Shown piece by piece: positions 1 through 64,000 of a DNA stretch of 64,000 bases (its first letter is position 1; the number at the start of each line of letters is the position of its first letter). A model generated the notes under the pieces. The model saw nothing but the letters and a program-made list of their open reading frames with translations. It did not search any database and was not told the origin of the DNA. The stretch lies in NCBI GenBank assembly GCA_025435555.1, contig JAIWWG010000073.1, positions 115,293 to 179,292 of the forward strand, given 5' to 3'. The DNA is from Chytriomyces cf. hyalinus JEL632 (lineage: Eukaryota; Chytridiomycota; Chytridiomycetes; Chytridiales; Chytriomycetaceae). The position numbers and the translations under genes were made by a program.

Positions 1-1
1 C

Positions 2-2035
2 GTCGAAATCTTGGATCAGATAAATGTTCGGCTAGAAAATTTCAGCGCGTCAAACTCCGCTGGTGTTTACGGCATGGATGAAGCGAGACTGGGCCAGCTG
101 GTTGATCTTGAAGCGTTGCTTTTCTGCTCCAAGCCCATCCACTCAATGCTATCGGAAGTTCAAAAGCTGGAGACTGTATCTCACTTGCGCAGACTACTTA
201 ATTTGTTTTTCGGGCTTCTAACGGTGGATGGGTCCAACATTGATTTGAAGGTGTGGGCCAGTGAAGACGGTGCCAAAGTCGAAATCATTCTGCAAAGTCT
301 TCTTCGAGTTGCAAGCAAGACTCTGCGCCTCCTCTCCATGCCTGATCTCATTTGCCTGGAGCTTTGGAATACCGTGTTGCACCTTGTCAACCTCAATCCT
401 CCTGGCTACATGATTTCATGTGTCCAGAAGGTTATTGAACCTGCTCCGTGGCACAATTTCATCATTTCGTCGTCTATTGCATTTGAAATCTGGAGTTGGA
501 GTGAATCTGACTGTTGGAGTCCTCACCTGCAAGCCCTTGCGGGTTATATCCTCTCCTCAGGCGTATGGTCTCCCATCTACCAGCCAAGACTTCTTCAAGT
601 GTGCTTCCGCATCATTGCAAGTTCTAGAGCTTTGCCACAAGACGAAAATAGTCAAGTAAACTTGTTGAACGCTTTGGAGGCGAAAGTCTTGCGTATGGTT
701 GCTGGATATCAAGTGGATTATCGAGAGCTGGAAGCGCTTTTCAACAGTCTCCCTGACGCGTGGGATGAAATCCTGACAAGCATCATAAAGACTTCTCAAA
801 GTTCTCCGCTGGGCCGCGTTTTGAAACTCGGACGCGCGGTTCTGAAATCAAATGGAAGCCGCGTCGACGATTTAAAACTATTGCACAGTTACATTTTCCA
901 AATGGTTCGGCGGCAAGTTTGCTCGCATGATGAAGGGTCCCAAACATTCAGCGTGGCAGATTTAAGTACTATTATCCCTGAGATATTCCAGCAAGTCGAT
1001 TCAATGGACGCGCAATGCAATGCGTTGCTATCACACTGTATTGAGCAGTTGTACACCACAATCAATTCATGCAGCAGGGAGAATTTCACGCACATTTGGA
1101 AAGGCGCGCTGGCAACTCTTGAACTGTCGTCAGAGCCGATACTTTGGCTGTCGCGTGCGTGTACCCACATTTCTTCGCTGGAACTTATGCCAATTCTCGT
1201 TGAAAGGGCAATTGAGGCTCAACTGGTCCGAATGAAGCGCACGTCGTGGGAACCCGTTGTGGCTTCGCTGGTTCTTCCTGAGTTTGGCCAAGAAGCGTTC
1301 ATGTCAAACTGCCTGCAACATGCACATGTATTGACTCTGTATGCTGTAGCCGTTCAATCTGCTCTCAAATCGAAAACTACAAGCGCATCGTACACTCCGA
1401 TCGGAGAGCAGGTCGCAATATGGATCAGCACCCTCAACATTGATGCGCTGGTATCTTCAAACACAAGCAAGTTGAAGGATGAAAAGCTTCTCTTCCTGCT
1501 TGATATTTTTTCTCAACTTTTGTCTGTTGCGGATGCGCAGGAGCACTACTCAGCGTCTGTGTTGCATCAAAAGAGCCGGCTTTATTCGATACTGCCGAAT
1601 GTCGCGGAACATGTGCTGCGATTTGGAGAGCCGACGAATCAGGGGCTGTGGACTACGCTTGGGTTTGGATCTACGCGTTCGCAGTTGAGTGCACCGATGC
1701 GAGTGTTTTGTAAAGGGTGGGCGACATTTGTTGCTATGAGGCTGTATTATGAAGAGGAGGCAAGAAATCGAGGTGGTGGTGTGAGTGGAGGTGAAACTGC
1801 AAGTGACTTGAGAGAGGATGATGAAATGTCGGAGATTTCAAAAAGGAGGAGCAAATTTGTTTCCCAAGTTTCCAGCCTTTCCTTAAAACGCGAGTACATT
1901 GACTGCGAAATTCTAATTGATGGGATGGTGGGGCTGCTAGAGGACGAGACGAAGACTGTGTATGATATGCGTGCATGCGTTGGTGTGATGAGCACTTGGA
2001 CGCCTTTGGTGGAATCGTTGTATCAGTTGGATTGA
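2..2035 (+). CDS. C-terminal part of a large helical protein, unrecognised (5' end outside window)
   Basis: An open frame runs from the window edge to a TGA at 2035 with no intron, so at least 677 residues of a larger protein are present. The first ATG-like position (11) is a TTG inside the frame, so the true start lies upstream. The sequence is rich in Leu, Ser and amphipathic helices with no signal peptide or membrane segment, which suggests an alpha-solenoid (HEAT/ARM-like) fold. A Trp-rich stretch near residues 155-175 (WSWSESDCWSPHL) is the most distinctive motif. Near the C-terminus is a low-complexity acidic and Arg/Lys patch. I do not recognise the family. A large helical adaptor such as FIRRM/C1orf112 (DUF4487) was considered, but I could not confirm it from sequence alone. 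Confidence 0.7.
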   Translation, partial: VEILDQINVRLENFSASNSAGVYGMDEARLGQLVDLEALLFCSKPIHSMLSEVQKLETVSHLRRLLNLFFGLLTVDGSNIDLKVWASEDGAKVEIILQSLLRVASKTLRLLSMPDLICLELWNTVLHLVNLNPPGYMISCVQKVIEPAPWHNFIISSSIAFEIWSWSESDCWSPHLQALAGYILSSGVWSPIYQPRLLQVCFRIIASSRALPQDENSQVNLLNALEAKVLRMVAGYQVDYRELEALFNSLPDAWDEILTSIIKTSQSSPLGRVLKLGRAVLKSNGSRVDDLKLLHSYIFQMVRRQVCSHDEGSQTFSVADLSTIIPEIFQQVDSMDAQCNALLSHCIEQLYTTINSCSRENFTHIWKGALATLELSSEPILWLSRACTHISSLELMPILVERAIEAQLVRMKRTSWEPVVASLVLPEFGQEAFMSNCLQHAHVLTLYAVAVQSALKSKTTSASYTPIGEQVAIWISTLNIDALVSSNTSKLKDEKLLFLLDIFSQLLSVADAQEHYSASVLHQKSRLYSILPNVAEHVLRFGEPTNQGLWTTLGFGSTRSQLSAPMRVFCKGWATFVAMRLYYEEEARNRGGGVSGGETASDLREDDEMSEISKRRSKFVSQVSSLSLKREYIDCEILIDGMVGLLEDETKTVYDMRACVGVMSTWTPLVESLYQLD

Positions 2036-2604
2036 TGCTGGTTGAGAATACTGAAGGAGTACAATACCTGTTTCTAATGTGCGACGTTCAAGAAAAAAAG
2101 GAAAAAACTACAACAGATATAGGTGACTACCCAGGCTCATCACCACCTCTACCTGTTGATGTTCCTTTGATCTAGAGTTAAGGTTGGTATGAATCGCACT
2201 TCCAATATCAACAGCATCACATCTTCATTTGTCATCAACAACCGTATCATTTCATTCTGTCACATCAAAAATCAGTTGAATCTCGTAACGGAACATGGAT
2301 TGTTTATTGGGCTTGGGAGCGCAAATCTCCAGAGCCCTGTTCGAACCAGTTTTGTTCACGCATGTGAAAAGTTGGATTTTCAGATTGCCAACGCAGATGC
2401 ATCATTGCAATTCTCGTGAGCCGTCTTTTGCCAACCCATACCCACTGTTGCTTGATACCATCATCCTGAATACGATCCCTGATTTTGATGACAACGCATG
2501 CTTCAGTGGTTCAAATGACGCCCCGCCCGGAATCGAAAAGAGTGAGAGCCTTGTTTTTGTCGCAAGGTTTTTTTTGATAAACCGAAGAGCCAACACCCAC
2601 AAAG
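2036..2604. other. Intergenic spacer, nothing coding recognised
   Basis: The spacer separates the end of the helical protein from the start of the methyltransferase gene. Open frames here have atypical composition and match nothing. The part from about 2550 to 2604 is T/A-rich and ends in an ATG context at the methyltransferase start, so it probably holds that promoter and 5' leader. Confidence 0.5.
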
Positions 2605-3499
2605 ATGAATCGCAGCCGCGCCCCACTCATTATGTGTGGAGTCTTCGCATACTGCTCTTCAGCCTATCTCGGATTCCACCTGTACAAAGTGTACAAGCTG
2701 CCAACCCCTCCCGCAACCATTGCCGACCCAATGCATCAACGCATTTCCACCTGCACCCACAATCATGGCGTGTACTCTGCAATGGCTGATCGATACGATG
2801 ACGAGATTGGATGGGATGAGTGGCTGATGGGACTTGAGCGTAGGCGGAAGAGGGCTGTCGAACAATGCAATGTGCGCTTCTTCTCTACATGAGTTACAGC
2901 GTGTTTTGTCTCGACTTCCATCAATTCATACTCATTCCTTTTTGTGTAATTAGGGACTGGTGCTGGAGACGGCAGCAGGCACCGGCCGCAACTTGTCTCA
3001 CTTTGCGAAAAACACAACAACCGAATCACTCACCCTCACCGACGCATCAGCTCCAATGCTTCAACAAGCTTTCCAGCTCCTAAAAGCACTCAGAAAAGAT
3101 GCGCCCTCTGCCGCAAGCATACCGCCTGTAAAGTTCTCGGTCCTTGACACAAACGGCACAATTCCTCCCGAAAATGTCGGCCACTTTGACACAGTCCTGG
3201 ATACGTTTGGTTTATGCAGCATGCAAGATCCGGCACAATCACTTGCGAATATGCGCGAAATGTTGAAAAGCGGCGGCAAACTGGTTTTGCTTGAACATGG
3301 ACGCAGCAACTTTCCATTGTTTTCGGAATGGATCAATGCGGCGCTTGATAAGACGGCGCAGTTTCATGCGGATCGGTGGGGGTGTTGGTGGAACCGTGAT
3401 TTGGAAGCAGTCGTGCGTGGTGTGGGTGGGTTAAAGATTGAGAGCGTGGAGAGGTTTCATTTTGGGACGACGATTGAGATTGTTGCTGTGAAGGAGTGA
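2605..3499 (+). CDS. OMS1: OMS1-like mitochondrial methyltransferase
   Basis: Two exons (2605-2871 and 2954-3499) join across an 82-bp GT..AG intron to give about 270 residues. The N-terminus is basic and carries one hydrophobic segment (about residues 8-27). It is followed by the conserved YSAMADRYDDEIGWDEW-type block and the Rossmann SAM-binding motif ETAAGTGRN, which is read exactly across the splice junction. Downstream are the methyltransferase motif LVLLEHGRS and a C-terminal beta-strand block. This order (single membrane anchor, YD..I.WDEW..G..RRR, class-I methyltransferase) is that of yeast Oms1, an inner-membrane protein of mitochondria whose substrate is not settled. The acid after motif I (TLTD) fits SAM ribose binding. 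Other METTL7-like methyltransferases are possible alternatives, but the N-terminal block favours Oms1. Confidence 0.85.
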
Positions 3500-3573
3500 A
3501 TAAACTACCAGTGAGGATGATACATGTGTGGCGTGTTTGGTGGGTGGCAGAATTATTTTTTATTCAGAGGCAA

Positions 3574-5088
3574 CTACTCCTCCTCGCTTTCTCCCTCTGT
3601 AAACACATTACCATCCTCGTCCACGTAAACAAACGAATCCCCATCAACAACAGCATCTCCTTTTGAATCCTCAGTGTGGTGTCCGTGATAATCATCATCA
3701 TGATCATCTTCGTCATCCCCGCTTCGAAACTCGACAATCCCATTCGCAACAACGTAACCAACAAAGAACCCAACCGCACCCAACACAGACATCCACTTCC
3801 AAAACGTCTCCACTCGTGCCTCCCGTTTCCTCTTCTCGCGCGCGTCCAATTCAGGGTCTCCGTAGGATGCTGGCGCATTTTCTGAAGTCAAGGCAGACCA
3901 GCGGCGAGAAACATCTGCTGCAATCGCAGAGAACGCGCCAGTTGGATTCGACAAGATGGAAACAATATGCAGAGACGGCGGTGTCGGACTCGGAGACGGG
4001 GGTGGATACAGAGTCAGAGCTGCTTGCATGCGCGTAATGTAAGCAATGAGGTTGGGAAAGCTGAATGTGAGAATGGCGTGGAGCTTCGGGTTTGTTAAAA
4101 GGGGCAACGCATGGAGAGACAGATGCGCATACGCGACAGCATCGAGGGTTGTGGGTCTGTGCGGCGGTGGTTTCAGTGTCACAAATGCTTTTCATCATTT
4201 TCGAAAAACCAACTCACTTGTCGCCGAAAAAGAAGAGTTGGTCTCCAAGCTTGTCATCCAAGGCTTGAAAAACGTCTTTTGCATTCAAATAAACTTCATT
4301 GACAAGTTCCTGGTTATGATCGAGCATCATTCTGTGTGGGAGAAGCGACGCGATGAGATTCAAGATTTGCTGGCATCAGAAGGCGACTCCACCTGTATCC
4401 AGCCAACCGACCAACCACTCGTTTCTTCAACACCTCGGGCACGTAGAACCGACGTACAAAGTCGAGCTGTTTGGAGTAAACGCGCAGCGTGTCCTCACTG
4501 TAATTTTTGGCGTCCACGAAAAGGGTATGCAGCAGCGAGTCGTACAGCTTCGTTTCGATCAGATTGATGAAACTTGTAAGAGATGAAAAGCGTTAGTATG
4601 GCAATTGCAGTGGATAAATATCGCTCACCTTGCAGATTGGGCCAATTGAAGGGGAGTCAAGTTCGCATCGAGATCGAATCCCTGCCCCAGTTCATCCCGT
4701 ATCAGAGACATCAAACAAGAGGGAAAAGAGGATGCACACCTTTCGCTTCAGATGCCGGATAATATTGGCACGGCCAGCAACAGGGATGGTTCCGTCACGC
4801 AGAAGGGGCAGCTCGCCTGTTTGATATGAATCTTCAGCGAGGTCAATGCGATCAGCGGACAATGGCTGTAGTACCGGATGGAGATATCTTTGGATTGGAC
4901 GACTTTGTGCACACCCAGCTCGCGCATGAGAGCGATAAATAACACTGTTCGCAGTGAGTAAGCATTGTTCGATGTAAGCATCAAAGGTCGCCCATTACCT
5001 GCACAGACATGCAGAACGGATCGAACGAGTCCAGTCCCCAGGCAGGGCCCCATGCGAATAGTTCGAAAGGCGGCTGTGTGGAGGCCAT
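3574..5088 (-). CDS. MTX1: Metaxin-1 / SAM37-like subunit of the mitochondrial sorting and assembly machinery
   Basis: Seven exons on the minus strand (5088-4999, 4944-4875, 4816-4740, 4681-4629, 4572-4393, 4331-4218, 4156-3574) join in phase to about 388 residues. The N-terminus has the metaxin pattern ELFAWGPAWGLDS, followed by the SNPxxSPSGELPLLRDG stretch of the thioredoxin-like domain, which is rebuilt only when a 58-bp intron is removed. Next come the HTLFVDAKNY block and the GST-C signature FFFGDKPTTLDAVAYAHL, again split by an intron. Near the C-terminus is one hydrophobic segment (WMSVLGAVGFFVGYVVANG) followed by a very acidic tail, as expected for an outer-membrane-anchored SAM subunit. 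Metaxin/Sam37 helps insert beta-barrel proteins. The closest pattern match I can recall is animal metaxin-1 rather than yeast Sam37, which is much more diverged. Confidence 0.88.
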
Positions 5089-5419
5089 ATTTTTTTGATT
5101 TGCGAGAAACAAAGTTTGGGGTTTTTTTATTGCCACGACTGAGAGCGGCTGTTGTTGGCGCATGCGAATGACTCTGGAGAGAAATTGGCCGTGCTGCGTC
5201 ACTGCGCATGAGCAGCGCCTTGCATCGCTCAACAACCGCCTTCTCAAGCATCGCAGATCCATGGGACAGATGCATGCACTGCAAGCATCTAACCACATAG
5301 AAACAACGCTGCAAGCGGCGTTTGCCACAACGGAGAAGTAAACAAAAACGCAGCATCAAAAACCAGAAATTACACAAAGTGTTTTCTTTTTGTTTTTTCT
5401 CGTCTCATTCACCAACAAA

Positions 5420-6884
5420 ATGTCAGAGAAGAAGACGCAGGTCCTCATTGCCGACACGGCAGCATTTATCAAAAGCGGCATCCGCCTGGACAGCCTGGCA
5501 GAAGAGGTGGTGACCATTGCCGAGGTTGTCCGCGAGGTGCGTGACTACAATGCAAGGGCAAATCTGGCACTGGCAGTGGCCCTTTCAGATGTGAAAGTCC
5601 GGGTTCCGTCAGATGAAAGCGTTGCCGCCGTTGCGGCCTTTGCGAGAAAGACTGGAGACTTTTCTGTGCTGAGTAGCACGGATTTGCGGGTGTTGGCTTT
5701 GACGTATATGTTGGAGAAGGAGCGGAATGGGATTGCGCACTTGAGGACGGAGCCCATGAAGGTAAGGAATGAATTGATTCGATTGATATAGTACAGATCT
5801 TCACATGGCTGACCCCTCTCTTTCATTTCCGCACACAGCCCCAACAGTTTGCCCCCAAGAAACCTCGAGTCAAGACTACCAATACCGCCTCTGTTGCCGC
5901 AACTGAGGATATTGCATCCACTTCACAGCAACCAGTTGAACAAGAAGCTGAAGAATCAGTCATGGATCTGAGTGAACAAAATGTGGAATATGTCGACGAC
6001 GAGGACGAAGATCAAGAAACTTCAACCAACGACCGCGAAGAAGCAGCCGCAATTATTCCTGAACCATCGTCAGTAGAAGCTGTCGAAACTACGAAAAGTA
6101 CCGCAGAAATGGGTCCTGGATACACTGTCGATGACGAAGACGATGGCGGTGAATGGATCACGCCAGCCAACATTGCGAAAATCAAAGCAAAGCACGAGCA
6201 AAAAGTACAGAGTCAGTTGGCATCTCAAAAGCGTATCGCCGTTGGATGTTTGACGACAGATTTTGCCATGCAGGTTTGGACTTGTTTTGTTTTCCTTGTT
6301 GGATCCAATCTCTCCAAACTGATACGTCCTCATAGAACGTTTTACTTCAAATGAACCTCACCCTCGTGTCAGTCGATGGAATTCAGATCAAAAAGGCAAA
6401 GTCATGGATCATGCGTTGCCACGCTTGCTACAAGACCACCACAGACATGAGCAAAGTGTTTTGCCCGGCTTGTGGAGGCAACACTTTGATGAGAACAAGT
6501 TGCAGCATTGATGGTAACGGGAAGCTTACGTTTTATCTGAAAAAGAACTTTCAGTACAACTTGCGCGGAACAAAGGTACGAACGCGAATCTTGCCAGCCT
6601 TGCGAGTCACTGACAATAACCTCAAAAACCAGTTTTCAATTCCAACCCCAAAAGGTGGCCAGGCCGGAAAGGCGGGCGCCGACATGATCCTTCGTGAGGA
6701 CCAAAAAGAGTTCACAGCCGGGTTACGCGCCGCAAAATCAGCACAGAAAAAGGCGGATTATCTTGATTTAGATTTTGTGCACTTTAGCGAAACAAACGGA
6801 AAACGGGGTGGTGGCATTGGTGGACCTGTGATTGGTCATGGACGCAAGAATCCAAACTCTGGAAAAGGGCGGCGCAGAAAGTAG
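5420..6884 (+). CDS. NOB1: NOB1, endonuclease for 18S rRNA 3'-end maturation
   Basis: Three exons (5420-5761, 5839-6273, 6336-6884) give about 441 residues. The N-terminal PIN domain starts MSEKKTQVLIADTAAFIK, with the catalytic Asp in VLIADTAAF and further acids in VVREVRD and LSSTDLRVLAL. A long acidic, low-complexity linker follows (about residues 120-230). The TTDFAMQNVLLQMNL motif is rebuilt across the second intron. It is followed by the zinc ribbon with two CxxC pairs (RCHACYK and FCPACGG) and a basic C-terminus (GHGRKNPNSGKGRRRK). Nob1 cleaves 20S pre-rRNA at site D in pre-40S particles in the cytoplasm. All expected catalytic and zinc-binding residues are visible, and length is close to that of yeast Nob1 (about 459 residues). 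Confidence 0.95.
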
Positions 6885-6954
6885 TCCTTCTTGGAACATG
6901 CGTTGTTTTTTTTTATGGGGGTTTTTACACTCATCTGCTTGAAGAACAGATAAA

Positions 6955-8057
6955 ATGTTGTATTTGATGTGAGTAGGAACCTTTACAACTGAAACCACTG
7001 CTGATATGGATACGAAAGCGGGCCAGGCAGCATCGGATGCCTGCATGCACAAGCACTGTCTCGGGCGGGAGTCCCAGTCTCTCTTGTGAGCCGATTTGCA
7101 GGTGGAAGCGCAACAACAGAAGCGCTGATCCAAACGAGTCGAACAGGGAAGGAGACCCTCACGTCCACGCATGAGCTTATCCCGCCATCGAGCATTCCAC
7201 CGGATGCAGACTTGCTTGTATGCACCCCAGCGCATGCAGCTGAAGCAGCACTGTTGCCCTTTATCAACAACGAACAGGTTTGCCCGCTTTAGTTGCCGAT
7301 CTGACAGAGCCTTTCTCATCCAAGCAGCAATATCACACATCCACTATAAAATACACAGCCGTTTCGCAACACGAATAAACGCGTCATAGTCTTGTTGGTC
7401 AACGGGGTCCTGGCACTGCACCAGCATCTCTTGGTTCCCGCAAAGGACCATCATCTCATCCTCGGATCGACCACCCACGGCGTGTTTCGAACACAGCCAT
7501 TCAACATCACGCATGCAGGCTTGGGCGAAACAGTGTTTGGATGTCCACCAGAAACAGATTCTTCTCATCCACGCGTAAAGTCCGTGCTGCACGCCTTGAA
7601 TCAGATGCACGACTTGAACGTGACGTCTCCCATGGAGTGGGAGAAACTTCACCGAAAACTGCTTTTAAAACTCGTCGTCAACTGCGCGTTGAATCCCGTG
7701 ACCGCCATCATGACTTGCCGCAACGGCATCGTTTCAAACTCAGAGCATGGACGCGCGGTTTTGAAGCAGCTATGCGCCGAAATTGCACAATTGCCCGAAT
7801 TTTCTTCTTTGGAAATGTCGGCAGAGGATCTTTTGGGCTACGTCTTGGCTGTTGCTAATGCAACTGCGAATAATGTGAATTCGATGGACGCGGCGGTTTC
7901 AAAGGGTCTTGAGTCTGAGATTGATTTTTTGAATGGCGATGTGCTGGAAAGAGCGGCAAAGAGTGGAATTTCTCTTCCAACCCACGCAGCGATCATTGAC
8001 TTGGTTCGGTTTCGATTGCAACTGAATCGGGCGGCCTTGAACACTTCGATTAGCTGA
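6955..8057 (+). CDS. PAN5: 2-dehydropantoate 2-reductase (ketopantoate reductase)
   Basis: Three exons (6955-6968, 7019-7277, 7359-8057) give about 323 residues. Exon 1 is only 14 nt, and joining it to exon 2 makes MLYLIGPGSIGCLHA, a perfect GxGxxG dinucleotide-binding start. LSRAGVPVSLVSR follows, as in ApbA/PanE proteins. The third exon continues with VIVLLVNGVLALHQ and the C-terminal helical domain, which includes LHRKLLLKLVVNCALNPVTA with the conserved Lys-x3-Asn catalytic pair. The enzyme reduces ketopantoate to pantoate with NADPH on the pathway to pantothenate and CoA. The very short first exon would be missed by simple gene finders. I am confident of the family; substrate specificity within it is inferred. 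Confidence 0.88.
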
Positions 8058-8169
8058 TCCCATCTTATGAATCGGCACCCAATGCCAACAATCTCGAAAA
8101 ATAAACAGTGCAATCATCCCTGCATCAGACACCCTGCACCAAATAGTGGGCATTTTACTAGTCTTTATC

Positions 8170-10067
8170 TCATATTCCTTCTTCATCATCAGTCTGCCGT
8201 GTCTGCATATCAAACAGCTCGACCAAATCCAACAAGGTGTTTTCAACCCTGCACACACAATTAAGCACAAACCTCCCATCCAGGAGCAAATACTTCGATC
8301 CAACATCAACCAACTCTGCAAGATCTGCGTCAACTTCACCCATGCTATCATTCACCTCCAACACGGCGTCCAGCAAGAACCCAGACTCGGGCGTTTCTGT
8401 CGTGAAGAACCAATCCGATTCAAGATCCATCGAGCTTGTGTTTGCGGGTTCCGCGGATGGTTTCATGTATTCTTCGAGTGCATGTTTCATGGGCGGGCGC
8501 TGAGATAATCCGAAATTCCATTGTGAGGTTGTTTGATCATTTTCATTTGATTCATTTCCTGATGGCAAAATGCCCTCCACAATTGCATGGAATCCATGCC
8601 GATTGCTATCTTTACAAATACTAAATTTAGACATGCCCGCGGTCCACGAATTTCCAAATCACACACAGACACAAAGACTTACTCAAACGCGTCTTGTTGA
8701 AAAGGTAATCCTGGCAATAACTCGCAAACGTTGAAATCCCACCATGAAAATCCGAATCCAAGTCCGCCAAGGTTCGCTTGCTCCAACACCATGCACGCTG
8801 CTTGTGCATTTCAATTTTCATGGATGCTATAAGCTCGTCAATTGGTGGTAGATTCGACAGCCATGATACAAATACAAGTCTGAGGATTTTTTTCGAACGG
8901 TTTGAGTTTTCTTTTTCTTTCGCATGTCTCGTGAACGCTTCTCACCGCTTCGAGTTTTTGAAAGAGTACAATATCCGGATAGATACAACCAAGCAAGACA
9001 ACAGCAACAGTTCCGGCCGATGCGCGCTTTCATTGAAAAATACATTCAGGCCTTGCGAATACCCAATCGCTGACCAAATCATTTCCGTGCACGGATACAA
9101 TTCCAACGGAACATTAAATGCTTTGATCATTCGTAACAAAACCAAGGGCCGGTTGATAGTTGGTAATGAAATTCCGAGATTTCGAAAGATTCGCAGCAAG
9201 GGTGTTAATTCGAGAGTGAGGATTGACAACGTTGGAAGCGACGATTTCTTAAAGAGAAGGAATGAGAGGCGGTGGCGTGACACGTGCTGCATAAAATCGG
9301 AGGGAAGCGCGTCCAGTGCATTCAAGAAGGGAATATCGCCGGAGTCTGCCCATCTGACAAGCAATGAATTACGATACAATCAAAGTTATATCAACAGCAA
9401 CTCATACTTGAGGACATCTGACAGTAAGAATGGCAGCCGCAGCAATCTGCATCCCATGTAAATAAGAAGGAGCTGGGTGTTTCGCTGCAACCGCATCATT
9501 GGCACTCGAAGTGACCGCGGTTTCGAACTATTCATTTTCCGTGCGGTATAGTCATTGAGGCCCTGTGTTGACACGAATGCAAGCCAAAGATCGCGCACGA
9601 TTATCTTTGGCACATTGAATTCAGTTTCCTTTCAGATCCTCACAAACAACACTCACCTCCAGAGAAGGTGGAAAGCCCTTCTTGTCTACCAACGCACGCA
9701 CTTGCGCTTTAAGAGAAAGCTGAAACGCTTCATAGACAAGCAGAGGTGTGGCGGTCCTGACGGTTGAGGTTGAATCAGTTTCGCCCAACGCTGCCTTATT
9801 CGTCAAAACTCACTTGAAACCCTTCACAAACACCAGCTTTGCTTTTTTCTTCTTGGGGACCCTCCTCAGCCTTGCGCCAGATTTGATTTCATCGTCGCCG
9901 ACCTGTTCAGTTGGAGGGATGATTGAGAACTAGAGGTCGGCATCGGAGGGATAAGCCATCACCTCCACATGACCGGTGCCACGCATCTGGTGGCCGTTGA
10001 TGCAGAAGCGCAGGCCGCTGTCCTTGTCTCGTCTGAATCGCTTTGTTCGGCAGATGGGGCATTTCAT
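8170..10067 (-). CDS. RRN7: RRN7/TAF1B-like RNA polymerase I core-factor subunit
   Basis: At least seven exons on the minus strand (10067-9963, 9902-9814, 9756-9657, 9604-9408, 9353-8946, 8879-about 8683, about 8629-8170) give roughly 515 residues. The N-terminus is a zinc ribbon: MKCPICRTKRF, then FCINGHQ, with the CxxC...C..GH pattern of Rrn7/TAF1B. Next is the YEAFQLSLKAQVRALVDKKG block and, across the next junction, IIVRDLWLAFVS, both typical of the family's cyclin-like (TFIIB-related) part. The rest is helical. This factor helps RNA polymerase I bind the rDNA promoter. The last intron is uncertain: the best donor (GTAAGT at about 8682) leaves the wrong phase for the last exon, while a weaker GTCTTT two codons on fits. 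The start codon lies 31 bp from that of the neighbouring hydrolase. Confidence 0.85.
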
Positions 10068-10098
10068 TTTCGCGCTTGTTAAATATTTACGTTTAAAA
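10068..10098. promoter_or_regulatory. 31-bp divergent intergenic region between RRN7 and the hydrolase
   Basis: Only 31 bp separate the ATG of RRN7 (minus) from the ATG of the hydrolase (plus). The spacer is A/T-rich with TTAAATATTTA near its middle. Either the two promoters overlap each other's coding sequence, or transcription of one gene starts inside the other. Confidence 0.4.
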
Positions 10099-11886
10099 AT
10101 GTATCACCTTGAACACCTTCACCCGAACAGAAATCCGCGCATTCTCAGAGCATGGCCACAACCGCTGAGGGAGTTCCATATGCCAGAGAACACTAGTGCT
10201 GGGGATGGTATCAGCGAAAGCGAGAAAGAAGGCGAACTGCCGCCACAGTCCCGACCAATCACTCCCGAAGCGTTGCCCTTCTCAGTACCTCGACACCCAA
10301 CTTGGTCGCTTGCTCTCGCTGGTGCTGTCGCAACTCTTCGTGCAATTGTAGCGTCACTAAACTCGGAGCATGTTGACCTGGCCATGTTCAGACACATCCG
10401 CCTCCTGTCCGAGCTGGCTGCTGTTCCAACCCACTATCGCGTTGTTATCACCGATATTACGATTCCGAGGAGGTCGGACGTTACTCTCTTGGACATGAAA
10501 CCAGAAGATACGGAAGGGGACTTTCCAGCAGAGTGGATTGAATTTGGACCCTCATTGGCCGATTTCATCTCATCAGCGCGGAATTCGTTCAGTGGAGATA
10601 CTCTCGCAGAGAATGGGACTCAAGTATCTTCCTCAGCCCCGTCAACTCAAGCCATCAACAGCGCCATTGATCCTGATTCAGTTGTGCTGTACATCCATGG
10701 CGGCGCCTGTGAGGAAACCCTTGATTCAAATCTATCCCATCACAATCTCAATATTCACCAAGAAATAATAGATTGCCTCGGCAGCCGCAAAACACACCGT
10801 GGAATCACATGGAAAGTTGCAAAATACAGCAACTGCCGCGTCCTGTCCATCGATTACAGACTCGCACCCGAACACGTGTTCCCACTCCCGCTGCATGACG
10901 TGATTTCAGCATACTCATTTCTCGTGAATCCGCCGGAAAATAGCAATTCGAAAAAATACGATGCTTCGAAAATTGTGTTTATGGGCGATTCTGCCGGGGG
11001 TGGGCTTGCGTTGGCGGCGATTTTGTGGCTGAGAGATCATGGTAGTGATACGGGGTTAGCGATGCCTGGTGGTGCTGCGCTGTTGAGTCCGTGGCTAGAT
11101 TTGACCCATTCCATGCCAAGCTTTCGATCCATGGCAAAGTACGACTATTTACCCGATAAAGTCAAGGACAAGATTCTCAATGAAGATCGAAATCACTATG
11201 TAAGATTTCGACGTCTTTGCGGTCAACTGCTCTCCACTAAAATATCTATGTTAAATCGGCAGTACATCCAAGACAACTCAATCATACAAGACCCTCTCGT
11301 ATCACCTCTGTTCGCAGTAGAACGCTCTGAAGTTCCACTTCCAGCAATCCTGATCCAAATTGGCGAGTGCGAGCGATTGCGCGATGAAAACCTTTTCTTT
11401 GTCCAAACTGTATTTCCAAACAGTGCCATTCAACTGGAAATGTATGAATCCATGGTAAAAAAACTCCTTGCTTGAACCTTGATTTTGCTTGCATTTGGTT
11501 CGCGTTCTGACATTGGATATTTTTCGCGCTTTGTTATTTTTTCACAGGTTCACGTGTTCCAGTTCTTTAGCACCATTCTGCCGTTTGCTGAATTCGCTGT
11601 CGAAAGGCTGGGATCCTTTGTACAAACAGTAACGCGTTCAGAGTCAACCGAACCCGCAATTTCTCGTCAAATGAAACGATTCAGGCATTCAGACGACTTC
11701 CCGGGTGAACTCATGACCTCGCAAGACATTACAAAATACTTGGAGCAAGGAGAACTGGGCAACGACTGGGAGTTTGAGAATGATCGCAAAGAGGGTGGGC
11801 CAGTGGATCTTGTCACGAGTGTGGAAGATGTTGTCAGGCTGGACCAAGAGATTGTAAACGCGCTGATCATGGCTCGATTGAAGTAG
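10099..11886 (+). CDS. Hormone-sensitive-lipase-family alpha/beta hydrolase
   Basis: Four exons (10099-10708, 10772-11199, 11263-11454, 11548-11886) give about 522 residues. Two of the three introns are exactly 63 bp and contain no in-frame stop, so the frame looks continuous without splicing. Splicing restores the HSL oxyanion-hole motif HGGAYCLGSRKTHR (otherwise HGGACEE...) and the block NHYYIQDNSIIQDPLVSPLFA. The nucleophile is in GDSAGG. YRLAPEHVFPLP, the acid-bearing DPLVSPLFA region and the catalytic-His region MVHVFQ are in the usual order. The N-terminal 100 residues are low in complexity, and the C-terminal 90 residues are acidic. The family hydrolyses short- to medium-chain esters or sterol esters; the substrate cannot be read from sequence. 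The start at 10099 is used because upstream in-frame sequence is antisense to RRN7 exon 1. Confidence 0.9.
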
Positions 11887-12072
11887 CAAGAAACACCGTC
11901 ACTTTATTCTGTTACCGTAATACTTAAAAACTATACAGAAAAATACATAAATTCCATTCAAAAAAGCATGAGTCAAACAGGAACGCAAAAACATCCGAAA
12001 TGCGAGAAGTTGTCCATGCAAGAAACGGAAGTGTCGAGAGGTCTTCGGTACAAGAAATACAATATATCCAAA

Positions 12073-14161
12073 TTATTTAGAGTGTTTGTTGAGCAGCTCA
12101 ACAAATGATCGCGTAAGTCCAGGTGAACGGTATTCTGCCTCTTGAAACGCTCTCCGGAGCAGCGCAACAGATTCAGGGGCATCCCCTACTCTTACGAGAT
12201 CTCTGAGAACCACATCTACCAGTACTCCAGAGTCAAAATAGTGCTGATTCGGTGTTCGCTGTTGTTGCAGTTGCACAGGTTGTGGTTGCTGATAAATAAC
12301 ATTTTGCGGTGACGCGTGCACCCGCACGCCAACCATCCCCCCAACATTGTATTGCCGATACAAAGGAGTTGTCGGTGGTGCGGACGGATTCAGATGGGAA
12401 CCAACTAAAGGTCTCACTGAGTGTCTTCCCATCGTGTCGAAACCTGGGCTTTGACTCATTGATTGCGCGCCTCTTGCTAAAGCTGGAACATTGGGAACGT
12501 TTGCTGGTTTTGGAGGTACTGCGGGCCTCACGGTTCCAAAGTCCCACGCGTCGTCCGGATCCAGTTGTCTAAAACGAGTCATTCATTAGCAAGTGCTTTC
12601 CTTTGATCAATGAAAGCCGAGGAAAGGGAATCGTTCAAACTCACAAGCTAAAGTCCACTGCAGAACAAAGAGAGTCCCCTTCATCCAAGCCACACAAGTA
12701 TTGTTCGTGACGCAGAATAAGGTCCACTAAATCCTTCCACGATTTAGCAGCAAGAATAAATTTATGTCTTAGAAGTTGACTGGCGTGGGGGCGCTGCAAT
12801 GAGTCGAAAAATTAGTTTTCAGATGTCGCAACAAGGAATGTCACAAAATGAAGTTTCGATTAATAAGGACGGTTTTCTGACGTTTTCGGGGTTCTTTTGA
12901 AGGCAATGCTTGATAAAGTCTTTGAAACCCGACGAGAATTTGGGTCCCTCCAGGCGGGGTGGTGCATTTTCTGGAATCAGAAACAGAGCCTTCATCGGAG
13001 ACAAGTCCGCATAAGGGGGTTGGCCATTCGCAAGTTCCAACGCTGTAATTCCAAGACTCCAGATATCCGCCTGAATCGAACTGGTAAGTGTATGTAGCCA
13101 GCTTCTACATCATTTCAAGTCTAACCTTTTTGTCGTAACCAGCCTGTTCAATGATTTCTGGAGCCATCCCTGTTAATTTCGTATGGTCAGATTCGCTCTT
13201 CGGTGCATATCGGCAGAAACTTACAATAAGGTGTTCCAACAAACGTGTTCATTTTTTTGATGGTCATGGTTTGCGATAACTGCCCCGACACCCCAAAATC
13301 GGCAATTTTGACTCTTCCATTACTGCTCAGGAGAACGTTTGCGGCTGGTTCGCGTTGCGGCACGTTAATTTTTTTTGGAATGCCCTTGGCGAACCCGTAA
13401 AATTCAAAGTCACCTTTGATGTCCCTGTGCAGCTTATTCTCCGAATGCAGGTATTCGAGCCCCTTCAACAGCTCCTTCATAATCGTCGCGATATACACCT
13501 CTTCGAACACGCCCGACTGCATCTGACTCGCAAAAAAAAAGAATCACATGGGGATGTGCACTGATTTTAGCCCAACCAAGCATTCGGAAAAAACACCAGC
13601 ATTTTCCGTTTGCTCACCAAATCTAAACACGACCCTCCCGCACAATACTCCATCACTATCCAAAGTTTGGCTTGCTTTATATAGCTCCCATAGTATTTCG
13701 TAATGTACTCGGAATTCAGTTGCGACAGAATAGTGATTTCTTGTTGAATGTCTTCGAGCTCGTCTTCGGCGGCTGTAGTTGGTTTTCCATTATGGTGGTA
13801 TATTGAAAAGGGGTGGTTTTGAGGATATGCGGTTGTGCGTGTGGGGAAGCGAGGTCATAGCTCACCGTCCAAATCAATGATTTTGATGGCCACGGGTGTG
13901 CCGCTTTCGATGTGGAAGCCCTGCTTTCGGAATACTGAATGAATATCACGGAAAGCATGATATTGAGGTGCCAATTGCCTTGAATACTTGTCCGAAACTG
14001 CCCTTTCCGATTCGCTCCTGTTTGGGGGTTTGAGAGGTGGCAACGGTGAGCTTTGAGGCTATTCGCAGGCTATTCGCGATTTTAAAGTGCACCTGCTTCG
14101 TATAAATGAGCTCCGGATCGATGGTGCGAGAGGATTTGGATGCTTGGGACGACGCTCGCAT
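12073..14161 (-). CDS. STE20-family (germinal-centre type) Ser/Thr protein kinase
   Basis: Ten exons (14161-14093, 14017-13979, 13920-13866, 13772-13618, 13522-13414, 13344-13225, 13169-13126, 13070-12882, 12793-12645, 12568-12073) give about 474 residues. The kinase domain is N-terminal and complete: [62 protein letters not shown] and the GCK-type tail LRHKFI. The order and wording follow MST3/YSK1/Sps1/Kic1-like kinases. The C-terminal 200 residues are Pro/Gln-rich and probably regulatory. The intron after GSFGQVFK appears to start with GC rather than GT (13978-13921), and two introns are 3n long without stops. These kinases act in polarity, cell-wall and septation signalling in fungi; which branch this one serves is not decided here. 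Confidence 0.93.
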
Positions 14162-14259
14162 CTTGAAATATTTCGCGTGCTTTATTTTAACTTACTTTTT
14201 ATTGTTTGGACAATAACATGACTGGTCCGCATCAAAAGAGAACACCGAACCTCAGCTGT

Positions 14260-16661
14260 TCAAAAATATCTTCCATCACCAACTTCAAAAACATTCACAC
14301 TCTTTCCACACACGTTCACATCGACACTCCCTTCATCTCTTCGACTTGACGAATCTGTCACTCGGCTCCCCACTTCCAAGTTCAGCGGTACGGTCCTGTT
14401 TTCGATTTCCATCATCATTTTTACTTGCTCCTTTTTGGAGTTGATGCATGTGGACCGCATAATGTCTTTCATGACTGCGATGGATGTGGGGAGTAGGATA
14501 CCGGAAACTTTCATTGTGAATGCACTCATAGTCGTTGCGACTGACTTGGACGAGTTGGAGGTACTTGATTCTAACCGTTCCACGCGCTCAAGTTTTACAA
14601 TCTAAGCCAGAGGTATAAGCAAAAGACGAAAACAGCGATGAAAGTTTAAAAAAGTCGGTATCCTCACATCTGCCATTTTCAGACTCGCGTTGAGGAACGG
14701 AGATGGGGAAATAAGTACAGGCTGATGAAGAGCACGTTTTTCAACGCTGTGCTCCGTCCAGTCCGTGAGAAACTCTTTTAGTTTCACAATCGTTTCCTCG
14801 CCGGATAACACAAGCTGGCATGGAATCGCATCCGCTTCGGGAGCAGTAACCCTTTCGTCAGAAATGAAATTCAATAATCAGAAACCTGACCATGCTTGAG
14901 GCCATAAGAAATCAAGTCTCTCACGTCCTTCCTGGCTGAATTCGTTCCATTTCCATAATTTCTTGACGCGCTTCATTCTTTTCATCCTCATTCCCTTCTT
15001 CCAGACCCGTGTAAGTCGACGTTTTCTTCACTTTTTGTAATGCAACGATGCGCTTGAAATGAATCTTTTTGGCAGTGAGAACATTTCGCAGCGCCAGACT
15101 TGCTTTCGCCAGAACCGCGCGAAAATGACTAGTTGGATTTCCGTCTGCGTCCGGAGACTGAAAGAGAACAGTGAATTCAGAGTTCATGTAGTAGAAATAG
15201 TCCGTGTTCTTTGACATGAGGGATGCGCAGAGTGATTTGAAAGACTGTCGCCTGTTGAAGAAATTGGTTCACCACTCATTGCGATGATGGAATGAAAAAA
15301 CCTAACCATTCGCTCTCTTTTGCCACAAAGTGGTTCAATTCGTTCCTTTCAAACGGTTTCAACGCGACTCCAGGTTTAATGGCGAGAATTCGCGTCATCA
15401 GCGCAATATGTGTTGGTGCTCTTGGTCCGTTGGGGTATACGTGGCTGATTAAGCATTGATCAAATCGTGCTTTCAAAGTCTGACGGAGTTCTTGTGAGTC
15501 CACCAAAACAGAGCGTATGCAACCAAAAATTAAGCAAGGCGTACCAGAGATTGCAGTGGAATTTTCAGTTGATGGTTATGCAGGGTTAAGAAATTGTCTT
15601 CTTCCGTCCTTTCTTGTAGCCAGGGATGAAGTTCGGTGGAAACGATCGAGAACCCGGTTTTCAGAGAGTAATCCTTTGGAGTCGAAATTTTAGCGAATAC
15701 AGATAAGAGCGGCAGTTTGGATTCTGTTACCATAAGATCCGCTTCATTTGGGTCTGATGGGCTATCCATTGAGTCGGTCATCTAAAGTCGAACATGTTCG
15801 TAATCCTTCTTGCGAAAAAGATGCAAAGAAATACAACTTTACATTGGCCGATTCGGGTGATATTTTCGGCTCTCCTGATTTCTCCATCTCGACCGCCTGA
15901 TTTGGTTTTGAATTCGATGATGTATCAGCCACAGGTTTCGCAGGTCGAGAAGGCGCTGTATGCAGCTTGTCAGGAAACAACATCGGAAGCCACTTTTTCG
16001 AATGCTCATCTTTCGGTTTGCTAGTCAAGAGAGAAAATAGTCTCGATCGAGGTTCTTCAACAACCGTGCACAATTTCTCGGGCACGATTCCTTTCCAAGG
16101 TTCTTGAACATGTGTCACAGGCGCCCGTGCGCACATTTCTTCGAATTGGACAAGAAGCGCATCCGAATTCGAATCCTTCTTTTCGTCCATGTCGGCTTCC
16201 TCCAAGTCTGAATCTGAATCTAAAGCCAAATCTTCGACAGCTGATTGGGTTCGAGCATCCAACCAAGACGAAGAGCCCGAACATGATTCGATACTGCTGA
16301 GAACGCTGAATGGATCAGAAGGGACACGCATGAGTGTTGCGGATTGCCCCATTCCGAATGGATTGCGTGTCTTGGCAGTGGACGTTGCGTTTATCGAAGG
16401 TTTCGGTGTAAGCACCGGTTTAACGCTCACTGGCGCCTGCTGTGGAACAAGACTGCTGGTATTCGATGGAGGAGGGGCATGTCCCTCGCGTTGGAGTCGA
16501 TGTTTCTCCTGTGGTCTAGAGTTAGAGGGAGAGCGGTATAGGGTTCCAGGAAGGGCTCATGCATCTCTCACTCGCAGCGCTGCAAGCCCGCCGCTTTTGG
16601 CTCGTTTGGGACTGGCTCCGTTGGCCTCGTTCTCGGAACTGGCGCGTTTCATGGGTTTCAT
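14260..16661 (-). CDS. DONSON: DONSON-family replication factor
   Basis: Seven exons on the minus strand run from 16661 (MKPMKRASSENEANG...) to 14260. The first intron follows GLAALR at 16572, and exon 2 spans 16508-15843. The N-terminal 250 residues are disordered with acidic stretches. The conserved part includes PKDYSLKTGFSI (DONSON: DWSLKT.LLFTS), WRQSFKSLCASLMSKNTDYFYYMNSEFTVLFQ read through two junctions, and a C-terminal block with the PTSIAVMKDIM region. This FY....FTVLF signature is the hallmark of DONSON. In animals DONSON helps load GINS/CDC45 to build the CMG helicase and protects stalled forks. Yeasts lack it. The start codon lies only 26 bp from the stop codon of the upstream membrane-protein gene, so its promoter must overlap that gene. 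Confidence 0.82.
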
Positions 16662-16687
16662 TTTTGTGTGATTTTGTTCAAGCATTT

Positions 16688-17803
16688 TTATTCAGATGGC
16701 TTCGCTGAGGTCGAAGTTCGCTGGACGCTGGACTTTGGGTGCGGTGGGGGGGTCAGCTGCTCGTCAAGAGACGCGGGAATACTGTATCTTTCTTGTCGGC
16801 GCTTTTCTGTGTGGGAAGGAAGTTATAAGTGTTTGGAATACCTCACGCAACTACTCACTGTAGAGATGTTCCATATTCATCAACTGCTGTAGGATGTAGC
16901 TTTGCACTGTCCAGGCCAATGAAAGGTCTTCGATGCTCGTGTCGGGAGAGCTTGCCATGTGAACAACAGCTACGTTCAGAGCCAAGGTTAACCCCGACCG
17001 AACCACTAAAAACAACATGTATCAGCAGTAAGTCAGCATAAGACTCTCCTTCGCGGGTAATCACCATTCTCAATTAACAGCTGTCCAGCCAAATTCGACA
17101 TCCCACCAACCCTGCCTGAAATGAGCAACGCGACAGAGCCAGCCGTCGCCAGAACATCGCACATGATATCAGCAATGGTATAATGCCGCAAAGTGTCTTG
17201 GTTCTGATAAAACTGGCAAGCTTGGATGCTGTCATCCCACTCGGCATAAGTCAGAGTGAAATCAGCAATGGTCGATCCAAGTCGATACAACAGCACCAAA
17301 GACAGGAGAATAAGGAATATTTTGCTTTCTCTTGTTGTGCTGTACGTCTTGACGAGAATGAACGCGTCTTTTTTTTTTTTTTTTTTTGAGTGGCTGGGGG
17401 GGGTCTCAGAGTCGCGCAACGCGCAAGAAACGATCCCCACTCACCAAATAGCAGCAGAAAGCCTTGGAACGTCACAACTGCGAACATAGCCAGTGGGGCA
17501 CAGCTGGATCTGTCTGCAAAGTATACTGGCAGATACAAGCACGAGTTGAGAAGAATAAGAGCGTTGAACGCAATCGTGACTGCGTTGAAGAAGATTGGCT
17601 TTTTTGATTTAAAGCGTATCTGATACGCAAGCTCCGGTACTGTGAGTTTGCGCGTTGCATGTCGGGTAAGTAAGTATTTTTCCGAAAGCTGCACTTTCGG
17701 AGACCCAGTCACCTGTATCCACCAACGTGCTACAGCTTGCCTGAATCGTAAGCCCCAGAAAGATGCAAATCAGGGGCAGGCCAGTGGGACTGCAGTTGGC
17801 CAT
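16688..17803 (-). CDS. Seven-helix membrane protein, array copy 1 (intact)
   Basis: Five exons (17803-17713, 17639-17445, 17367-17065, 17005-16859, 16806-16688), each junction in phase 1, give about 284 residues. Hydrophobic segments, one or two per exon, are: TGLPLICIFLGLTIQASC, IFFNAVTIAFNALILLNSC, LAMFAVVTFQGFLLLF, IFLILLSLVLLYRLG, IADIMCDVLATAGSVALLI, LTLALNVAVVHMA and LAWTVQSYILQQLMNME. The short tail is basic and then Pro/Ser-rich. A conserved FADRSSC loop follows helix 2. I do not recognise the family; the topology resembles a 7TM receptor but no rhodopsin, glucose-receptor, mPR or Stm1 motif is seen. The acceptor before exon 3 is preceded by a 19-base T-run (plus strand 17369-17387). 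Confidence 0.75.
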
Positions 17804-17883
17804 AGATAGGAGAGGAATTTTCCAAAAAACAAGTAATTGTCAATTGCGCTGTATTTTCAACTTGTTATGTGGTGAGCGCCATA

Positions 17884-18069
17884 CTATTCATCTTGTAGGA
17901 CGGCAATTTCCGCTTTCCGTGCAGTCGAACTGCAATGCTTGTTTACCCACGCCTGTCGCTGAAGCTCTGTTGAAAGCAAGATGGGATCAGCGCAACCCAA
18001 GATAACACTCGTTTTGCGAATGACTCCGTTGGTCTTATTTTCGAAACTGGCGCGTTTCATGGGTTTCAT
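17884..18069 (-). repeat. Duplication scar: DONSON 5' fragment fused to a relict array exon
   Basis: On the minus strand, 18069-18022 reads as a near copy of the DONSON start (MKPMKRASFENKTNG against MKPMKRASSENEANG). It breaks off and continues into a segment (SVILGCADPILLS) that is also found downstream of copies 2 and 4. The fragment has no DONSON exon 2 behind it, so it is non-functional. It marks the edge of the unit that was duplicated to make the array. Confidence 0.7.
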
Positions 18070-18098
18070 TTTTTGTGATTTTGCCTGTTCAAGCATTT

Positions 18099-19164
18099 TT
18101 ATTCATGCTGGACGATGGACTTGGGATGCCGTGAAAGGGTGAGCGGCTCGTCGACGCCCACGGGAGTATTGTACTTTTCTTGTTGTCGCTTTTCTGTGTG
18201 AGGGAAGCGTACTATTGAGTATTGGGATACCTTAAGCAACTGACTCACTGTGGATATGCTCCATATTCATCAACTGCTGTAGGATGTAGTTCTGCACCAT
18301 CCAGGTCAACGAAAGGTCTTGGAAGCACATGTCGGGAGAGTTTGCCACGTACACAACAGCTCCATTCAGAGCCAAGGTTAACCCCGACCGAACCACTAAG
18401 AAACAAAATGCATCAGCAGTGAGGCAGCATAAGACTCGGTAATCACCATTCTCAATCAACAGCTGTCCAGCCAAATTCGACATCCCACCAACCCTGCCTG
18501 AAATGAGCAACGCGACAGAGCCAACCGTCGCCAGAACATCGCACATGATATCAGCAATGGTATAATGCTGCAATGTGTCTTCTTCTGATGAAACAGGCAA
18601 GCTTGAACGCTGTCATCCCACTCGGCATTGGCCAGAATCAAATCGACAATGCTCGATCCAAGTCGATAGAACAGCGCCCACGACAGGAGGATGAGGAATA
18701 TTTTGTTTTCACTTGTGCTGTACGTCTTGATGAGAATAAACGTGTGTTTTTTGGAGGGAAAAGTCTCAGAGTCGGGTTGACGCACAAGAAACAATTCTCA
18801 CTCACCAAACACCAGCATGAAGCCGTGGTATATCGCAGCTGCGAAAACAGTCAGCGGGGTACAGCTGGATCTGTCTGCAAAGTATACTGGCAGATACAAG
18901 CACGAGTTGAGAAGAAGAAGTGCGTTGAACGCAATTGTGACGGCATTGAAGAATATTGGTGTTTCTGATTTAAAGCGTATCTGATGCAAAAGCTCCGGTA
19001 CTGCGAGTTTGCGCGTTGTGTGTCGGTGCAAGTAAGTATTTTTCCGAAAGCTGCACTTTTGGAGACAAGTCACCTGTATCCACCAACATGCTACAACTTG
19101 CCTGAATCTTAAGCCCTAGAAGGATGCAAATCAGGGGCAGACCGGTGGGACTGCAGTTGGCCAT
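18099..19164 (-). pseudogene. Seven-helix membrane protein, array copy 2 (decayed)
   Basis: This copy is nearly identical in layout to copies 1 and 3: it starts MANCSPTGLPLICILLGL, the second exon ends in LVFGE at a GTGAGA donor, and the tail exon ends near 18099. Two lesions are visible. A 1-nt deletion near 18580 (compare the plus-strand GTGTCTTGGTTCTGAT of copy 1 with GTGTCTTCTTCTGAT here) shifts the frame between the WDDSVQACLF and HYTIADIMCD blocks. The exon-3 acceptor, CAG or AAG just before the DVFILVK-type start in the other copies, has no AG here (AAAACACACG). Together these make a normal product unlikely. A sequencing error could explain the deletion but not both lesions. Confidence 0.7.
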
Positions 19165-19229
19165 AGATAGGAGATAGATTTTCCAAAAACTGGTAAATCT
19201 CAATCGCGTTCTATTTTCAACAAACACCT

Positions 19230-19493
19230 GGTAAGCGCAATGCCATTTATTTTGCGTTGCCTTCTCTTTTCCATGCCACGATGCCCTCACGGAAAAGTAG
19301 GCCGGCTTTTTCCAATCCCCTGTAGTCGACTGCAATGCTTGTTTACCAACGCCAGTCCCTGAAAGCAAAATGGGATCAGCGCAACCCAAGAATACACTGC
19401 AGGAACGCCTCAACTGTGGACGTTTTGGCTCGTTTTGAGACTGACTGCGTTGGTCTCGTTCTCGAAACTGGCGCGTTTCATGGGCTTCCATAA
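19230..19493 (-). repeat. Second duplication scar with DONSON 5' fragment
   Basis: Between copies 2 and 3 the plus-strand stretch 19421-19493 again matches the DONSON exon-1 region, including TTTTGGCTCGTTTTGAGACTG and GGCGCGTTTCATGGG. The minus-strand side continues into the same relict segment (LGCADPILLS) seen at the first scar. It extends further into the DONSON exon than the first scar does. The original DONSON ATG context is altered, and no downstream DONSON exons follow. Confidence 0.65.
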
Positions 19494-19509
19494 TTTTGTT
19501 CAAGCAATT

Positions 19510-20629
19510 TTATTCGGATGGCTTCACTGAAGTCGAAGTTGGCATGAAGATCGACTTGGGATGCCGTGAGAGGTTCGGCGGCTCCTCGATTCCCACAGGA
19601 GTATTGTACCTTTCTTGCCGTCGTTTTTCTGTGTGGGGTAAGCACACCATCAGGTATTGCGTGACCTCAGATAAATGACTCACTGTAGACATGCTCCATG
19701 TTCATCAGCTGCATTAGGATGTAATTCTGGATCATCCAAGTCAAGGAAAGATCGTCAAAGCTCATGGCACCAGAATGCGCCACGTACATAACTGCTCCGT
19801 TCAAAGCCAAGGTCAACCCCGACCGCACCACTGACCATGCGAAACCCCAATAAAAAAAGGAACAGGTGTCAGCAACAAGCAGAATACAATTTTAATTCAC
19901 GGTAATCACCATTTTCAATCAATAGCTGTCCAACCAAACTCGACAGTCCGCCGCTTCCTGAAACGAGCAGCGCAAGAGAGCCAGCAGTTGCCAGCACATC
20001 GCATGAGATATCTGCGAAAGTATAGTGCCGCAAAGTTTCTTGGTTCTGATAAAACAGGCACGCTTGAAGACTCGCGTCCCACGCGGCATACGTCAGAATC
20101 AAGTCGGCAATGCTCGATCCAAGTCGATACAACAATACCAAAGTTAATAAACTGAGGAACATTTTGTTTTCTCTCGTTGTAGTGTACGTCTTGACGAGAA
20201 TAAACACGTCTGCTTTTTTGAGCGATTCAGAGTTGCTGGTCCAGAACAAGGCACGCGGAAGACTCCCACTCACCAAACACGAGCATAAAGCCATGATACA
20301 GTGCAGTTGCCACTACAGTCATCGGAGCACAGCTGTCTCTGTCTGCGAAGTATCCAGGCAGATACAGGCAAGTGTTGACCAAAAGAAGCGCGTTGAACGC
20401 AATTGTGACGGCATTGAAAAACATGCGCGGTTCTGATTTGAAGCGTATCTGATGGACAAGTTCTGGTACTGAAGAGTATGTGTGAGTTGTCAGTGCGCGT
20501 TGGTATCTTCCATCGTTGGAGACGGCGAGTGCAGTCACCTGTATCTACCAGCGTGCTACAGGTTGCCTGAATAGTCAGCCCAAGAATTATGCAAAGCAGG
20601 GGCAGACCGGTGGGACTGCAGTTTGCCAT
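19510..20629 (-). CDS. Seven-helix membrane protein, array copy 3 (intact)
   Basis: Five exons (20629-20539, 20468-20274, 20209-19910, 19830-19684, 19628-19510) have the same sizes and phases as copy 1 (91, 195, 300, 147 and 119 nt) and give about 283 residues. The start is MANCSPTGLPLLCIILGL. The loop motif is FADRDSC, helix 5 is FADISCDVLATAGSLALLVSG, and helix 7 ends QNYILMQLMNMEHVY. The tail reads KKRRQERYNTPVGIEEPP. All donors and acceptors are canonical, with a CAG acceptor at exon 3 unlike the T-run-bounded one of copy 1. It is probably functional. The family is unrecognised. Confidence 0.75.
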
Positions 20630-20737
20630 AGGGTCTGAGGGATTTCCAAGAACTTGTAAATCTCTAATGATTTTTACCTCAACAGCAGGTCGCGCTTTGG
20701 AGATGGCCACCTCTTATGATATCTCTACCGTTTATTT

Positions 20738-21340
20738 CTATTTATTTTGTGCCGTACTTTCTCCTCCAGGCTGTGATACCCTCGCGGAGAAGTAGGACCG
20801 CTTCTTTAAACTCCGTGTCTTTGAGTCACGGTATTTGTTTACCCACGCCACTCTCTGAAGCTCTTTTGGAAGTGAACCGAGGTCAGTGCGGGTCAAGATA
20901 ACGCTGCAACAACTCCTCAACTGTAGACATGCTCCATGTTCATCAAGTAAAGCAAAACCGTGTTTTGAATGGCCCAAGCAATGGAAAACTTTGAAGCTGA
21001 CGGTGGGCAGTTGTCCCAAATACATGAGCACAGAGTTTAGCGCCAGAGTTGAACTTGAGCGAATCACTGTTTTCAAAATTGGGGGCATTAGCTGACTGTA
21101 TAAGCTCGAGTATGCCATGACCACCAAACTAAACAAGCACATCACAATCGCCAGAAAAGCGGCGCTTTTGGATTGGGCGGGGTTCGAAAAACCTGCGGGG
21201 CTGGGTGGAGACGCGTTTAAGTAGCGAAGTCAGCATGAGTCCGCACGCACCAGTTGCGACCAAGGTGCTGAAGCCGCACTGGATGGCCATTCCGTGGATG
21301 ATGCAAACGATGGGTACCGTTTGGCATCGGCGTCGCTGCA
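20738..21340 (-). pseudogene. Seven-helix membrane protein, array copy 4 (truncated and frameshifted)
   Basis: The minus strand holds a helix-1 match (VPIVCIIHGMAIQCGFSTL against LPLICIFLGLTIQASCSTL), then a helix-2 match in another frame (AFLAIVMCLFSLVVMAYSSLY). It then jumps directly to the helix-6/7 exon (RSSSTLALNSVLMYLGQ). The exons for helices 3-5 are absent. The ATG is out of frame with the helix-1 homology, the helix-7 part is shifted by 2 nt (FSIAWAIQNTVLLYLMNMEHVY lies in a different frame from what precedes it), and the donor after MNMEHVY has become GTTGAG. It is a dead, internally deleted copy, more diverged than copies 1-3. Confidence 0.7.
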
Positions 21341-21443
21341 GGTCGTGACTTGTGAGATTTCATGAACATCTTTCAAATTTTTGCTTCTTCCCAGAGTGGG
21401 TAAGTCAACAAACCAACATAAAACGTGTTCATTTCTTATTTTT

Positions 21444-22641
21444 TCAACTCGCTACTTTGGACATGGAAGACCGAACATCAGAAATCGGCAGCAACGGCGG
21501 CCGGTCTTCGCCGAAATAATACTTGGACCCAACGTCCTTCAGCGTCCCGGCGTGGCCCGACATGATAGCGTGCGTTTCCAACCCGTGCTCGCTCATTCGT
21601 GCTTTGGATTCGGCGATTGTTTGTCTTATTTTGGAGTTTGTTGATACAGTCGACATCCGATCAGACCCTGCAAGAAGCAAGTTGTCAGCACACCAAATTG
21701 AAGAGGAAACGCGCTACAAGACAAGCAATTAACTGTAAACTCGCTCCATATTTAGCAACACTACGAGAATGTAATCTTGAATCAGCCAAACCATTGAAAT
21801 CACGTCGTAGCTCGTGTTTGCTTGGCCAAGATACATGGCCGCAATATTGGTCGCAAGAGTCAGAACCGAGCGAAACACTGAATATTCCCATCAATAAACA
21901 AACATTGAAATCAAGATATTTTCCAAACCATTCTCCCTCACAAGCATTCCCATCAAATTATCCCATCCATAATTCCCGCGCACAAGCATCGTCACGGACC
22001 CAGCAGTTGCAATCACATCGCAGAGAATGTCGGCCAATAAATAATGAAAGCCAGTTACAAGATTCTGCTGGAACTGGCAGTACCCGTACTCGTCGCTCCA
22101 TGATACGTGTGTCAAGATGACGTCGGCGATCGACCAGGCGAGTCGGTACGCCACAGCTGCAATGCTTATCCATAGGAACACCTTGTTCATGCGTGTGGTT
22201 GCATATGATTTTGTGAGAATAAACGCGTCTTTTTTGTTTCATCAGACTTCCCAAGTGACAGGTCGCAAAAAGCGAAGGGCATCTACCAAAAACAAGCATG
22301 GACAAATGATACGTTATGATTTCGAAAGTGTTGATCGAAGTGCAGCTGGAACTATCGGCAAAGTAGTTTGGAATGTATCCGAGCATATTCATCATCATGA
22401 ACGCATTGAAAAGGACGGTCGACGAAACCACGAAAGCCGGTTCTTTGCGGCTTGCCAGGATCCGTATCAGTTCGGGAACTGTTTGCGTTCCAATGAAAAG
22501 GAAGACGACGAGGCTTTGAGTGAAAACCCTTTTACTGCACCAACGCTACTCACCGCTTTCAATGAGAGCCACACCGCACGCTTGAATCGTGAGTCCTACG
22601 ACGAGCGTTAGAAGAGGCAAACCTGTGGATGTACAGCTCAT
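21444..22641 (-). CDS. Seven-helix membrane protein, array copy 5 (intact, most diverged)
   Basis: Five exons (22641-22554, 22478-22287, 22228-21929, 21877-21734, 21667-21444), all in phase 1 as in copies 1 and 3, give about 315 residues. It starts MSCTSTGLPLLTLVVGL and keeps the FADSSSC loop, the WSIADVILTHVSW helix-4 region, LLADILCDVIATAGSV in helix 5 and LLNMERVY after helix 7. The tail is longer than in the other copies (about 75 residues), rich in Ser/Thr and charged (SDRMSTVSTNSKIRQ), so it may be a regulated cytoplasmic tail. The divergence and outer position suggest it is the older member from which the others arose. The family is unrecognised. Confidence 0.75.
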
Positions 22642-22811
22642 TGTTTGCTGAAAAGAAGTCGTGTGTAGGGATTTACGGTGAATCTCTTGGAATGCAAAAA
22701 ATAAAAGGTTTTTTGCAAAATTGCCATGCTTTAATATAACCGAATGAATATCGCTCCCCTTCAACCCCCGATACCAACCAGACACATGTATCAAACACAG
22801 GGGCCGAATAA

Positions 22812-24652
22812 TTACTCTTTCAGTTCGACTGTGATGGAAGAGTTGAGCACTTTGGCCTCTTCTAATGTCTGATTCAGTTTCGCGTACAATCCATCCCGGA
22901 AATTAAGCAGCTGAGATGATGGATGCGAGTGGGTGAGACGAGGACAAAAACAAACCGAAAAATAGAATAAAATATGCTCACCTCAAATTTGTCCAGAATC
23001 TCCTTCTCTTTCAAACACGACTTGATGTAAGCAAACAGATCCCGGACGGCCTGAGTCTTTGAAAATTTGCGCACGAGCCGTGTTCCATCTGCGCAGTTTG
23101 TATCAATAACCCATTAGACTCTGGATCACTTCCATTTGATTTTCGCCTCACCTGGAAGCTTGAATTGCAACCGCGTAACATCTGCGCTTTGTGCAGGCTC
23201 GGGACTTGCAGTTGAGGGAATCGATGCCCACTCTGCAACGAGATCAGTGTCAGTGAGGGAGGAAACACGGCAAGGACAGATAGATCTTCTCGATGATAAC
23301 CATCAATAATCGCAACTTCCACATCTTCTTCATCATCATCTCCAGTCAAGTCCATCACTTGCTGAGCTCCAGATGATCCACCGCCAAGAGATGCTGCGAT
23401 GGCAAGATTCAGCTGTTCTTCTTCAGTCAATTCACCGACGCTCTGAGACTGGAGATAAAAGCAGTGAGTGACGAGCGCAATCGATTTGAAACTGTTGCAA
23501 TAAGTGAACTAACCGCTTTGCGTTTGGGTTTCGGGGCACGGAAATTGTCGAGACTATTTAGATCGAGAAATGTTGCGACTGATGTTGAAGTGAAGGTCAG
23601 CGAAAAAGGAATCAGAGATTCTCGCATCATTTGGCCTTACATTCCTGCAAAAGAACTTCCTTCTTCGGTGTCGTTGTCCACACTTTCATACTCTCTCCTG
23701 CAACACAACAACATCACTGATCAGAAGCCGCCAACTAAAACCCAGCAATAAAATTCACCAGTCCTCGGATCCAAGATGGCAAAATACGGCAAAGCATCAA
23801 CCCGATAAAACGAAGCATGACGCATACCGTCGGGAGAATCGGACGGATAAAACAAAAACACAAAACTCGCAGAAATAAATTCGCGCACGAGAGGTGAGTT
23901 CCACAGATCGCGTTTCTGCGCTTCACACGCAAACTCGGTGCGGTCAGAGACAGTCACAAGAATCCATTTCGATGCGTCTCGGGCTTCTTGGCGTGCCTGT
24001 TTGTTGTGTTATTGGTGTGTAGTTGGCAAGTTTTTGAAGAGATGAGGATTGGGCGTCAAACAAGTTGAACAGATTTTGTAAGTTTTACCGCATCAAAGGA
24101 ACCTTCAAACATGATTTCATACGGCGTCGCAAACATCCGCGCCAGTTTGTTTGCTTTCGAGTCTTGCTGAGCACTTCTACTGCCCCCGCCGCTCGCTGAG
24201 AAAGCACCCTCCGACGACGCATGCCGATGAGATCCAAGCGGAATAGGTAAAGAAGACATTGAAGAGGATGACGAAGGAGAAGCAGCAGCAGCGAATGCAG
24301 CGTCCTCAAATACATCCTCGTCATACACCGAGTACATGGGCCCACCACCCACGAGCGTGTCGTGACGGGGGGCAATGACTGGGCGGTACGAGTCCTCCGC
24401 ATCTTGTCGAATGATTTCGTCCATTCCTGTGCTTTCGCTGATACCCGTGTCTCCACCAACATTGGCGCTGCTGCTGCTGCCTCCACCTGCACCACTGCCG
24501 ACAAGGCCGGCGCCGTGCTCCATGAACAGGGCTACGGCATTGTCCAACTGTCCATCGGCAAGAGAGAGAAAGCGCTGGGCCAGGTCTGGTTCGGTGTTTG
24601 TGATTGCGCAGAAGGTTGCAATGGATTCGCTCTCTTCTTCGGATGACTGCAT
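22812..24652 (-). CDS. UBX5: UBX-domain protein of the UBXN7/Ubx5 type (UBA-UAS-UIM-UBX)
   Basis: About seven exons on the minus strand. The start at 24652 (MQSSEEESESIATFC) leads into a UBA-like helix bundle (about residues 10-50). A Ser/Gly/Ala-rich linker follows, then a UAS thioredoxin-like domain (ARQEARDASKWILVTV, EFACEAQKRDLWNSPLV, FISASFVFLFYPSD, YFAILDPRTGE). Next are a linker, a UIM (TEEEQLNLAIAASLGG) and a C-terminal UBX domain (DVTRLQFKLPDGTRLVRKF, VRDLFAYIKS, LLNFRDGLYAKLN). This domain order is that of UBXN7/Ubx5, a Cdc48/p97 adaptor that links ubiquitylated substrates and cullin ligases. The exact acceptor before the UBX domain (about 23229) is uncertain by 2 nt. An in-frame extension 70 codons upstream exists but overlaps the promoter shared with LSm6. 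Confidence 0.88.
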
Positions 24653-24734
24653 GAACGCGTTTTTGTCTGTTTTTTGGATGATTATTTTTTTTTTTACTAA
24701 ATATTTATTAGTAAAAGTCCCATAAAATAAAGCA
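24653..24734. promoter_or_regulatory. 82-bp divergent promoter between UBX5 and LSM6
   Basis: The two start codons face apart with 82 bp between them. The stretch is very A/T-rich, with a T-run and a TAAATATTTATTA palindrome-like core at about 24697-24712. It is a likely bidirectional promoter. Confidence 0.45.
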
Positions 24735-25134
24735 ATGGAGGAGACAAACACTACGAAAAAGACACCAAGTGACTTTCTGGGTGCTGCGATTGGCGGGCGC
24801 GTTGTCGTCAGACTCAACTCGGGCGTCGAGTACAGGGGCGTGCTTGCGTGTCTCGATGGATACATGGTTGGTGTTATTTTCTGTTGCTCCCTATCTCTCT
24901 CTCTCTGCTCTTACTGTTTATCTCTCTTCCCTTACTCACTTGCATTATACAGAATATTGCAATGGAGCATACAGAAGAGTACGTGGGTGGGGATCTCAAA
25001 AACAAGTACGGCGATGCATTTATTCGAGGAAACAACGGTATATCTTTGTCGTTAATAGCTTCGATTTCCCGTTTTTGATGCGCTCATTTTCCTCACCCTT
25101 TTCGACAGTTTTGTACATTGCAGCAAGCAAGTGA
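24735..25134 (+). CDS. LSM6: LSm6, U6 snRNA / mRNA-decay Sm-like protein
   Basis: Three exons (24735-24866, 24953-25037, 25109-25134) give 80 residues, the usual LSm6 length. The Sm1 motif is TPSDFLGAAIGGRVVVRLNS, then GVEYRGVLACLDGYMN. The second exon gives IAMEHTEEYVGG, and Sm2 is KYGDAFIRGNNVLYIAASK. The last exon encodes only eight residues. LSm6 is shared by the nuclear LSm2-8 ring on U6 snRNA and the cytoplasmic LSm1-7 ring that acts with Pat1 in decapping. Identification is nearly certain because the sequence is close to the human protein throughout. Confidence 0.97.
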
Positions 25135-25205
25135 TTCAAGCGTTATATTCATCAATACAACAAAAAACAATAAAAAACTGGTACAAAAACAGCGACTGAG
25201 AGCGA

Positions 25206-26258
25206 CTACTTCCCCCCCATCACATGCTCAAACACAGCAATGGCAGTCCATTTTCGATTCTCAGCCTCGGAAAATACAAGCGACCGATCTGGATTGTAAA
25301 ACACCTCGTCGTCCACTTCCTCAAGTTTGCGTGGCAAGCAGTGCATAAACTTCCAATCGGGATGCGCATTTCCCAGTTTCGCCATGGCTTCAGTCACCTT
25401 GTATCCTGCAAAGTCCTTCAGTTTGGACTCCTTGTCAGCTTCTTGACCCATTGACACCCAAGTGTCTGTAACGATAATGTGAGCGCCGTTACATGCGACG
25501 CTAGGGTCCGTAGTGTACGACACAGTCCCGTACGTGTCGCCCGCAACATTTTTTGCCCGGGCTCCTTCAACCGCAACAAACTCCTTAATGTCGGCGTCAA
25601 TCTCGTACCCGGCAGGCGTTGCAACGCTGACATGGATACCCAGCCGAGGCAAGGACACCAACAAAGAGTTTATGATGTTGTTCGCATCACCCACCCAAGC
25701 CACTTTCACACCTTCAAGGCGAGGTAGGTCCTCGCCTGAGGATACAATTTCCTTCAAAACACGCTCCCCAAGAGTAGCCTCGTAGATGGTCATGATATCC
25801 GCCAAAGCTTGCATAGGATGATATTTTGCAGTCAAAGCATTGATGACGGGAGCTCGACTGTACTGGGCCAGCTCTTCAATCTCCTTGTGGTCGCCTAGCC
25901 GAGCAAAGACGGCATCGACCATGCTTCCAACTACTGTTGCAGTATCGCGCCATGACTCTCCTCCCATGGCGGGGTCGCCGAGTTGAATGTCATTCGAGCC
26001 GAGAAACATTGGATGCCCGCCCAGCGAGCTCCAAGCAGTCTCTGCGCTGATACGCGTACGAGTACTCTTTTTCGTAAATAGGAGGGCAAGAGTTTTCCCG
26101 TGCAACATGTTGGTGTTTGAAGCGGGTGGAGTATGTGGGTGTGCATGTTTGAAGGCAAGACTGCGGTGCACCAGGGAGAGGATGGTTGCTGGTGACAGCG
26201 TCTTGAGAGTGAGAAAGTGGTTGGGTTTGTGGGACTGCGTCATTGCGGTTCTGAACAT
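25206..26258 (-). CDS. ARG3: Ornithine carbamoyltransferase
   Basis: One intronless frame of 350 residues. The carbamoyl-phosphate signature is FTKKSTRTRISAETA (STRTR), followed by MFLGSNDIQLGDPAM, the YSRAPVINALTAKYHPMQALAD block and VAWVGDANNIINSLL. The ornithine-binding loop is DTWVSMGQEAD, and the catalytic Cys is in HCLPRK. The protein makes citrulline from ornithine and carbamoyl phosphate in arginine synthesis. The first 12-20 residues are short and not strongly basic, so mitochondrial import is possible but not evident. The length is typical of the eukaryotic enzyme. Among multi-exon neighbours it stands out as intronless, though nothing else suggests transfer. Confidence 0.97.
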   Translation of the reverse strand: MFRTAMTQSHKPNHFLTLKTLSPATILSLVHRSLAFKHAHPHTPPASNTNMLHGKTLALLFTKKSTRTRISAETAWSSLGGHPMFLGSNDIQLGDPAMGGESWRDTATVVGSMVDAVFARLGDHKEIEELAQYSRAPVINALTAKYHPMQALADIMTIYEATLGERVLKEIVSSGEDLPRLEGVKVAWVGDANNIINSLLVSLPRLGIHVSVATPAGYEIDADIKEFVAVEGARAKNVAGDTYGTVSYTTDPSVACNGAHIIVTDTWVSMGQEADKESKLKDFAGYKVTEAMAKLGNAHPDWKFMHCLPRKLEEVDDEVFYNPDRSLVFSEAENRKWTAIAVFEHVMGGK

Positions 26259-26749
26259 GGCTGTGTTGTTTAGTACGTTGTGTTTAATGCGTTGGGTTTG
26301 AAGTGAGACAGCCGTGACTCACTGTTGATAAGATAAGAGTGCGTTGTTTTGGGAGTGTTTAAGCAGAGTTGCCCTTGTAGATCTGCGTGCGATGCATTGG
26401 AGGTACGGTTAGCATAGGCTGTGTGGATGGATGCAAGGCAGACAGGGATGGGTTTGGTAACAGGGAAGGCGTGACTGGACAGCTGCTTGTGGAACAGATG
26501 GACCACAGATGGATGGGATAATGCATCACCTGTTCGCTAATGTAGTCTTGGCTAACAACTTCGGATGAGTGACGGTACATAAAACAGCTTGCGCCGGAGA
26601 GAGAGACAGAGAGGGACTGTTTGGGGACAGAAAAACAAAATGAAAACGAAAATGAAATGTTCCTTTTTATAGTCTGGACATCGATCGATGATGTCACTTT
26701 TATTTACAACGCTCATTTTAAACACTGAGATAACGCATCCCAGATAAGT
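26259..26749. other. Intergenic region between ornithine carbamoyltransferase and threonine synthase
   Basis: A divergent 491-bp spacer between two amino-acid biosynthesis genes. I see no supported coding sequence. A GAGAGAGACAGAGAGG purine tract lies near 26598-26613 and an A-rich tract follows it. No clear Gcn4-type TGACTC pair was found by eye, apart from a TGACTC close to the ornithine carbamoyltransferase start (about 26316). Confidence 0.4.
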
Positions 26750-28529
26750 ATGTACAGATCCACACGTGCTGCAGCGTCAACCAAAGCCGTCGGTTTCGAA
26801 GATGCCGTGAGAACGGGTCTTGCCACAGACGGAGGCCTCTTTGTGCCCGAGCAGGTCCCCAGGTGAGTCTCCATGTCTCACCACTCCAATGATCCTAACA
26901 CGTGTCGTTCGACAGCCTCTTCTCCTTCAAAAAGCACGCCAAAGAGTGGGCTTCGCTCGAATACCACCAAGTCGCATTCAACATCTTCAGGCACTTTATC
27001 CCCACAGAAGAAGTGTCGGATTCAGACCTTCTCGAAATCGTCAAAAAGAGCTACTCAACCTTCTCACACCCCAAAGTGACTCCAGTTGTGAAGCCAGGCT
27101 CGCATGACGGAAACAGTAAGTACCCCCGCCAGATTTCTTGATTCTTTTGATTTCGAGACTTTCTTATCTCTTAAAACAATGACACACAGTCCGTATTCTC
27201 GAACTGCACCATGGCCCCACTTTCGCCTTCAAAGACGTCGCTCTTCAATTTGTCGGAAACTTGTTTGACTTTTTCCTGTCGCGTCCACCACCGCCAACCA
27301 CCTCGCACAAAAGCACCCGTATTGCAGTCCTCGGCGCAACTTCAGGCGACACAGGAGGTGCCGCAATTTATGGACTTCGCGGAAAACGCAACGTGGACGT
27401 GTTTATTCTTCACCCAAAAGGAAGAATCAGTTCTGTGCAAGAACAGCAAATGACTTCCGTGTTGGACGCAAATGTACACAATGTTGCTGTCGATGGCGCC
27501 ACGTTTGACGATTGCCAGGAAATTGTAAAAGTGTGTTTTGGGGATCTCGAGTTTAAAAACAAGTACAGCTTGGCTGCAGTCAACTCCATCAATTGGGCCC
27601 GCATTCTTGCGCAGACTACGTACTACTTTGTTTCGTACTTGTCGCTTATTAAGGAGCTTGGACTGGAAGGTAGCGTACCATGATATCGCTTTAAATCAAA
27701 CGCGCTTTTCTGACTTTCACAAAATTCAGACGAAAAAGACATTTCAAAGCTCCCTCGCATCAACTATTCTGTACCCACTGGAAACTTTGGCGACATTTTG
27801 GCAGCTTACTACGCCAAGCGGATGGGTCTCCCTCTCGGCGACCTCATTATCGCTACAAACTCAAACGACATTCTTCACCGTTTTATTGAAACTGGAATCT
27901 ACGAAAAGCCAAGCAGCCCCTCAGCAAACCCAAGCGACGCCGTTAAAATCACGCATAGTCCAGCCATGGACATTCTCGTGAGCTCCAACTTTGAACGCGT
28001 GTTGTGGCATTTCGCCGTGCAACATTTTGGGGATGTTGGTGAAGCGAGTGCCGCGATTTGCAAATGGATGGCTGATTTAAAAAGCATGGGAAGATTCCAA
28101 GTCCCAGATGGCGTGTTGCAGCAGACGCGGGCGTTTTTCAAGTCTCAGACTGTGGACAACAGCGAAACGATTGAGTCTATCCGCAAATGGTACAACGAAA
28201 CTGGATATGTTCTTGATCCGCATACGGCTGTTGGAGTAGTTTCGGCGGAACGGGAGAATCTTGTGGAAGGAAGAAACGTGTCGGGTCCACTTAGTGAGAT
28301 TATGGTTGTGTTGGCGACAGCATCGCCGGGCAAGTTTCCTGAGGCTGTGTTTGAAGCGATTCCGCAAGGGTTAAAGTACGAGGACTTTGCGCCTGAGCCG
28401 CTGGTGTTGCAGGCAGGGTTGCCCAAGCGGATGGTGATGGTGACTATGCATGAGAATGACCGGGATCGAGCGACGGCGGATGTGAGGAGAGTTGTTGAGT
28501 GCACGCTTGCGTCTGTTTCGAATCTTTGA
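26750..28529 (+). CDS. THR4: Threonine synthase
   Basis: Four exons (26750-26862, 26916-27115, 27190-27669, 27730-28529) give about 530 residues. It begins MYRSTRAAASTKAVGFEDAV, then GLATDGGLFVPE, as in fungal Thr4. The PLP-binding Lys lies in HHGPTFAFKDVALQF. The phosphate loop follows at VLGATSGDTGGAA. Other family blocks are VNSINWARILAQ, the Gly-rich SVPTGNFGDILA and the C-terminal LDPHTAVG. The enzyme converts phosphohomoserine to threonine. The length matches yeast Thr4 (514 residues). All key residues are present. Confidence 0.97.
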
Positions 28530-28585
28530 GTTACTGTTTTTAAGTTGGTGTGAATGAAATCGAAAGATTTTTTTTTTATTTGTCA

Positions 28586-29852
28586 ATGACTCAGAACAGA
28601 GATAAGGTCCACACCTGCGCGCACGCCCCTAATGCCACCACCCCCTTGACTGAACAGCCAACACAACAGAAACCAACAGCGTTCCAATCCATCGCGGCAG
28701 GAATGATTGCTGGCGGCATCGAGGCAACAGTCACATACCCGACAGAGTTTGTAAAGACCCAGCTGCAACTCCAAGGAAAGGCAACTCCCGCTCAGCAAGC
28801 GTCCAGCACAATGCATGCAACCAAGGTAAGCATCTATCGTCTCTTTCAATCTCTCACAACCAACTCGGTTTTCTAACGACACAATACAGCACTTTACAGG
28901 CCCACTCGATGTCATCCGCGTGACATTGAAACAGCACGGCGTGCTTGGATTATACCGCGGCTTATCTGCGCTTGTGATTGGAACAGCGTCGAAAGCAGGA
29001 GTCAGGTTTCTCGTGTTTGATCAAATGAAGGCGTTGCTTGCCGATAAGGATGGGAAAGTGTCGGGTCCGAGGATGATGATTGCGGGGCTAGGTGCGGGTG
29101 TGATGGTATGTGTTTTTGTTCTGGGTTGGCTCTGTTGTACGCTGGCTCATATGTGTCAAACAACAAAACTGGGTTTCCAGGAAGCAGTGATTGCAGTGAC
29201 ACCGACAGAGACAATCAAGTAACGAAAACACACAACACTTGTTTCCGCGCATGCAATTGAAGACTGACAACATTTTTTGAAATCCACAGGACAAAGCTGA
29301 TCCAAGACCAAAACTTGCTCAAGCCGCGATTTAAAGGCCTGATTCACGGCACGCGCATCATCATTGCCGAGCAGGGAATCTCGGGGATTTACCAAGGAGT
29401 GACGACAGTCATTGCTCGACAAGGCGCCAACAGTGCTGTGCGGTTGGCTGCGTATGGGATGATGAGGGAGAAGTTGACGGTGCGGTATGAAGGAAAAAGT
29501 GTTCCTGCCTATGCCACGTTTGGGTAAGTTTACGGTTATAAGGCAATGGACGGAAGATTGATCGCGACTTCCATTTCTATTTTTTTTGCGAAACCCCAGA
29601 ATCGGAGCAATTGCTGGAATCATTACCGTTTACACGACCATGCCTTTAGACGTTTTAAAAACGAAAATGCAGGCAACAGATGCGCGACAGCGTTACAAGA
29701 ACTCTGCAGACTGTGCCGTTCAAACGTTCAAAGACGAAGGGGTGTTTGCATTTTGGAAGGGTGCCACGCCGAGACTGGGAAGGTTGATATTCTCTGGCGG
29801 GATCGTGTTTACGTGTTACGAGGAAGTGATTCGGCTGTTTCGGTTGTTTTGA
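28586..29852 (+). CDS. CTP1: Mitochondrial tricarboxylate (citrate) carrier
   Basis: Five exons (28586-28825, 28890-29105, 29181-29218, 29290-29523, 29600-29852), one of only 38 nt, give about 326 residues. Three mitochondrial-carrier repeats are visible, each with its PxD/ExxK signature: TYPTEFVKTQLQLQG, VTPTETIKTKLIQDQ (rebuilt across two junctions) and TMPLDVLKTKMQA. RFKGLIHGTRIIIAEQGISGIYQGV and the Arg-rich RQGANSAVRL are typical of the citrate transport protein (SLC25A1/Ctp1). It exchanges citrate for malate or other tricarboxylates across the inner membrane. The N-terminal 35 residues are a low-complexity extension. Confidence 0.92.
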
Positions 29853-29921
29853 ATGAAATATTGGGACTCTTGTTTGAGAAGTTGCTTAACCGCACGTCAC
29901 CACTCAGAAGTAATCTTGAAA

Positions 29922-30805
29922 ATGAACCGGAACACACGCTCGGCACAGAATCCAGACGTCATCTTCAGCAAAGCCGTTTCAAAGATTCTGCGGCACGATA
30001 CAGCCATTCCGATGAGACAGGACGGATACGTGCGCTTGAAGGACCTGGTATGCACGCCGCTGACAAACACGCTTTCAAACTGACTCTTTTGTTGCAAGTT
30101 AAGCCGGCCGCAACTGCGAGGAAAGAATCTGATCGACGTGCAATACTTGGTCGAATCGAACGATAAACAGCGGTATACGCTCATTGAGGAGAACGGTGAC
30201 TGGCTCATCAAAGCGAACCAGGGCCATTCGAGAGAGGTTTAACAGAATGAAGTTTGTTTTCCTCACTTCATAACTGCTCACACACGCATTCATGCTTGCT
30301 TAGGTGGATGTGGAGCTCGTTGAAATCTTTGATGCCAGCGAGATTCCAACCGTCATCCACGGAACCTACTTACGAAACCTGAGCGCAATTGGTAAAACAC
30401 ACATGCCAATGTCTTATTAAGCACATGTTCTCATTCGAAAATGCTTCTTTTCTTTCATTCCCGTCCTTTCGCTAGAATCGCAAGGGCTCAGCAAAATGAA
30501 TCGAAACCACATCCATTTTGCCGTCGGAAGACCGGGAGACTCTGGCGTCATCAGGTATATTGTACATCCCAATCCACAAGAAACCCCACCTGCCCCCTTC
30601 TAAAAATGCCCGCGTAAATCTAAAAAACAGTGGCATGCGCCGCACTTGCAATGTCCTCATCCACATTAACGTGTCGCTAGCCATGGCGGATGGAATGAAG
30701 TTTTACAAGTCTCCCAACAATGTCGTTTTATCGTCCGGTGTCAACGGGTTCATTGCGCCAAAGTATTTTGAAAGGATCGAAAAGACTGGACATCGCGTCC
30801 AATAA
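29922..30805 (+). CDS. TPT1: tRNA 2'-phosphotransferase
   Basis: Five exons (29922-30047, 30099-30236, 30304-30391, 30476-30554, 30631-30805) give about 201 residues. The family motifs are SKAVSKILRHDT...DGYVRLKDL, then KQRYTLIEENGDWLIKANQG (Arg, H/N ligand region), VIHGTYLRNL, GLSKMNRNHIHFAVG and the C-terminal GVNGFIAPKYF. Tpt1 moves the 2'-phosphate left at the tRNA splice junction to NAD+, producing ADP-ribose 1'',2''-cyclic phosphate. Its presence fits a yeast-type heal-and-seal tRNA ligation pathway. All expected motifs are there, and the length is slightly short against yeast Tpt1 (230 residues). Confidence 0.95.
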
Positions 30806-30886
30806 ATTCACTTTGAGATGTGACCTTGCTGCACTAGTTTGCGATTGAATTGGCGTGTGATTTGATGTTTATTTGGGAATTTCGTT

Positions 30887-31645
30887 TCAGAGCTCCTCGC
30901 GTGATGGGTCCGACTTGTTCTGGATGTTCACAAGCTCAACGTCAAACACAAGATTGACTCCGTACGGCGCCTTTTGTCCTCCGGAATATCCTGTCATCGA
31001 ACATAATAGATGAGCATGCCACGTGTCCAAGTTAGAACCCAACGCGCAATACCGTAAACTGGGTCTGGCAAGTAACCTGCATAGGAAACAGAATGTCAGT
31101 TAAGATGTTGAACCTCCATACGCAACGGAGAAAACGAATGCATCCGCTCTCTCTCTAACAATACATACCAAGCTCTGGTGGAACAACCAACCTCCTTCGC
31201 TCTCCTTCAGAACAAGATAACACACAACATCAGACAAGCCACAAAACAACAACAAAAACGAAAAGATCACTCTCACCAACACACATATCCATAACACCCC
31301 GATCCAATCCCTCCGCAAACTCCCGCTTCGGCGCGCCAACAACAAACTCGAGCGTCTTGCCGCTTTCATGGGAATAGTCCTGGTCAAAGACGCTGTCGGG
31401 CCGTTTATGCACGGACGCAATGTAATGGATCGACACTTGATCGTATGATTTGACTCGTTGCAGGCATTCGGCGTCTGGGATTCGTTTGAGGATGCCTGGC
31501 GTGCTTCCAGGTCAGAAAGATGGGGCAAACGCTGAGAGAGGGGGTGTCATTGGAACTGTTCAAGAGTACCAATGTTGACAGTCTTTTCGGCTGTGGCAAC
31601 CGCTGCGGCAATGAGCAGCCAAGCAAGGTGTGTGGTGTAAAGCAT
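30887..31645 (-). CDS. Secretory FKBP-type peptidyl-prolyl isomerase with C-terminal REEL
   Basis: Five exons (31645-31570, 31495-31277, 31204-31169, 31076-31053, 30990-30887) give about 152 residues. A signal peptide (MLYTTHLAWLLIAAAVATA) is followed by an FKBP fold: IPDAECLQRVKSYDQVSIHY, FVVGAPKREFAEGLDRGVMDMCVGE, RRLVVPPEL and LVFDVELVNI. The C-terminus is SREEL, a plausible KDEL-like ER-retrieval signal. It corresponds to FKBP2/Fpr2, an ER-lumen proline isomerase. It is diverged in the active-site region (HYIASVHKRP instead of HYTGTL.DG), so catalytic strength is uncertain. Two better conserved relatives lie 7 kb away at 38.2-39.4 kb. Confidence 0.82.
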
Positions 31646-31854
31646 TATGGCTTTCCAAATGAAATGAAATTGTCCGTCAGCTGACCTGTCAAACCATTTA
31701 AACCACTGTCCACCAAAAACTCACTGGCAAGCAATAAGGTTGAAATGCGGTGGTGCTGCGAGTTTGTTGTAGTAAGTTACGTGCCACTTGTTGGTCGAGG
31801 CAAGAAGGCTTTATTAATTAGCAGGTTGCAAAATGTTTCATCCCCAGAAGGATT

Positions 31855-32925
31855 CTAAGTGGGGCAATTGAAGTGCCTGACACACTGTGGGCGGTCACAC
31901 GTCAGGACATTGCACCAGCTTTTGCAGTCAATTTCCATGTGGGAAGATATGTTTTGACGCTTGCAGTGTTGGCATCCACCCTTTTTTCTTGATGTTCCTG
32001 AAGGGTACGAGTCTTTTGTCGTTTCCTTTCCTTTGATGATAAGGCAGTTCGAACATCGTATTTCCTTCACCAAGACATTCCGCAAGGTGGTGTATGGTGC
32101 TTTTGGTTGAAAGGGACTGTTCTTCTGCCTCACGGAGGAGGTTTTTGGCATACCACCAAGTAGAAGCAGCATTTGAATTGCCGGCATGCAATGCAGTGCC
32201 AAAGAGTCCTTCAACAGCTGATTGCATGCTGGTTATGGATGGGTGCTCTTGGGTTATGAGGGAGGCTCTGAACCTGGAATCCAAAAGGGATAAACGATTC
32301 TGTATTGATGGATAGTGAGCAAGGGTCAGCTGGGCCAAGCAAGACACAGGTGGATGATGAGCAAGGTCAAAGCATGAATCATGTGCGCATATGGACCGTG
32401 GAGTTGCAGTCGGCAAGAAACAAAAGAAATGGGAGAAGTGGGAGGGGAAGGGAGGGTTTTATAGTTACCTCTAAGGTGTGGCTGGTAGTGGGTCCTGGTC
32501 CACCACCTGCACAACCCCGGCGTAACCGATTCGTCGCAGTCGACAGTCTCCCGCCCAGGCCACCAAGAAGCCAGCGGCAAAGCATCCCCGTGACAGCTGT
32601 GCTCCGCCGCCACCCAAAAAACTTCACCAATCACCTCCGATGTTATTTGTGTTGCGGGTGGTGCGGTCTTGGAAATGCACGAGTTCTTCCGGAGAACCAT
32701 CGGCGGGTGGCTGTGGCAGAATCATTTTGAGGTAAAAGATGCCGTCGCTGAAGGGTGGCGGCAGTATCGGGGGTGGCGTCAACGATGGCTTGGAACAACG
32801 CGTCGCGCGAGGGGGTCCCGGACCTCTAATATTTCCGTGAGTATTGGAATCATCTCATCGGGTATGTCGCAGAAGGAGAGGCCGATGAGCCGCGATGCTG
32901 CTGGGGTTGGGCGCTTGTGTGCCAT
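31855..32925 (-). CDS. Uncharacterised multi-exon locus with a Cys-rich C-terminus
   Basis: A likely start at 32925 opens MAHKRPTPAASRLIGLSFCDIPDEMIPILTEI. Two further open stretches follow in other frames: a Trp-rich part near 32690-32470 (FWVAAEHSCHGDALPLASWW) and a helical part near 32300-32090 (ITSMQSAVEGLFGTALHAG). The last exon contains IRCSNC, GGCQHC and KSWCNVLTCDRPQC, which looks like a compact zinc-binding end. I could not fix the introns with confidence, because the phases of the best GT/AG sites do not all agree. No function is assigned; a divergent MYND- or RING-like end is possible but not shown. Confidence 0.35.
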
Positions 32926-33041
32926 TGTGGGTGGGCGTGTAAGCTGTGTGCAGTGTGTTTCCTTGACCAACGGCCCCTGACACATTCTTGGTCATACAGA
33001 GCTTCTTATTATCGCGACCAATAAACACGCCATTTTATATT

Positions 33042-36000
33042 TTATTTCTGTGGTGGTTTGAAGTTGTATTTGCGTCCCTCCTCGTAGATGGCGTCCAGTA
33101 CTTGTTCAAACGTACCCTCCTTGGTGAGCGCCAGATACTTTTTGTACAGCAGAAGGGCGGCCCGCGCATCTTCGATACTGTCGTGAGTGTCCTGTTGAAT
33201 GTCGCTGCGAAGGAGACTCCACGCAAGGAAGCGGAGCGACAGTTTCCTTCCACAGCGTCAGTTTACAGATTGAAACAAAAGTTGCAAACAAACGCACCTT
33301 TGCCGCTCTTTGATGAAAAAGATGTCCACAGTGTCGATAATCTGCTCCGGTGGTACAATGATATCTGAGAAAATTGTATAAGCCCAGACAACGCCAAAAG
33401 CTTGCATGTCCGAAAACTCTCAACTGATTGTCCGAAAATCTTTCTTGAGCCCGTGCCCCACAAAAATGCATCCTGAATCGACAAGATGGCGTAACTTCTG
33501 GTAAGCAACTTTTAAATGAACTAGCGGATGCGTTGAAGTCACGGGATCCAGATCGCCAGCTATTTCAACATGACTTTAAAAATCAATGAAAGCAGCCCAG
33601 CCGAAAAAAAAAACCAAACCATAAATGCCGCTATATTCCGTCAAATAATCGACAATTGGATCCTGAATGGCAATATAATCGTCCATGAACGGCACTCCTT
33701 CCATGGGTCCATCTTTTCCTCGAAGAACACTGACTCGCGCGAGGCCGAGTTTCGAAGGCAATATCGTCGATCGTGAACCGTCGCTGCGGATTTCCAATTC
33801 TTCCTGAAGACAATTTTACAGCTCATCTGCATCAGTTTGCCTCCCACATAGACGCGCAAACAATGGTCACCTTTTGCAGTGAGACAAATTCCGCGTCGAT
33901 TGCAACCAAGTATCCAGAAATAAGAGGAAGTTCTGACTCTGCAAGTGGAACCGACATGATTGCCAGATCTTGGCGCTCGCTTTTTGAAAGAATATCAGCA
34001 TTGAAGTTGTTCAAATAAAAAAAAAGCTCACTTCAGCACGGCCGTCTCTGTCAGTAAACTATCCAGCGGCACTGCCGAATCCAATTTGCTGTAGTCAATC
34101 ATATCATTCAAATCCACGCGAATGTATTGCATGACAGTGGGAGTCTTCCACTTTGTAAACTGTGTGGCTTCGTTGGCAGAAATAGGCTCCACCAAAAAGT
34201 CGTTGAACAGAAGCCAGCCAGATTCATCGTCCACTGTGTCAAATCAATACATCAGCTGTCAATTTCATAAATTGAGGGATAACTGTTACCGTATATGTGA
34301 GCCACCAGATGAGACCTCGATGCCGTGTCCCCAGTCTTGATCTCCGACACAACACCCTGCGCGAAACGTTTCCACTTTAGAACGATAACCAAGTTACACC
34401 GCCATTCAAATACACCCACCTTCAAGTCATAAATCGCCACCTGTTCCTCTTCATACTCGTCAATATTGAATCCATCCTTTTCCAAATCAAACACCGACAC
34501 CTGCGCTCCCTTCAAAACCAGTGCAATTCTGTAAAAAAAAAAAAGAAAAAATCAGGAAGCCATCCATCAAATAAACCAGTAAAAAATTCAGACAATCCTC
34601 ACCTCTGCGGAATCCACGATCCACTCCCGCCTTCCATCCAAGTCTCAACGAGATCGCCCGCATTCAAACTAAAATTGATGGATAGCAAGTTTGGCAACCG
34701 ACGCACAGTTTTTGTGTGTGAAATGGTTTGCTGCTTGTTGCATCCAGCACATGGCGCTCTAAATGAAGTCTCCTTTAGGAAACTGATTTCCAGGAGTTGC
34801 CCAAACGAAGGAATGACTTCAGCCGATGAAAACTGAAAGAGCGCAGGTCAATAAAAGGACGCACGCAAAACACCCTGCGCAAAAAAAAAAAAAAATAGGA
34901 AACAGAAATCTCACCTTAAGCCCAACATCAATCACAAACGCAATAGTATCCTTCAAATCCTTCTTTCCACAGCCATTACACGAATTCACGCCACGCATGG
35001 GAAGCCCCATCACCTGCTTCATGACAGTTTCCAACGCTTCACTTTCTTCACGGTTTTCAGTACACAATCCCGAAACACCGACCCCACTTTCGCCACTAAT
35101 CACTTCCAAAATGAACCGATGGAATCCATGGATCATAACCCCAACATCCTTGACGGGTTGTTTGACAGCCCCAACACCCTTCACGCTGTCCTCGTCAAAC
35201 AGGCCAAGCGCGCCGGCATCTTTCAAACCGGCAAACACGTTCAAAAAGTTTCCCGCTTGACAGTTTGCACCTTTCGCGTCTTTGAGCATTGCAAACAGAA
35301 AACCCAGTTCACAAAGGAGACAGCTTTTCGGTTTTGAACATTTCAAGTTTGAAATATGCGATGCAGCCACGCGTCTCAACGGTGGAGTGTAATAGAAAAG
35401 CTGCAGCAGCGCGTTTGTGTACGAGTTTGAAATGTGCGTTTCGAGGCCGCTGTGGTTTGGCGAGGATTTGTTGAAGAAGGCAAAGTCAAAGTCTTCGATT
35501 CCAAATTTCGAGTATTTGATTTGAACGCGCCGGTACGGTTTTGGAATGGGTGAGGTCGTTGCGCTGGATGGATACGCAGCGTCCAAGATTGGCTGACATA
35601 GAAAAATGAATCAGAATCTGCAAAAACTAGATCGACGATAAAAGACAAACTCACACTGTCTCTCACGCCATACCCGCTCCGTCTCCCAGACTTTCCTAAC
35701 CCTTCCCTCTCCTGCTCACTTCTAAATTTAGGAAACCCGCTCTCAAGTGCTGCTCGTGCCTGAGACTGAGCCCAGATACTTTGCACAGTTTGGTTTCGTC
35801 GAAACGATAAACCAGGATTTTGCGCGTATCCAACAAAATCGCTCATTTTTGCTTGTGCAAGGACTTCCTTCGGGATACGTGTGAGTGGTCGTGATGCGTC
35901 GTGCGTGAGGCTTGTGGGCCATGATGCGCTCAACAGCTGTTCGTTGTAGTATGGCATTCCTACAAGTGAGAGCGGGCTATTTTGCGCACCATCTTTGTTA

Positions 36001-37263
36001 ATCATTTGCCATAGAAACTGAAAAGCGCACTCAACTCTTGATCTCGCACTGGAATCAACTTTGGAGTCAAATCCGGCACAGTCGATTCCCTCTCGTACGT
36101 GTTGACGCGTGCAATTTCGGCTGATTTTGTTGAATAAAGCGACACTGTCCCTGAAGAACTCGCAACAGCTAAATAGTCTCCAGTCGTGCTGTACTCCATA
36201 CTGGTCATGTATCCATCCAATTGAGTCTAAAAAAAAATTGCGCGTTATTCAAATGAGTTGAACGCAAAATCAACCAGCTCACATCATGCAACTCCGCTTC
36301 ATGCACCCGAGAATTCAACGGATCCCACGAAACAACATGCCCCGAATCCTGAATCCCAATCATACTCGGCGATGGCTCCTCAGTCCCATCCACCAACCCA
36401 AACCTTACAAACGTGGGCATCGCCGGCTGCTGCTGCAGGTTCTCCGAATCCGGTACAGGAACCAACGCCGGCATATCCACTTGATGCAAAAATTTCGGAT
36501 TCGAAGGAGTCGAGAGATCCCATAACTTCACACATGCGTCGGGGAGCATATAGGGTCTTTGCATTGTGAATCCGGTGGTTGCGAGGAGGATGGAGGGGCC
36601 CTTTGCGTGTAGGGATGGGCATGGAGAGAGGTCTAGATCGGAAAGCATTCCTGAATGTGAATCGAAGCGGGATATGACGCGTGCGGCGGGTAGTTTCATG
36701 TCTCGGACATGTACGGCACCAGCAGCTGTTGCGCAGAGCAGCAGTTTCGAAGAAGTATTGGAAGATGAGGAAAGCGGTCGCATGATGACGTAGGGTGCAC
36801 TCGATCCGTCCGGTTGAGCGAGAGTTTTCAGAATGATTCCTGTTTTTTTGCCCAACTTGTTGAGTTTTTCGAAAGAAAGAGAGCGCAAGTCAACAATGAT
36901 CTTCACCCGATCGAAGTCCAACTAGAAGCAACGCGCCAAATGAGGTTGATACAACAAGATCGCTGTCAATGAGAGCCATGCACTGAAACAGTCCTATTGA
37001 CGAATTCTCGCTCGCACGGAGAAGCCAGCGAGATCGAAGTGAGTCCCGGTCTCTGAGCGAAACTGCAAGTAGATAGACACGTGAAGCGGAGGAAAAGATC
37101 AAGAAGCGATTCAGGACAACACAAGCGAGGAACTGAGACGATGTAAAAACTTACTCTCGCCATCGGAAAGCACCACAAGACCCTTATCGACACTCTCGAT
37201 GGCTCTGACGCCACTCTCTGCTACGAATCCGCATGTGTGCAAACTCAAGCTGGGTGGCTGCAT
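33042..37263 (-). CDS. PAN2: PAN2, catalytic subunit of the PAN2-PAN3 deadenylase
   Basis: About 15 exons on the minus strand from 37263 ([13 protein letters not shown]) to 33042. The N-terminal WD40 region includes [19 protein letters not shown] and [12 protein letters not shown]. The [13 protein letters not shown] linker follows, then the inactive UCH-like domain ([33 protein letters not shown], with CxxC pairs CLLC and CNGC). The C-terminal DEDDh exonuclease has [68 protein letters not shown] and [19 protein letters not shown], so all four acidic ligands and the His are present. PAN2 trims poly(A) tails with PAN3. The junction between exon 2 and exon 3 (about 36905) seems to need one extra base; see findings. 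Confidence 0.93.
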
Positions 37264-37450
37264 GGACAGCACGCGGCCCTATTTCGGTGGAGCATCAGTT
37301 GCAACGAAACAAGTCTCTGCCTAAGAGTGCCTCACGTTCTCAGTGCCGATCCAAACAAGCGCCTCGATGCAGTCAAAGTGCATGCATGTGCTCTGGGTTT
37401 GCGTGTCAACAACTCCAACTCGTTGCATTTATTTTTTATGAGTTTATTTA

Positions 37451-37979
37451 TTGCTGGCTATTTTCAGTAAAGCAGCGTCTCTGAACCCAAAACAGCCCAT
37501 AACAGCCCAATTGACACCATCAACCACCGCCATCAGCATCTCAACGTCCATATATGTCCACTGGAATCCAGCAAGAGGTGCCTATTCTTGTTTGAGCAAG
37601 AATACGAAGATCCCCACAACAACCACAAAAGTGTCTCTCGGATCGCTCATATCTACGACAAGCAGCCATCCTATTCGAAACTCAATCCAACGGTCTAAAC
37701 AACGGCAACGTATCCTGGGTGATCCCCAGCACTGGACGCGAACGCCCAGTCACTGTCCCACCATCCACCATCCTTTCTGGACGAATCTTTGTTCTCTCTC
37801 AGATGAGCAGGAAGAAGCTGTTCAGTGTATCTCACATCCATAGCTTCTTTCAATGCGATGAAGCCACAGTTTGGCAACAAGGCGTTCGCAATATCATCAT
37901 CACAAAGCAGGAAGGAGACATTATATGGCTTGCTCTGAGCGTAAGCAGTTTGGATTCTATTGGCTACTTCCACCTCTGA
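37451..37979 (+). CDS. Small uncharacterised protein
   Basis: Two exons (37451-37577 and 37666-37979) joined across an 88-bp GT..AG intron give about 146 residues. The second exon has a beta-rich look (GNVSWVIPSTGRERPVTVPP, GRIFVLSQMSRKKLF, WQQGVRNIIITKQEGDIIWLAL). There is no signal peptide or obvious domain. The frame stays open over 147 codons across a phase-1 junction, and the codon use resembles the neighbours, but the opposite strand is also open for 90 codons. I do not recognise the family. Confidence 0.4.
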
Positions 37980-38196
37980 TTCTGGTCCCAGAGGACCGTT
38001 TTAAGTGCATCATACCTGCAATAAACGAGCTGATCAGGGCCTTGATCATTTGCTTTCGTTTTCTGCTTCTCAACCACTGGAAGGAGGCGGGATTGGGTGC
38101 ACGCGCATCACAGCAACATCTGTCAAGTACATCGGCAGAAATGAATTTTATAGCGAAACGACAAGTTGTCCCATATCTCTTTCAACTTCACATCCA

Positions 38197-38758
38197 TCAC
38201 AACTCATCCTTTCCACCAAGAATATCCAACAGCTCGACATGGAACACAAGCGTGGCTCCTCCAGGGATCTTACCACCAGCACCACGGTCTCCGTATCCTG
38301 AGTTGGTCGATTTTAGATAAAGCGGCTCCAAAAACAGGAAGAGAAACTCACCCCACGCAGGCGGAATAATCAGCTTCCGCTTCTCCCCAACACACATGTC
38401 AAGCAACCCTTGGTCCCATCCTTTGATAACCTGACCTTGGCCCAAAGTAAACTCGAACGGCTGGTTACGATCCACAGAGCTGTCAAACTTGTCCCCGTTG
38501 CTGAAGAGGGTTCCTGTGTAGTGCATGGATAATTTGTCGCCGGCCTTGGCTTTACGCGTGCATTCTTCGACTGGGACTCTCTTCATGACGCCTTGAATTT
38601 TTAAATTGTTAGAACAAGTTCAATGTGATCGTTGTTGCCGTTGTTGTACCGATTTGGAGCTTCGTAGGAGGTGCGCGCTCCTTCTTTACGCCGTCTGCGG
38701 TGGCAGAGACGGCAGCAACGGCCGACAGGAGCAGCGATGCGAAGGCAATGAGTTTCAT
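38197..38758 (-). CDS. FPR2: ER-lumen FKBP-type prolyl isomerase ending in KDEL
   Basis: Three exons (38758-38650, 38591-38352, 38297-38197) give about 149 residues. A cleavable signal peptide ([19 protein letters not shown]) precedes a full FKBP domain: [75 protein letters not shown] and HVELLDI. The C-terminus is GGKDEL, a classical ER-retrieval signal. Active-site aromatics (Y in HYTGTL, F in FEFTLG, W in KGWDQGL, Y in GYGDRG) are present, so it should be catalytic and FK506-binding. It is a tandem neighbour of a second FKBP at 38808-39387, 50 bp away on the same strand. Confidence 0.93.
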
Positions 38759-38807
38759 GTGAATATATTCTGTCTTTATTTATATACTCAGTCGGGACAC
38801 CATCAAT

Positions 38808-39387
38808 TTACAACTCCTCTTTGTCCGCAGAAGGAGCCTCCTTGTTGAGGATGGCCAACAGCTCCACGTCAAAGACAAGAGTAGCGCCGCCAGGAATGAC
38901 ACCACCAGCGCCTCTGTCACCGTATCCTGCAATGTGAAATGATTAGCAAAGATGGAATTGAAAACAACAACAAAACACAAACCAAGCGCAGGAGGAATCG
39001 TCAACACACGCTTCTCACCCACACACATGTCCAACAACCCTTTATCCCATCCTTGAATCACGCGACCCGTGCCAATCACAAAGTTGAAGGGCGAGTTACG
39101 GTCACGCGAGCTATCAAACTTGCGTCCATTTGAAAAGAGCGTGCCAGTGTAGTGCATGGATAAATTGTCGCCTGATTTGCTTTTGCGCGTACATTCGGAT
39201 GCGGGGATGGCGTGGGTGACATCTTTGCATTATTGACTGTTGAGTTTGCTTGATATGTGATGCCAAATGACAGAGCATAGCTCACCAACAACCAGCTCAG
39301 CCGGCGCTTGTTTGTCTTCACTCGACTCGCTCGCATGCGCAACGGCAAACAGTCCAAACAGTACAGTCGAAACCCACTGCAACTTCA
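38808..39387 (-). CDS. FPR2: ER-lumen FKBP-type prolyl isomerase ending in KEEL
   Basis: Three exons on the minus strand with the same layout as the neighbour at 38197-38758. The signal peptide is [19 protein letters not shown]. The FKBP domain reads [75 protein letters not shown], then DVELLAILN. The protein ends SADKEEL, a likely ER-retrieval variant. Intron positions and domain wording are shared with the neighbour, so the pair arose by tandem duplication. The catalytic residues are conserved in both copies. Confidence 0.92.
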
Positions 39388-39416
39388 TTTTTAGATCAAC
39401 TTTATTTAACGCAAAG

Positions 39417-40267
39417 ATGTTCACATCATACTCATCAGCGCGGGTCCCACCCACCAAAATCACAGCAATGGGCACAGAAAACGTCATTTGTGAGGACACT
39501 GAGATCCAGGGCGGATCTATCCACTTTGGCGGCAGCAACATTGTCCATCCAAAGTCAAAGATCCGGAACGAGGCTGGCGGTGCGATTGTGTTTGGCAACC
39601 GCAACGTTATTGAGGAGGGTGCTGTTATCATCAACTGGTGCGTTTTTAACGGAAACATGGGGGGGGCAATGTTGGTTTCGCACTGACTACTGACTGGGCA
39701 TGAAATATATCAGGTCGTCGGAAACGCTCAATATTGGATCGGACAACTTGTTTGAAGTCGGATGCGGTGAGACACAATGAAACGGGCACACATGTGATCA
39801 ATTGGCTCACTTTTATTGAAAGTGTTTGAAGGGTTGGGAATCGGCGATGGCTGCATCGTTGAACCCAAAGGTAAACCTCATTTCCATCAACACCACATCA
39901 TGTCCAAGAAATCCTCACTCTCACAACAACAAACAAAAACAACAGCCAGGATCCTTCCAGGCGCCAGCCTTGGGGACAATTGCGTGGTTGGGGCAATGTG
40001 CAAAACCTTTGAACGCGATGTCGTCCCAAATGATACTGTCATTTTCGGAGGAAACAATGACAGACGCATTCAGACGGCGCGTTCAAAGGAGCAGGAGGTC
40101 TTGCATACAAAACATATCGAGTATTTGAAGGATGTTTTGAAGAGATCGCATCCGGCAAAGGTTACGTCTTGTATTATTTTGGAACACCCCTTTTTTGTAA
40201 ACTGATTCCTTGCCCTGCGAATGCGTCACAGGCTGGAATCACTCAAACCATCGGTGTCGTATCATAG
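39417..40267 (+). CDS. DCTN6: Dynactin subunit 6 (p27)
   Basis: Five exons (39417-39637, 39714-39766, 39823-39870, 39946-40160, 40232-40267) give 190 residues, the same length as human DCTN6. The sequence is a left-handed beta-helix built of hexapeptide repeats: GTENVICEDTEIQGG, VHPKSKIRNEAGGAIVFG, GNRNVIEEGAVIINW, LNIGSDNLFEVGCVF, GIGDGCIVEPKARILPGASL and GDNCVVGAMCKTF. The C-terminal helix contains HIEYLKDVLKR. DCTN6 sits with DCTN5 at the pointed-end complex of dynactin, which recruits dynein to cargo. Yeast lacks a clear DCTN6, whereas filamentous and zoosporic fungi keep it. Confidence 0.93.
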
Positions 40268-40338
40268 CGACAACCCTCCCCTGCTTCCACCAAAACAACA
40301 AATAAATAATGCCCCATATTCTAAATCGCCAATTCGCA

Positions 40339-40900
40339 TCAGTTTTCCCTCAACATGCGAAACTTTTCAAACTTGAAGTAATCGTCCTTTGCCGTCGGAT
40401 GATATTGCTCCAACATCGATCGAGTCGTTTTGTAAAACTCGCTCGTCTTGTCTCGCCCGTCAATCACACATTGCAGACATGTTCGATGATACCGCCTCGT
40501 TAATAGGTATTGCGTTCCGAAACCTCCAGCGGCTACTGCAACGACCGAGTATAGTTTCAGACTCATGGGAATGTTTCGACGGCCGACGGGATCCTTGAAA
40601 CAAAACAGAACGAAAAAATGAGCGTGCGGGGAGCCATGGGTGACAGCAGCTGTTTTCATACAATGGCATAGTATCCAACGCCGGACCAGAACATGAAATT
40701 CAACGGGGTTGAAATGGATTCGGAGAAGGAAAAGGCCGACAGGCATTTCTGCTCCTGTGGGTCCGAATAGTCGAAGGGAGGCGGGTGTCAGTGTCATGGC
40801 CATTTGACAAGAGTCACAAGGATACCTCGGCATTCGGGGCTGGGATCGCTTTATCGGCAATGCTCTTTTGAAGATGTTGGACCAGCGCAAACTCAATCAT
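40339..40900 (-). CDS. Small uncharacterised two-helix membrane protein
   Basis: Three exons on the minus strand from 40900 (MIEFALVQHLQKSIADK) to 40339. Splicing joins PNAE to EQKCLSAFSFSESISTP, and then YYAI to DPVGRRNIPMS. Two hydrophobic stretches are present: LNFMFWSGVGYYAI and LYSVVAVAAGGFGTQYLL. A CxxC (TCLQC) and a charged C-terminus (DDYFKFEKFRMLREN) follow. The total is roughly 150 residues. The first exon ends 17 bp from the F-box gene's stop, on the same strand. The size and shape suggest a small mitochondrial or ER membrane protein, but I do not recognise it. Confidence 0.5.
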
Positions 40901-40917
40901 TTTTCAACGTTTGATTT

Positions 40918-41952
40918 TTATTCATACTGGGCATGCGCGTTCAACACGTCAAACACTCGCCACATTGGGCGCTCCACCGCCAACTTCATACACACGTTCT
41001 GCGTCTCCTTTTTAAGCTGCACTCGCTCGTCAGAAAGCAAAAGCTCCAAGATATCTGGACGGTTCTGGTTGGTGGCAAGCTTGAGACACCAGTCGCCTGG
41101 CTGAGTGGGATCCCAGTCCTTTTCTGCGAGCATGGCTTCCACCGCTTCAATGTCTCCTTGCAGCACTGATAAAAGAAACTGGCCGTTTGGAATGCGGTCA
41201 TCCAATAAAAACACCTCCGCCATTTCCAGAGAATTGATGAGGTTGACGATCCGGTAGTCCACATAGCTCAGATCTACGCGGCGGTCTTGCAGCAGAAGTT
41301 TAACCATTTCGCATTTGTCCTGGTCCGCCGCCGTTTCTAACGCATGGTTCCCGTGATTCGAGACTTCAAACCCACGGTCCATCAAGGTCTGTACAACTTC
41401 CCTCCATCCAAATGCGATTGCATGAAGCATAAACAAATGGATATTCGTATGAGACAAAGGTAAATCTTGGTTGTTCGCGAGTATCATCATGGCAGCTACA
41501 CCAGACGGATACTGGGATTCATAGATCCATTGCAACAACCGAGGAACAGCTTGCTTCTCCAAGATTGACGACACGTGAGCCACAAGTTTCTCGGCTACAG
41601 GCTGAGAGACTACGCTTCATCTACTACCAACAGCCCAATCATCCTTATACAACTGTTCACGATCCTCCAGTACAGATTGAAACCCGACAGCAAGATACGT
41701 GATCGGGAGCGTGTCAAGGATCAGATGCATATCTTTTTCCAAACAAATGCGCCTGTCAAGGTGTGTGCGAGCAAATGGCAAGTCTGTAAGCAGGATCTGT
41801 GAGAGCATCTTTGAGGATAGGGCCACTTCGCAGATGTTGTCATTGATGGGAAGATGGACAAGGATCTGTTCGAGTAGCTCGCGCGGGAGAGACAGCAGAG
41901 ACATGCTGTGTGAGTTGGTTGATGCGTGGCTGTTGGTTTCAAGCGTGGCCAT
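40918..41952 (-). CDS. F-box protein with ankyrin-like repeats
   Basis: The start at 41952 gives MATLETNSHASTNSHSMSLL, then an F-box-like motif (LPRELLEQILVHLPINDNICEVALSSK). A 63-bp intron (GTGAAC..TAG, about 41659-41597) joins VGFQSVLED to PEKLVAHVSSILEKQAV. The second exon holds about five degenerate ankyrin-type units: IHLFMLHAIAFGWREVVQTL, NHALETAADQDKCEMVKLLL, NGQFLLSVLQGDIEAVEAML and WCLKLATNQNRPDILELLL. F-box plus ankyrin arrays are a large, fast-evolving group in chytrid genomes. The protein is probably an SCF substrate adaptor. A 30-bp alternative intron was rejected as too short. Confidence 0.65.
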
Positions 41953-42218
41953 TTAAAATTGATTGGAATTGATTTGAACAAGTCCGCCATTCAACTGACA
42001 TCTGTCTTTGGGAGCACGTCATTGGGACTGCATCGAGTTTCTCTTTATTTGAATTCGCTGACACGCAACGAGTGTACTGAAATATAAACATGTACAAAGG
42101 GTAAAGAAAGGTTTACGGGGAAACACTGTCCGCCCAATTGCTAAGAAGCCATCCAACTGCCACGGTAACACCTCTTCAAGCTCATCTCCATCCATCCATC
42201 CACCGCATGCAAATGCTA

Positions 42219-42404
42219 CTATCCCTCTACATTCGCTGCCTCAGTGTCAAACAGGGCCTCAACAACTTGCATGTCCTCCGCTGCTGATTCGCGCGTGGCT
42301 TGTGTGTTGTTTGCATGTGTCCATAGAGATTGCTCAATGTCGTCGAGACGCTGCATCACAGACAGTAGCACTGCTTTGGAGTTATTGTTGGATGAAGATG
42401 GCAT
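42219..42404 (-). CDS. Possible small coiled-coil protein
   Basis: A 61-codon frame starting MPSSSNNNSKAVLLSVMQ is followed by a heptad-like helix (RLDDIEQSLWTHANNTQATRESAAEDMQ). It lies in an otherwise empty stretch between two minus-strand genes, with T/A-rich flanks. An upstream in-frame ATG (MRQKK) is possible. The pattern looks like a small coiled-coil subunit such as those in BLOC or HSBP-like proteins, but no family can be named. It could be chance. Confidence 0.35.
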   Translation of the reverse strand: MPSSSNNNSKAVLLSVMQRLDDIEQSLWTHANNTQATRESAAEDMQVVEALFDTEAANVEG

Positions 42405-42632
42405 TTTTTTTTGTCTCAAATTGGCACCAAACTGTCAAAACTTCCAAACTTGTCCCTCATGGCATTATTATGCATTTTTATTTATCAATATTATTTCATT
42501 TTATTTTCCTTATTACATGCGGTAGGGTGTTGGCGTATTCAAAAAAACAAAATTAGAGTCTCTCAGCTCATCAAAAAAAAAAGAAGTGTCAGCAAAAACA
42601 GTTGAAAGCAAAAAGTCAGTTGATAAAGCTTT

Positions 42633-43433
42633 TTAGATACATGGCCCTCTCGGTATATTGGCCATGGGCATTGTGGGCATGGTCAGGAACCACGGATGCG
42701 CAGTCACAGCCTCAATTGTCATTCGCGTTTCTTGCACAGGATCCAGCATTCCAAACAGCAAGTCTTTCAATGCATCCGTGCGTGATGTCGTCAAAATCGG
42801 ACGCCGCGTGCGTGCTTCACGTGTAGAGTTTGCTGGGAACGGTGGTCTCGTTTCCTGCGTTTCAAAATTTCACATCAACATGCAAAATCATCAAATGAAA
42901 ATAATCAAAACTCACAAGCAGTATAAACAACAACACTCCCAAACTCCACACATCCTGTTCCGGCCCACGGTGCGGCTCCAACGCAACACCTGCGCTGAAT
43001 GGGATGCATTCAGGAGGCGCATACGTCAATGTCCCAACAAAATCCCAGAAATAGTCGGTTCGACTTTTGGGGATGCTTCGCGATGCTCCAAAATCAATTA
43101 CTTTGACTTTCATGCTGTCGTCAATAATGACCTAAATAAATACATAATAATTAGAACGGCGTTATGAAAAATCTATGCAAAGAAATGACATACATTTTCA
43201 TCCTTAATATCTCTATGCACAAACCCACGTGAATGCAGATACGCAATCGCATCTGCAATTTGTTTAAAAATCAACCTCGTCACTCCTTCACTCATGCGCG
43301 GTTTCCGTTCAATGTAATCGAAAAGATCTTTTGAATGCGCGCGACGTTTGGCTCCTTGATATGGTTCTCGTGGAACGCTTCCTCCAACCATTTTGATTTT
43401 GCTTTTTGGGACTCGCATGGGTGGGTAATTGAG

Positions 43434-43485
<52 letters not shown>

Positions 43486-45558
43486 GGGTTTGAAGATGGT
43501 TGTGGGTATTTTTGATGGGGCAGCGGTGGTCCCGAGATGGTCAATGCAGATGGTACGATGCCAGACGCGGCATCTGAAAGCGGAGCATCTTTGGGCGCAA
43601 CAAAGTCCAAGATTGCAGGTTCCAAACGTCCTCCAAGAATTTCCTCGCCCATCGGGTAATCATCTCCTGCACCATCCAATCCATCAAACCGACTCCGCCG
43701 TTCAATCAATTCACCACCTTGGTCCTCTCGACGTTCATAATCTCCTTCACAATCCTCGTCACTTTCACTATCACTATCGCCAAGCATAAACCCAGCTTTT
43801 CCTGCACCATTCCCGCCACGTCCAACATGAAGCGCCATCACCTCCTCCCCTTCATCCCCATCATGCAAGTCATCCAGCGAAGTCAAATCCACTTTTGAAT
43901 TCAAACTAACAAGAAGCGGGAAACTCGGGCTACTCATTTCATGCGGATGCGGGATAGCATACAATGGATTCGTAAAACTCGTCGTCAATGTCGGGCTGAG
44001 CGGCGGCACGGGAACAAGTGGACTTGACGGCCCGATCGTGATTCCAACGCTATGCGAGCTACTATTTGACGCGCTGCATCGGCTGTGTGGACGTGTGGAG
44101 GAGGGAATGCTGATGGGACGCGTTTGGCTGGTGCTTCTGCTGGAAGTTGTTGATGCAGTTTCGTCGTGGATGGAGGAAGGATCGTCTGGGTCTTTTAATG
44201 GTATCACGTGCGCGGGGTATGTTATGGGGCTGAGGGGTGGAGTTGAAGGGCCGTGATCGGTCATGTTGGGTGTGGGTTGCACGTAGCTGATGTGTTTGAC
44301 TGCTTCCATGACAATGTATACAAACTGTAAGAGAGAGAGTTTCGAGTTTAAAAAACATACAAGCTGGATTAGGTAAGTCCTTGATTCGAAATGGTTTTAC
44401 CACAGAATCCTCAAATACGTCATAAAACTGCACAATATTCTCATGCTCCAGTCGACGCATAATAAACACTTCCATTGGCACGACGCAGTTCAATTCATAG
44501 TCTCGTTTCCAACCTCCTTGACCCATCGGAATCCGATCTTTGAACATGAATTTGACAGCAACTTGGACTCGATCCAGGTTACGGGTCCCACTGACAACAA
44601 ATCCGGTTGATCCTTCTCCCAAAGGATGATGCAAGGTATATTGACTCAACAGTTTGATGGGGAGCGTCATTTGCGGGTCCGGCAAGCCAGGAATCGAGGA
44701 CAAGAATTGTCGCAAACCCGGGCTCACAAACTCGAGCATGAGTTCCTGCGCAATCGGATTAGGACTGGATGAGCCGCCAAACGTGGCAATAGAGCTTCGG
44801 CGTGATGAATTTGAGTAGTTGCTTGCCGTTGCATCCCAGTTGAGAGGATTTGAGATTGCGTTTGAAGGGCCAACCATGTTGAATGGAGAATTGGGCCGGG
44901 ATACGGAAGTTGAGTTTGAACCAAAGCGAGAAAACTTTTGGGTCGGTTCTGCCGTATGTGGCACGGGTATGTTGTTGGGTGGCTTTGACAGGTCGTCAGA
45001 AGGGGGGCACGGTTCATGAGGAACTTGCGGTGAGTGTTTTGGAGTTGGACTTTGTGATTTGAGCGCAATTCTTGATGGCCGCAGAAGAGAAAGCGGGTCG
45101 TCAAGCATATCGGATTCCTTATCGGGGATGGATGATGGATGTAACTCGACAAAACGACGAGACTGCTGAGACTGCGGCTGCGACTGAGACATGGCCGGAG
45201 ATCCACTAAAGACCGAAAAACCGCGCTGCTGCTGCTGGTTGTTGCGCGGCGCGGACGATACGAACGAGACAGGCTTGGAAGCGTCCATCACGGATGATGA
45301 GTCATCTGTCAAAGCAGGGGTCGCATCCACGCTCGAGAGGCCGCCAGCGACACCCCCGAATCCCTTCACTCCCAAAGCACGACCGATGGACCTGACGCTG
45401 CTGGTGGTGGAGCCGGCAAGGGACGTTGCAGTGGGGAGACTGGCGCTGGTACTGCCCCTCCGCCTGCTCCAACCACTGACGCTCATGCTGCTCTCATCAT
45501 CAAAGGGGTCGATGTCGAGGACTGCTGCTTTGTTGCTCGTGAACGTGCGAAAGCTCAT
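42633..45558 (-). CDS. PAS-kinase-like Ser/Thr protein kinase with long interrupted catalytic domain
   Basis: Start at 45558, stop at 42633, with introns near 44376, 43190, 43135 and 42900-42855. The N-terminal 300 residues are Ser/Pro-rich and disordered, with no PAS domain seen. The kinase domain begins LHHPLGEGSTGFVVSG and VQVAVKFMFKDRIP. VPMEVFIMRRLEHENIVQFYDVFED joins across an intron to VYIVMEAV. About 270 residues of low-complexity, acidic and polyQ sequence then intervene before SKDLFDYIERKPRMSE. HSRGFVHRDIKDEN, VKVIDFGASRSI, GTLTYAPPE and DVWSLGVLLFILL complete the domain. The KFIFK/RDLFDYIE/DFG(A/S) wording resembles PAS kinase (Psk1/2, PASK). PAS kinases tune glycogen and translation to nutrient state. 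Confidence 0.82.
43433..43484 (+). repeat. (TTG)n microsatellite encoding polyGln
   Basis: About 17 uninterrupted TTG units on the plus strand, read as CAA (Gln) on the minus strand within the kinase insert. All codons are CAA, so the tract is a pure repeat and likely to be length-variable. Confidence 0.95.
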
Positions 45559-46566
45559 TCAAAAAGCGAGTCTGGAAAACGTTTTTTTTTCTTTGTTCAA
45601 CGTAACTTTAATTTCGATTGACTCTTTTGAAATTACGTTCTGGCTTCCGTGTCTGGATGGGTGTGGATGGGTGTGGATGGGTATGGATGGGTATGGATGC
45701 ATGGGTGTGGACGGATGTTGTGTATCATCCCGTGGATAAGACTGCGCTGTCTTTATTGGATGTGCATGGATATGGACATGGATATGGATGGAGTGAGGAC
45801 CTGGAGTGGATGCACGTAGCATGTTACCCACCCCCTGGTTGGCTGCATGAGTACATCCATCCATCCAACTACGCGAATACCCTGCTTGACTACAGACGCA
45901 ACAGGTCTCACTGCGCCTTGTCCTCAAAACCAAGGCAACTCACTTGGCTTGTTTGGAAATCTTGCCTGAAAAGAAAATGAAATTTTGTGCGCCATTACCA
46001 AACTTGCGGATGATTGCACACACAATGGACGAAGAGCAATGACAGGTCCATTGTGCCCTTTGTGTCCATTGTTGAAGCGACCTTGTCGACTTTCCTGGTA
46101 CTTACCACCTACAGCGCAACTACTTTCTTGCTAGTAGGCTACTGCCGCCAGGTTCTCTATTGCAAGCAAACTCTTGTTACTAGTAGGCTACTGCTGCACG
46201 CCTGCTGCACCAAGTGGAAACTGTTTCCTGCCACCTTGGCCTTAACTCAGGATGTAGCCAGGATCCTACCATCTTGCTTCTTTCCACTTTCGACCCACTT
46301 GCTTCCACTGGCGGCGCTTGTTAGTAGTTTGCTGGTTGGTTTGGTTTTGTTTTGCGTTACTGCATGGACTGCCGTTTCTCCCTCTCCTTCGACCTTTAAG
46401 CGTGAAGCTTCTCGCCTTCTTTGATCCCACGCATTGCTACCAGCCACGAAAAAAGGTGGAGCAATCGGAGAGGAGACGTACCGCCTTCAAGTGCTGGCGT
46501 CTGACAACTCAGTTTTTAAAACCTTGAAATATAACGGACGGCAAATTACGTTTAAATTTTTAAAGC
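45559..46566. other. 1-kb divergent spacer between the kinase and SEC14
   Basis: No supported gene is seen. The spacer holds the GGATGG-type minisatellite (45654-45791), a CATCCATCCATCC tract near 45854, and a 15-bp direct repeat CTAGTAGGCTACTGC at 46131-46145 and 46180-46194. It is the largest non-coding gap in the window apart from the transposon. Confidence 0.5.
45654..45791 (+). repeat. GGATGGGT-type minisatellite in two blocks
   Basis: The first block (45654-45716) has five near-perfect 10-bp units TGGATGGGTG/TGGATGGGTA. The second block (45757-45791) has units such as GGATATGGACATGGATATGG. They lie just upstream of the kinase gene and could influence its promoter, but no function is shown. 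Confidence 0.8.
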
Positions 46567-48206
46567 ATGTCAATGGCAAAGAGCATGGAGAACCTCAGCG
46601 GGCGCAGTGGGCACCTGACCGCAGAGCAGAGCGCAACACTGGAACAACTCAAAACCATTCTGGTTGCCGAAGAGGGTGGCAAGTACTACAACCAGGACCT
46701 GCATTCCGATCACCAGCTGTTGAGGTGAGAGAGGAGTTGCTCTTTTTCTCTCTCCTGCACATGTACCTCTTGCTCGACGAATATGCTTGTGTCATTCGGC
46801 GGTGATGGAATGCGTTTTTATGCTTGGTGAGCGACAAGTCACTATGTGCTGGCAAGGTTTAAATTGGGGGCGGAACACCTCTCTACTCGAAGATGGGGAC
46901 TGGGGACACGCGAACGTCGAAATGGAAGCGTCGCCATTCTTGAATCTATATCTGCAAACAGAAGCGCTGTTTCTCGTTTGTGACGCTCTGAAACATGTGG
47001 CGTAAATTTCACTTTTTGTGTGGAGCTTTGCCATGAACGCAGATAGCCGCGCTACGCTGGTGCGCCGTTTAGTGTCATCACATATTTGGGACGCATTTGC
47101 GAGGATGTGGGTGGGGTGGCTGGATGTGTCTATCGGAGGATTGTGATATGTCTATCTCATTTTTATCCCCTCAAAACTTTGAGGGTCACCAAGAATCTTA
47201 CCAGCAAATTCCATACAGATTCCTTCGTGCAAGAAAGTTTGATATTCCTGCATCCAAGAAAATGTGGATCGACTGCCAAATCTGGAGGAAAGAGTTTGGC
47301 GCGGATGATATTTTGGAAACGTTTGAGTTTCCAGAGTACATGCAAGCCATGAAATTTTACCCAAGGTTTGTTGAACAACGTTTTTTTCTTCATCTTCACC
47401 GACCCTCCCACGTCTCACTCATTTTTCTTTTGGGCAGATTTTATCATCAAACCGACAAGATCGGGCGGCCCGTCTACATTGAAAGCTTGGGTGCATTGGA
47501 CTTGCAGAAATTGATGTCAAGCACCACGGAGGAACGCATGCAGAGGAACCACGTTCACGAATACGAACGCTTGATTCGATACCGATTGGCAGCTTGCGCT
47601 TTAAAAGCTGGAAGGCATTTGGAGCAGAGTCTTGTGATTCTTGATCTGAAGGTTCGTGTCAAAGTGACCTCAATTTACGTTCGCGTTTTCTTAAATTTCT
47701 CAATCTTTCCTGTCACACCCCGTGTTTCGATATTAGGGAATTGCATTGAGCACGTTCAGCAGCGTGTACGGAATCGTGAAAAGTGTAACGGCAATTGCAC
47801 AGGACTATTACCCAGAAATGCTTGGAAAGATGTTTGTCATTAATGCACCGATGCTGTTTACCGGAGGTGTGTTTTACATTTCTCGTTAGTTCATAGACGT
47901 GCGAACCAAATTTAGTGACATAATTTCCTCCCAGTTTGGTCCCTGGTGAAACCATTGCTGGACGAAGCAACCGTCAACAAAATCAATATCCTTGGAAGCA
48001 ACTACGCGGATAAGCTTCTTGAATGCGTGGATGCAGACAAGCTGCCAGCATTCTTTGGAGGAAAATGCAAGTGTGTAGGAGGTTGCGAAAACAGTGACAT
48101 TGGACCTTGGTGCGATGGCAGTGTAGAGGGTTACCCGAAGGAGGAGTTTGAGAGGCAAGCAGTCAAATATGGCGCCCTTGACGTGTACAGACACGTGAAA
48201 AAGTAG
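46567..48206 (+). CDS. SEC14: SEC14-type phosphatidylinositol/phosphatidylcholine transfer protein
   Basis: Five exons (46567-46724, 47219-47365, 47438-47651, 47737-47866, 47935-48206) give about 306 residues, close to yeast Sec14 (304). The CRAL-TRIO N-domain has HQLLRFLRARKFDI (joined across intron 1). The lipid-binding domain includes KFYPRFYHQTDKIGRPVYIE, LGALDLQKL, VHEYERLIRYRLAACALKAG, VILDLKGIALSTFSSVYGIV, IAQDYYPEMLGKMFVINAP, VKPLLDEATVNKINILGSNY, and LPAFFGGKCKC. Sec14 couples PI and PC levels to Golgi traffic. Intron 1 is 494 bp, five to ten times the usual length here; no gene is seen inside it. Confidence 0.95.
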
Positions 48207-48612
48207 TGTGTGTTGTTTTTTTTCATTCATTTTTTTTGTTTTCAGAAGGGGGGACTCTTTTTTATTTTATGTTTGATGACCCCAGTATCTGTATGTTGAA
48301 AGTGCTGTCCGTTGACTCTCAGTAAAAACCCCTGCTGAGACCTTTTCCCCCATCAAAAAAATTTCGATCGTATTGGGCAAAAGTGCTTCGAACCGAGTCC
48401 ATGACTTGCGCTCGTTGGTCGTTGGTTGAGTTGTTGATGGGTGTTGGAATTTGGCTTCTAGAACTCCCAGGCCTAGATTCAGTCAATTTGCCGAGCGAAG
48501 TCTTTTCCCAATTCGAATGCCCTGAAAATCAAAACAAACGCGTTTCCTCAACAGTACGTCTTTAGTGTGTAATGCGTGCCTGTCAAACTTGGACCATAAA
48601 ATCCGCAAATAA
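48207..48612. other. Spacer between SEC14 and the methionyl-tRNA synthetase gene
   Basis: This stretch of about 400 bp holds T-rich 3' sequence of SEC14 and a 60-codon open frame (48383-48565) with no recognisable similarity. It may contain an upstream exon of the tRNA synthetase, whose 5' end is not fully resolved. Confidence 0.35.
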
Positions 48613-50607
48613 ATGCTGGGTCGCTTAACGCCTCGCTTCTCCAACGTCGGCATCTACATTCAAACTCGAAGCCCGTTCTGATCACATCGCCGATATTCTA
48701 CGTGAATGCGGGTCAGTGCTTTCACTGCGCGCAATGAAAGCATCGCTAAGCCTTCATCCCACACAGTCCCTCACATTGGACACTTGTACTCGGCGGTCCT
48801 CGCTGACACGTTGAAGCGGTGGTACGCTTTGAAAGGCCATGAAACATTGTGCAGCACGGGTACGGACGAACACGGCCTCAAGGTAAGGTGCCTTCTTCTG
48901 AACAAAACGACAACCAGTGAGAGCTGAATGTCACTCAATAGATCCAAGGAGCCGCTCGAAAAGCAAAACAGGATCCGAAAGAATTTTGCGATAGCATCTC
49001 TCACAAGTTTAAGGTGAAACGAGACTTGCGTATTCTGTTATGTGTTATGTTCAAAACAACTCATTCATATCAAAGACTCTGTTTGATTCATCCAACGTGT
49101 CGTACACTCGCTTCATTCGCACGACAGACGCTGATCATTACACGGCCGTTGACGCGATATGGGTGTGCTTCAGACGATACCCAGCTCAACAGCCTCAGCT
49201 GATTCTCTTGTTATTAAACAGAGGAAACTGGTTCAAAACGGATACATTTACAAGGGAACTCACGAGGGATGGTACTCGATTTCCGATGAAACATTCTATC
49301 CAGCAACGCAAGTGGAGGCTGTGAAAGATGCGAAAACGGGCGTTGAAATTATTACTTCCAAGGAGTCTGGAAAACCTGTCGAATGGACTGTCGAAGAAAA
49401 CTACAAGTTTCGGCTCGGTGATTTGAAAAATCGATTGGTGGAATGGCTTGAAGCAAATCCAGATGGTGACCATTTTGTTGTGGGCGATGACTTCCCTGAA
49501 AGGATTGACAAAAAACAAAACCAGCGATTCTTCCAAAAGCGCAATACCTCAACGTGTTAAGTACTTTAAAAGCAAATGGGGAAGAGAGCCTCGGAGACAT
49601 TTCAGTTTCACGACCCAGTTCTCGGCTTCAGTGGGGAATCCCCGTCCCCGATGATCCATCCCACGTAATCTACGTATGGCTGGACGCGCTCACAAACTAC
49701 CTCACAGTCGCCGGATATCCATGGCCCGACAACGCCACACAAGCCAAAAGCGCATGGCCAGCGCAATGGCACGTTGTAGGAAAAGACATTGTCAAATTCC
49801 ATGCAATCTACTGGCCCGCGTTTCTCATGGCCTCAGACCTGCCTCTACCCAAACATATCATTTCACACGCGCATTGGTTACAAGGAAAAACAAAAATGAG
49901 CAAATCATTGGGAAATGTGACGGATCCGCATGCATTGATTGAAACGTTTCGAGGGGTTGATCCTGTCCGGTATTTCTTGATGCGGGATGGAGGGATTGAG
50001 TATGACGCTGATTTTAGCAAAGATATGGTGATGAAGCGGTATCGCGAGTTGTCGAATCAGTTGGGAAATCTGGCGTTGCGGTGTAGCGGCGAAAAGGTGA
50101 ATGCGGGCCAGTGCATTCCTCTAGGGCCTGGTAAAGGCGGGTATGGAAAGTTTGAAGAGAAGCTTTGTTGCTTCTGAATCAGATTCGAGGTGAGTTTTTC
50201 ATCTTTCAAGTCACGATTGTTTTCCATAACTTGAGCTGAACAAGAAACGCCCCATCCTAGACCGAGTTACTTCCACGTTTGAAAACGCGCAATTTTCGAA
50301 TGGACTAGAGTCCATCATCACTCTCGTAAATGAAGCAAACGGGTACTGGGGCGACCAGAAACCATGGGTCTTGGCCGATCAGATTTCTTCCGGCGGCGCC
50401 GAAGCAGACGAAGCGCGTGAAAAGCTACAAACAGCGCTGTATTTAAGCTTCGAAACAATGCGCGTTGTTGGGATCCTTCTTCAACCCGTGATGCCGTCAA
50501 AGATGGAAACGCTTCTTTCCTGGATGGGCGTTGACAGCGAGCACACGTGTTGGGATTGTGCAGTGTTGAGCGGAGGTGAACAATGTGAAGAGGCTGTGCG
50601 GTTGTGA
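48613..50607 (+). CDS. MSM1: Mitochondrial methionyl-tRNA synthetase
   Basis: At least seven exons: one ending at 48711, then 48767-48882, 48942-49013, 49076-49162, 49222-49465, 49525-about 50180, and about 50260-50607. Class-I motifs are clear: [20 protein letters not shown] (HIGH), [71 protein letters not shown] and KMSKSLGNV (KMSKS). The C-terminal anticodon-binding helices include [11 protein letters not shown] and [19 protein letters not shown]. The short form without the C-terminal extension points to the mitochondrial enzyme. The first 21 codons ([20 protein letters not shown]) look like an import signal but are one frame off the HIGH exon. The junction near 50150 also needs a resolved splice. 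Confidence 0.85.
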
Positions 50608-50696
50608 AAGTTGGAACCCTTGTTTCCCAAGTAAAAAATAAAACGCAGACAAATCAGAAAGAAAAACAAGGCCCAAACACTCCCCCGTCTGCTGGA

Positions 50697-53600
50697 ATGG
50701 ATCCCGGTCGCAATTCATCCACGCCCAGGGCAAGACGTCCATGGCGGCCGAAACAGGCGCAGAGCAGTTCTCGGTCGACAGATGGAAGCAGGGCTGACAC
50801 ATCACTGCCTCAGAGGCATTCCCAACCAAACACTCTGTCCGGAGCAAGCCATACCAACAATCACTCGAATCATCAAACGCATTCATCACACAAATCTCGG
50901 CATGACCATGACAGAAGCCACGAATCTGCATCAAACACATACCCAACCTTTGCGGATCACAGGTCAAAAGAGCATAGCAATGGATATCTTCAACCATCTC
51001 GCGTCATTCCTTCATCTTCATCTTCCCATGCCTCTTCCTCCTATTCAGCTTCCGCGCCCAGCGTGCGAGAATCAACTCCAAACAAAGTTCTCGTCACTGA
51101 ACGATCATCCACATCCACAGTCCGTATCCGTCTCGACGTGCCAAGTGTCTCAACTTCATCTAAATTGAACGTGTCTCGTTCAGATTCAAACTTGTACGGT
51201 CAAAGTGATGATGCTGCTGATGAAGATGATGCGGATCTCACTTGCAGCGAACTGGACGAACAAGAGTCCTTGAGATCAGCAGTTAATCCTTTGAAACGTA
51301 AAGAAAAGAATACTCCGTCGTCAAAAACTGTGGAATCGCAGTCTGAAGTTTTGCCGAATGCGTCCGAAACTCTTTTCGAACAACCTCAAAACAACCAACA
51401 CCCGAAACCTTTGTCTGCCAATGAACGCGCCGCTCCTTCACAACTTTCGGAAAGAAAGTCGATCACGATTTCGGACCCGCCAAAAACTGATTCTCCTCCT
51501 CTGCGCAGATTAGTTAATGTGAGAATCAAACTGCCTGGGTTATCCCCACGCATCAGCAATCCTCCGTTCGAACCCGCTGTCAACGAACCCGTCAAATGGA
51601 CATCCGCAGAAAGACGCACAGTCGAAAAGGTAAGAATTTCAATCTTGTCTTGACTGCACAGTGAGTTGATGAACGCAAAAAAAAACCCAGTCAGCAAGCA
51701 GAACCACAATCGCATCTCTTCCAACGCTTGAAAGTTTCAAAGCACCGACAACGCGTGCAAGTTTCCTCGCACAATGCACACCGCTGCTATACGATGTCCT
51801 GCACACGAAGCCACTAACACATGCCTCGGCGCCATCCCGTAAAGCAGCGTGTTGGGGGCCAACACTGTCGAGTGGCGGTAGACCTGTTGTTTGGACGCTT
51901 TCAAACAGTGCAGAGTATGGAAGCGTGATTGGTAAAAGCGAAGCAACAATGCATCGTCCGCTGTCGAACGAAAATATAGAATCGTGTTTGAATGCAATGC
52001 GGAATCCGGAGATGGCGTTGAATTCATCTGTTGAGTTGTTAATGACTTTTTGTTTTCGACAACTGAAACTTTTGGTTTTTCAAACATTCAGAAGATGCGC
52101 TCAGTTGAAACGGCGCTTCTGCGAAAAGATTCTGGAAAGTTTTTAAAATGTTTTCATGCTCGAAACTGGCTCATGACAAGTGCAAACGGTGGAGCGCACG
52201 CGATTTGGGATTTGGACGATGAATCTCCGTTCAGCAAAGCACCGGGTCTTTTGCTCGCTGGGCTCATGATCCCGGCCACGTCTGCGATGGATATATCTAA
52301 AAATGATCAGCTTGTTGCTGTCTCTTGTGAGTGCTTATTTTATTATGTCACTTCTGCTGATTGCTGTAACTTCCTCCATCGCAGACACAAATGGAAGCAC
52401 GTATGTATGGAACATGAATCAAGATCAAATCGGAGGTGAGCCATTCACAATCAAATTAAAAAAGCTATAGACCTTACAAAAGTATTCGAAGCGCAGAAAA
52501 GAAGCTTTCCAACACATCCGTCTTGCTGCATCCAGATCACTCTTCATCAAAGCCAGGCCAAAACAAGCGGATATCAGCATTGTGTTTCAACTTGAGCAGT
52601 AGCTCGTATCCATTTATTGCATTGGCGTATCGTGATCGCGTCGTGTTTGTTGACAGTCGCACAAAGAGGCATGTTCATTCTCAGGTGGGAAAGAATCATT
52701 TGAGAACCTCATTTTTGTTTGGGAGGCAAGCTGACATGCGATTTAGATTCTACAAACTACAACATCTCCCGTCACTGCGATGCACTGGAGCGAAGTGGAT
52801 GGCAACATGGTTGCAACGGGAAATGCGGTTGGAGAAGTAAAAATTTGGGATGTCCGCAACATTACGGGTGGTGGTACCGCAAAATTTGAACCGCTACCCG
52901 TGTGTACTTTTTATGTAGACGCTCCTCCAGCGTCAGCGGATCAGTCAGCAGTAAAGCGGCCAGATCCTGTGGCGGTTCAGAAGATTGAGTGGGCACCGCA
53001 TTGTAAAGGAATCTTGATGGCCACGAGGGCTGATGGAACCGTCACACTGTACAATTCAGCTGTATGTTCACATGCTTTGTCAGCATTTTCATTCTGACTT
53101 TCCCTTTGAATCAGAAACGATACCCGTTCTTTACGCACGAACACCACCGAGGCACGCCCGTGTTTTCTTCAAGTTGGAACCAAGATGTAGTGCATGAAGG
53201 GTTGATCATGAGTGCAGCTAATGTGACTGTGGAGGACACGAGCGAGGCGACTGTTCAGCGTGAGTGTGCTTTGATTGCTTATTCCTGATATTGCGTCATG
53301 CAATCCCCTTTACACCGCCAACGAAAAAACCGACCGATAACGGCCGCGAAAGAAATCGGAGCGGAATCGGCAAAGCTTTCGGCCGAAATCGGCGTCGGCC
53401 GGGATCGTCACCGATTCGGCAACGATGACCGGTTGATTTGCCTGTCAGTAAACTGTTGAATAAACTGCTAAAAAACGGGCCGATTGGCGGAGAATAAACG
53501 GCCGCTTTTGAAATCGGCCGTTATTCGGTCGCATGACACTGAAGATTGTCGCCCGATTTTTAGCCACAGATCATCGGCGGATGAGCTGGAGAAAAACGGC

Positions 53601-56600
53601 CGTTTCATCGGCAGAAAAGCGGTGCTAGAGATAAAAGTGACAAAAAGGGGACTTGAACCAGCATACCACGCAGTGGATGCGAGGGTTCCCACGACTATCC
53701 TGCATGCCCAGTGACGATGGGACGGAATAGCTAATAGTGTGGAATGGCTCTGAGTACGAGGAGTTTTTCTGAGGATTGTCTTTAAGAGAATTAAGAGTTG
53801 TAAGAGAAGCTGCTTTATTCAAGTGAACGAGGAGCGCTTTAAATATTGAATTCCAGTTTTCTAAATAAAGAGTTTTCCAAAAATGTCGTGGGAAGTGGCG
53901 AGAGAGATTTCGACATGTCGAAATCCGGTTCCAAAAATGTTGTGAAGAACGGTTCCAAATATAGCTGAAAGGCGAGAGCGGTAGTTACGTGATCAGGCTG
54001 ATTACGTAACAGAGGGCTTTGACAAGACTGAACATAAAACACTTAAAAGGCTGCGCTCTTATTTTGTGAGAGGATTTCATGACCAACCACTATTTGCCAA
54101 TCAATTGCTCCACCAAATCATCTCCTTTCACCTTTGTTTTGCAACACTACATGGGCCTTGGACCTCAAGTGCTCAGACAGGCTCTCAATTCTTTATTGAA
54201 TCAAAGAAGCAACAAACATCTCAAGCTTTTGAGAGTAAAAAGTCAAGGAACACATCTGTTTGGGCACTTCCAAGTGTGTGATGACATTCCATGCGAAAGG
54301 GATTTAGAAAATACGTGTTCAAAGTTGAATGTGCAATAGATCCATCTTGTCTCCAGCTGCACAAAAACTGCTCTTCCCAGCAGTCGTGACTGACATCTGC
54401 TTGGTCATTGATATTGCCAACAGGGACATAGAAGTTGTTGTGCAAACTACATGCACGTAATCTCCATGATGTTAACTGGCCGTTCAGCTCTAATTCTTGC
54501 ATTAGACAAGTTTTGGTGTGCTCGTTATGTTGAATGACTTTTCCAATACGGCCCCAGTTGTCAAAAAAGAAGAATCTGCCAATCTGAATGCGAGCTCTTG
54601 ATGGAACTGGCCTGATGGGAGGGAACAAATGCTTGACTATAATGGAATTTGCTCCAAGTTCAAGTAATCCAGGCCCTCCTCCTGATGCCCCTCGTAAATA
54701 TGATACTGTCCCTTCCCGAATTGCAAATGCCCATGCCACATCTCTTGATGGTGAATGCCGATTTGAATTTGCTATGTCTTTGCGCACATCTCCATTCATT
54801 TGTTCTGGAACTTCAACAGCATACAGAGACAGTGGTCCCCAGATCCGGAAATTATCAGGGAGATGAGAAAGTAGATGGACTTTGAGCTTGTCTTTTGCTG
54901 ATGGCAGTGAAACATGGAACAGACGCTGAACTGCAATGGTAGCCTTTTGGAGATGGCGGTACCTTAACTCAAAGTGTGGATACTTGGAATCATATGCCAG
55001 TTTCGTAAGAATTGCACCAGCAAGCCAAAGCCAAGTTAGATTTGGCTGAAGCCAAGGGAAGAATAATGGCCCTATTTGTGCAAGGCCCTTGAAGTCTTTT
55101 CCATTCATGCTTCCAATGTAGCGAGTCACTTGTTTTGATGACAAATGACAGTGTTGATAGGTTGAGATGATTGCAAATAGAGATGCAGCTCTGAGTTTGA
55201 GAGACCTTGACTTCAGCTTTTCTTTGGACTCTGTCCCCAAGTATTTCATGACTCCAAGTAACAGTGTATGGAGAATTTCAACTGGAGTTTGCGCATGAGG
55301 TGAAAAACCAGGGAGGGAGAGATAGATGTTGGCGTGCTCAGATGGAACAGTTATCCCAGTTGCTTTTCTCAGAGACTCTGATTGTGTTTTGTTCATCTGT
55401 GCCATTCGAGACAGTACTTGCTTGGTTTCATATAACCATCGATAAGGATGAAGTTGCATGCAAGTGGATGGACTTCCAATAGGTGCAGTGCAAACTCGAC
55501 AGTTGAAGTCACTTCGTGCTCCAGCTTGATGGCATATTTGGGCTGCACGTGGATTATCCACAAGCATTGCAAGTAATTGTGAAACAACAATCACATCCTC
55601 TCCGGTGCTTGAGTCAAGTACTTTGATTCCAAGAGATAGAGGGCTGCCTGGTGATTTATTCAGTACTGCAATGTCAAAATAAATACAGATTAATGTTACC
55701 TTCTCTCAAATCGTGCAAGACAACCTCAGCAATATCTGACCATGATCCAGTGTTTGTAGTGGCAGCAAAGTTGATATATCGAGGACCATAAAACTTGTGC
55801 GGAAGCAATGGAAATATAACGAAAAAGTTTTCAAAGTGGTTGTAGCGCTTGGTTGTGTTTCCTGAAGTTTCATCTGAGCTGCAGATGACTGGAAAGTTGA
55901 TGACTTTCCGGCCATTTGCTGAACAAATTCAGTTACTATCTTCAAAATAAATGCTTGCACACAAACCTCGAATACTGAGATTGCCCCTTTGAACAAGTGT
56001 CATTGCATCCCCTGGATGCAGTTCAACTGTAGTTGTGAAGTTTTGCAACAACACAGAATGGAAATGCTCAGCAACTTGCCCAAATGCCACAATACCAGGT
56101 TTTGGAAAACACTTAATAATGCCTTCTTCAAAATTGGGCATTACAACAGTATCTCTAAAAGTGATATCAGCTAAATCACTAAAAACATTTAAGGAAGATC
56201 TCACCCAGCGTAAAATCGAGTTGAATTGTTGTCCATCCAAAGGCAAGGCGCTCTCACAGAAAATGCTAATGACTCAAAAATTTCTTGTGGATGTGTTGAT
56301 AACTGTGGACCATATCGGATTTCCTTTGCAATAGATGGTGTTGCAAACGCAGATTCAATGAGCTCAGGAATAGGCCTGACAAAGATTTGAATGCCTGATG
56401 CAGATTTCCTTTCAATGGGCTGCACTTTGCAAAGCTTCTTGCGTAGCTTCAAAATTGCATTCAAAGAAGGGCACTTGACTTGCAGCAGTTCAAATATTCC
56501 CCAGAGAAGTTTCATTTGAGTAATACTGATGCGGCGACGCTTAGCAAATAGCAGACTGAATAGCAGAGCATGTGTTCTTGATGGAAATGGGTAGAAATGG

Positions 56601-58760
56601 CTGGATCCAAAGTCAGAAGCTGCATCATCAGAGTCCATATCAGAACCATCATCAGAGTCCATATCAGAACCATCATCAGTGTCTGACAATTCCATGTCAG
56701 TTCTATCTGACTGATCAATACTGTTGCTGTCGCTTGTGCTGTGATGTTCATCTGGTCCAGCCACAATTGCGCATTGTTCTTCTGCTCTGACACTTTTGTC
56801 ACTGAGACAATCATTGGAATCTGCTGGCAACAGATCTGTCAGTCCATTTTGTAAATTGCTAACCCAGTCAAAAAGCCTTTACCTGCTTCAGTCTCAGCAA
56901 TCATATTGATGCACTCTTGGTTGAATGCAAGGCTGTCAAAACTTTGCTGAGCAGAGCTTGTACTCTTGCATGAATGCATACTCCAAGCATCATCTGATTC
57001 CGACTCATTTGTGCAACGCTGCAGATGATGGTTCAGATTCCTTGCCCAGCGTTTCCCAGCAAATGGCGTGTTGCAGTTTGGACATCTGTGCTGACTTTGA
57101 TGCATGTTGGGCACAAATTGGGATGAATCACAGAACAAATTGGGCATGTCGGAACAAATTGGAGCAAAGAAAAATGAGCCTCAGAACTGATCAGCATGCA
57201 AGGGTGATCTGATACAGTGTATCTTCCACTGCACAGGGGTCAATCAGCTTTACTTTCCAGGGATCTACTGGCCAGCCAGTTTCTTACCGCCCTCGTCATC
57301 AGGATGAAGAGTTTGACCAATTCAGCCCCCAACAAAGGGGACCTGCCAGATTCTCCAACTCACCTCTTCAGGCTGGTCCATCAACTCAGATTGGTATGTT
57401 GCCTTTCACTACATGATGTTTCTCACCTCACTGTCTCATTCAAATTCAGATATGCAGCCCTTTGTCTCTGTGATCAGAGATCTGAAAGAACAGTTTCAAG
57501 AGCAGGCTGAATACAGTAACAGTGAAACCACAGCTTTGAGGCAGTCTATTGCTATGCTCAGCAATAGCTTTGTGCCCAAGATGCGTGAGACAATTCCAAA
57601 AGCGTTGAGGACAGACATCAAACGTGCAAATGAGAAATATTTTGTCGCAACTGCCACCAAGTACGTTCTGAAACCAAATCTCACTAAGATAGAGGTGAAA
57701 ACAAGTCCTATTGATATTCATCTTTATTAACTCTGCTTCTTCACATTCAGCATCACCTTGAAACAGAATGGGGACCCTTGATTGCAACATACAATGAAGA
57801 TCAGCGCACCATGTTTATTGAAGAGATCAAGAGCTCATTTCGAAGCGCTCGCGACACTATGGTGAAGAAGGTGAGTTGATGGCATTGAGTATGAATGGCT
57901 CTGTTGTGCTGAACTAACTTTGCATTAATAGATCAAAGGACACTACAATAAAAACACCGCTAATCTCACCCTTCAAAAATACGCTGTAGTTGTATTCGGT
58001 GATAGGTGCAAGTTGACGAATGACGTTCTGAAGCGTGCAGCGTTGATGGTAAGTGTTTCACGATGTTTCGCAATTGTGACACGAATATAAATACTCACCT
58101 TCACACAGCGCAGAGTCCGTGGTATGTTGAGGGTGAGGGTTCCCTACTTTGCGATCCTCATCGAGGAGATGAGGCGCATTGCAGGTCTTGGGCCGGGGGG
58201 TCCTGCTGAACTGGAACGGATCAAGGCCTTAGATCTGGCAACATACACAGATCAGGGCCCACAGGCAGCCGCTGACTCAAATGATGAGAACGAAGGGGTA
58301 TAATCGCTGCTCACCTCAACAGCGGCATTGTTCCTTGCGACGGGTGGTCTTGCGACAGCTGGTCTTGCGACGAGTGCTCATTTTATACATAATAAATTTT
58401 TAACTTTACGAACGATAAATATTTTATTTTACTGCCCATAAATCCAGCTTTTGGGTTGACCGTTCATCGACTGGTTTGCAGATACGCGGCCGATATGCTT
58501 GCGAGATACGGCCGATAGGTTTCCGATGTTCGACCGATAAATCGGAAGAACATCGGCCGAATGGCGTGAGCGTCCGGATCTCGGCCGATTTATCGGTCGT
58601 GTATCGTCGCCGCATCGTCGCCGTTTTCGACTGATAAATCGGCCGATTTCGCCCGTGAAAAGATTGGGGGTGTATTAATTATGTTTCTAAATTGGGGCAC
58701 GAATGGAAAGTGTGGCGGTGTCATGCGTATGGGCGTGAACGGGAAGGGATGTATCTGTGA
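50697..58760 (+). CDS. WD40-like protein gene interrupted in its last intron by a transposon
   Basis: Exon 1 (50697-51629) encodes a Ser/Arg/His-rich disordered N-terminus. Later exons encode WD-like blades: WLMTSANGGAHAIWDLDDES, AMDISKNDQLVAVS, NGSTYVWNMNQDQIG, FNLSSSSYPFIALAYRDRVV, VTAMHWSEVDGNMVATGN, GEVKIWDVRN, VQKIEWAPHCKGILMATRAD, GTVTLYNSA. Exon 7 ends at 53259 (EDTSEATVQ) at a strong GTGAGT donor. If the element at 53313-58672 is treated as intronic, the acceptor at 58709-58710 gives a final exon 58711-58760 encoding LWRCHAYGREREGMYL. Without that splice the frame ends nine codons past the donor at 53288. The protein resembles RBAP/MSI-type propellers only loosely; I do not recognise the orthologue. 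Confidence 0.7.
53330..53610. repeat. Left subterminal GGCCGA-rich repeat region
   Basis: A dense run of short palindromic units (CGGCCG, TCGGCCGA, GGCCGAT and variants) in both orientations, inside the left end of the element. Such subterminal arrays commonly bind the transposase in CACTA-type elements. Confidence 0.7.
53640..53712 (-). other. tRNA-like sequence near the left end of the element
   Basis: Read on the minus strand it contains a B-box-like GGTTCAAGTCC directly followed by CCTTTTT, a possible Pol III stop, and upstream CGC-ATCCACT-GCG, which could be an anticodon arm with CCA in the loop. The T-stem pairs poorly and I cannot fold an acceptor stem, so this is at best a degenerate tRNA or a tRNA-derived (SINE-like) relic. 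Confidence 0.3.
54221..57147 (-). CDS. Plavaka/CACTA-like transposase
   Basis: At least four exons on the minus strand. The start at 57147 gives a zinc finger (CPNCNTPFAGKRWARNLNHH, then C). Intron 1 joins AETEA to DSNDCLSDK, leading into an acidic DDGSDMDS repeat. The catalytic region contains VINFPVICSSDETSG, then PLLPHKFYGPRYINFAATTN, DNPRAAQICHQAGARSDFNC with CRVC, and the strongly diagnostic TPVEILHTLLLGVMKYLG. GKDFKGLAQIGPLFFPWLQP and HLLSHLPDNFRIWGPLSLYA follow. This order (N-terminal zinc finger, SSD, DNPR..C..C, PVE.LH, W..G) is that of fungal Plavaka-type transposases, which cut and paste their element. No disabling stop is seen in the 457-residue last exon. The family name is recalled from general knowledge, not a search. 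Confidence 0.75.
57174..58303 (+). CDS. Second transposon-encoded protein, function unknown
   Basis: The start at 57174 (MSLRTDQHAR) is followed by a possible 33-bp intron and a Gln/Pro-rich stretch (GPARFSNSPLQAGPSTQ). A phase-1 intron leads to DMQPFVSVIRDLKEQFQEQA. Later exons read HHLETEWGPLIATYNEDQRT, FIEEIKSSFRSARDTMVKK, YAVVVFGDRCKLTNDVLKRA and FAILIEEMRRIAGLGPGG, and end in an acidic NDENEGV. It is helical and charged with no known catalytic motif. Its position, divergent from the transposase and inside the element, suggests an accessory DNA-binding or regulatory protein, like the second genes of plant CACTA elements. Some splice sites, especially the one near 57647, are uncertain. Confidence 0.55.
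58478..58660. repeat. Right subterminal GGCCGA-rich repeat region
   Basis: The same kind of short palindromic units as at the left end (CGGCCGAT, GACCGATAAATCGG, TCGGCCGATTTATCGGTCG) fill the right end of the element. The two arrays are similar in motif but not collinear. Confidence 0.7.
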
Positions 58761-58958
58761 GGGTGCAATAAAGAAGCGAATGCATATAAAAGTGTAACAG
58801 ACGATGTGTGTGTGGGGATGGATTGTGGGCAGTCCAGTCCATGTGGGGAAACAAGTGTGAAATAATTGGCTGGGTTGCCACTCGGGCAAGATCGGCGGTT
58901 TCCGGAGAACAAACAAAATTTGTGTGCGTTTCAACTTGCACCCAAAAACATTTCACAT

Positions 58959-60169
58959 ATGGCAACTACCGCAACTACTTCTGCTCCAGTGGCTGTGAAG
59001 AAGGCGAACGAGTTGAGTTTTTGCTGACTTGAATGCGCGGAAATCTGTGATGCGTTGCTTACCTTATCTCTATCTCCCACTGCGACAGATTTGACCTTGA
59101 CAAGGTATCCGGACGTGTTAACAACCACCAATTGCAAAGATCTGAGTTGCTAACCGGGTGCAATTCATGTTTTATTGCTGTGTGGATTTAGGCTCTCAAA
59201 CGTGCGCTTGGCGGAGGAGTCTCTGGAGCAGCAGCAATGGTTGTGCAAGTGTTTACGCTGATGCCAATGCGGACCATCATGAACTACCAGTACAAGTACG
59301 GATCCGACTTCAAAACTGCAACCGGCACACTTTACAAGGAGGGCGGAATGGGTAAGTCAATTATCTTGACGTGATCACCAAATCCAAAATATACTGATCA
59401 ACAAATTTTGAAGTTCGGTACTATCGCGGACTTGGACCGGCGCTGATTCAGGGACCCTTGTCTCGGTTCGGAGACACGGCCTCGAATGCGGGAGCGCTGG
59501 CGCTGCTCGAGTCATCGACGTTGACGCGGGATCTGCCAATGGGAGTCAAGACGCTGTTTGCATCGGCGTTTGCTGCGTGCTTTCGAATGACTCTTACGCC
59601 CGTGGACACGCTCAAGACAACCATGCAGACAAGTTGAGTTGCTTTTGTTTTGATGCGCATTCGTTATATTGGCCCTCCTGCTTGGATTCTAAATTGCAAA
59701 TTTCCCACATTCGAAATCTTTTGCAGAGGGTACCGAAGGAACAGCACTGCTCCGCTCACGCGTCAAGGCCCACGGAGTCGGAACACTCTGGTACGGCGCG
59801 GGAGCATCCGCCGCTGCCACATTCGTTGGTCACTACCCCTGGTTCGCAACGTACAACATGCTCCAAGAATACATCCCCAAACAAACTGCAACCGGCAAAA
59901 AACTCGCGCGTAACGCCGTGATTGGATTCAGCGCGAGTATCGTCAGTGACTGTATCAGCAACTCGTTGCGCGTGATCAAGACGTACCGACAGACGCATGA
60001 AGTGCCGATTTCGTATCGACAAGCTGTGCAGGAGGTTATTGCAAAGGATGGCGTTGTTGGGCTGTTTGGGCGTGGACTGCGGACGCGTATCTTTACGAAT
60101 GGACTTCAGGGGATCATGTTCTCGGTGTTGTGGAAGGTGTTTGAGGAGAACTTGTTCCCAAAGAACTGA
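58959..60169 (+). CDS. Mitochondrial carrier family protein
   Basis: Five exons (58959-59011, 59089-59104, 59192-59351, 59414-59632, 59727-60169) give about 296 residues. The second exon is only 16 nt, and with it the N-terminus reads VKKANEFDLDKALKRALGGG. The three carrier repeats are present, but only the second has a standard signature (TPVDTLKTTMQ). The first is MPMRTIMNYQYKYG and the third SNSLRVIKTYRQTH, both lacking the acidic residue of PxD/ExxK. GFSASIVSDCISNSLR and the Trp/Tyr-rich GTLWYGAGASAAATF are other features. Fungal and algal genomes carry a subfamily of this kind with unknown cargo. It should be an inner-membrane transporter; the substrate cannot be named. Confidence 0.85.
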
Positions 60170-60331
60170 GCTTCTCCCATTCACTTCCTTCATCTTCCCG
60201 CCGGACTCGTCTCATTTTCCATATCAGCCAACACGTTTGAATAAACAGAAAATGCACCAAATAATTCCAACAATAATCCAACCCAAAAATGATATTTATT
60301 TCGCTTTCTTTCTTTTTTTCTCAAAATAAAA

Positions 60332-61843
60332 ATGTTCAAGGGAAAGGCATCCACAGTCGTCAGCAACGGCGTGCGCAAGTCGAAAGCAGCCGTCGCAAAG
60401 GCAAACGGCCGTACCGCAGCACTACCATCCATAAAGAAGACTTCCGAAGACTTGGACCTCGACATTGAGGCCTTCATCAACAGTCAGGAGGCTGTCGACG
60501 TGGACTCTATGCTCAGCCGCAGTGGTGTCGACAAGGTGTCCAAGAAGAAGAACAAGACAAAGAAGAAGGGCGGAGTTGTTGAGGCTGTAGTGGAGGAGGC
60601 GGATGTTGTTGAGGCTGGTGCTGAGGCTGATGGGATGGATGTGGACTTGGACATGGATGAGGAAGATCTCGCAGAGCTGAAAGCGTACGAAGAAATTCAG
60701 CGGGAGCAGAGAAAGGCAAAGAAAGCTCTGAGGGAAATGGCGCGCCTGGTTGGCATGGAAGACAACGAGGGGGGAAGCGAAAGTGATGGCGATGACAGTG
60801 AAGACGACATGGATGAGAGTGACGATGAGCCAACAGCCAAAGTGTTTAGAAACGACAAGGTAACCTGTCCATGCGAGTGACTTTCTTTGGTGTTGGAAAC
60901 CATACCACTCACACTGACGCACCTCTTTTATATAACCCACAACACAGCCCGCCCTCCTCGCAAAACTCGACCAAATCCGTCTCGACTCTGCCCCAGGCGC
61001 CGTCCTCCCATGGATCGAATTCCAACGAATCACATCAATCGAACCGTTGGAACTCCTCCCCACCGACGTGGACAATGATTTAAAGCGCGAAATGGCTTTT
61101 TACAAACAAGCACTTGAAGCAGCTATTCTTGGATACAAGGAACTGCGTCGCGCCAATGTTCCTGTTCATAGACCGGACGATTACTATGCAGAGATGGTCA
61201 AGAGTGATGAGCACATGATGCGCGTGCGTCAGAAGCTTGTTGATGAGGCGAATAGTATTGCTGCTGCTGAGAAGGCTAGGAAGTTGCGTGATGCCAAAAA
61301 GGTGAGTTTTTACATCTCTCTCGCTCTCTTCCTCCTTTGCTTACCCAAAAAAACTTTCAAAAATCACAGTTTGGAAAAAAAGTACAACACGAAAAACTCC
61401 AAGAACGTGAAAAATCCAAACGCGAAGAACTCGACAAAGTCAAACTGTTGCGCAAAAAAGCTGGCTCCAGCAAAAACAAGGACGGCCAAGATGACGACGA
61501 ATTTGGCATTTCTGTTGAAAAAGAGTACGGCGAAACGAGTTCTGGAAAGGGAGGGTCAGAAGCTGCGGGTGTCAAGATGGGTAAAAATGGGGGCAAGAGT
61601 TCTGCGGCGGCCGTGAATCATAAGCGTAAAGCAAAAGATGCCAAGTTTGGGTTTGGTGGGAAGAAGCGGTTGGCAAAACAAAACACCCGGGATAGTACGG
61701 ATGATATCAGTGGATTCAGTGTCAAAAAGATGAAGAGTGGGTCCAGCATGGGTCAAAAGAAGGGAAGTGGTGTGAGCAAGAAATCTGGACAGAGACCGGG
61801 AAAAGCTCGTCGCCAGAAATCTTTTGGTAACAGCAAGCGTTAA
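60332..61843 (+). CDS. EBP2: EBP2, ribosome biogenesis protein
   Basis: Three exons (60332-60859, 60948-61301, 61370-61843) give about 451 residues. The N-terminus is basic, then acidic (MDVDLDMDEEDLAELKAYEE). The conserved core is VLPWIEFQRITSIEP, LKREMAFYKQALEAAILGY and YYAEMVKSDEHMMRVRQKLV, then KFGKKVQHEKLQEREKSKR, which is joined across intron 2. The C-terminus is Lys/Gly-rich (GFGGKKRLAKQN, GQRPGKARRQKS). Ebp2 acts in the nucleolus with Brx1 and Nop7 in 27S pre-rRNA processing for the 60S subunit. The match is clear over the whole core. Confidence 0.95.
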
Positions 61844-62017
61844 TATTCCCATTCACTTTTTGTTTTTACACCCTAAAATATGGGCGCGGGGTCTCTCTTC
61901 ACACCTCACAACAATAAAAATTCAACATCGTTGTCGTACTTCATTTTCAGCTGTACGTTTTTGAAATCCTGCACCCCCAACATTTCGTACGAAACTTGGG
62001 GTTTACTTTGAAAACGC

Positions 62018-63962
62018 TCACTCATTCTTCACATCCTCTTCCCTCGCAACAACAGCAACAGCTGCCTCCGCCTCTGCCGCCTTCGCCTCCAACATTGGCC
62101 GCAACCCAAACTGCGCCGCCGCATACACAACCAATGCAATCACAACCAACACCCAAAACAAAATCACATTCGGTGGGAACGGCTCTGAAAACTCGCCAGC
62201 GCTAAATTTAATGCAAATCAAGGACTCGGTCATGACGTTCGCGACGAGCATCCATGCATGGTATCCAAGGCGTTTGCAGCGTCTTGTTTGTGTGAAGCGT
62301 TGTGAGTTGGAGGAAAAATCTGGAAATACGCAGCTGAAAGAAAGCACTAACGGATCACTCAGGTACTGATACACTTCCCGTGTGGCAGGCATGCAAAACA
62401 AAAACATGGTCACAAGTCTCAACACGTTGATGAAATGCGGTGGAGGAAGCCACAAAAGCGCTTTGAGGTAAAACGCGTTCAATTCAATTTGCAGTTCCTG
62501 AACAAAGTTGGATGAGAAAAGGGAACAAAGAGAACAGTTGGGAACAACTCACAAATGCAATCAACCCAATTACAGCAAGGAAGCTTTTAAATGATTTAGA
62601 AGGTCCCCAGTTAAAGCGAGTCCAGGAATGCGGAGTGAATTGCGCAAAACCACGTTGAATCTTTCCTTGATACGTTGGAATCTGGTTGACACTGCGCCAA
62701 GAATATTGCTACAAAAAACGTGTATGAACAGGGAATGCACAAAAAAGCATCAGCGACAAACAAAAACCTAAAAAAAATTGCAAACTCAACCCGACAAGCA
62801 AAAAACTCGCACGTCTTCATTCCAATATAAATGCCCAACCAATTCGTAATAAGCACATCCAGAATCCAATGGTCCCACCAACATTCGGCAAAGTTCGGGA
62901 GTTGGTGCTGAAGCGAGTATTCGAGAAATTCAAATAGGATTGACAAGATCCAGCAGATCCATTGGTCGCGGAGGACCATGGATTTGGCAAACCAGCCGAC
63001 TGTGTGTGCGATCACAAATACGTCCATGTGGTTCTGTGAGATTGAGAAAGGATGAGTTTTTCACTGCACAAGGGCCCGCACTCACATAAACGGTCTGCCA
63101 TGTGATTGAGCAGTCTTCAGCGTAACTCTTTTCTGGGAGTTCCACGCCTAGCGATGGATCCAAGTACGAAAACAAATGACGCGCCGTGTGTTTATCCTGA
63201 AGAAAAAGGTCAAAAACGTTAAGCACTCATTCTCTGGTTGTAGCTTCGAGACATTCTAACTTGAAAAAGCAACATGACGAGAATGAGCTGATACGATACG
63301 CTGACGGCTAAAACAAGTCTCCAGAATGCGGGATGAGGCTGCGTTCAGATGTTTGCAATGATCAGCTTCTTGCAACTCAAAAGACGCGAAATAATGAAAA
63401 AGGCGTACTCGAATAAACGGCCCATCTTTGAACTCAACAAGACCCGTGAGCAGAATCACGCCAAAACAGGCAATCGCTCCCCTATATTTTTTTTTGAAAC
63501 CAAAGCAACGGTTCATTATCAGGATGGTTGACAGACACTCGATAAAGCTTACATTTTGGTATTCGACACGGCATTGCTTTGAGAGTTGAAGGCGTAGTAA
63601 ATGAATCCCGCAATCATAAATAGAAGCTGATTGCAGCGGGGGCACAAGAAGCCGTTCAGCTTTTTTTCGATCCATGGACAGTCATCGAAAATCAGGGCTC
63701 ACCGCAGATATCGTATGGGGTTTATAAAAGAACTCGAGAGTGGGGTTGATATCGTCTGCATATGTGTAGATCCATGAATCGCGCACTAGTTTTGCGGTTT
63801 AGATCACAGTCGGGGCGCGGAGTCGGGTTTTTTTTTCGAAGCGCACGAACCGGAGGAGGGTTTCGCAACCGTCTTTTTTGCGCTTTTGCTTCGGGTTCGT
63901 CCGCGGCTTTGGTCACGAGACGTTGAAGCAGTTTTGGAGCCACGTCGTTTGATTGGCGCCAT
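62018..63962 (-). CDS. PTDSS: Base-exchange phosphatidylserine synthase (PTDSS type)
   Basis: About nine exons on the minus strand. The basic, Ser-rich N-terminus ([18 protein letters not shown]) is joined by a 65-bp intron to [20 protein letters not shown]. Helical blocks follow: [36 protein letters not shown], then [19 protein letters not shown] with [13 protein letters not shown]. The signature region is [20 protein letters not shown] and [20 protein letters not shown] with [11 protein letters not shown]. Next come [18 protein letters not shown] and VFQFTPHSW-like and [19 protein letters not shown] parts, the latter restored by removing a 72-bp stopless intron. The enzyme swaps serine for choline or ethanolamine in phospholipids at the ER. 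Yeasts make PS by the unrelated Cho1 route, so this gene is notable for a fungus-like genome. Confidence 0.9.
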
Positions 63963-64000
63963 TATTTTCGTACAGTATTATTTTTTATTTTAGGTTACTG

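Follow-up and report, generated by a model that had tools for sequence, protein, structure and literature searches.

A recently active CMCT-clade transposon in the last intron of a WD40-repeat gene of Chytriomyces cf. hyalinus JEL632

Transposons of the CMCT clade (EnSpm/CACTA, Plavaka, ESTA and their kin) are described in PMC12730594 as having CA...TG termini, duplications of 2-5 bp and a DDE transposase with C(2)C and H(3-4)H motifs between the second D and the E. Intronic insertions of CACTA elements are known in plants, as with TgmR* in an intron of the soybean R gene (PMC4219821), where, according to that account, expression of the host gene depends on splicing the element out. Here we describe a CACTA-type element likewise lying in an intron, in the chytrid Chytriomyces cf. 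hyalinus JEL632; the soybean case is a plant in which expression was measured, whereas the chytrid case is known from sequence alone.

When compared with the families as PMC12730594 describes them, which is the basis on which we set it apart, the chytrid element shares features with each without coinciding with any. It has a DDE, C2C and H3H signature, CACC...GGTG ends and a 2-bp duplication in 27/27 copies, and its transposase appears to carry the signature of the EnSpm-Plavaka (CMCT) clade, fitting the features given there. It resembles fungal EnSpm (CACTA) in its CAC...GTG termini and in the C(2)C and H(3)H motifs of its DDE transposase, but differs in its duplication, which is 3 bp in fungal EnSpm and here 2 bp in all 27 copies, mostly TA. 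With Plavaka it shares the 2-bp duplications and the transposase motifs of the clade, but not the A/B termini, TGT...ACA or CATCA...TGATG. ESTA has an EnSpm-like transposase and TA duplications; in the chytrid element, however, TA (18/27) is a preference and no rule, and Pfam showed no TET/JBP gene, present in the described ESTA families, in the two element proteins. Since its ends and mostly-TA 2-bp duplication fit no EnSpm, Plavaka or ESTA described in that source, we filed the element as a new CMCT family and chose no lineage for it. Literature searches on Plavaka in Chytridiomycota, on JEL632 and on Chytriomyces hyalinus transposons found nothing on the element, and among the matches listed for EnSpm in chytrid and fungal genomes there was no account of it; coverage in both was partial, so that absence from print is unproven. 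The transposon looks like a new, freshly mobile family of a known kind, and intronic insertion is already a known event.

The host gene and its interrupted last intron

The window, the whole 64,000-nucleotide stretch analysed here, corresponds to C214:115293-179292 in an assembly of 37.8 Mb and 242 contigs. The host is a WD40-repeat gene on the forward strand, whose exons 1-7 span 50698-53259 in our splice model (50698-51629, 51691-52029, 52092-52326, 52385-52435, 52497-52684, 52747-53061 and 53115-53259) and agree as far as ATVQ with P0001, the protein deposited for JEL632; the six introns between them are 53-62 nt long in this model. The exon ending at 53259 is followed by a phase 1 donor, GTGAGT (53260-53265), and reading through it gives the C-terminus RECALIAYS and a stop at 53288. 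This truncated form is the one in which P0001 was deposited, and the truncation may be a mere choice of gene prediction.

The element starts 53 nt past the host exon and occupies 53313-58672 (5,360 bp, forward strand), between two TA copies at 53311-53312 and 58673-58674 that were identified by copy comparison and from an empty site. Beyond it, the acceptor AG at 58709-58710 opens a last exon (58711-58760, forward strand), which together with the split codon encodes LWRCHAYGREREGMYL and a stop. The donor, the element, the acceptor and the stop ending at 58760 all lie where the original prediction had placed them. It had also called the 89-nt empty intron normal in size, which is only roughly right: the length is indeed 89 nt, but this is longer than the other six introns.

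The claim that the element had entered the last intron with duplication of one TA was likewise supported, both by the boundaries of 27/27 copies and by the empty site on contig C23. Both flanks of the insertion match C23 in order (left 84%, right 89%), with 10 bp between the two matches, and the alignment reads CCTCTTTA-TTAATTG, with one TA and the element absent at the homologous site. On a larger scale C23:19783-46570, part of which is locus L035, matches window positions 44000-63990 at 79-92% with interruptions, this in-order match suggesting that C23 is a diverged haplotype, a duplicate or a hybrid subgenome in the JEL632 assembly. The WD40 copy on C23 (in L035, homologous to window 50500-53300) is decayed, with most coding sequence missing, and its tail departs after LW (LWHVIRVG...). 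Since a search of the assembly with the host gene gave no match beyond C23, where the copy is decayed, no complete uninterrupted host copy was found in this assembly. A partial C. hyalinus deposit, P0006, is likewise without the middle of the WD40 gene.

Comparison with relatives indicates that the 16-residue last exon is genuine. A conserved C-terminus of this length had been predicted, with orthologues ending near ATVQ as the contrary case, and the search of relatives found the tail in both P0002 (from C. hyalinus, and joined in its gene model to methionyl-tRNA synthetase) and P0005 (Chytriomyces sp. MP71, 48% identical). At the position of the host tail these proteins (n=2) have LWRCHAYGRERHGMAQ and VWRSNAYIRERLALAS, 16 residues long as in the host; the C-terminal end of P0002 is EATVQLWRCHAYGRERHGMAQ, that of P0005 is GTVQVWRSNAYIRERLALAS, and the host product, if the element is spliced over, is EATVQLWRCHAYGREREGMYL. 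Among the 69 AG acceptors at 58673-60200, the one at 58710 scored 80 and 39 against the tails of P0002 and P0005, the next best scores being 27 and 28. Three C. hyalinus models (P0003, P0004 and P0006) run from ATVQ into a downstream carrier gene and were taken as putative fused gene models, which neither confirm nor refute the tail. The relatives of the host are a lower bound, as the protein search scored only the 7,991 candidates sharing most words. We presume that the tail, with its TVQ-LW motif, completes the last WD40 strand.

Copies, termini and genes of the element

When the whole region was used as a query, 27 matches were scored of 37 candidates, and the copy number is 27 or more. All 26 of the other copies that were fetched are full length and show no mismatch and no gap against the window's 5,360 bp, and exact ends with a 2-bp direct repeat outside them are common to the 27 copies compared (TA in 18, AA in 4, TT in 3, GA and TG in 1 each). 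Zero differences among 27 copies (about 145 kb) imply a very recent spread; the perfect identity may come in part from consensus smoothing by the assembler. A census by the left 500 bp found 35 matches, 29 of them identical across all 500, and one by the right 500 bp found 33, with 31 at 100% across all 500. In the same end tables two further spans of 5,360 bp (C167:321999-327358 and C46:67267-72626) differ slightly within their left 500 bp; there is also a copy at 98-99% on C39, C49, C102 and C182 have ends that are partial or rearranged, and C217 and C165 have 71-72% relatives of the left end. At C174:297869-298804 a 936-bp span includes both element ends, apparently a non-autonomous deletion derivative.

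The left end (53313-53632) consists of a short imperfect terminal repeat, CACCGCCAA, followed by subterminal CGGCC/ATCGG repeats, and the right end (58453-58672) of the terminal repeat CACCCCCAA (reverse complement) with subterminal repeats of its own; the two share CACC(G/C)CCAA and are both rich in CGGCC/ATCGG. Counted on both strands, the first 320 bp contain 13 CGGCC, where 500 base shuffles gave a mean of 0.81 (the length of the stretch having been picked post hoc); the last 220 bp contain 10, where the shuffles gave a mean of 0.66, and the 4,820-bp middle contains 4. An Rfam scan of the whole window gave nothing at gathering score. An AG at 58662, within the right terminal repeat, is in the frame of the host last exon with no stop over 58663-58710, and could open a hybrid exon.

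Two genes lie inside the element, with introns of 34-61 nt. The transposase gene, on the reverse strand at 54221-57147, has five exons (57147-56883, 56835-56205, 56154-55967, 55918-55700 and 55665-54221) and encodes 915 aa in a spliced model whose start codon we chose, the deposited model P0007 having 774 aa; it was recognised by its open spliced frame, its relatives P0007-P0011 and its motifs. The second gene, on the forward strand at 57174-58303, corresponds to the deposited 279-aa hypothetical protein P0012, from which its start was taken. Five deposited proteins were found as relatives of the transposase: those of JEL632 itself, C. confervae (83%), Obelidium mucronatum (49%), Puccinia graminis (28%, across 56% of the query part) and Lentinula raphanica (32%, across 31%). 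These too are a lower bound, only the 7,988 candidates sharing most words having been scored. Residues D242, D330 and E578 of P0007 are invariant in the 5/5 aligned proteins, and from the alignment of these five we assigned them as the putative catalytic DDE residues. H557/H561 are also invariant (5/5), and a CxxC is present in 4/5, being missing from the aligned part of P0011. Pfam assigned no family to the five aligned proteins (P0007-P0011), and to P0012 only an insignificant ING match (E 0.36); P0012 has four deposited matches, two from JEL632 and two from C. hyalinus. The predicted structure of the transposase, built from only 5 sequences, has a pLDDT of 36.8.

Fate of the host transcript

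The comparisons above show that a recently active cut-and-paste EnSpm/Plavaka (CMCT) transposon inserted at a TA in the 89-nt last WD40 intron and duplicated this TA, leaving the conserved 16-residue tail 5,451 nt from its donor. Most host transcripts would then probably keep the start of the intron, stop at 53288 and/or polyadenylate inside the element, and would in this way lose the tail, while some correctly spliced host message might still be made. The general view is that a short intron is recognised as one unit, its two splice sites pairing across it. Loss of the tail is favoured for this reason, because the deposited model ends at 53288, because the intron now measures 5,451 nt while the other host introns have 53-62 nt and those of the element's genes 34-61 nt, and because three AATAAA in the host-sense direction (53459, 53493 and 53864, within 53459-53869 on the forward strand) fall in the element's first 600 bp. 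These signals were counted without a shuffle control, and with 7 AATAAA on the sense strand and 6 on the other across the whole element, those near the left end may be ordinary. Taken together, an insertion of a CMCT element into the last intron that deprives most host transcripts of their tail seems to us probable, if far from assured.

Splicing out the whole 5,451-nt intron, with the element and both its genes, would instead keep the host protein intact, perhaps depending on whether transposase occupies the element ends. The donor, the acceptor and the phase are all intact, and PMC4219821 reports that the intronic CACTA element of soybean is correctly removed by splicing in the line in which its methylation is higher; but the intron is here some 90-fold the length of the gene's other introns, the element carries AATAAA signals in the sense direction and the deposited model is truncated. 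Such survival by splicing, which the original prediction had preferred as probable, is therefore not supported, and we consider it doubtful, though a serious rival. A hybrid transcript, from the 53260 donor to an acceptor within the element, is very unlikely. Its candidate is the AG at 58662, after which the product would read HWGCINYVSKLGHEWK and then VWRCHAYGREREGMYL. Among the 347 acceptors tested in the element and just upstream of it, this one scored 77 and 42 against the tails of P0002 and P0005 (next 26 and 21), nearly as the genuine acceptor does: it is in frame 48 nt ahead of that acceptor, so that its product continues into the true last exon and includes it. Its context as an acceptor is poor, however, with no pyrimidine tract visible by eye, and in-frame continuation by chance is not rare.

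That the host gene should naturally end at 53288, with the element in its 3' untranslated region, agrees with the deposited JEL632 model, which ends there, but we find it scarcely credible: the tail is present at this position in both P0002 and P0005, which largely refutes it, and RECALIAYS scores 11 against either tail, where the spliced tail scores 80 and 39.

The locus illustrates how a single insertion can sever a conserved end from a deposited gene model. With 27 copies and no difference over 5,360 bp, the burst appears so recent that it may still be running, in which case JEL632 would be a source of a natural mobile element from an early-branching fungus and a clear setting in which to ask how short-intron splicing copes with a 5.4-kb insert. 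A bolder view, which we think unlikely, would see a currently mobile chytrid lineage that stands between EnSpm and Plavaka, having CACC ends, a 2-bp duplication that is TA-like but relaxed, and a second protein of unassigned family, with host output in JEL632 dependent on the removal of a 5.4-kb intron where other introns have about 60 nt.

Insertion sites of the other copies

The original prediction had the element exactly inside the last intron, which holds for the copy in the window but does not look like a rule of targeting, at least two other copies (L024 and L034) appearing to interrupt coding sequence. The intron is therefore probably not the element's target. These cases come from a Pfam scan of 30/73 ORF pieces listed beside the 26 insertion sites. 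At L034 the copy adjoins an F-box/LRR match whose F-box starts at the first residue past the insertion, suggesting that the gene was interrupted near its start, and at L024 the insertion lies two residues from a kinase match that starts only at position 99 of the profile, so that a kinase gene was probably split. A third copy, at L033, lies just ahead of a fatty-acid desaturase match and may be within an intron. The interrupted F-box/LRR gene (L034:7246-8999) belongs to a large family, with at least 81 matches from 40 scored of 112 candidates.

A first coding scan, based on 18 ORFs (16.7 kb) of the window, scored 2/27 sites above 0.15, compared with 35% for the 599 TA controls (binomial 0.001), and was dropped because evident long ORFs scored near zero. 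In a second scan (63 ORFs, 52 kb, each site's own locus left out) 8/27 sites exceeded 0.1, compared with 53% of 810 TA and 57% of 810 random controls, with weak separation. This second scan is a hint that insertions may be fewer in coding sequence than the TA controls are, and it gives no support for intron targeting.

At these three sites a second copy of one flank was looked for. The L034 flank matches C67 at 96%, although this is a large gene family, and the L024 flank matches C178 at 92%, in neither case next to any of the element ends listed; for the L033 flank there is only a partial match, at 79%. The L024 flank (C36:14612-16399) is also found at ~100% on C129:15-1801, where the match starts 14 bp from the beginning of the contig, as if the assembly had broken at the element.
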